From an uncultured Clostridia bacterium (GTDB lineage Bacteria; Bacillota; Clostridia; Oscillospirales; Ruminococcaceae), in NCBI GenBank assembly GCA_946563605.1, contig CAMNVW010000003.1, forward strand, positions 1 through 37,318: 37,318 nt of DNA, given 5' to 3'. Below the pieces are notes generated by a model. It was given only the letters and a program-made list of their open reading frames with translations, was not told the origin of the DNA and searched no databases. Position numbers and translations under genes: made by a program. The number at the start of each line of letters is the position of its first letter. Position 1 is the first letter of the stretch. Positions 1-37,318 of this stretch are shown here, piece by piece.

Positions 1-219
1 CGCCCCACTCCCTCGGGAACTTTCTTGTGTGAAGAAAGTTCCACAAAGAGCACACTCGGAACCTCCTGGTTCCGAGACCTCCAGCAGAGAGAGGAGTTCC
101 CCTCTCGACTCCCCCGCAAGAAACTCACTTTCTACTCCTATAAGAGACCGTAACCAACGAACTTCTCTGCCCTTTTTATTTATCTCTAAAAATATTTTTA
201 AAAAAGTTTATAAAAAGGC

Positions 220-251
220 TTGCATTTTACTTTGAGATGTGATATTATAAT
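220..251 (+). promoter_or_regulatory. sigma-A-like promoter for the initiator tRNA
   Basis: TTGCAT (220-225), 17 nt, TATTAT/TATAAT (243-251), ~20 nt upstream of the tRNA. Confidence 0.6.
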
Positions 252-270
252 AAAGCGCTTAAAAATATAT

Positions 271-347
<77 letters not shown>

Positions 348-349
348 TA

Positions 350-380
350 GGCAATCGTCGAAAGGCGGTTGCCTTTTTTT
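350..380 (+). terminator. Rho-independent terminator after tRNA
   Basis: GGCAATCG...CGGTTGCC hairpin followed by T7. Confidence 0.8.
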
Positions 381-545
381 GTTATGAGAACGCCGAATCC
401 GCACCTGCGGTGAGCACTTCGCGTTCGGACTCTTTTCCTTTATCCTGCTAGGTGCTCGCGCTGGAAGCTATCTGCAAACTATCACCCCTGTCATCAGACT
501 CTTTTCTTCTGTCTGACATAACGATGCTGCATCAATCAACGCAAA

Positions 546-580
546 CAAAAAACCGTACAGCTTATGCTGTACGGTTTTTT
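546..580. terminator. Terminator downstream of MATE gene
   Basis: AAAAAACCGTACAGcttatGCTGTACGGTTTTTT symmetric hairpin with A/T tracts on both sides. Confidence 0.8.
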
Positions 581-591
581 ATCTGCAATCG

Positions 592-1983
592 TTATGCCGC
601 TGCTTTCTTCTTCGCTGTGGCTTTTGTTTTCGCTTCGATGCGGTCAAAGTTATGAATCCAGTCTACCTTCAGGAAGTAAATCAGGAATACGACACTGCTG
701 CAGGACCATGTAATTGGATACGCGCGGGAAACGGTCTGCAATTCCGGTACGAATTGGATTGCAACTGTAATGTAGATTACACGAACTACGCACCAGAAAA
801 CCATCATCGTAACCATCGAAACACTCGCCTTGCCTGCGCCTCGCATAATCGCTGCGATACAGTGCGAGAAAGCCAGCAGACAATAGAACAAACAGATCGT
901 GCGCATATGCAGTGTGCCAAATCTGACAACATCCGGCTGATCATTAAAAATTGCGATCATCTGCGGTGCGAAGATGTACGAGATAATACCGATCAATTCT
1001 GCAATCACTATGGAACAGCCAATGCCGAAACCAGCACCTTTTTTCACACGGTCATACCGGTGTGCCCCCAGGTTCTGTCCGACAAAGGTGCTCAGCGCCT
1101 GTGTAAAGCAGGTAATCGGCAGAAATGCGAAGCCTTCCAGTCGGGAATACGCACCGCAGCCAGCCATTGCAGCCGAGCCAAAGGCATTGATATTGCTCTG
1201 TACGATAACATTCGCAAATGAAACTACCGAGTTCTGAACGCCTGCCGGCAAACCAAATCGGAGGATATCGCGCAGGCTCTTGAGATCGAACCGAATCTCT
1301 CTCCAATCCAGATGGTATACCTCGGTTGTTGAACGCACCAGATAGGTGACGCACAGCAGCACGCTGATACCCTGTGCAATGGTTGTTGCCGCGGCAGCAG
1401 ATGCAACGCCCCAATGCAGTCCTGCTACAAAGAACAGATCCAGCGATACATTGATCACACTGGAAACCATCAGGAACATCAGCGGATGTCGGCTGTCGCC
1501 TACCGCATGAAGAATACCTACAAATATATTATACATGACCGAGAAGATAATACCGTAGGAATAAACGCGGAAATAAATAATGGATTCAGCCAGAACGTTT
1601 TCAGGCGTTCCCATCCACTGCAGCAACGTAGGCGTCAAAATAACGCCAAACGCCGTTAAAAATGCACCTGCCGCCAAACCAAATGCAATCATCGTATGTA
1701 TGGCTTTGCGCATATCGTCGTATTCTTCTGCGCCAAACAGCTTTGCAATGACAACGCCTGCGCCCATCGCGACACCGTTAAAAAGTCCAACCATCATCTG
1801 AATCAGGCTTCCTGAGGAACTAACTGCCGCCAAAGCAGTGTCACCGATATAATGACCTGCTGTCCAGGAGTCAAACATACTGTAAAACTGCTGGAGCAGA
1901 CCTCCAAAAAATATTGGCAGTGCAAATAAAAGGATCGCCTTCCATATCGAACCTTCTGTCATGTAGTTTTGCTTCGTTTGCAT
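592..1983 (-). CDS. MATE family efflux transporter
   Basis: 463 aa, polytopic, MATE-like N-terminus (EGSIWKAILLFALPIFFGGLLQQFYSMFDSWTAGHYIG). Confidence 0.9.
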   Translation of the reverse strand: MQTKQNYMTEGSIWKAILLFALPIFFGGLLQQFYSMFDSWTAGHYIGDTALAAVSSSGSLIQMMVGLFNGVAMGAGVVIAKLFGAEEYDDMRKAIHTMIAFGLAAGAFLTAFGVILTPTLLQWMGTPENVLAESIIYFRVYSYGIIFSVMYNIFVGILHAVGDSRHPLMFLMVSSVINVSLDLFFVAGLHWGVASAAAATTIAQGISVLLCVTYLVRSTTEVYHLDWREIRFDLKSLRDILRFGLPAGVQNSVVSFANVIVQSNINAFGSAAMAGCGAYSRLEGFAFLPITCFTQALSTFVGQNLGAHRYDRVKKGAGFGIGCSIVIAELIGIISYIFAPQMIAIFNDQPDVVRFGTLHMRTICLFYCLLAFSHCIAAIMRGAGKASVSMVTMMVFWCVVRVIYITVAIQFVPELQTVSRAYPITWSCSSVVFLIYFLKVDWIHNFDRIEAKTKATAKKKAAA

Positions 1984-2091
1984 AAGACTCTAACACTTCC
2001 TTACCTTTTTTCCACAAGTAAACAACAATTAAATTATATATCGGTTTTTTTTAGATGTCAAATCGCACGAAGATTAGAATTTTAGGTATAT

Positions 2092-2137
2092 GAAAAAACG
2101 AGCTGTAAATATGGATTTATTTACAGCTCGTTCATTT
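2092..2137. terminator. Terminator
   Basis: AACGAGCTGTAAATatggATTTACAGCTCGTT hairpin flanked by A/T tracts. Confidence 0.7.
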
Positions 2138-2145
2138 TCGTATTT

Positions 2146-2817
2146 TTATTGATTATATTCTGTATCTTTCGGATTGAGATCGTCTGGATTTTCGGGATAG
2201 AATTTGCTCTTATAATAGCCCTGTGCCAGATAAACCGGCGCCAGCGGGTTATGTCCGGTCACACGGTCTTTCACCGCCAAAGCTGTAATCGGTGCTTCGG
2301 AATATTTGATGAACAGGGTGTCGTGTCCAACGCACAAACCGAGTATCAGGTTAAAATCGGTCTTTGCTTCATTTAACAGCAACGCCTGACCAATCGGGTT
2401 GCACATACTTTCGGTTTTGCAGTTGCCTCTGACCGCCTGCGCATCCGTGAGTCCGAGGAAGTCCTTGGTGATCGCTCCGTTTTTGCAGATAATGGAAACC
2501 ACCTCAAAACCATTGTATTCGAGGATGTTGGTGACCTCCTGTGCTTCCTTAAACAGTCCGGTGCAGAATGCCAGACCAATTTTATGATAGCCGCCGCGGT
2601 GCAAGAATTTGATAATTTCAATCAAACGCGTATCTTTGCAGTAGCCACCGGCTTCGGTCAACGCCGCACAAACCGCAATCTTATGATTTTCTTCCTCCTG
2701 ATACAGTGCCTTCGCCTGCTCTTGAATCGGGGCGTTCTTGCTCGGACATTCCGGCAAGGTCTTTTCCATATTCTGTTTTGTGCATCCTCGTTGGAAACAT
2801 TTTGTACAGTTATACAT
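2146..2817 (-). CDS. DUF1847 family Cys-rich metal-binding-like protein
   Basis: MYNCTKCFQRGCTKQ N-terminus, Cys pattern and LGLCVGHDTLF...KDRVTGHNP motif as recalled for DUF1847. Confidence 0.85.
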   Translation of the reverse strand: MYNCTKCFQRGCTKQNMEKTLPECPSKNAPIQEQAKALYQEEENHKIAVCAALTEAGGYCKDTRLIEIIKFLHRGGYHKIGLAFCTGLFKEAQEVTNILEYNGFEVVSIICKNGAITKDFLGLTDAQAVRGNCKTESMCNPIGQALLLNEAKTDFNLILGLCVGHDTLFIKYSEAPITALAVKDRVTGHNPLAPVYLAQGYYKSKFYPENPDDLNPKDTEYNQ

Positions 2818-2988
2818 TGGGCAGTTCCTCCTTTACATCTCTTTTTCTTTTCCATTATAGCACAAATCTGTGCAAATTACATCCCCTTCTTTTTGGGGAG
2901 GGTCAATTTTTCAAGCATGAAAACGACAAGGCATATCCCCCTTTTTTGCCGCATAGCTTTTATCAAAACTGATTTTAAGGAGGTTCGT

Positions 2989-4398
2989 ATGCTCCAGCAA
3001 ATTTTAGAGTCCGCCGTACAGCTGCTATGGGGACGCGGCACTGTTGCCTTCACACTGCTGTGCGGCGTTTATTTTACCGTATGCACAGGTTTCCTGCCCA
3101 TTTCGCCCAAGCGATTGCCCACTGTACTGCGCAAAACGGTCGGTTCCCTTTTTGAGCCGCGCAAAAAAAATGACGGTGTCTCACCGTTTGCCGCTGTCAG
3201 CACCGCTTTAGGCGGCACAATGGGCGTCGGCAACATTGTCGGCGTTGGCGCCGCCCTCGCGCTCGGTGGCGCCGGCAGTATCTTTTGGATGTGGGTGGGT
3301 GCATTTTTAGGGATGGCAACCAAATACATGGAGGTGTTCCTTGCGGTACAGTGGCGGCAAAGGGATCCAAGCTCCTGCTCCAACAAAGGCGGTCCCATGT
3401 ACTATATCTCTCAAGGGATTCCGAATCTGCTCGGAAAGATCCTCGCCGTTATTTTCTGCGTTTTCTGTGCGCTCGCAAGCTTTACCAGCGGCAGCATGAC
3501 CCAGACAAATGCCATCGCACAATCGCTGATGGAAAGTTTCTCCGTTTCCCATCTCCTCTGCGCGATTGTCCTCACCGTTCTCTGCGGCTGGGTGCTGTCC
3601 GGTGGATGCGACCGTGCGGTCAAGACCTGCTCAAAGTTAGTGCCGGTGATGTCGCTGTTTTATCTGCTCGGCTGCGGCTATATCCTCTTTCGTTTCCGGC
3701 AGAATATTCCGACCGCCTTTCACGAGATATTCGCACAGGCGTTTTCCCCCAGCGGAACGGTCGGCGCAGCTGCCGGATTTTTTACAGCTATGCGGGTCGG
3801 TATTTCCCGGGGAATATTTACCCACGAAGCCGGATTGGGCAGCGCATCGATTGCGCACGCGTGCAGTGACGCCAAAACTCCCGTCGAGCAGGGCTTTTGG
3901 GGAATCTTCGAGGTGTTCTGCGACACCATTTTGGTCTGCACCGTCACTGCTGTCGCCATCCTCATCAGCGGTGTACCGCTCTCCCCCTCTTCGGCGCAGG
4001 CAGCTTTCGGCATGGTGATGGGCGACGCCGGCGAAAAGATGCTTTCTGTTGCAATCTCGCTGTTTGCCTTTGCGTCGGTCATCAGCTTTTGTCTGTACGG
4101 TCAGCGCTGTGTGGAATATCTCTTTCCAAAGAGCAAGACGGCGATGCGCTGTTACCGGATGTTATTTCTCGCCGGCTGTGCGACGGGCTGTTTTACCCAA
4201 TTATCCCCCGTTTTTCTGCTGGCAGACCTGCTCAACGCCTGTCTGCTGATTCCAAATCTTGTCGCGCTGGTGATTCTCTCACCCCAGGTATTCTCTAAAA
4301 CCAAAGATTATTTTCTAAAAGGAGGAAATAAGGTATGTTCATCTGTTCGGTCAAACCCAAAGACTTCATCAAACGGCTTCTTCTCATCGCTCTCCTGA
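2989..4398 (+). CDS. Alanine/glycine:cation symporter (AGCS) family protein
   Basis: ATG at 2989 with RBS AAGGAGG; FTALGGTMGVGNIVGVGAALALGGAGSIFWMWVGAFLGMATKYMEV is AGCS-like. Confidence 0.92.
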   Translation: MLQQILESAVQLLWGRGTVAFTLLCGVYFTVCTGFLPISPKRLPTVLRKTVGSLFEPRKKNDGVSPFAAVSTALGGTMGVGNIVGVGAALALGGAGSIFWMWVGAFLGMATKYMEVFLAVQWRQRDPSSCSNKGGPMYYISQGIPNLLGKILAVIFCVFCALASFTSGSMTQTNAIAQSLMESFSVSHLLCAIVLTVLCGWVLSGGCDRAVKTCSKLVPVMSLFYLLGCGYILFRFRQNIPTAFHEIFAQAFSPSGTVGAAAGFFTAMRVGISRGIFTHEAGLGSASIAHACSDAKTPVEQGFWGIFEVFCDTILVCTVTAVAILISGVPLSPSSAQAAFGMVMGDAGEKMLSVAISLFAFASVISFCLYGQRCVEYLFPKSKTAMRCYRMLFLAGCATGCFTQLSPVFLLADLLNACLLIPNLVALVILSPQVFSKTKDYFLKGGNKVCSSVRSNPKTSSNGFFSSLS

Positions 4399-4832
4399 TT
4401 TTGATTACTGTCTGCGCCATCCGCTTTCTCAAAAAAGACGCGGCAAAGGACCCCGCTTCACCGCTGCCCTCTATTTCCCAAACGCACGACATCCACGCAC
4501 CCGACAACACCTCACGCATTACATTCCTCAACAACTTCGGCTGGAAAGTTTCCAAGGAACCCATCGAGGTTGTGCAGGTGGTGATCCCCGAAACCTTCGG
4601 GGACGTCTATCAAAATTACAACGCCATCCAAACCGAGCAGGGCTTTGACCTGAGCAAATTCAAAGGAAAGCAGGTCACGCGCAGCACCTATTCGGTGCTG
4701 AACTACCCCGAACAGAAGGAGTATATCCGCGCAAACCTTTTGATTTATAACGATGAGATTATCGGTGGCGATATTTGCTCGGTCTATGCCAAAAACGGGT
4801 TTATGCACGGCTTTGCCTTCCCGACAAAGTAG
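4335..4832 (+). CDS. DUF4830-like membrane-anchored protein
   Basis: RBS AAAGGAGG upstream, N-terminal TM helix, FLNNFGWKVSKEPIEVVQVVIPETFGDVYQNYN region. Confidence 0.8.
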   Translation: MFICSVKPKDFIKRLLLIALLILITVCAIRFLKKDAAKDPASPLPSISQTHDIHAPDNTSRITFLNNFGWKVSKEPIEVVQVVIPETFGDVYQNYNAIQTEQGFDLSKFKGKQVTRSTYSVLNYPEQKEYIRANLLIYNDEIIGGDICSVYAKNGFMHGFAFPTK

Positions 4833-4958
4833 TATTTCCTAGGAAATATTGAAAAAGCGAGGTTTTTCGGAGGGAAACTTAGAGAGTTTTAGCGTATTTC
4901 CCAGGAAATAGGGGAATTTACAGGAAATTTCCGAAGGATTTCCTGGGAAATATTCTGT

Positions 4959-4992
4959 CCCCATCCGCAGTATTGTGCGGATGGGGATTTTG
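4959..4992 (+). terminator. Rho-independent terminator
   Basis: CCCCATCCGCAgtattgTGCGGATGGGG followed by ATTTTGTGTTT. Confidence 0.7.
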
Positions 4993-5055
4993 TGTTTATG
5001 CGGTAGAAAAAGAGCGACACCTGTGTTATAATGGGAGCACAGGGGGGGTGAAAAC

Positions 5056-5985
5056 TTGCAAGCATACAAAATAGGAGACTACATCCGCAAGAATCGAGAA
5101 GAAAAAGGCATCAGCCAAAAACAGCTTTGCAGCGGTATTTGTGTCCATACAACGTTGTCACGCATCGAAATGGGCAGGCAGGAACCATCCTATTACATTG
5201 TACAGGCACTTTTGCAAAGGCTCGGTATCTCGGAAGAAGGAGTTCAAATTCTGATGGGACCGCAGGAATTCGAGCTGGCTGAATTGCAGCGTGAAATTGT
5301 GGTAGATAATGCCGGCAAGCGTTTTTTAGACGCTCTGGAAAAAATCCACAGACTGGAACAATTTCCTCAAGCGCAGACCGAACCGCTGATTCAGCAGTTT
5401 TTGCTGCGGTCACGCGTGCTGTCCGGTTACGTAGAAAACGGCGAGCACAAAAAGTACGATTATCAAACACAGCGGCAGATGCTGATTCAGGCACTGGAGT
5501 TGACCTGTCCAGAGATTACAATGGACAATATCGGCAGTTTTTTGCTGAGCGAAAATGAGGCAAAAATCATCAACCAAATTGCGATTACTCATTCCGAAGA
5601 AGGAGATCGCAGACAGGCGATTGAGATTTACCGTCAGCTGCTGAAATATGTGCAGGATCACTTTGCAAATACTGAGGTCAACGAGCGTTTGCTTCCGCTG
5701 ACCGCCTACAACTACTCTCGTCTGTTAGGGCGGGAACAGCGGTATGAGGAGGCTATTGAGATTGCCGAACTTGGCAGAAAATCTTGTGTAAACAGTAACA
5801 AATGTCAAATGTTGGGTTCTCTACTGTTTAATATTGCCTGTTGTCTGCATGAACTAGGCGATGATGAAAAATGTAAAGAGTTATTGATTGATGCTTACCA
5901 TATCAATAAAGTGATGGAGCGTCCAAAAAGTTGTAAAGTGGTGCAGGAATATGCCAAAGAAACCTTTGGCATGGAGATTCTCTAA
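5056..5985 (+). CDS. XRE-type HTH regulator with C-terminal TPR-like repeats (RRNPP/Rgg/PlcR-like)
   Basis: TTG start with AGGGGGGG RBS; HTH IGDYIRKNREEKGISQKQLCSGICVHTTLSRIEMGRQEPS; helical-repeat C-terminus; TATAAT at 5027. Confidence 0.88.
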   Translation: MQAYKIGDYIRKNREEKGISQKQLCSGICVHTTLSRIEMGRQEPSYYIVQALLQRLGISEEGVQILMGPQEFELAELQREIVVDNAGKRFLDALEKIHRLEQFPQAQTEPLIQQFLLRSRVLSGYVENGEHKKYDYQTQRQMLIQALELTCPEITMDNIGSFLLSENEAKIINQIAITHSEEGDRRQAIEIYRQLLKYVQDHFANTEVNERLLPLTAYNYSRLLGREQRYEEAIEIAELGRKSCVNSNKCQMLGSLLFNIACCLHELGDDEKCKELLIDAYHINKVMERPKSCKVVQEYAKETFGMEIL

Positions 5986-6200
5986 GCAACTTCTCCTTCT
6001 GGATCATCAATATAATCGCAAGGCATGATTCCAGACTCTCCGCCGTTTTCCGGCGGCTGGGGGGTCTGGTTTTGTGTACCCTCGTCTTCCATCGGCGGTG
6101 GGGTCGGCAGGTCGGTCGGTTTGGTTTCTTCGGCAAAAGCGGTCATTGGGATGGCGGCAAGCATCAAAGCGGCAAGCAAAGCAACAAATGTTTTTTTCAT
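5982..6200 (-). CDS. Small secreted peptide precursor (72 aa), candidate signal propeptide
   Basis: Signal peptide MKKTFVALLAALMLAAIPMTAFA then Pro/Glu-rich tail ending CDYIDDPEGEVA; RBS AAAGGA upstream; own promoter. Confidence 0.75.
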   Translation of the reverse strand: MKKTFVALLAALMLAAIPMTAFAEETKPTDLPTPPPMEDEGTQNQTPQPPENGGESGIMPCDYIDDPEGEVA

Positions 6201-6243
6201 AAAAAATCAAATCCTTTCTAAAATGGTTGTCGCGACTACTTAC

Positions 6244-6273
6244 ACTATAAGCATAAAGCTTTCTGTTTGTCAA
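6244..6273 (-). promoter_or_regulatory. Promoter for secreted peptide gene
   Basis: Minus strand TTGACA (6268-6273), 18 nt, TATAGT (6244-6249). Confidence 0.65.
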
Positions 6274-6316
6274 TAGACATTTCACGCACACAAAAGTGTG
6301 CGTGAAATGCCTATTG
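6271..6316. promoter_or_regulatory. 21-bp inverted repeat between divergent promoters (candidate operator)
   Basis: CAATAGACATTTCACGCACAC-aaaa-GTGTGCGTGAAATGCCTATTG, 20/21 paired. Confidence 0.7.
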
Positions 6317-6342
6317 CTTTCTTTAGAAAAATCGGGTATGAT
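6314..6342 (+). promoter_or_regulatory. Promoter for secreted-protein genes
   Basis: TTGCTT (6314-6319), 17 nt, TATGAT (6337-6342). Confidence 0.65.
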
Positions 6343-6388
6343 GGATACAAGGAGCTCCTGAAAATTAAATTAAAGGAGAGATTCATTT

Positions 6389-6811
6389 ATGACGAATCTG
6401 AAAAAACTGTTTGCAGCCGCTATGGCAACCGCAATGCTGGCAACCATGAGCACAGGTGCGTTTGCTGCAAGCGCAAAAGACCCTGCTGGTTTACAGGAGC
6501 TCGGTGATAAATACGGAATCACTGTAGAATATGTAGGAGAAAGAGAAGGCGCACCTGTTTACGAGATTGAGGATTTAGAAAAATTCAACGAGATTATCGC
6601 AAATCAGAAACTTTCTGGAAGGGCTTCTTGTCAGCATGACTGGTTTTATATTTGGACAACCAAAGATCAGCAATGCATCCGCAATTCAAGAAATCATCAT
6701 ACTTATGCACAAAAATTAGAAAAGTGTAACAAGTGCGGTGTAATTATGAATACGGGAGAATGGGAAATCTGGGATTGCCCATCTGGCTGCCGCAAGAGCG
6801 ATTATCTTTAA
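6389..6811 (+). CDS. Small secreted protein with CQHDWFY...CxxC tail
   Basis: RBS AAAGGAGA; signal peptide ending AFAAS; C-terminal CQHDWFYIW...CNKCG. Confidence 0.85.
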   Translation: MTNLKKLFAAAMATAMLATMSTGAFAASAKDPAGLQELGDKYGITVEYVGEREGAPVYEIEDLEKFNEIIANQKLSGRASCQHDWFYIWTTKDQQCIRNSRNHHTYAQKLEKCNKCGVIMNTGEWEIWDCPSGCRKSDYL

Positions 6812-6849
6812 ACAATATTAGCATATGTCATTAGGATAGAGGTGTAAAA

Positions 6850-7374
6850 ATGAAGAAAAAATTACTGGCATCTATCTTATTATCAGCAATGCTGTTAAGC
6901 GGTATGCAGGTTTTTGCTCAGAAATTGGATGCTCCAGTCGCTTCAGAGGAAGATTTGATGACGTTCTCGGGAATTGAATTTGAAAAATCTTCCAAAGATG
7001 GAACGCTTATCTATAAAATCTTGGAGAGTTCCAAGGAGGGTTCCGAAGATATTTACCAAAAAGCCCTTGAGGAAAATAACCGGCGAATCGAAAAACTTTG
7101 GGATGAAAACGCTCTCTCCAAGTTTGCGGAAAAAGAAAAATTAAATATTGACTTTAACAAGGCGAATTATGGTTTGGTTCAGTTTAACTGCACCGTGTCC
7201 GATATTACAGTTGATGAGCTTTCATCGAAACTGAAACATCAGGTCATCAAGAAAACGGACAAAAGTCATCAGCACGACTGGATATACTTTGATGTTACCG
7301 ATCAAAATAAAGAGAACAAACTGTTCCGCCATTGCCAGACCTGTGAAAAGTGGCAGGCATATCACCTTGATTAA
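6850..7374 (+). CDS. Small secreted protein with HQHDWIY...CxxC tail
   Basis: Signal peptide MKKKLLASILLSAMLLSGMQVFAQ; HQHDWIYFDV...CQTCEKW; 38 nt after preceding gene with no terminator. Confidence 0.85.
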   Translation: MKKKLLASILLSAMLLSGMQVFAQKLDAPVASEEDLMTFSGIEFEKSSKDGTLIYKILESSKEGSEDIYQKALEENNRRIEKLWDENALSKFAEKEKLNIDFNKANYGLVQFNCTVSDITVDELSSKLKHQVIKKTDKSHQHDWIYFDVTDQNKENKLFRHCQTCEKWQAYHLD

Positions 7375-7405
7375 CACGAAAAAATAAATTCACCCACAAG
7401 CAAGT

Positions 7406-7442
7406 AAGGACATCCTCTCGGATGTCCTTACTGCTTTTTTTA
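7406..7442 (+). terminator. Terminator
   Basis: TAAGGACATCctctcGGATGTCCTTA then T-rich tract. Confidence 0.75.
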
Positions 7443-7460
7443 TTTATCAAAAAAACGCCG

Positions 7461-8060
7461 TTATTCTGCATCGTCAGAATAGATTTCCCGCACATACACC
7501 TTTTCTTCCCACTTCACAAGCTCTTCTTCCTTCGTCTGCGGCAAAAGCGCCGGCTGTTCTTCCAGCAAATCAATCATCCGGCAGTCCCGTCTGCGCGCGT
7601 AGTTGACCGTCTGCGCTGTTCCGCTGCGCACCTGATGCTCCAGATAAAACGCGCAAACACAGCTGTGTTCCACCATATAATAGTTGCGCTTTTTCATGCA
7701 GTCGGACGTATACTGCGAACACAACACCTGCACATCGTCGGCGTGCTCTTTAATCTGTTCATAAAGCTGCTGCTCCCTGCGCGTCCATTGTTTTGCCTGC
7801 TCGGGGTAGGGCAGCGCCAGATACAGCCGTATCTGCGGAAAATAGACCTTCATCTCCAGCACCGTCATTGCCGCCAGCGTATCAAAGCCTCTCGCGCCGC
7901 CGGCATAGAAGATGGTGATGTCCTCCTGCACCAGCGAGGCGATGGTCTTGCGCAGGTTCTGCCGAATCTGCTCCAATTTTTCAAATTCACGGGGCAGCTG
8001 ACGATGACCTGTCAGACAGCAGCTATGCCATCTTGCCTGATTCGTAAATTGATTTTCCAT
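7461..8060 (-). CDS. SLOG/YpsA-like (DUF1273-like) protein
   Basis: CCLTGHRQLP...FYAGGARGFDTLAA motif; internal ATG after GGAGGGGG RBS preferred over the ORF-track start. Confidence 0.75.
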   Translation of the reverse strand: MENQFTNQARWHSCCLTGHRQLPREFEKLEQIRQNLRKTIASLVQEDITIFYAGGARGFDTLAAMTVLEMKVYFPQIRLYLALPYPEQAKQWTRREQQLYEQIKEHADDVQVLCSQYTSDCMKKRNYYMVEHSCVCAFYLEHQVRSGTAQTVNYARRRDCRMIDLLEEQPALLPQTKEEELVKWEEKVYVREIYSDDAE

Positions 8061-8065
8061 CCTCT

Positions 8066-8695
8066 TTACCCCCTCCATTTAACCGACAGATACGCGCTTT
8101 TCGTATCCACAAAACGGTACAAGAAGTCCTTCGCTTCTTGGGCGTAATCAATGTTGATGCGCTTCGTCGCCGCGATCTGCTCGTCCGGCACGGCAATCCC
8201 CTCGCACAGATACAGTTCCTCTCCGGTAAGAAGTTTGCCGTTTTCCTTTCGCGTAATCCCCATTGCATCGCACAGCCTGCCTGGACCTGCAAGCAGGCTT
8301 TTTTTGTTTAAACTTTTGATGTTCTTTTTCATCTGCCGCAGCTGCATCATCTGCTCAATGCCCTCCACCGGCTGTGCCGCGCGTATGAGCACCGCTTCGG
8401 GAACTCCTTCCTCCCTTGTGGTGATATTCAAGCAGTGGTACATCCCATAAATAAGATAGACATACGCCCTGCCGCCTGATTCAAACATGACCTCGGTACG
8501 CTCCGATTTCCCCTTATAGGCATGACACGCCTTATCCGAAAATCCGGTGTACGCTTCGGTTTCGCAGATGATTGCGGACAGCCGCTGTCCATCCTTTTCA
8601 TGGACAAGCAGCTTGCCGATGAGCTGGCGCGCCACGGCTACGGTATCCTGAAGATAAAACTGCGGTGGGAGCTTTTGAAAAGAAACCTGCTGCAT
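8066..8695 (-). CDS. 3-methyladenine DNA glycosylase (AAG/MPG family)
   Basis: CETEAYTGFSDKACHAYKGKSERTEVMFESGGRAYVYLIYGMYHCLNI; start set at MQQVSF. Confidence 0.92.
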   Translation of the reverse strand: MQQVSFQKLPPQFYLQDTVAVARQLIGKLLVHEKDGQRLSAIICETEAYTGFSDKACHAYKGKSERTEVMFESGGRAYVYLIYGMYHCLNITTREEGVPEAVLIRAAQPVEGIEQMMQLRQMKKNIKSLNKKSLLAGPGRLCDAMGITRKENGKLLTGEELYLCEGIAVPDEQIAATKRINIDYAQEAKDFLYRFVDTKSAYLSVKWRG

Positions 8696-8697
8696 TT

Positions 8698-9450
8698 TTA
8701 CTCCTTTTCCTCTGTGGAAGATGGCATCTCCCTGCATTTCACAAGTGCAATTTCCTCTTTGCTGAGTTTGCGGCACTGTCCCTGCGCAAGATTCGGGTCT
8801 AAATCCAGTTTTCCCATTTTGACGCGCTTTAATTCCAGCACCTTTAATCCATAGGCGCCGAACATCCGTTTAATTTGGTGGTACATTCCCTCCCGCAGGA
8901 TGACTTCACCCCAATCACCCTGCGGTTCGGAGGAAATCTTTTTCAGCGATGCCGGCAGGGTCAAATCTTCTCCAATGACAACGCCCTTCTCAAAGCCCTT
9001 TTCCATCTCCTCGGTGATGGTTCCGTTGACCAACGCGTGATACGTTTTACTGATATGCTTTTTCGGGGACAGGATATCATGGGCAAAATCGCCGTCATCG
9101 GTAATCAGCACAAAGCCGGTGGTATCCTTGTCCAATCTGCCCGCCGGAAACAAACCCTTGCGCCACAACTCTTTCGGCACCAAGTCCACCACCGTCGGCA
9201 GATTTTTATCCTCCGTTGCGCTGACAACCCCCTTGGGTTTATGGAGCATCAGATAAATATGCTGTTCGAGCGAGATTTCCTTTCCCTGCACCGCAACAAG
9301 ATCGTTGTCCATATCGACGCCGAAGTCCGCGTTTTTGACGACCTGCCCGTTGACGGTGACTGCCCCTTTGCGAATCAATATTTTTACATCGCTGCGGGAC
9401 AGCGCGCCCTGCATGGCGATGATTTTATCAAGACGTTGTTTTTTTGCCAT
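8698..9450 (-). CDS. rsuA: 16S rRNA pseudouridine synthase, RsuA family
   Basis: S4-like N-terminus RLDKIIA; GLFPAGRLDKDTTGFVLITDDGDFAH catalytic region. Confidence 0.88.
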   Translation of the reverse strand: MAKKQRLDKIIAMQGALSRSDVKILIRKGAVTVNGQVVKNADFGVDMDNDLVAVQGKEISLEQHIYLMLHKPKGVVSATEDKNLPTVVDLVPKELWRKGLFPAGRLDKDTTGFVLITDDGDFAHDILSPKKHISKTYHALVNGTITEEMEKGFEKGVVIGEDLTLPASLKKISSEPQGDWGEVILREGMYHQIKRMFGAYGLKVLELKRVKMGKLDLDPNLAQGQCRKLSKEEIALVKCREMPSSTEEKE

Positions 9451-9629
9451 TTCTTTTTCTCCAACCCTTTTTTCAAATCATGATTTTTCTTTTGACGGTG
9501 TCACTATGATTGTACCACAAGAGAGGAAAAAGGAAAAGTGAATAAAACAATCCTCAACCGCACAAAACAGCTATACTGTTCATTTTTGAAAATCATACGC
9601 CGCTTCTTTGCTTTCCCAACGTAATTATG

Positions 9630-9661
9630 AACTATATAGGCATTAAATAGCCTATATAGTT
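9630..9661. promoter_or_regulatory. Inverted repeat upstream of XRE regulator (candidate operator)
   Basis: AACTATATAGGC-attaaata-GCCTATATAGTT, 12-bp perfect arms. Confidence 0.6.
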
Positions 9662-9723
9662 TGTTTTATTATATCAAATTTGCCTATACAATTCAAGTAC
9701 AAATAAAGTAAACAGGTGATTTT

Positions 9724-10065
9724 TTGATAGATTATTATAGAATCGGGCAACAAATACGAAAATACAGGAAAGCTCACGGTTTCTCCCAGGAAGAACTGGC
9801 TGAAAAAATCGGCATTTCCGTCACCCACATGAGTCATATTGAAACCGGCAACACAAAACTCAGCCTGCCTGTCCTTGTGGATATTGCGCACGCGCTGGAA
9901 GTGCGGACCGACGACTTGTTAAACGAAGCCCCTCCTGAGCGGCAAATAACCTTTGAAGAGCTGGCTGCAACCTTAGAAAACTGCACCACCCAACAAATTC
10001 GTATTATCAATGAAATCGCGAAAGCCACTAAGATTGCGCTGGAAAAGTATTCCGACGTTGAATAG
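9724..10065 (+). CDS. XRE family HTH transcriptional regulator
   Basis: TTG start with AGGTGA RBS; IGQQIRKYRKAHGFSQEELAEKIGISVTHMSHIETGNTKLS. Confidence 0.88.
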   Translation: MIDYYRIGQQIRKYRKAHGFSQEELAEKIGISVTHMSHIETGNTKLSLPVLVDIAHALEVRTDDLLNEAPPERQITFEELAATLENCTTQQIRIINEIAKATKIALEKYSDVE

Positions 10066-10105
10066 CGCAGCCGTAGTGTGTGGAGCTATCCCAAAAATGA
10101 ATCTA

Positions 10106-10147
10106 TAAAAAACGGCTGTGCAATTCAATGACGCACAGCCGTTTTTC
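10106..10147. terminator. Bidirectional terminator
   Basis: AAAAAACGGCTGTGC...GCACAGCCGTTTTT. Confidence 0.8.
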
Positions 10148-10159
10148 TGTTTCTATTTT

Positions 10160-12772
10160 TTAGCGGATGACCAGTTCGCCGTTTTCGGCATCAATCACCA
10201 CTTTACACAGTCCTTCGTCTTTATCCGACTGACCGATTTCTCCAGCGATGATCTTTCTGCCAAGCATCGTTTCAATATGGCTTTGGATAAACCGTTTGAG
10301 CGGACGCGCGCCATAAATCGGGTCGTAGGCGTTGTCGATGATATACTGTTTTGCAGCGTCGGTCAATTCGAGCTCGATCTGTTTTGCCATCAGACGTTTT
10401 CTCAAATCCTTCATCTGCAAATCAATGATACCGCCGATATTCTCCCTTGTAAGCGGTTTATAGAACACGATTTCATCCAGACGGTTGAGGAACTCCGGTC
10501 GGAAGCTGCTCTTGAGCAGTGCGTTGACCTGATTCTTTGCTTCCTCGCTGATATCGCCGTCCGGTGTGATGCCCTCAAGAATATAGCTGGAACCTAAGTT
10601 CGAGGTCAAAATGATGATGGTGTTCTTAAAATCGACCGTTCTGCCCTGCGAGTCGGTGATTCGTCCATCATCCAACACCTGAAGCAGGACATTGAATACA
10701 TCGGGATGCGCTTTTTCCACCTCATCGAACAGTACGACGGAATATGGACGGCGGCGCACCGCTTCGGTCAGCTGACCGCCTTCCTCATAGCCGACATATC
10801 CTGGAGGCGCACCGATCAGACGGGACACCGAGTATTTCTCCATATATTCGCTCATGTCGATACGAACCATATTGTTTTCGTCATCGAACAACGTCTTTGC
10901 AAGCGTCTTTGCAAGCTGTGTCTTACCGACACCGGTTGGACCTAAGAACAAGAACGAGCCAATCGGTCTGTTCGGGTCGGAAATGCCTGCTCTGGAACGC
11001 AGGATTGCTTCACTGACAAGGCGCACCGCTTCATCCTGACCAACCACGTTTTCATGCAGGATGTCCTCCATGTGCAGCAGCTTCTCCCGTTCTCCCTCCA
11101 TGATTTTGGAAACCGGAATGCCTGTCCACTTGCCGACAACCTTGGCAATCTCCTCTTCGGTCACTTTATCCCGCACAAGGCTGGACTGCTGCGCTTCCTC
11201 CGCGAGCTTTTCTTCCTTTTCCAGATCCGCTTTGAGCTGCGGCATCTTGCCGTATTTTAATTCTGCCGCTTTGTTGAGGTCATATTCCCTCTCGGCGCGT
11301 TCGATTTCTCCGCCTGTGCGTTCGATTTCCTCACGCAGCTTCTGAACCTTGGTGATTGCCGTCTTTTCGTTGTCCCACTGTGCCTTCATGGAATTAAATT
11401 TTTCGCGCAGCTGGGCAAGTTCTTTGGTAACTGTGTCCAGACGCTCTTTCGAGAGCTTGTCCTCCTCTTTTTTGAGCGCTGCCTGTGCGATTTCCTGCTG
11501 AATGATCTTGCGGTTGAGTTCATCCATCTCGATTGGCATGGAATCCATCTCGGTGCGGATCATCGCACACGCTTCATCCACAAGGTCAATCGCTTTATCC
11601 GGCAGGAAACGGTCGGAGATATAACGGTCGGACAAGGTTGCCGCCGCAAGCAGCGCCGCATCCTGAATCTTAACGCCGTGGTACACCTCATAACGTTCTT
11701 TTAAACCTCTCAAAATGGAGATGGTATCTTCGACGGTCGGTTCCGCTACAATAACCGGCTGGAATCGTCTTTCGAGCGCCGCATCCTTTTCGATATATTT
11801 GCGGTATTCGTCCAAGGTAGTCGCACCGATACAATGCAGCTCGCCTCGCGCAAGCATTGGTTTGAGAAGATTGCCGGCATCCATCGAGCCTTCGGTCTTG
11901 CCGGCGCCTACGATGGTGTGCAGTTCATCAATAAAGAGGATGATCTTGCCCTCGCTCTTTTTGATTTCACTTAACACCGCTTTGAGTCTTTCCTCAAATT
12001 CACCGCGGAATTTTGCGCCTGCAATCAGCGCGCCCATATCCAGTGAGAAGATGGTTTTATCCTTTAAGCTTGCCGGAACATCTCCGCGCACGATACGCAG
12101 CGCCAATCCCTCCGCGATGGCAGTTTTGCCGACGCCAGGCTCACCGATGAGCACCGGATTGTTTTTGGTCTTTCGGGAAAGAATCATAATGACATTGCGG
12201 ATCTCCGAATCTCTGCCGATGACCGGATCAAGCTTTTTATTTCTTGCCGCTTCCACCAGATCCTGACCGTATTTTTTCAGCACATCATAGGTGCTTTCCG
12301 GCGAATCGCTGGTGACGCGGGTGTTCCCTCTGACCTGCTGGAGAACCTGCAAAAAGCTGTTCTTTTGAATATCAAACAGCTTGAAGATTTCTTTCAGATG
12401 CTGGTTTGGATTTTCAAGCAAAGAAATCATCAGATGCTCGACCGAAACATATTCGTCCTTCATCGAGTCGGCAATATTCTCCGCCTTGGCTAAAACGACA
12501 TCGACATCCTGTGCAATATAAATCTTACCTGCTTCTCTGCCGGAGCCGGTCACGCCGGGCATCTTGTCAATTTCCTGTTTGACCGCCTGTGCGACTGCCT
12601 GCGGGTCCTTATCCATCTTTTTCAGCAGCTGGGCAATCAGGCTTTCGTCCAGCGTCAACAGTGCATACAGCAGGTGCTCCTGTTCAATCTGCATATTGTT
12701 GTTTTCCAGCGCGAGATTGTTTGCCATCTGTACGGCTTCCAAAGATTTTTGCGTAAATTTTTGTGCATTCAT
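10160..12772 (-). CDS. clpB: ATP-dependent chaperone ClpB
   Basis: Full-length: Clp_N, two AAA+ domains ([30 protein letters not shown]), middle coiled coil. Confidence 0.97.
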
Positions 12773-12827
12773 TCTCTTCACACCTTTCCTTCCAGGTTCT
12801 ATTCCTATTTCTTTTTGAAGATTTTAC

Positions 12828-13484
12828 TTAACAGATAATCGGCGTCTCTTTGAGATATTCCAAATAGAGACCCTCGATGATGTCCTCCCATTGGCTGACC
12901 TCCTGACCGATACAGGCTTTGAGAGCGCGGTCAATCATCTGGATATACGCCGCGATCGCACTGCCGATCTCATGATCCCTGCTGTTCTTGTTGAGCAGCG
13001 AAAAATTGCGGATCAATTTTCCCTGTCCCACCTGATACTGCGTCACTAGCCGCGGATACAAGCGGTGAATATATTTTTGCTCAATTTTGCAAAACTGATA
13101 AAAGAACGCATCCAGCAATTCAATCAGTGCGCCGGACTGGGTGCGCGTCATAATTTTCAGCTGTGCGATTTTCTCCTCGCTGCCTTGCGCAAGCTCTACG
13201 GTATATTTAATGGTAGGATTATATTTTACCCGAAGCGGACTGCGGATACTCAAAATGCCGTTGGCGCTGCGGCTGAGCACCTGAAACGGCTCAAAGCCAT
13301 TGATGACCGACTCCAACGAATCAAAGATGTCCTTCCTGCGCTTTTCCGGCGTGATGAACGAAACATATTCCGCCAGAATCTGATTGATCAAATTGGAACG
13401 GCTGCTGCCCAATGTATACGCCGCGCGGTCTACTGCCGCCACAACATCATCGCTGAGCACCAGACTGTAAACACTTTTACTCAT
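12828..13484 (-). CDS. Ribbon-helix-helix-like protein of unknown function
   Basis: N-terminal YSLVLSDDVVAAVDRAAYTLGSSRSNLINQILAEYV resembles CopG/MetJ RHH; start at MSKSVY. Confidence 0.65.
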   Translation of the reverse strand: MSKSVYSLVLSDDVVAAVDRAAYTLGSSRSNLINQILAEYVSFITPEKRRKDIFDSLESVINGFEPFQVLSRSANGILSIRSPLRVKYNPTIKYTVELAQGSEEKIAQLKIMTRTQSGALIELLDAFFYQFCKIEQKYIHRLYPRLVTQYQVGQGKLIRNFSLLNKNSRDHEIGSAIAAYIQMIDRALKACIGQEVSQWEDIIEGLYLEYLKETPIIC

Positions 13485-13513
13485 CTTCTTCCACACTTTC
13501 TTCCTTTTTCATC

Positions 13514-13542
13514 ATTGTACGACATATTATTAAATTTGTCAA
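13514..13542 (-). promoter_or_regulatory. Sigma-A promoter of the RHH-clpB unit
   Basis: Minus strand TTGACA (13537-13542), 17 nt, TACAAT (13514-13519). Confidence 0.7.
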
Positions 13543-13720
13543 CCGCATTATATAATATTATCTGCAAATTTACAGTTTATATACAAATCTCCTCGCCGCG
13601 TGTGTACAAGATTTTCACCTTTCCGCACGATACAATTTATCAAATGTATGTTAAAATAAAGGGCAGACGGACAAAACGCCTACCCATATCAACGATTATC
13701 TTATGAAGGAGTGTACACAT

Positions 13721-14908
13721 ATGCAACCTATTATCAGCGCTGACAACACCTGGGCATTATGGGCTTTTCTGATCGGTGATGCAGCACTTTCAATCTGGCT
13801 GGAACAAAAATACAAATGGGCTTCCAAAGTGACCGGCTGTGTCCTTGCACTCATTGGAATGATGGCTCTTTCCAATCTCGGCATCATCCCAACCGAATCC
13901 CCTGTTTATGACAGCGTGTGGTCTTATGTCGTCCCATTGGCAATTCCACTGCTACTGTTTCCATGCAACATCAAGAAAATCGGCAGGGAAAGCGGCAAGC
14001 TGCTCATCATCTATTTAATCAGCTCTGCCGGTACGGTGATTGGCGCGCTGACCGGATTCTTTGCACTGCATAAATTCATCCCGGACGCGAATATCGTCGC
14101 TGCGATGTTTACCGGAACCTACACCGGCGGTTCGGTCAACTTTGTCGCAATGGCGGACACCTTCAACGCCTCCGCACAGTTAAGCTCGCAGGCAGTTGTT
14201 GCGGACAACCTGTTGATGGCGCTGTACTTCTTTATTTTGATTGCAATGCCTTCCATCAACTTTTTCCGCAGAAATTATAAACATCCGCTGGTCGATGAGG
14301 TAGAAGCAGGACTGGGAAGCGGCGCGAAAAATTACTGGCGACCAAAACCGATTTCCCTGATGAACATTGCGTTTTGCTTTGCTTCTTCCACCATCATCGT
14401 CGCTGTTTCCACCATGCTCGCAGATTTCTTTGCAGGTTTATTCCCGGGCGACGGCATTTCCTTTATTCTCAACCAGCTGCTCGGCAACAAATACCTCATC
14501 ATGACCACCATTACGATGCTTTGCGCCACCTATCTGCCAAAGCTTTTCAACAACGCTCCGGGCGCGAATGAAATCGGCACCTTCCTCATTTACATTTTCT
14601 TTGCGGTCATCGGCGCACCGGCTTCGATTTCCAGCATCATTATGCAGGCTCCGCTGCTGTTGGTGTACGCGCTGATTATCATTGGCTGCAATATGCTGAT
14701 CACGCTGATCTTCGGAAAGCTGCTTCATTTCAGCTTGGAGGAAATCATCCTTGCCTCCAACGCAAACATCGGCGGCCCTACCACCGGTGCTGCGATGGCA
14801 ATTTCCAAAGGCTGGAATAAGCTGGTCGGTCCTGTCATGCTGATTGGTACACTCGGTTATATCCTCGGCAACTACTACGGCATCTTGCTCGGCAACCTGT
14901 TAAAATAG
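13721..14908 (+). CDS. DUF819 family membrane protein
   Basis: RBS AAGGAG; multi-TM with MFTGTYTGGSVNFVAMADTF as recalled for DUF819. Confidence 0.88.
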   Translation: MQPIISADNTWALWAFLIGDAALSIWLEQKYKWASKVTGCVLALIGMMALSNLGIIPTESPVYDSVWSYVVPLAIPLLLFPCNIKKIGRESGKLLIIYLISSAGTVIGALTGFFALHKFIPDANIVAAMFTGTYTGGSVNFVAMADTFNASAQLSSQAVVADNLLMALYFFILIAMPSINFFRRNYKHPLVDEVEAGLGSGAKNYWRPKPISLMNIAFCFASSTIIVAVSTMLADFFAGLFPGDGISFILNQLLGNKYLIMTTITMLCATYLPKLFNNAPGANEIGTFLIYIFFAVIGAPASISSIIMQAPLLLVYALIIIGCNMLITLIFGKLLHFSLEEIILASNANIGGPTTGAAMAISKGWNKLVGPVMLIGTLGYILGNYYGILLGNLLK

Positions 14909-14917
14909 GCATAATGT

Positions 14918-14956
14918 AAAAAAGAGGGCAAAGGAATATCCTTTGCCCTCTTTTTA
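14918..14956 (+). terminator. Terminator
   Basis: AAAAGAGGGCAAAGGAatatCCTTTGCCCTCTTTTT. Confidence 0.85.
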
Positions 14957-14960
14957 ATTT

Positions 14961-15018
14961 AGAAAGTTTTCGCCAGCCTTTTACAAAAGGCTGCGGATTC
15001 CAAAGGCAGCGCCTTTGG
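14961..15018 (+). repeat. Dispersed two-hairpin repeat, copy R1
   Basis: 58 nt identical to 19696-19753. Confidence 0.85.
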
Positions 15019-15060
15019 TAGGGTTTGGGACAACGTCCCAACAATAAAATAATAAAATAG

Positions 15061-15216
15061 AAATCGTTAGGGGCAGGATGCTGTTTCGATGTTGTGGTAC
15101 GGGAGTACCGTTTCACGAAGTGAAACCTGCTTTCCGTTATAAGCAAGCTGCCTGCATCCGCAGGCAGGGTACTTCCGCACCATAGCGCTGATTTTACATA
15201 GTGCCCCAAACGATTT
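15061..15216. repeat. Hairpin-rich element with 15-bp terminal inverted repeats (MITE-like or structured RNA)
   Basis: AAATCGTTAGGGGCA...TGCCCCAAACGATTT plus nested helices. Confidence 0.6.
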
Positions 15217-15321
15217 TTATTTTTATATTATTTTTGTTTTTGGCATTTCGCACGTTATGATAAACACTGAAAACAATGCAAAGCCAATTTTATCTTAAAA
15301 GCAAAAGTGTGACCTTGCGAC

Positions 15322-15377
15322 CAAGGGCTTTGCCCTTTGGAAACCCACAACTTTTGAAAAAGTTGACAAAACTTTTA
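15322..15377 (-). repeat. Dispersed two-hairpin repeat, diverged copy R6
   Basis: CCAAGGGCTTTGCCCTTTGG...CAACTTTTGAAAAAGTTG; upstream AAGTGTGACCTTGCGACCAA shared with 22618-22637. Confidence 0.65.
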
Positions 15378-15866
15378 TTTTGAAAATCGCAAGATTTTCT
15401 CCATCTTAAAATTGGTCATCACAACGCCTTTCCTCTCGACCTGCTGCTGTCTTAAAACACGATAGCCCCTCGATTCAAAAAAAGGTCTTGCTGTAATGGA
15501 CACATCCGAAGTGACGCTCGCACAGCCGGCATCCTTTGCCGCCTGCTCCAATGTCTGCACCAGCAGCGTTGCGACGCCCTGCCGCTGAAAGTCACGGCTG
15601 ACATACAGCCTGTCCAGATAGCCGCTTTGCACGTCCATATCTGCAAAGCCTGCCATCTGCCCGCCTTCCCACACAACCAGACTCAGATGCTGCTGCAAAG
15701 AATTGTGCCATCTGGTTCGGGTCTGCTCGTCCTCCAGCACACTGTACGGCGCCCATGCTTCCTGCTGCGCCTGATTATAGTCGCCTGCGTTGACGCTGTG
15801 TACCGTATCGCAAAAAAGCTGAAGCATTTGTGTGAGATCCTGCGCCCGATAGTGTTTCAGTTCCAT
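15375..15866 (-). CDS. GNAT family N-acetyltransferase
   Basis: LDRLYVSRDFQRQGVATLLVQTLEQAAKDAGC motif A; start at MELKHYR after AGGAGG. Confidence 0.88.
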   Translation of the reverse strand: MELKHYRAQDLTQMLQLFCDTVHSVNAGDYNQAQQEAWAPYSVLEDEQTRTRWHNSLQQHLSLVVWEGGQMAGFADMDVQSGYLDRLYVSRDFQRQGVATLLVQTLEQAAKDAGCASVTSDVSITARPFFESRGYRVLRQQQVERKGVVMTNFKMEKILRFSK

Positions 15867-16086
15867 TGTTTTTCCTCCTGTTGTTTGATAAATAAACTGC
15901 AAATCGAAAAAATCCGCCTTTATCTGTTTTAACATTTTAAGCAATGATTTTTCAAAGCTCATTTACACCGGCTTAACAAACAATTTTTTTGCCGGTGTAT
16001 AATAAGGATGTACTCAAAAACAAGAACGAAGCCGCATCGTTCATTTGAGTATTTGCTCTACCCTCCTCAAAAACACACCTCAGAAG

Positions 16087-16118
16087 AAAAAGACCTGTCG
16101 GAATCGACAGGTCTTTTT
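16087..16118. terminator. Terminator
   Basis: AAAAAGACCTGTCGgaatCGACAGGTCTTTTT. Confidence 0.8.
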
Positions 16119-16138
16119 ACTTTTATACAAACCTGTTG

Positions 16139-16378
16139 TTATTTTTTCCCCTTTGCCCTCGGATAAGGCGTTGGACAGTCGGTACGTCCAAGCAGATAAT
16201 CGGTACTGGTTCCGTAAAAATCCGCAAGCGCGCAAAGAAGCTCGTCGGTGAGGGATTGCGTTCCTGTTTCTATATAGCTGTATTTTCTCTGTGTGATATG
16301 AATTGCCTTTGCTACCGTTTCCTGTGAAAAGTCATGGTCCTCCCGTAAATCTTTGATCCTGTTCTTCATTTTCATCAC
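16139..16378 (-). CDS. XRE family HTH regulator
   Basis: RIKDLREDHDFSQETVAKAIHITQRKYSYIETGTQSLTDELL. Confidence 0.85.
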   Translation of the reverse strand: MMKMKNRIKDLREDHDFSQETVAKAIHITQRKYSYIETGTQSLTDELLCALADFYGTSTDYLLGRTDCPTPYPRAKGKK

Positions 16379-16462
16379 CCTGTTTTAGGGTAACTCAGAC
16401 GGATTTTATCTATCGACTTTTAGATAGAATTTATCTAAGATAAGATTAGGAGAAGGTATTGT

Positions 16463-16670
16463 ATGAAACATATTCTTTCCTGCGAAAATGAATTTTGCAT
16501 TTACTGGAAAAAGGATCAATGCGTTTTAGACAAAATTTCTTTAGACAATCAGGGTGTCTGTCAAGCGTGTATTCATGTAACGATTCCAGACGACCAACTG
16601 GACACCCGACCAACTGGACACCCTGCGCAAAAAACTGCTTGATACCTTAGAAAACTCAACCGAGATATAA
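16463..16670 (+). pseudogene. Small Cys-rich protein gene frameshifted by a 16-bp tandem duplication
   Basis: Current ORF 16463-16642 (59 aa); removing one copy of CGACCAACTGGACACC restores a 63-aa ORF ending ...DTLRKKLLDTLENSTEI at 16670. Confidence 0.65.
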
Positions 16671-16673
16671 CCC

Positions 16674-16711
16674 AAAAAGGACAGAGGTTAAAACAAACCC
16701 CTGTCCTTTTT
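16674..16711. terminator. Bidirectional terminator
   Basis: AAAAAGGACAG...CTGTCCTTTTT. Confidence 0.75.
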
Positions 16712-16722
16712 CATCGCCTATC

Positions 16723-18543
16723 TTATCTGTTTTTGCTCCAAGCTTTCATACGCTCAGCTTTATCCAGAATACGTTTTCTCATGCGGATGCTTTGTGGTGT
16801 GACTTCAATCAGTTCATCGTCGGTGATAAACTCGATTGCCTGCTCCAAGCTCATGTTCTTCGGCGGAATCAGGCGCAGCGCGTCATCGCTTCCCGATGCA
16901 CGGGTGTTGGTCTGATGTTTCTTCTTGCAGACGTTAACGACGATGTCCTCATCCTTTGGAGACTGTCCAACGATCATACCCTCGTAAACTTCCACACCAG
17001 CGCCGATAAAGAGACTTCCTCTTTCCTGTGCATTGTACAGACCGTAGGTAACAGAAGTGCCTGTCTCAAATGCAATCAGAGAACCGGTAGTACGTTTTGG
17101 AATGTCGCCCTTATATGGTTCATATCCATAGAATACGGAACTCATGATACCTTCACCCTTGGTGTCGGTCAAAAATTCGTTGCGGTAACCGAACAGACCT
17201 CTTGCAGGAATGATAAATTCCAGCTTCGTTCTGCCGTTGAATGGGTTCATCGAAACCAGTGTACCTTTTCTGGTACCCATCTTTTCCATGACCGAACCGG
17301 TCGCAAAATCTGGAACGTCGACAACCAGCTGTTCCATTGGTTCCAGTGTCTTGCCGTTTTCCTGCTGGAACAGTACCTGTGGGGTGCTGACCTGGAACTC
17401 ATAGCCTTCACGGCGCATGGTTTCAATCAGGATGGACAGGTGCATCTCACCACGGCCTGCTACGCGGAATGCCTCGGTGGATTCTGTTTCGTATACGTGC
17501 AGGGAAACGTCCTTGAGGGTTTCCTTGAACAGACGGTCGCGCAGGTGACGGGAGGTCAGGAATTTACCCTCTTTGCCTGCAAATGGGCTGTTGTTGACCG
17601 AGAAGGTCATCTCAACCGTTGGTGCGGAAATCTTGACAAATTCCAGCGGTTCCGGTGCATCCGGCGCGCAGATGGTTTCGCCGATGGTCAGCTTCTCAAT
17701 ACCGGAGATGCAGACGATATCGCCGACGGTTGCCTGCTGTGCAGGAACTCTCTGCAAGCCTTCAATCTGGTACAGGGTAACGATCTTTGCGCGGTAGGAA
17801 ACTTCTGGGTGATGGTAGTCGCAGACGATGACCTGATCGTTTACCTTCAGAGTACCTCTTGTAATTCTGCCAATACCGATTCTGCCGACAAAGTCGTTGT
17901 AGTCGATGGAGGAAACCAGCATCTGAGCAGGGCCCTGATCGTCACCCTGCGGTGCAGGAACTTCTTCCAGAATGGTATCAAACAAAATATCGAGGTTTTC
18001 GCCTTTTACGCCTGGCTCACGGGAAGCAGTGCCTTCCTTGCCGGAGCAGTAAAGGATTTTGCTTTCGAGCTGTTCTTCGCTTGCGTCGAGGTCAAACAGC
18101 AGGTCGTAAACCTCTTCGGTTACTTCTTCGTTTCTTGCGTCAGGACGGTCGGTCTTGTTGACAACGATGATGACCTTGTGTCCCAAGGACAGCGCTTTGG
18201 ACAGAACAAAACGGGTCTGCGGCATTGGACCCTCGAAGGAGTCTACCAGCAGAATAACGCCGTCTACCATCTTCAGAATACGCTCTACCTCGCCGCCGAA
18301 GTCCGCGTGTCCTGGGGTGTCGATGATGTTGATTTTGGTGCCTTTATAATTGATGGCTGTATTTTTTGCAAGGATCGTGATGCCTCTTTCACGCTCAAGG
18401 TCTCCGTTGTCCATAACGCGGTCTTGAACAGACTGGTTATCACGGAAGGTTCCGCTCTGTTTGAGCATCTGGTCAACCAGAGTTGTCTTACCGTGGTCAA
18501 CGTGCGCGATAATGGCGATATTTCTCAAATCGTTTCTAATCAC
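16723..18543 (-). CDS. typA: Translational GTPase TypA/BipA
   Basis: [56 protein letters not shown]-like switch. Confidence 0.96.
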
Positions 18544-18828
18544 GAAAAACTCTCCTTTTTTAAGCTGTTATCTTATTTTCTGAATCTGTGTAAAGTACGA
18601 ATCTCAAAAATTCTTTTTTCATTATATCGCGAAAAACGCGCAGTTTCCAGCATTTTTTTTATTTCCCTTGTATTGCATAAAGCAGCCGCCTACAAGGAAT
18701 TTGTTTTTGTTTAGATTGTAAAAATCCTGCGTGCAAAATTCGGCGTTCCCTCCAATGTTTGCGCCAGCGTCCTGCATCATGGTATAATCCTCTTACCATC
18801 AATTGTTCTTTTTCGAGGAGGTTTTATT

Positions 18829-19692
18829 ATGCCTGATCGTCCCAAGCGTGTCGCCGCCATCCATGACCTTTCCGGTTTTGGACGCTGCTCCCTTTCCGTT
18901 ATTCTGCCCACCCTGTCGGTGATGGGCGTGCAGGTATGCCCTGTGCCGACCGCAGTTTTTTCCACCCATACCGGCGGACTTGGCGAGGTTGAGCGCCGCG
19001 ATCTGTCCGATTTCACCCTGCCCTGTTTGGAGCATTACCGCCGCTTAGGGCTGGATTTTGAGTGTGTTTACAGCGGCTTTCTGAGTTCATCGGAACAGAT
19101 CGACCACTGTCTGCAATTTTTTTCCACCTACAAAAATGCCCTCGCGGTAGTCGACCCTGTGATGGGCGACCACGGTCGTCCCTACCGCACCATCACGGCG
19201 GATATGCGCCACCGGCTGAGGGAGCTTGTACAGGTGGCAAACATCATCACACCAAACCTGACCGAAGCGTGTATGCTGCTGAAAATCCCGTTTTTTAACC
19301 AGGCTGTCTCCCGTTCCGAGGCAAGAAGCCTGCTTGCCCGACTCAGCGAACTGGGTCCAAACGATGTTGTTATCACCGGCGTGCCGATGATCTCCGGCAA
19401 AATGGCAAATATCGGCTACGACCGCGACAACAACAGTTATTGGTATATCGAGTGCGACTATGTTCCTGTTTCCTATCCGGGCACCGGCGATTTATTCGCA
19501 AGTGTACTGACCGGCGGTTTCCTCACCGGCGACAGCCTGCCGATGGCGATGGGGCGTGCGACCTATTTTGTAGAACGCTGCATCAAAACCACTTTCAGCT
19601 ATTCTTCCGACACACGGCACGGCGTTATGCTGGAAAAAGAGCTTGCCGCCCTGACCGACCGCCAAAATGTAAAGGACTTTTCATTATTGTGA
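18829..19692 (+). CDS. Pyridoxamine/pyridoxal kinase
   Basis: AAIHDLSGFGRCSLSVILPTLSVMG...VVDPVMGDHGRPY...ITPNLTEA; RBS GAGGAGG. Confidence 0.9.
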   Translation: MPDRPKRVAAIHDLSGFGRCSLSVILPTLSVMGVQVCPVPTAVFSTHTGGLGEVERRDLSDFTLPCLEHYRRLGLDFECVYSGFLSSSEQIDHCLQFFSTYKNALAVVDPVMGDHGRPYRTITADMRHRLRELVQVANIITPNLTEACMLLKIPFFNQAVSRSEARSLLARLSELGPNDVVITGVPMISGKMANIGYDRDNNSYWYIECDYVPVSYPGTGDLFASVLTGGFLTGDSLPMAMGRATYFVERCIKTTFSYSSDTRHGVMLEKELAALTDRQNVKDFSLL

Positions 19693-19695
19693 TAA

Positions 19696-19753
19696 AGAAA
19701 GTTTTCGCCAGCCTTTTACAAAAGGCTGCGGATTCCAAAGGCAGCGCCTTTGG
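19696..19753 (+). repeat. Dispersed two-hairpin repeat, copy R2
   Basis: 58 nt identical to 14961-15018; starts 3 nt after the preceding stop codon. Confidence 0.85.
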
Positions 19754-20045
19754 GTGCTCGTCGCAACGAGCGAAATATTTTTATCGTCAGGCGCATTGGG
19801 GAGGTTTGGAGGAGCTTTGCCGTTTTGGCTTCGCCAAATGCTGCCAATCCTATATGGCGGCAAGGCAAACTTAACTTCTTTGCAAGAGAAAAGTTTTTTC
19901 CCCATAAAATAGATATGTGTTCCCCTAATTTTGTCGGAAAAACCGTCTAACCATATTGGCAGCAATCTAAAATAGTGGTATGCTACTATTAACGACAATT
20001 ATCCCGTCGTAAAACTCTGCTTGTGTTTTGGAAAGGAGCGTCACC

Positions 20046-20780
20046 ATGAACCTGCATTTTCTGAAAGCGAAAAAAATCGTTTGCCTGCTTACTTGCGTCG
20101 CTGTAATACTTTCTTTCACCGCCTGTGCGGGTGATTCCAAAGGCTTCGCTCCCAAGGAAAAATCCACCTGGGCGCAGCTGTACCAGCACTTTGACAAGGA
20201 AGGCTTCAAAAATCTGCCGCAGGAGGTGCAGGACGTCTTGAAAGCCGACCTGCTCAGCGATGACACCGCTAAAACGACCTCCCCATTGACTTCCGACACC
20301 TCTGTTGCGCCGGTCTATCCAGAAGGAAAAGAGGATGAAGTCAAGCAGTTCATAGAAAATGCCATCTACTCCTCCGATTCTGGTTTTGTTTATCTGGAAA
20401 ATGAAAGCCCCGACAATGTAAAGGATTCCAAGATGATGCAATTTTTCATCATCGCCGGTCCCTCAGCGGAGGAAAATTCCATTGCATATCTGGCGGACTT
20501 CGTCATCTTTTCGGACAGTCCTTCCGCCAACGTTCTTATTGCGCTTCAGGACAAACAGTCCGGCGAATATGTTGCGTTTCACAGCAGCTCGGAGGCTGTT
20601 CACACCAACGATTCCAATGCAAAAATGACGCTGGAAATGACCGAGTGCAGTTTGGAAAAGGCTTTCCCTGACCTGCAAAAAGGCAAGGAATACAAGGTGC
20701 AGGCAATCGCGGTCGCCTGTGTCCCCGAAGGCTATGCCAGCATCGACACGATGTACGCTTTATGCGACATCACCCTCTAA
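20046..20780 (+). CDS. Putative lipoprotein
   Basis: RBS AAAGGAG; lipobox-like ILSFTAC. Confidence 0.75.
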   Translation: MNLHFLKAKKIVCLLTCVAVILSFTACAGDSKGFAPKEKSTWAQLYQHFDKEGFKNLPQEVQDVLKADLLSDDTAKTTSPLTSDTSVAPVYPEGKEDEVKQFIENAIYSSDSGFVYLENESPDNVKDSKMMQFFIIAGPSAEENSIAYLADFVIFSDSPSANVLIALQDKQSGEYVAFHSSSEAVHTNDSNAKMTLEMTECSLEKAFPDLQKGKEYKVQAIAVACVPEGYASIDTMYALCDITL

Positions 20781-20862
20781 CTATTCCCCGTTCCTCATCC
20801 CGTCTTACATTCCTGCGCTGTCCGCTCCAAAAGCGGGCAGCGCTTTTTCCATTTTTTTTGCG

Positions 20863-20891
20863 TTGTCATTCCTGCATCCGACTGTTATAAT
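20863..20891 (+). promoter_or_regulatory. Sigma-A promoter
   Basis: TTGTCA, 17 nt, TATAAT. Confidence 0.65.
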
Positions 20892-20952
20892 AGTTTTACA
20901 AATTATTTATATTTGTAAAAACCACACTTAGATGAGAAAGGAAGTCATTGCG

Positions 20953-21135
20953 ATGCACCAGCAAGAAAAACGCTCCGAACAGCCGAACAAAGGGGACAGC
21001 GTCAAAGAGCTTTTACAGCAGCAGTCGGAGGAACTGAAAGATTACATCGACCGCAAACATCGGGAGATGGAGGAACTGCTTGCCGAAAGTGAAGGGCGGC
21101 TGTCCGAACAGCTTCGGGAAAAGAACAGCCAATAA
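20953..21135 (+). CDS. Small charged helical protein (60 aa)
   Basis: RBS AAAGGAAG; coiled-coil-like KELLQQQSEELKDYIDRKHREMEELLAESEGRL. Confidence 0.6.
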   Translation: MHQQEKRSEQPNKGDSVKELLQQQSEELKDYIDRKHREMEELLAESEGRLSEQLREKNSQ

Positions 21136-21264
21136 CCTTTTCGTTGTTCCCTTTTTATGATTGTCCTACATAGCATCTTGTTTTTTCCGGCTGTCATGTT
21201 ACAATAAAAGCGGTATCCTTCCACACCATGCAACCGCAAATCAACAACAAAAGGGGAAATCTTG

Positions 21265-21678
21265 ATGCGTGCAGATAACAGCATAAAAACACTTTGGTCC
21301 GACCGTTCCCGAATTTTGGGAATGCCCATCACCTTTACAAAATATGCCATGTCTGAGGACCGCATTTTCCGTGAAACAGGATTGCTCAGCATCCACTTTG
21401 AGGAGATCCTGCTTTACCGTGTGCGGGACATCAGCATGAAAATAACCTTGGGGCAGCGCATTTTCGGCGTCGGCAGCATCCTGCTGCAAAGCTCCGACAA
21501 AACAGCTCCAATCTTAGAATTAAAAAATGTAAAAGATCCAAGGACTGTGAAAGAAATGATCCATCGTCAGGTGGAGGAAATCAAACTTCAGCGCCGGATG
21601 CGTGTGGGTGAGATTTTAGACGACCCCACCAATGACGACGATTTTGACGACGATGATTCTTTCCATCCTGTTCACTGA
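21265..21678 (+). CDS. PH-domain-like (YdbT/bPH2-type) protein
   Basis: ILLYRVRDISMKITLGQRIFGVGSILLQSSDKTAPILELKNVKDPRTVKEMI. Confidence 0.75.
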   Translation: MRADNSIKTLWSDRSRILGMPITFTKYAMSEDRIFRETGLLSIHFEEILLYRVRDISMKITLGQRIFGVGSILLQSSDKTAPILELKNVKDPRTVKEMIHRQVEEIKLQRRMRVGEILDDPTNDDDFDDDDSFHPVH

Positions 21679-21679
21679 T

Positions 21680-21712
21680 GCAAAAAAAGCCTCGCAAACG
21701 CGAGGCTTTTTG
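21680..21712. terminator. Bidirectional terminator
   Basis: AAAAAAAGCCTCGCaaacGCGAGGCTTTTT. Confidence 0.8.
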
Positions 21713-21740
21713 ATTTGTTTTTTGCAGTTAAGCTTGTTGT

Positions 21741-22259
21741 TTAAAATCCGCGGTAGGAGTTGCAGCAATCTAAACAGAGTATTTGTCCGTTTTCCAATCG
21801 TGCCAGCGGTTCTGGAATTGTTTCCTGACATTTAGCGCAAACCACATTGCCGAATATTTTCGCCGGTTCTGGAAACGGCAGAGTGGTCTGTTTATATAAA
21901 AACAGCTCTTTCCCTGATGCTGTCAACAGCTGCTGGATTCGCTGTTCCCTGTCCATCTTCCCCTGCATCGGCTTGAGCACCAGACGAATGGACTTTCCGC
22001 TCTTTCTGCAATAAAAAGAATATGCCATCTTTCCGGTCATATGGAAAATCAGATTTCCCTTTCCGACCGTACATCCGGTCACGATCTGGATTCCATCCAC
22101 TCCGCAGGCATCGTTTTCGCTGATACAGACAAGTTCCTCGTCTTCCGCTCCTTCGTCCAATCCCAGATATTCCATCGCCAACACCGCCGCGCGGTAGCCG
22201 ATTGCCAGTCCCGGACATTTATGCCCATGAAATTTTGCCGCTTCTTCCCATGTTCTCAT
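21741..22259 (-). CDS. FmdE family protein with C-terminal zinc ribbon
   Basis: FHGHKCPGLAIGYRAA; NDACGVDGIQIVTGCTVGKGNL; CAKCQETIP...CLDCC. Confidence 0.88.
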   Translation of the reverse strand: MRTWEEAAKFHGHKCPGLAIGYRAAVLAMEYLGLDEGAEDEELVCISENDACGVDGIQIVTGCTVGKGNLIFHMTGKMAYSFYCRKSGKSIRLVLKPMQGKMDREQRIQQLLTASGKELFLYKQTTLPFPEPAKIFGNVVCAKCQETIPEPLARLENGQILCLDCCNSYRGF

Positions 22260-22365
22260 TGAACAGCACTCCTTTGATTTTTGATTCCTATGGGGGAAAA
22301 CTTTTGCAAGAGAAAAGTTTTTTCCTCATCAATAAAATACTGAAAGTTTTGTTCCTAGCAGAATA

Positions 22366-22514
22366 GATGTCCACAAAATCTCCCACTGGGAGGTTTTGTG
22401 GGTTCGTGCATTACGGTTATTTCTAAAAGGGGTTTTTCTCTTGCAAAAACCCTCTCTTTTCCAATCCGAATTTCGGATTGGAAAATTCACCCCCAAATGC
22501 GCCTGACGATAAAG
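22366..22514 (-). repeat. Mosaic hairpin repeat, left inverted copy flanking larE
   Basis: Aligns with the reverse complement of 23731-23878. Confidence 0.8.
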
Positions 22515-22632
22515 GTGTTTCGCTCACTGTGACAAGTGATTGAAACTTAGGGAGAATGGAACGCAGTTCCATTCTCAGGGTCACACAACGCAAAACTTAT
22601 TTCTGCACAAAAGCATAAGTGTGACCTTGCGA

Positions 22633-22689
22633 CCAAAGGCTCTGCCTTTGGAATCCGCAGCCTTTTGAAAAAGGCTGGCGAAAACTTTT
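22633..22689 (-). repeat. Dispersed two-hairpin repeat, copy R3
   Basis: Reverse complement of the R1 type. Confidence 0.8.
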
Positions 22690-22772
22690 TGTTTGGAGTT
22701 TGGCGGCAAAGCTGCCAAACTCATGGGGACGGAACGCTTGCCAATTTGCGCTAAAAAGTAAAACCGTCCCCC

Positions 22773-23597
22773 CTATACCAGTTTCCTTTCCTGATCATAG
22801 CATCCACTTCGCAGGCCCTGCAAATCAAGCGTTACAAAGGAAAATCCCAGCGAAGTGATTTCTTCAGAAATTCTCTCCCGATGCTGAAGCAGCTTTTCAA
22901 AATCTTCCGGCACAATTTCGATGCGTGCAAGCGTTCCATGCACGCGCAAACGACATTGTGCTATCCCGAGGGTATGCAAAAGTTCCTCCCCCGCCTCAAT
23001 CCTTTTGAGTGTAGAAGCTTCCAGCGGCGTATCATAGGGGATTCTGGTCGCAAGGCAGGGTGTTGCCGGTTTCGACGCGCAGGAAAGTCCCATCTGCTTT
23101 GCAAACTGGCGCACCTGTGCTTTGGTAAAGCCATTTTCTGCAAGGGGACTGCGTACCCCCAGCTCTCTGATGGCGCGAATCCCTGGGCGGTACGCCTTTA
23201 AATCGTCTGCGTTTGTACCGTCCAGCACCGCCTGATAACCCTGTTCCTGCGCAAAAGCGATTGCTTTTGCAAACAGCTGCTTTTTGCAGTGATAACAGCG
23301 GTCAACGCCGTTCTGCACCACCTGCGGACAGGAAAGTTCATCAATCTCTAAAACAACATGGTGCACCCCTAAACTTGCGGCGCATTGTTTTGCTTCCTGC
23401 AAATCTGCCTGTGGATGCAGCACCGTCGAAAAGGTGACTGCCGCGATATGGTCAAGTCCGATTCCCGCCTGTTCTGCCGCCTGACAGCAGGCATTTAATA
23501 AAACGGTGCTGTCCACTCCTGCTGAAAATGCGACGCACACCTTTTGCCGCACAAGCTCCGTCAATTCCTTTATCAGCATTTTCTGATGCTGTTCCAT
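22773..23597 (-). CDS. larE: ATP-dependent sacrificial sulfur transferase, LarE family
   Basis: VCVAFSAGVDSTVLL PP-loop; RCYHCKKQLF; DGTNADDLKAYRPGIRA; SKPATPCLATRIPYD. Confidence 0.9.
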   Translation of the reverse strand: MEQHQKMLIKELTELVRQKVCVAFSAGVDSTVLLNACCQAAEQAGIGLDHIAAVTFSTVLHPQADLQEAKQCAASLGVHHVVLEIDELSCPQVVQNGVDRCYHCKKQLFAKAIAFAQEQGYQAVLDGTNADDLKAYRPGIRAIRELGVRSPLAENGFTKAQVRQFAKQMGLSCASKPATPCLATRIPYDTPLEASTLKRIEAGEELLHTLGIAQCRLRVHGTLARIEIVPEDFEKLLQHRERISEEITSLGFSFVTLDLQGLRSGCYDQERKLV

Positions 23598-23651
23598 CTT
23601 TTTCTTCCTTTCTGTTCGATGCTTTTTCGCACTTGTCTGTTGGAGCAAAAC

Positions 23652-23708
23652 AAAAGTTTTACTCAATTTTTTTCAAAAAATTGCGGATTCCAAAGGCAGA
23701 GCCTTTGG
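23652..23708 (+). repeat. Dispersed two-hairpin repeat, copy R4
   Basis: Same architecture as R1 with compensatory stem changes. Confidence 0.8.
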
Positions 23709-23730
23709 CGCACTCCGCAGAGTGCGGAGT

Positions 23731-23878
23731 CTTTATCGTCAGGCGCATTTAGGGGTGAATTTTCCAATCCGAATTTCGGATTGGAAAAGAGGGGGTTTTG
23801 CAAGAGAAAAACCCCCTTTGGAAATAGCCGTAATGTATAAACCCACAAAACCTCCCAGTGGGAGATTTTGTGGACATC
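23731..23878 (+). repeat. Mosaic hairpin repeat, right inverted copy flanking larE
   Basis: Inverted relative to 22366-22514; contains perfect palindrome TTTTCCAATCCGAATTTCGGATTGGAAAA-like. Confidence 0.8.
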
Positions 23879-24166
23879 TGTCCTGCTAGGGACAGAACTT
23901 CCAGTGTTTTATTTATGGGGGAAAACTTCCGTTTGAGCTTGCCCCTTCCTATAAACTGAAACCATCCTCGATTTTTAGAGAGTTTGGAACAGCTTTGCTG
24001 TGACAAACTCAAGGTGACAGAACGCTTAGCCAATTTCTGATTGAAACTTTAACTGTCACCGAAAATGCGCCTGACGATAAGGTATTTCGACCTCTGCGGA
24101 GGTCGACCAGAGTTTCACTCTGGATTGGACAACTTTTAAAAAAGTTGACAATACTTTTATCTACTT

Positions 24167-25930
24167 TTATTCAAGAAAATCGGTCAGCATCTTTGTGATC
24201 CGTTCGAGCTGCTGCGGCTCAAACGGAGACGCCAGCCCCGTCTTTTCCAGCACCGTTACAAAGCTATCATCGCTGTCTTGATTGACAAGCTCGATATAGG
24301 TTTGCAGCGCGTTGTCATAATCCTCCAAGCTCATCTGCAAAAATTCCATCGCCACACAGCCGGACAGCGCATAGTCGATGGCGTAAAACGGCGTGTCAAA
24401 ATACTGGTTCGTGGTAAACCAGCCCTTGGAAAAGCTCTCCATATCAAAGTAAGGCGATTCAACCACCAAGCCGTATTCTTTCGCAAGCTGTTGATACAGC
24501 TCATTCAGCTGTTCGACGCTCATATCCGGCGACTGATAGATTCTTTCCTGAAACTCATCGTTCAATGCCGCCGTCAGAATCCCTGCCGCCATGGTATAGA
24601 CGTCGTATTTTTGGGCAATCAGCGCATCTTCCCCATAAAACTCCTGATAATACGGCAGCGTCAGCACCTGCATCGTCTGCGAATGGATCTCGCAGACGTC
24701 CATGCTGTGTCCCTCGCTTTTAGAGCCATTCTTCAGCTGCTCCCATATCGCAAAGCAATGCCCAAATTCATGCGAAATACTGAACACATCGTCCTCGCTG
24801 CCGTCGAGATTAGCAAACAAAAACGGCGTATTCAGCGAATAAAGCAGGGTGCTGAAGGTCACGTTCGCTTTGCTTGGAGACGGCTGCGCATCAATATAGT
24901 CATGTGAAAGCAGGTAGGAATAGCACTCCCCCATTTCCTGGGAAATATTCTGATAAACTTTTTCAAAATTCCCCAGCGTATCCTGCCAGCTGCCCTGCGG
25001 CAGCGGCGACGGCTCACCCAGCAAATAGACATAGCCTTCATTCTCTCTGTTTTGCGCACGGGTATAAAAATCCTGCAAATACGACCGATACACCGGCGAA
25101 AGGGTCGATTTAAGGTTTTCGCGAAACTGCCGGATATCCTCTCTGGTATAGCTGTTGCGCAGCATCTCCAAATCAGCGACTTCGGTGTAGCTTTCATATC
25201 CCAACTGCTGTGCAATCTGCTCGCGCAGCCGCACAAGCTCCAAATACAATTCTCCCAACTGTTGATTGTATTTGTCAATAAACTGTCCGTAATAAGCCGA
25301 CTGTCCTTCCGGCTCCAATGAGGAAAAGAGGACCTCTCCTTCCGGCGTATTTACCGTTGCGTGCGCATACTTATCATAATACTGTGCCTCCAGCTTTTTT
25401 TCCTGCTCCTGCAAAGAAAGGGTATTCCGCGAACTTGTCTGTGCGCTCATCTGCATATCCTGCACACCGCTGTCGCCGAAAATATCCTCTGTCATCGACC
25501 CAAACCGAGAGCTTTCTATCTTTTTAAACAGCTGGTCATATCGGTTTTGAATCCGCGCATCCCATGTGTCCAGATATTCCATCTCATCGTTATAATATTC
25601 ATCGTTGAGGTCCGCATAATTCCGAATCTGCGCAATGGTCATCATGCTGTAAAATTCTTCCGTTACCTTGCTGATTTTTCGCAGCGTTCCAATCAACCCA
25701 AAGGGCAGGCGGTCATTTTCTGTCTGTTCCTCCGCCTTTTCGATTAAAGCTAAGACGCTTTCCCCGTCTGGACGCTGATATTCTACCTGCGAAAACGAAA
25801 TCTCAGCAGGTTTGAGCGGTTGTCGGGCACACCCCGACAGCGAGGTCATCAGCAACACGCCCGTTAAAATCAGCGAAAACAAGCGGGTGGACTTTGGGCG
25901 ATGCTGTGGTTTTATCGAAAAGATTGACAA
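24167..25930 (-). CDS. Lipoprotein M3-type (oligoendopeptidase F-like) metallopeptidase
   Basis: Lipobox LMTSLSGC; HEFGH zinc motif followed by MDVCEIHSQTM. Confidence 0.85.
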   Translation of the reverse strand: MSIFSIKPQHRPKSTRLFSLILTGVLLMTSLSGCARQPLKPAEISFSQVEYQRPDGESVLALIEKAEEQTENDRLPFGLIGTLRKISKVTEEFYSMMTIAQIRNYADLNDEYYNDEMEYLDTWDARIQNRYDQLFKKIESSRFGSMTEDIFGDSGVQDMQMSAQTSSRNTLSLQEQEKKLEAQYYDKYAHATVNTPEGEVLFSSLEPEGQSAYYGQFIDKYNQQLGELYLELVRLREQIAQQLGYESYTEVADLEMLRNSYTREDIRQFRENLKSTLSPVYRSYLQDFYTRAQNRENEGYVYLLGEPSPLPQGSWQDTLGNFEKVYQNISQEMGECYSYLLSHDYIDAQPSPSKANVTFSTLLYSLNTPFLFANLDGSEDDVFSISHEFGHCFAIWEQLKNGSKSEGHSMDVCEIHSQTMQVLTLPYYQEFYGEDALIAQKYDVYTMAAGILTAALNDEFQERIYQSPDMSVEQLNELYQQLAKEYGLVVESPYFDMESFSKGWFTTNQYFDTPFYAIDYALSGCVAMEFLQMSLEDYDNALQTYIELVNQDSDDSFVTVLEKTGLASPFEPQQLERITKMLTDFLE

Positions 25931-26233
25931 TCAACTCACTCCTTATATACAGTGTTGTTCCCAGTATAACATAGTATGAACAAGAAAGTAAGAATATTTT
26001 TGTGGGGCTTACGCAGCCCGAGCCACTGATTTGACTTCGAGGAAGTCGAGGCTTTTGTGGGGTTGCGACCCCACAAAAATCTTCCCAGCTTCTTGAAGCT
26101 AAAAACAAAACGACAGTTTCCAAAAGAAAACAGGGATGAAGAAAAAATAAGGCGGCATAATAAAAATGATTCCGATGGGATCATATGTGGAGAACAACTC
26201 CGCTGCTAAAAATCAATACAGGAGTGATTTTTT

Positions 26234-26413
26234 ATGGCTATGAACCTTTCTACTATTCTGACCGGCGCTGCTGTTACCGCTGCTGTCGGCACTGCCGCTT
26301 ATATGATGACCGGAAAGAAAAAACCAAATGCAAGACAGATCAAAAAACAGGCTGGCAAAGCTGTTCATGCTGTTGGCGATATTGTGGACAGCATCTCCAG
26401 CATGATGGGTTAA
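26234..26413 (+). CDS. Small hydrophobic-N-terminal protein (59 aa), absent from ORF track
   Basis: RBS AGGAGTG; MAMNLSTILTGAAVTAAVGTAAYMMTGKKKPNARQIKKQAGKAVHAVGDIVDSISSMMG*. Confidence 0.75.
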   Translation: MAMNLSTILTGAAVTAAVGTAAYMMTGKKKPNARQIKKQAGKAVHAVGDIVDSISSMMG

Positions 26414-26436
26414 ACCGCATCTTAAGATAAACGACA

Positions 26437-26480
26437 AGAAGAGAATGTTTTGATAAAACATTCTCTTCTTGTTTTTTCGC
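26437..26480. terminator. Terminator
   Basis: AAGAAGAGAATGTTTTgataAAACATTCTCTTCTT then GTTTTTT. Confidence 0.8.
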
Positions 26481-26488
26481 AACCAAAA

Positions 26489-27160
26489 TCATTCCGAAAA
26501 GAACCACGGCTTTCGCACTGTCTCGGCAAGCTGTTCCCGACATTCTCTCCAATCGGGAAAAAAACGTTCGACCTCCTGCCAAAATGCAGGGCTATGGTCG
26601 TGGTGCAGAATATGGCACAGCTCATGCACCACCACATAGTTGACACAGTGCTCCGGCACAAGCATCAATCGCCAGCTGAAATTCAAGTTGTTTTTCCCCG
26701 AACACGAACCCCATCTTCCCTTTGCTCCATTGATGCGGATTCCTGCCGGTTTAACACCCAGCTTCGGCGCGTAAAACGCCACCCGTTTTATAAGTTCCTC
26801 CCTTGCGATGATTCGGTAAAGCTCCACCGCCTGTGCGCGCAGTTCCTGTTCGTTGCCCTCATGCAGAAAAAAGATCCCCTCTTGATAAAATGCCTTCTTT
26901 TCCTGCGTATATTCGATTGGCAGCAGTTCCCCAAACAGCGGCAAATTTCCATCCGACAAGAAAAACTGCTCCTTATTTTGTTTTTGCCGCAGCAGTTCTT
27001 CACGATGAGCCATGATCCATTCTTCCTTCTGCTGCACAAAGCGGTCGATTTCTCTTTTTGCCAGTTTCATCGGCGCACGCACAACGACCGTTCCATCCGG
27101 CTTTACCTGAATGACCATTGTCCTGCGCTTTGCACGGATCAGCGTATACTTCGTTTTCAT
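26489..27160 (-). CDS. YgjP-like/M48-family metallopeptidase domain protein
   Basis: RWGSCS...LNFSWRLMLVPEHCVNYVVVHELCHILHHDHSPAFW. Confidence 0.9.
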   Translation of the reverse strand: MKTKYTLIRAKRRTMVIQVKPDGTVVVRAPMKLAKREIDRFVQQKEEWIMAHREELLRQKQNKEQFFLSDGNLPLFGELLPIEYTQEKKAFYQEGIFFLHEGNEQELRAQAVELYRIIAREELIKRVAFYAPKLGVKPAGIRINGAKGRWGSCSGKNNLNFSWRLMLVPEHCVNYVVVHELCHILHHDHSPAFWQEVERFFPDWRECREQLAETVRKPWFFSE

Positions 27161-27204
27161 CGTTTCTCTCCCGCTTCTCTCCTTTTTTGGGGGGTGCATA
27201 TGTT

Positions 27205-27972
27205 CTAATAACCCCATATTTCAACCGCGGCATAGGTGTGGCTGTAATGGTAGCCCAGCTTTTGAGCCAGCGCAACCGAGCCTTTATTCTGCGCGTCCCA
27301 GCTGGGGTACAAATTCCGCTTTAAACATTCCAATATCAGCTTTGCGCCGCATACATAGGCGAGTCCTTTTCGTCTGTATTCTTCTTTGGTGTCAATTTCA
27401 ATCTCGATGCCATCCTTGTATCTGGAATAGGAGGACGCGCCGGATACGATAGAATCCCCCTGACAAACCACCGCGCCAATTCCCAGCTTGCGATAGTCCT
27501 CATAGCTTGGAAACTGCGCTACCAAATCGGCACTCCAGACCTGCGTTTTGCACCTCTCATAAAGCGGTTCGTCTATCATGGAAAGGGTGTATCCTTCCGG
27601 CAGAGCTGCCACTGCCCTTTCCAATTTTTCCCTGTCAAAAACGTCCGGCTCCTTTTTGATTGCATAGCGGCAAACGGCTTTCGCCTTTTCGCCGTAATGC
27701 TGTGTGATCATCTTTTCCCAGCGTTCATCCTGCGGAACCATAATCATAAAGTTTTGCGTACACCAGCTGGGTTTATACGACACCAGTTCGATATCCGGCT
27801 CTCCTGCAAAAAAGGTGAAGTCTCCGATCATCGCCATCGCTGCTGTTGGCGCGGTGCTGTGGTTCGCATAGATTTTTCCCATGATTCCCTGCAAGCAGGA
27901 CCAGATCAGCGTTTCTTCCCACCCATCAAACAGCGTCGAAACCTTGCTTGTATCCGTTATTTCGTATACCAT
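27205..27972 (-). CDS. GNAT family N-acetyltransferase
   Basis: IEIDTKEEYRRKGLAYVCGAKLILECLKRNLYPSWDAQNKGSVALAQKLGY. Confidence 0.82.
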   Translation of the reverse strand: MVYEITDTSKVSTLFDGWEETLIWSCLQGIMGKIYANHSTAPTAAMAMIGDFTFFAGEPDIELVSYKPSWCTQNFMIMVPQDERWEKMITQHYGEKAKAVCRYAIKKEPDVFDREKLERAVAALPEGYTLSMIDEPLYERCKTQVWSADLVAQFPSYEDYRKLGIGAVVCQGDSIVSGASSYSRYKDGIEIEIDTKEEYRRKGLAYVCGAKLILECLKRNLYPSWDAQNKGSVALAQKLGYHYSHTYAAVEIWGY

Positions 27973-28072
27973 AAACTTTCCTCCAATATTCCTTTGTTTC
28001 TCTGTTATCTTGTTGTATGCTAGCATATCCGTTCCAAATAAGCAAGGCTGGCAAAACTATTTTGTAAAATCT

Positions 28073-28090
28073 TTGTTAAAGTGTTGACAA
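28073..28090. promoter_or_regulatory. Rex-like redox operator overlapping -35 box
   Basis: TTGTTAA-AGTG-TTGACAA versus Rex consensus TTGTTAANNNNTTAACAA. Confidence 0.7.
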
Positions 28091-28111
28091 ATAAAATTCC
28101 TGCGTTATAAT
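28084..28111 (+). promoter_or_regulatory. Promoter of alcohol dehydrogenase
   Basis: TTGACA, 16 nt, TATAAT. Confidence 0.75.
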
Positions 28112-28198
28112 AGGATTTAGAAGGATTGATAAAAAATAAACAAATCGTTAAATACAAAATTTGATTCATCACAGGAACACTGACAGGAGGATTTTATC

Positions 28199-29374
28199 AT
28201 GGCTAGATTTACATTACCAAGAGATCTTTATCATGGCGAAAACGCTTTGGAAGCACTGAAAACCCTGGAAGGCAAGCGCGCGGTCGTTGTCGTTGGCGGC
28301 GGCAGCATGAAACGCTTTGGTTTTCTGGACAAAGTTTGCGACTATCTGAAAGAAGCCGGCATGGAAGTCGCTCTGTTTGAAGGCGTTGAACCAGACCCAT
28401 CGGTTGACACCGTTATGAAAGGCGCTGCTATGATGCGCGAATTCCAGCCGGACTGGATCGTTTCCATCGGCGGCGGTTCTCCTATCGACGCTGCAAAAGC
28501 AATGTGGGCATTCTATGAATATCCAGACACCACTTTTGAGGAACTGTGCATCCCATTCAATTTCCCGAAACTGCGCACCAAAGCAAAATTCTGCGCAATT
28601 CCATCTACCTCCGGAACCGCTACCGAAGTTACTGCTTTTTCTGTTATCACCGATTATAACAAGGGCATTAAATATCCTCTGGCTGACTTTAACATCACCC
28701 CGGACGTTGCTATCGTAGACCCAGCTCTGGCAGAAACCATGCCAAAGAAGCTGACTGCACACACCGGTATGGACGCGATGACCCACGCAATCGAAGCGTA
28801 TGTATCCACCCTGCACTGTGACTTCACCGATCCGCTTGCACTGCACGCAATCAAAATGATCAGCCGCGACTTGGTGGCAAGCTACAACGGCGATACAAGC
28901 GCCCGCGCAAGTATGCACAACGCACAGTGTCTGGCTGGCATGGCTTTCTCCAACGCGCTGCTGGGCATCGTTCATTCGATGGCTCACAAAACCGGCGCTG
29001 CTTACAGCGGCGGTCACATCGTTCACGGCTGTGCAAACGCAATGTACCTGCCAAAGGTCATCAAATTCAACAGCAAAAATCCAGAAGCAGACAAACGCTA
29101 CGGCGAGATTGCCGCATTCCTTGGTCTGGAACCAACTGCCGACGCGCTGATTGCTCATATCAACGAGCTGAACAGACAGCTTGACATTCCAACCTGCATC
29201 AAAGATTATGAAGGCGGCATCATTGATGAAAAAGAATTCCTCGACAAGCTGCCGCAGGTTGCTGAACTTGCTGTCGGCGATGCCTGCACAGGTTCCAACC
29301 CACGTCCAATCACACCAGCTGAAATGGAAAAACTGCTGAAATGCTGCTTCTATGACGAAGAAGTAAACTTTTAA
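28199..29374 (+). CDS. Iron-containing alcohol dehydrogenase
   Basis: VSIGGGSPIDAAKAMW; IPSTSGTATEVTAFSVIT; HTGMDAMTHAIEAY; VHSMAHKTGAAYSGGHIVHG. Confidence 0.95.
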   Translation: MARFTLPRDLYHGENALEALKTLEGKRAVVVVGGGSMKRFGFLDKVCDYLKEAGMEVALFEGVEPDPSVDTVMKGAAMMREFQPDWIVSIGGGSPIDAAKAMWAFYEYPDTTFEELCIPFNFPKLRTKAKFCAIPSTSGTATEVTAFSVITDYNKGIKYPLADFNITPDVAIVDPALAETMPKKLTAHTGMDAMTHAIEAYVSTLHCDFTDPLALHAIKMISRDLVASYNGDTSARASMHNAQCLAGMAFSNALLGIVHSMAHKTGAAYSGGHIVHGCANAMYLPKVIKFNSKNPEADKRYGEIAAFLGLEPTADALIAHINELNRQLDIPTCIKDYEGGIIDEKEFLDKLPQVAELAVGDACTGSNPRPITPAEMEKLLKCCFYDEEVNF

Positions 29375-29392
29375 AGTACTCCCCCTTCTAAA

Positions 29393-29430
29393 ATGAGGAA
29401 CTGGTCATTTTGACCAGTTCCTTTTTATTT
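29393..29430. terminator. Terminator
   Basis: GGAACTGGTCattttGACCAGTTCC then T5. Confidence 0.8.
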
Positions 29431-29440
29431 GGCTGATCTT

Positions 29441-30139
29441 CTATAATGGTTTTATCTCGCGGCACCTTGGAAAATTGGGGCAGCCATAAAACTGCTGTCC
29501 CCGATATTCTCCGCGTGCGGCAGTCCGCAAAACCATCGGCACGCCGCATTTTGGACAAAGCGGCGGCATTTCTTTCCATTCGTTCTCCGCTTTGTCTGTG
29601 TCCTGCTGTTCATACAGAAAATCTTTGACCCGTCTTTTGTCCTTGCCGTAAAGGAACTCACACAGTTCCCTCAGCTCACGCGCACCGTAAACTTTTCTGC
29701 ATGGCACATGAAACAAAGGCAGACCGGCTTTCTGAAACGCTTTGTCCATAAACGCATCCCTTTGGTGGCGGTCGCGGCGGTTGTGGGTGCTGTCATCCAG
29801 TTCGACAGCGCAAAGAATCTCCATCGAATCACGGTCGCACAGGACAAAGTCAACGTGTTTTTGCGAAATCCAGTTAAAATATTTCTGCCGGTCTTTTTTC
29901 ACATCCGCACGCACCCGCAGTACCTCTCTGACTGCGGGCTTTGGACAGATGGTGATATCTTCCCCCACCAATTCCATCAAAACATCATAAAAACATTTTT
30001 CAGCGGCACTTAAAAAATAATCCTGCCGTTCATACGGCGTGCGGCTCCACGGATTTGCGCGGCGAAATTTTCGATGGACTGCATAAATCATCACCAAAAA
30101 CGCCAGAATAACAACTGCCGCTATCCTATACTTTTCCAA
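29441..30139 (-). CDS. Membrane-anchored DUF2726 protein with topoisomerase-type zinc ribbon
   Basis: N-terminal TM helix; VDFVLCDRDSMEILCAVELDDSTH; C-terminal CPKCGVPMVLRTAARGEYRGQQFYGCPNFPRC. Confidence 0.82.
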   Translation of the reverse strand: MEKYRIAAVVILAFLVMIYAVHRKFRRANPWSRTPYERQDYFLSAAEKCFYDVLMELVGEDITICPKPAVREVLRVRADVKKDRQKYFNWISQKHVDFVLCDRDSMEILCAVELDDSTHNRRDRHQRDAFMDKAFQKAGLPLFHVPCRKVYGARELRELCEFLYGKDKRRVKDFLYEQQDTDKAENEWKEMPPLCPKCGVPMVLRTAARGEYRGQQFYGCPNFPRCREIKPL

Positions 30140-30155
30140 ACTTTCCCCTCCTGAA

Positions 30156-30190
30156 CAAAGGCCCTCCGATTACTCGGAGGGCCTTTGTCC
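30156..30190. terminator. Terminator
   Basis: AAAGGCCCTCCGattactCGGAGGGCCTTT. Confidence 0.75.
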
Positions 30191-30226
30191 GTTTTTGAAA
30201 ATATCCAAACGAATACGCTTCAAAAT

Positions 30227-31420
30227 TTACTCCACCATATGGCGAACATAGTCCACCGCACCGACATCCTTCCCGTTGCGGCGGTAGACTCTTGGCACAC
30301 GCTTTCCGATGACGCACATGACCTCATAGTGGATGGTATCGGTCATCTCTGCAATTTCCTCCATGGTAATACGCTTGCCGTCCTCTTCGCCAACAATGGT
30401 AATCTGCATTCCGTCGCTCAAATCTGGAATATCGGTGACGTCCAGCAAAAGCTGATCCATGCAGATTCTGCCGACGATATTCGCAAAATTTCCATTGACC
30501 AGCATTCTGCCATGATTCGACAAGCTGCGGTGATAGCCGTCGGCATAGCCAATCGGCACCGTTGCGATGCGCATATCATGGTCAGCGGTAAAGGTTCTGC
30601 CATAGCTGAGTTTTGCCCCTGCTTTTACTTCCTTGATCATCGAAATGACCGAGTGAAGCTGCATCGCCGGTTTTAAATCAATCTTTCCCTCACAGGCTTT
30701 ATCCGGCACCAGACCGTAAATCAAAATTCCCGCGCGCACCATATCCAGATGAAATTCAGGGTAATTGACGATGCCGCCGCTGTTGCAGCAATGGCGGAGC
30801 ATAAAGCGGATTCCCTGACGCTGCAAACGGTCGCAGACTTCCATAAAACACTCGTACTGCTGGCGGGTGTAGTCGATGGAGTCCTCGTTATATTCATCCG
30901 AACTGGAAAAATGGGTGAAGATGCCGTCACACCGCAGGTTTGGGAAATTGCAGACGCTCGCGATCTCTTCCACCGCCGTCTGCATATCCTGATCCGCCTC
31001 AAAACCGATGCGTCCCATGCCGGTATCCACTTTAATATGGCAGGCGACCGTCACACCGGCACGCTGCGCCTGCTGCTGAAGTTTTTTTGCGTATTCCAGA
31101 GAAAATACCGCCTGGGTAATATTGTACTCGCAGAGCTGTTTTGCCTTGTTCGGCGGCGTTGTGCCCAGAATCAGAATCGGATGGTAAATGCCCTGGTTGC
31201 GCAGCGACATAGCTTCGTTGAGGTTGGAAACGGCAAACCAGTTGACGCCCAGCCGCACCAACTCATCCGCTATATATTTATCGCCGTGTCCATAGGCGTC
31301 CGCCTTCACCACGCCCATAATCATACACCCAGGTTTTAACTTTTCTTTGATGGAACGGATGTTATAGTCGATGCAGTCCAAATCTACCACTGCCCAGCTG
31401 CGCCGAAGAAAATCAACCAT
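30227..31420 (-). CDS. alr: Alanine racemase
   Basis: VVKADAYGHG PLP motif; HIKVDTGMGRIGF; VGRICMDQLLLDVTDI. Confidence 0.95.
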   Translation of the reverse strand: MVDFLRRSWAVVDLDCIDYNIRSIKEKLKPGCMIMGVVKADAYGHGDKYIADELVRLGVNWFAVSNLNEAMSLRNQGIYHPILILGTTPPNKAKQLCEYNITQAVFSLEYAKKLQQQAQRAGVTVACHIKVDTGMGRIGFEADQDMQTAVEEIASVCNFPNLRCDGIFTHFSSSDEYNEDSIDYTRQQYECFMEVCDRLQRQGIRFMLRHCCNSGGIVNYPEFHLDMVRAGILIYGLVPDKACEGKIDLKPAMQLHSVISMIKEVKAGAKLSYGRTFTADHDMRIATVPIGYADGYHRSLSNHGRMLVNGNFANIVGRICMDQLLLDVTDIPDLSDGMQITIVGEEDGKRITMEEIAEMTDTIHYEVMCVIGKRVPRVYRRNGKDVGAVDYVRHMVE

Positions 31421-31617
31421 TGCTCTCTCCTCCTGTCATCATAATTTGTCTATCTGCATTGATTTTTGGTTTATCGTTTGAAATGAAATGTCTTCATTCA
31501 GAATACCACCAATTTGCCTGAATGTCACTGGGGTAAAGTCATAATTTTTTTATATCAATTGATACGTTCACGAAAGTTTTTTAGGAAATGCTGACCTTGA
31601 CTTCCAGACATTTCTAT

Positions 31618-31647
31618 CAATGAAAAGAAATTGACAGGCACATACTA
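31618..31647 (+). promoter_or_regulatory. Possible sigma-G promoter for spoVA operon
   Basis: CAATG, 18 nt, CATACTA; partial match to remembered sigma-G consensus. Confidence 0.35.
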
Positions 31648-31745
31648 TCACTATACACGAATTTCAAAAAAGATACAATCAAATTTTATCAGCCTGAATG
31701 TAAGGCTCCGGCAGCTTTTTACTGCCCCGAAAGGAGAAAAAACAG

Positions 31746-32174
31746 ATGACAAAACAGGAATACGCTTTGTGGGCTCAGCAGGAAAGCCCCAAATCAAAAG
31801 GCCTTGGCGATATTTTGAGAGCATTTTTGTTCGGCGGTCTTATCTGCGTAATCGGACAGCTTCTTATCTTTTTCTTTGAAAACCGCGGCGCAGGCGAAAT
31901 GGCGCCGGTTTTCGCCTCAGCCTGCCTTGTAGTCCTCTCCGCCATACTGACCGGAATCAACATCTATGACAACATCGCAAAATATGCCGGCGCAGGTACG
32001 CTTGTTCCCATCACCGGATTCGCAAACTCAATGGTCAGCGCCGCGATGGAATTTAAGACGGAAGGCTTCATCTTAGGTTTAGGTGCCAAAATGTTTATCA
32101 TCGCAGGTCCCGTTATTGTCTATGGCGTCAGTGCCTCGGTCATTTACGGCATCATCTTATTTTTGCTGGGTTAA
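31746..32174 (+). CDS. spoVAC: Stage V sporulation protein AC
   Basis: ILRAFLFGGLICVIGQ...ITGFANSMVSAAMEFKTEGFILGLGAKMFIIAGPVIVYG. Confidence 0.95.
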   Translation: MTKQEYALWAQQESPKSKGLGDILRAFLFGGLICVIGQLLIFFFENRGAGEMAPVFASACLVVLSAILTGINIYDNIAKYAGAGTLVPITGFANSMVSAAMEFKTEGFILGLGAKMFIIAGPVIVYGVSASVIYGIILFLLG

Positions 32175-32187
32175 GGAGGAAGTACGT

Positions 32188-33219
32188 ATGCCTAAAAAAA
32201 TTGGAAGCAAAACACTTTTGCTAACCTCCTCGCCCTCCATCATCGGATATGCCGCGGTGGGTGCAAAGAAGGAAAAGCAGGGTCCTCTTGCCGATTATTT
32301 TGACTATCTTTCGGAGGATTCCTCCTTTGGCGAAAAGACGTGGGAAAAAGCAGAAACGCTGATGCAGAAAAAAGCTATTGAGCTCGCGCTCCAAAAGTGC
32401 AGCGTCCAGAAAACAGATGTTGATTTTCTGTTCGCCGGAGACCTGCTCAACCAGTGCATCGGTTCAGCTTATGCGTCGCGTGATATGGCGATGCCATTTT
32501 TCGGCTTATATGGCGCCTGCTCCACCATGTCCGAAAGCCTGTGCCTTGCAGCGATGTTTGTGGACGGTCAGCTCGCAAACCGCTGTGTCGCAGCGACCTC
32601 CTCGCACTTTTGCTCGGCGGAGCGGCAGTTCCGCTTTCCGCTTGAATATGGCGGTCAGCGAACCCCGACCTCCCAGTGGACCGTCACCGGTTCGGGCGCG
32701 TGCGTCGTTGCACCGTCTAAACAGGCGCCTTACCTGCGCGCTGTCACAGTCGGCACCGTGGCTGACCTTGGCATTACCGACATCAACAACATGGGTGCGG
32801 CAATGGCTCCTGCCGCCGCACAGACGCTGTGCCAGTTTTTCTCCGACACCTCCACCCGACCGGAGGATTACGACCTTATTTTAACAGGTGACCTTGGCTT
32901 TGTCGGCAGCAGACTGCTGGAGCGAATGATGCAGGCGGAAGGCTACCCGATGGCAAAACTGCACAACGACTGCGGCTTGATGATCTACGACCGCGTAAAG
33001 CAGGACGTTCACGCCGGCGGCTCCGGCTGCGGCTGTGCAGCTTCGGTGCTGTGTTCGTTCATTCTGCCACAGATTGCCTGCCAGCGGCTCAAAAACGTGC
33101 TGTTCATGGCAACCGGTGCGCTGATGAGCCCGACCAGCAACCAGCAGGGCGAAAGTATCCCAGGAATTGCACATCTGCTGCATATCTCTGCTTTCCCAAA
33201 TGAAAAGGAGGCAAAATAA
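32188..33219 (+). CDS. spoVAD: Stage V sporulation protein AD
   Basis: Thiolase-like fold protein; LFAGDLLNQCIGSAYASRDMAMPFFGLYGACSTMSESL; start after AGGAGG. Confidence 0.95.
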   Translation: MPKKIGSKTLLLTSSPSIIGYAAVGAKKEKQGPLADYFDYLSEDSSFGEKTWEKAETLMQKKAIELALQKCSVQKTDVDFLFAGDLLNQCIGSAYASRDMAMPFFGLYGACSTMSESLCLAAMFVDGQLANRCVAATSSHFCSAERQFRFPLEYGGQRTPTSQWTVTGSGACVVAPSKQAPYLRAVTVGTVADLGITDINNMGAAMAPAAAQTLCQFFSDTSTRPEDYDLILTGDLGFVGSRLLERMMQAEGYPMAKLHNDCGLMIYDRVKQDVHAGGSGCGCAASVLCSFILPQIACQRLKNVLFMATGALMSPTSNQQGESIPGIAHLLHISAFPNEKEAK

Positions 33220-33221
33220 AA

Positions 33222-33587
33222 ATGGATTTTATGATGCTTTTGAAAGCCTTCATCGTTGGGGGCATCATCTGTGCCATCGGTCAGGTTTTCATTGATTATA
33301 CCAAGCTCACACCTGCGCGCATCCTTGTCGGATTTGTCGTTTTAGGCGTTATCCTCGGCGCGCTGGGATGGTACCAGCCGCTGATTGACTTTGCCGGAGC
33401 TGGTGCGACGGTTCCGCTGACAGGATTTGGCGCAACGCTTGCTAAAGGAGTGCGCGAAGCGGTTGCCACCGATGGATTTTTCGGTGCATTTACCGGCGGA
33501 CTGACCGCTACTGCCGGCGGTATCACCGTTGCCATTGTTGCCGCATTGATCGCCGGATTCTTCTGCAACTCTGATGAAAAGAGTTAA
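33222..33587 (+). CDS. spoVAE: Stage V sporulation protein AE
   Basis: FIVGGIICAIGQVFIDYTKLTPARILVGFVVLGVILGALGWYQPLIDFAGAGATVPLTGFG. Confidence 0.95.
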   Translation: MDFMMLLKAFIVGGIICAIGQVFIDYTKLTPARILVGFVVLGVILGALGWYQPLIDFAGAGATVPLTGFGATLAKGVREAVATDGFFGAFTGGLTATAGGITVAIVAALIAGFFCNSDEKS

Positions 33588-33599
33588 GCTATCTGAAAG

Positions 33600-33647
33600 C
33601 AAAGCCGGCAGATGATTTGTGAACACAAATCATCTGCCGGCTTTTTA
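33600..33647. terminator. Strong bidirectional terminator
   Basis: AAAGCCGGCAGATGATTTGTgaacACAAATCATCTGCCGGCTTTTT. Confidence 0.85.
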
Positions 33648-33668
33648 TACTGCAATCCCTGTGGCAAA

Positions 33669-35039
33669 TTAAAACGCCTGTTTATTTTCCCGAAACAGCT
33701 TTCTTGTTACCAGCAGGAAAACGATTGCCGTCGTGACCGACGCGATAATATCCGCTACGGGTTCTGCTGCCAAAATACCGTTAAATCCGAATACCAGCGG
33801 CAGGATCAGCGCCAGCGGAATCAGCAGGAACACCTTGCGGAGCAGCGCCAAAACCATCGATGTTTTTGCCTGTCCCAACGCCACAAAGGTCTGCTGGCAG
33901 CTGTACTGTATCCCCAGCAGGAACACGCCCAGCATAAAGATCCGCAGGTAACCTGGCGCCACTTCCAACAGCGCCGCATCAGAGGAAAACAGCGTGATAA
34001 AGGCGCGCGGAAATAACATGGTCAACACCCAGACAACGGTGGTGTAAATCATCGCGGTTCGCACAAGCAATGAAAAGGCTTTTTTTACGCGGTCGAGTTT
34101 GCGAGCACCGTAGTTATAGCTGACAATCGGCTGTGCGCCCTGCGTCAATCCAACCAGCGGCAGCACAAAAAACTGCATACAAGAAAGCAGGATACTCATG
34201 ATGCTGATGAGCAAATCCACCTGCTCTCCGCCGTAATGCTTAATCTGCGCATTAAAAGTCAGCTGCACCAGACTTTCGGTGGACTGCATAATAAACGGTG
34301 CAACACCCAACGCCATCGTCGGCAGTAAAATTGCCGGATGAATCCTGAGATTCTTTCTTCGAATCTTCAAAAGTGTTTTTCTGCCAAGCAAAAACCAGAA
34401 CACCCAAACCGCCGAAATCGTCTGGGAAATAACCGTTGCAACAGCTGCGCCGCGCACTCCCAGACCCAATCCATAAATCAAAATAGGATCCAGAAGGATA
34501 TTGCTGACCGCACCGATGATGACAGTCAGCATACTAATCGTTGCAAAGCCCTGCGCACTGATAAACGGATTCAGTCCCAACGCCAGCTGCACCGAAAGCG
34601 TACCCATAAGATAGATGGTAAAATACTGCTGCGCCAGCGGCAGGGAATTTTCTGTCGCGCCAAACCATGTCAGCAGCGTCGCGTTGGTGAGCAAAAAAAG
34701 CGCCGTCAACACAATCGACATTAGGATCAGTGCGGAAAAGCAGTTGCCCAGTATCTTTTCCGCCTCATCTTTTCTCCCTGCGCCCAGCGCGATTGCCGCG
34801 CGCGGCGCACCGCCCATTCCAATCAGCGCAGAAAAGGCGGAGATAATCATAATCAGCGGAAACGAAACGCCCAGCGCCGCCAATGCAAGCGAACCTACTT
34901 CCGGCAAATGCCCGATATAGATGCGGTCCACAATGTTATACAGCGCATTGATGACCTGCGCAGTGATTGCCGGCAGCGACATCTTCACCAGCAGCTTTCC
35001 GATCGGCTGCGTTCCCAGCTTATTTTCTTTTTCCTCCAT
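33669..35039 (-). CDS. MATE family efflux transporter
   Basis: 12-TM MATE; PIGKLLVKMSLPAITAQVINALYNIVDRIYIGH. Confidence 0.92.
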   Translation of the reverse strand: MEEKENKLGTQPIGKLLVKMSLPAITAQVINALYNIVDRIYIGHLPEVGSLALAALGVSFPLIMIISAFSALIGMGGAPRAAIALGAGRKDEAEKILGNCFSALILMSIVLTALFLLTNATLLTWFGATENSLPLAQQYFTIYLMGTLSVQLALGLNPFISAQGFATISMLTVIIGAVSNILLDPILIYGLGLGVRGAAVATVISQTISAVWVFWFLLGRKTLLKIRRKNLRIHPAILLPTMALGVAPFIMQSTESLVQLTFNAQIKHYGGEQVDLLISIMSILLSCMQFFVLPLVGLTQGAQPIVSYNYGARKLDRVKKAFSLLVRTAMIYTTVVWVLTMLFPRAFITLFSSDAALLEVAPGYLRIFMLGVFLLGIQYSCQQTFVALGQAKTSMVLALLRKVFLLIPLALILPLVFGFNGILAAEPVADIIASVTTAIVFLLVTRKLFRENKQAF

Positions 35040-35157
35040 CACACAAACTCCTTTCAAGGGGAAAAGTTTTCCCCGAAAAAATTTCTCTCTGGGAAAATCT
35101 ATTGCTTATTATGGAACCATTTTCCTTTTTCTACACGACTGCAAAAAGATTTTCCCA

Positions 35158-35203
35158 TCAGCCCGATTCCTGACTGCTGAGGAGAGGCAGAAGTCGGGCT
35201 GAA
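35158..35203 (-). terminator. Probable terminator of NUDIX gene
   Basis: TCAGCCCGA...TCGGGCTGA stem with inner helix. Confidence 0.5.
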
Positions 35204-35207
35204 AACA

Positions 35208-35762
35208 TTACTGTTCGTTGGATGTGTTTTGTTGGCGCTGCGCATATAATTTGAGAATACCAATCTGTGTCTTGGCATCCTCGATTTCCCCCTGCATCAC
35301 CATCTGCACCGCCTGTGCAAACGGAACACGCAAAACGGTGAGAAATTCCCCCTCGTCCAAATGCTGGTGTGCCTGATGCAGACCGGACGCGCTGTAAATA
35401 TGAATGATCTCGGTACAGTAGGCAGGCGTCGGATACAGTTCACCCAATTTTTCAAAGCGGTCGGCTGTACAGCCGCACTCCTCCTCCAGTTCGCGGATAC
35501 CGCACGTGCGAGGGTCTTCACCCAATTCAATTTTGCCGGCAGGCAGCTCGATGATCTCCTTGCTGTAAGGATAGCGGAACTGCTTCACCAGCAAAATATT
35601 GTCCATTTCATCGATTGCTGCGACGCAGACGCCGCCGTGATGAACCACCAGTTCGCGGGTCGTTGGATGCCCGTTTTCAAGTTCCACCTTATCCTCTCTG
35701 ACCTCAATGATCCTTCCCTGAAAGATCGTCTTTGTTGCGGTCATTTTTTCTGTATGCGTCAT
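35208..35762 (-). CDS. NUDIX hydrolase (ADP-ribose pyrophosphatase-like)
   Basis: Nudix box GEDPRTCGIRELEEECG with ELPAGKIE upstream; start at MTHTEK. Confidence 0.92.
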   Translation of the reverse strand: MTHTEKMTATKTIFQGRIIEVREDKVELENGHPTTRELVVHHGGVCVAAIDEMDNILLVKQFRYPYSKEIIELPAGKIELGEDPRTCGIRELEEECGCTADRFEKLGELYPTPAYCTEIIHIYSASGLHQAHQHLDEGEFLTVLRVPFAQAVQMVMQGEIEDAKTQIGILKLYAQRQQNTSNEQ

Positions 35763-35789
35763 GTTTGTCACACTCCTTGGATATAACAA

Positions 35790-35826
35790 AATCCACAGAC
35801 CCGATAGAGTCTGTGGATTTTACAAT
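35790..35826. terminator. Terminator
   Basis: AAAATCCACAGAcccgatagagTCTGTGGATTTT. Confidence 0.75.
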
Positions 35827-35883
35827 AAAATTATCCGGATAATTTTATTTTGCTTCAAAGCGAATCCTGTTCACACCGCAAAA

Positions 35884-36135
35884 CTATTTTGCAAGAGCAG
35901 CGAGAGTGGATTTCTTTCTGGCAGCGCAATTTTTGTGGATAATTCCCTTTGCACAAGCCTGGTCGATCTTTTTAACAGCAGCTTTTACGAGAACGTCTTT
36001 GTTATCAGCGTTTTCTGCAATAGCAGCGTTAGCCTGTTTGAGAACAGTTTTCAGGTTTGTTCTGCAAGCTTTGTTGCGAGCTGCACGTTTTTCCTGAACC
36101 AGGATTCTCTTCTTAGCAGATTTAATATTTGCCAT
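35884..36135 (-). CDS. rpsT: 30S ribosomal protein S20
   Basis: MANIKSAKKRILVQEKRAARNKACRTNLKT...GIIHKNCAARKKSTLAAL. Confidence 0.96.
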   Translation of the reverse strand: MANIKSAKKRILVQEKRAARNKACRTNLKTVLKQANAAIAENADNKDVLVKAAVKKIDQACAKGIIHKNCAARKKSTLAALAK

Positions 36136-36365
36136 TCTAAACACCTCCTATTCCATCTTGACAGTACACTCAATTTTATCATCCTTTTTCCAAAAAATCA
36201 ACTCCTTTCAAAATTATTTGTGAGGTTTGCCAATTTACAAGACCATAAAGTCCAAATATTCAGCGACTATCCTAGCATTTTTGGTTATTTTCACGCACGT
36301 TTGTATAAAAAATATCCTCCCGTCAAAGATACTTTGCATACAAAGAAGCTGAAAGGAGCCATCTT

Positions 36366-37265
36366 ATGCCGGATCATTTTTCCTATAAACCTTCCTTTTT
36401 TCCGCGTTCCGACCTTGCGCTTGAACTTGCCGCACCTTTAATCGAAAGCAAACAGCTTCCCGAAGGGTTATCTGTCCGCCGCCAAAATTACGGCTGTGTG
36501 GAGATCACCTGCGTGACCATCAGCACACATCAGGCTGCCCAACGCTTAGGAAAACCCTGTGGAAAATACCTGACCATTGAAACACCGCCGCTGTGGAACA
36601 GCCTGCTTGATCCGCAGCAGGAAATCAACGCTGCCGCCGACTGTATCCGCAAGCTGCTGCCCTCGGATGGCAGTATTCTGGTCGTGGGGCTCGGCAACAA
36701 TCAAATCACGCCCGACGCACTCGGTCCGCAGGTGGTCGACCGCATCCTCGCGACCCGACACCTCACCGGCGACCTCGCCCGCAAAACAGGCTTAGACGCC
36801 TTGCGCAAGACCTCCGCCATCTCCCCTGGCGTGATGGGACAAACCGGCATCGAAACGGGTGAAATCGTCCGTGCGCTGGTCAATTTTATCCAGCCTGCCG
36901 CCGTCATCGCCATCGACGCGCTTGCCGCACAGGAGTATAGCCGTTTGGGGCGCACCATCCAAATTTCGGACAGCGGCATTTCGCCAGGCTCCGGCGTTCA
37001 GAACAGCCGCAAAGAATTAAGCGTGAAAACGCTTGGCATCCCTGTTATTTCCATCGGCGTCCCCACTGTGATTGACGGCGCGACCCTCACCGCCGCCTTT
37101 TCCAATGTTCCGAAAGAAAAGCTCTCTGCCGCCGCTTCTGCAATGGTTACGCCGCGAGAGGTTGACCGCATGATTGGTCACGCCGCAAAATTTATTTCCC
37201 TTGCCGTCAATAAATCGCTCTACCCCGACCTTTCGCTTGAGGAAATCTCTTTTTTGTGCGCGTAG
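36366..37265 (+). CDS. gpr: GPR endopeptidase (spore germination protease)
   Basis: RSDLALE; ILVVGLGNNQITPDALGPQVVDRILATRH; ISPGVMGQTGIET; SRLGRTIQISDSGISPGSGVQNSR. Confidence 0.95.
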   Translation: MPDHFSYKPSFFPRSDLALELAAPLIESKQLPEGLSVRRQNYGCVEITCVTISTHQAAQRLGKPCGKYLTIETPPLWNSLLDPQQEINAAADCIRKLLPSDGSILVVGLGNNQITPDALGPQVVDRILATRHLTGDLARKTGLDALRKTSAISPGVMGQTGIETGEIVRALVNFIQPAAVIAIDALAAQEYSRLGRTIQISDSGISPGSGVQNSRKELSVKTLGIPVISIGVPTVIDGATLTAAFSNVPKEKLSAAASAMVTPREVDRMIGHAAKFISLAVNKSLYPDLSLEEISFLCA

Positions 37266-37289
37266 GGTTTGTTAGCTTTCCATTTTTAT

Positions 37290-37318
37290 GATAAAAGTTT
37301 TCGCCAGCCTTTTTCAAA
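37290..37318 (+). repeat. Dispersed two-hairpin repeat, truncated by window end
   Basis: AAAAGTTTTCGCCAGCCTTTTTCAAA matches R1/R3. Confidence 0.7.

What the first reader, a model, noticed from the sequence alone, without database searches (positions are those of the whole stretch)
5056..7374. Candidate RRNPP-type peptide-signalling cassette: HTH-TPR regulator, secreted propeptide and two secreted effector-like proteins
Seen: an XRE-HTH plus TPR-like regulator (5056-5985), a convergent 72-aa ORF with a clear signal peptide and a Pro/Glu-rich tail (5982-6200), and, divergent from it, two tandem genes for small secreted proteins (6389-6811, 6850-7374), with a palindrome between the divergent promoters. 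Established: RRNPP regulators (Rgg, PlcR, NprR, PrgX) are often encoded next to the gene for their exported propeptide. Inference: the 72-aa product is the pheromone precursor and the two secreted proteins are the regulon output. I do not recognise the pair of secreted proteins as a described system.
Basis: partly seen in the sequence, partly recalled or inferred. Interest (0 to 1): 0.75.

Follow-up and report, generated by a model that had tools for sequence, protein, structure and literature searches.

The report
Gut-bacterial peptide-signalling cassette, PlcR-like receptor
A little-studied gut bacterium (genus Negativibacillus) carries a compact cell-to-cell signalling kit: an internal receptor, the gene for a short secreted signal peptide, a DNA switch between two opposed promoters, and genes for two secreted proteins; related receptor-plus-signal pairs, apparently undescribed, occur in many gut Clostridia, including Faecalibacterium.

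Summary
The finding holds up. 5056-5985 encodes an HTH+TPR receptor: Pfam RNPP_C is above its cut-off, the best solved relative is PlcR by sequence and by fold, and the AlphaFold model has pLDDT 94.9. The convergent 72-aa ORF is a Sec-signal propeptide whose stop codon overlaps the receptor's by 4 nt. That pairing is strongly conserved: 33 of 56 receptor homologues, mostly from Oscillospirales and Lachnospirales, have such an ORF at the same spot, against 1 of 328 control gene ends. In close homologue pairs the leader is conserved and the C-terminal 10 residues vary, as expected for pheromone precursors. The palindrome (core 6278-6309) lies exactly 4 bp from two outward-facing -35 boxes. It keeps that geometry in all five loci of the window's receptor clade, and occurs only twice in the 1.7-Mb genome, once at each of its two such cassettes. 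Best reading: an RRNPP system of the PlcR/TprA branch whose output is a divergent operon of small secreted proteins. Activation rather than repression, the mature peptide and the function of the secreted proteins are inferred. The kind is known; this subfamily appears undescribed. HDW1 and HDW2 match no curated family, and HDW1 is not conserved with the cassette.

The parts
4957..4988 (+). terminator-like hairpin upstream of the receptor gene, separating it from the neighbour
   Evidence: pattern scan
5056..5985 (+). PlcR-like receptor/regulator, 309 aa: HTH about 5083-5238 (aa 10-61), RNPP_C/TPR domain about 5368-5925 (aa 105-290)
   Evidence: Pfam, PDB profile search, AlphaFold model and Foldseek
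5982..5985 (.). 4-nt overlap of the convergent genes: receptor TAA 5983-5985, propeptide TAG 5984-5982
   Evidence: sequence; the same overlap is seen in 26 loci
5982..6200 (-). propeptide gene, 72 aa: leader 6132-6200 (aa 1-23), pro-region, candidate signal-bearing C-terminal tail PCDYIDDPEGEVA at 5985-6023
   Evidence: ORF; conservation; tail variability. The mature peptide is not known
6244..6273 (-). propeptide promoter: -35 TTGACA (6273-6268), 18-bp spacer, -10 TATAGT (6249-6244)
   Evidence: scan 11/12 matches; same geometry in five loci
6271..6316 (.). palindromic operator candidate; conserved core 6278-6309, half-site CATTTCACGCA-N10-TGCGTGAAATG
   Evidence: shuffle test and five-locus comparison; genome-wide pattern search
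6314..6342 (+). operon promoter: -35 TTGCTT (6314-6319), 17-bp spacer, -10 TATGAT (6337-6342)
   Evidence: same geometry in five loci
6389..6811 (+). HDW1, 140-aa secreted protein with Cys/His motifs, function unknown
   Evidence: ORF; no family; one unlinked homologue in the genus
6850..7374 (+). HDW2, 174-aa secreted protein with H-x-H-D-W ... C-x2-C motif, function unknown
   Evidence: ORF; homologues at two N. massiliensis receptor loci
7403..7432 (+). terminator-like hairpin after the operon
   Evidence: pattern scan

Best explanation
An RRNPP-type (PlcR/TprA-branch) peptide-signalling cassette. The 72-aa propeptide is exported by Sec and processed; a short C-terminal peptide (from within ..PCDYIDDPEGEVA) re-enters through an oligopeptide permease and binds the TPR domain of the receptor. 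A receptor dimer binds the 32-bp palindrome between two outward-facing -35 boxes and controls both promoters: the propeptide gene (feedback) and the divergent operon of small secreted proteins. Peptide-bound receptor most likely activates both (about 0.6 against 0.35 for peptide-relieved repression). Shown by sequence: receptor family and fold, conserved receptor-propeptide pairing, conserved operator/promoter geometry. Inferred: peptide identity, processing, re-import, binding, the sign of regulation, and the function of HDW1/HDW2.
For: RNPP_C above cut-off; PlcR is the best solved relative over the full length (E 6e-25) and the best fold match (3u3w, E 1.2e-8) of a model with pLDDT 94.9. Convergent secreted short ORF at 33/56 receptor ends against 1/328 control ends. 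Leader conserved, tail variable in close pairs. Operator core at exactly 4 bp from both -35 boxes in all five loci of a 100/100-supported receptor clade, and found only at the two cassettes of this clade in the own genome within 3 mismatches. HDW2 and a 92-aa partner recur, separate or fused, beside related receptors. Eight matches to the oligopeptide-binding protein family PF00496 in the own genome.
Against: No experiment. 23 of 56 receptors lack a recognisable convergent propeptide by the strict rule. HDW1 is not conserved with the cassette and the operon content changes between loci. The signal-peptide score is a home-made hydrophobicity rule, not SignalP. A near-consensus propeptide promoter could work without an activator. 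The genome is 87% complete, so further operators may be missing.
Confidence: 0.82

Rival explanations
1. Same receptor-peptide pair but with the opposite sign: the apo-receptor is a repressor sitting between the two -35 boxes, and the imported peptide releases it, as I recall for TprA/PhrA of pneumococcus. This is a variant within the best explanation, not outside it.
For: The outer palindrome (6271-6316) reaches into the TTG of both -35 boxes. The propeptide promoter is 11/12 consensus and would need no activator.
Against: The conserved core ends 4 bp upstream of both -35 boxes rather than covering them, and the operon -35 is non-consensus in all five loci. The closest solved relative, PlcR, is an activator.
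Confidence: 0.33
2. The receptor and propeptide are a signalling pair, but the divergent secreted proteins are merely neighbours and not the regulated output.
For: The gene content of the divergent operon differs among the five loci, and HDW1 is found at only one.
Against: The operator and the operon-side promoter keep the same geometry in five loci while the genes change, and all five loci carry signal-peptide proteins on that side.
Confidence: 0.12
3. The 72-aa product is a small secreted effector (for example antimicrobial) controlled by the receptor, and the receptor senses some other ligand.
For: The tail of several members is acidic and Gly-rich rather than hydrophobic like many known RRNPP pheromones; the products are 47-91 aa.
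Against: Location, size, leader and variable tail fit an RRNPP propeptide, and the pairing with an RNPP_C receptor is conserved across many genera. No candidate immunity gene is conserved beside it.
Confidence: 0.08

Closest known systems
PlcR/PapR (Bacillus cereus group)
   Same: Full-length sequence and fold relative; HTH plus TPR receptor, adjacent Sec-exported propeptide, palindromic operator.
   Different: About 22% identical in the fold alignment; from memory papR lies downstream on the same strand and PlcR controls a large dispersed regulon, whereas here the propeptide is convergent and the operator was found only at the cassettes.
TprA/PhrA and TprA2/PhrA2 (Streptococcus pneumoniae)
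   Same: PlcR-branch receptor with a propeptide gene, from memory convergent; two systems per genome with possible cross-talk are described (PMC13361665).
   Different: From memory a repressor relieved by peptide, controlling a lantibiotic cluster. No TprA sequence was available here for comparison.
Rgg/SHP group III (streptococci)
   Same: Signal gene convergent with, and overlapping, the end of the receptor gene (PMC13361665).
   Different: Rgg receptors rank below PlcR in both comparisons; SHPs are short and hydrophobic, with no long Sec leader plus pro-region.
Candidate RRNPP systems of the RRNPP_detector survey (PMC10075063)
   Same: Same operational signature: 250-500 aa TPR receptor plus an adjacent small Sec-secreted propeptide.
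   Different: The survey used complete genomes; its main text names no Ruminococcaceae, Oscillospiraceae or Lachnospiraceae system. Its supplementary tables could not be read.

Membership tests
RRNPP quorum-sensing systems | Cytoplasmic receptor with N-terminal HTH and C-terminal TPR superhelix | tested here: met
RRNPP quorum-sensing systems | Adjacent gene for a small propeptide with a Sec leader | tested here: met
   leader judged by a hydrophobicity rule, not SignalP
RRNPP quorum-sensing systems | Conserved peptide-backbone-binding Asn in the TPR domain | tested here: met
   Asn173 and Asn219 align with PlcR Asn159 and Asn201 by my count on the alignment; Asn in 41 and 43 of 52 homologues; the Asn rule is from PMC3601957
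RRNPP quorum-sensing systems | Mature peptide is re-imported and binds the receptor | not testable with these tools
   Oligopeptide-binding proteins are present in the genome; binding needs an experiment
PlcR subfamily proper | Propeptide gene co-directional and downstream of the receptor gene (as in papR, from memory) | tested here: not met
   The propeptide is convergent here and in the homologues; so PlcR-like, not a PlcR/PapR system
TprA/PhrA | Receptor groups with TprA rather than with PlcR | not tested
Rgg/SHP group III | Receptor belongs to the Rgg branch | tested here: not met
   PlcR is much the better match by profile (E 6e-25; Rgg entries only over the HTH) and by fold

The most novel reading that the evidence does not exclude
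A widespread, undescribed PlcR-branch pheromone subfamily of gut Oscillospirales and Lachnospirales (Negativibacillus, Faecalibacterium, Pseudoflavonifractor and others), with convergent overlapping receptor and propeptide genes, rapidly diversifying peptide tails, and clade-specific outputs: a bidirectionally controlled operon of unknown secreted Cys/His-motif proteins in Negativibacillus, and possibly an ABC exporter elsewhere.
Probability: 0.6. Interest if true: 0.72.

Novelty: new member of a known kind. Interest (0 to 1): 0.6.

Why it matters
Cell-to-cell signalling in the dominant gut Clostridia is little known; no paper in the held library mentions RRNPP together with Faecalibacterium. 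This gives concrete receptor-peptide-operator triples in Negativibacillus, and receptor-peptide pairs in Faecalibacterium, that can be tested with synthetic peptides and reporters, and a set of secreted proteins of unknown function that they would control.

Tried and rejected
HDW proteins as a known family: no Pfam or NCBIfam hit above cut-off; the AlphaFold model of HDW2 is weak (pLDDT 68, 3 sequences), no PDB fold match reaches E<=0.001, and the weak hits listed there are noise. Phage or plasmid origin: no close relatives on plasmids (<28% identity); one 40% match on an unannotated 'Bacteriophage sp.' faecal scaffold carries a propeptide identical to that of the Faecalibacterium hattorii locus L086, so it is probably bacterial DNA; two viral-contig scans found nothing. 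RNA element: no Rfam hit. Palindrome as terminator: the scan flags it as terminator-like, but it lies between divergent promoters, is not followed by a real T-run, and its half-sites are conserved while the centre varies. Dispersed regulon: no further operator within 3 mismatches in the own genome. A search for a GTGTTATT..AATAACAC operator in the sister clades gave hits at only four loci.

Full report
Observation. The 309-aa protein at 5056-5985 has an N-terminal HTH (HTH_3, E 3.6e-10) and matches Pfam RNPP_C at 51.2 bits against a curated cut-off of 26.5. The 72-aa ORF at 5982-6200 on the opposite strand begins with a typical Sec leader, and the two genes share four nucleotides at their stops (5982-5985). 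Two secreted ORFs follow divergently from it. Between the divergent genes lies a palindrome that no shuffle approached (score 18, maximum of 300 shuffles 10).

The receptor. A 52-sequence alignment gave an AlphaFold model with pLDDT 94.9 and pTM 0.92: an HTH bundle followed by a helical repeat domain. The best solved relative by profile is PlcR, over the full length (E 6e-25; the next relatives align only over the HTH or the TPRs). The best fold match is PlcR bound to PapR7 and DNA (3u3w, E 1.2e-8), followed by ComR, with Rgg2 and NprR lower. In the profile alignment the window's Asn173 and Asn219 fall on PlcR Asn159 and Asn201 (my residue count). These are, from memory, PapR contacts; a conserved backbone-binding Asn is described for the RNPP family (PMC3601957). 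They are Asn in 41 and 43 of 52 homologues and in all five members of the window's clade.

The propeptide is tied to the receptor. One scan of GTDB genome contigs gave 55 loci, nearly all from Oscillospirales and Lachnospirales: Negativibacillus massiliensis, Faecalibacterium hattorii and F. prausnitzii, Pseudoflavonifractor, Butyrivibrio and many MAGs. The window's genus is that of N. massiliensis: the same-genus genome G003 and the N. massiliensis records have matching contig lengths and positions. Among 56 receptors tested, 33 have, within -12 to +20 nt of the receptor stop, a convergent ORF of 40-120 aa with a signal-like N-terminus and an RBS. Only 1 of 328 other large ORFs in the same loci does. 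With a looser rule 35 have one, 26 of them with the same 4-nt overlap (counted). The counts include near-identical loci (L082/L083). The 20 tree rows without a propeptide are scattered, as losses or unrecognised forms would be.

The tails vary. In close pairs the leader and pro-region are conserved and the last ten residues are not: Faecalibacterium L088/L121 leader 25/26, middle 34/35, tail 6/10; two copies in one Lachnospiraceae genome (L111/L113) 26/26, 13/39, 2/10; L127/L129 24/26, 17/19, 3/10. In the window's own genome a second cassette (contig C90) has a 52%-identical receptor and an 86%-identical propeptide whose last residues differ (DDPEGEVA against NGPVGESD). Its DNA is close to the window's from the mid-propeptide to the operon promoter and diverges on both sides, as if the leader and promoter had been homogenised while each receptor kept its own tail. 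That reading is inference.

The switch. The window receptor groups with four others in a fully supported clade (100/100): C90 of the same genome, two N. massiliensis loci and one Negativibacillus MAG. All five have a propeptide and an operator core of 32 bp (consensus CATTTCACGCA-N10-TGCGTGAAATG). In all five the core lies exactly 4 bp from the propeptide promoter (TTGACA, 18 bp, TATAGT or TATGAT) on one side and 4 bp from the operon promoter (TTG-type -35, 17 bp, TATGAT, TATTAT or TAATAT) on the other. The propeptide -35 is TTGACA in all five; the operon -35 is non-consensus in all five. The operator with up to three mismatches occurs twice in the 1.73-Mb (87% complete) genome, each time in this position. 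In the two genus relatives with clade cassettes, the other hits are at the level of the reversed-pattern control.

The output. All five loci carry signal-peptide proteins divergent from the propeptide, but the set changes. HDW2 recurs in two N. massiliensis loci (62% and 47% identity). In one of them a separate 92-aa protein with a leader-like N-terminus precedes HDW2, and in the other the two are fused into one 248-aa protein, which suggests that they act together. A 246-aa secreted protein at C90 is 61% identical to one in the N. massiliensis operon. HDW1 has only one clear relative, on an unlinked contig of another Negativibacillus. HDW1 and HDW2 and most of the other operon proteins have no curated family above cut-off; the exception is a trypsin-like fragment at C90. 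HDW2 has no fold match. The Cys/His motifs suggest metal binding (inference).

Mechanism. Shown: receptor family and fold, conserved receptor-propeptide pairing, conserved operator-promoter geometry, presence of oligopeptide-binding proteins. Inferred: export, processing to a C-terminal peptide, re-import and binding; receptor dimer on the palindrome; control of both promoters. I favour activation because the conserved core sits just upstream of both -35 boxes, the operon -35s are weak, and PlcR is an activator; repression relieved by peptide remains at about one third. That rival is a variant inside the best explanation, so the two confidences overlap.

Known or new. The kind is well known. 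Convergent, overlapping signal genes occur in Rgg/SHP group III (PMC13361665) and, from memory, in TprA/PhrA. The large RRNPP survey (PMC10075063) and two evolutionary studies (PMC9765709, PMC12700828) do not name Ruminococcaceae or Lachnospiraceae systems in their main text, and the survey and the structural study do not name Oscillospiraceae either. No held paper mentions RRNPP with Faecalibacterium. Supplementary tables were out of reach, so 'undescribed' is provisional.

Noticed in passing
L023:1532-3142, L084:9800-11401, L108:4232-5830, L089:2207-3796, L110:7159-8769 and about eleven other loci: A 537-aa ABC exporter (PF00664 + PF00005), 47-89% identical over its full length, lies within a few kb of the receptor in about 16 loci outside the window's clade; it may be the regulated output there.
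   Followed up: partly
L092:5877-5904, L099:3950-3977 and 5253-5280, L107:5893-5920, L090:4749-4776: A second palindrome type (GTGTTATT-N4-AATAACAC-like) lies about 90-110 bp before the receptor gene in three loci, and also just upstream of the propeptide gene in L099; shuffled sequence gave no hit.
   Followed up: partly
L127:7128-7179, L128:3683-3734, L131:7130-7177: Long near-perfect palindrome (arms 20-22 nt) upstream of the propeptide gene in a Lachnospiraceae receptor clade, perhaps its own operator.
   Followed up: no
L022:2995-3571: At the second cassette of the same genome (contig C90) the first divergent gene is a trypsin-like protease fragment with no leader or clear start in frame; it looks like a remnant.
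   Followed up: partly
L103:1423-1740, L104:7177-7527, L133:7468-7797: Small secreted Cys-rich proteins without a Pfam family sit close to the receptor in other clades too.
   Followed up: partly
L026:5688-6434 against L024:5383-6310: The 92-aa secreted protein and HDW2 are separate genes at one N. massiliensis locus and one fused 248-aa gene at another.
   Followed up: yes
window 4335-4832: The upstream neighbour is a 165-aa membrane-anchored DUF4830 protein (PF16112, E 8.5e-34), separated from the receptor by a terminator-like hairpin at 4957-4988.
   Followed up: no
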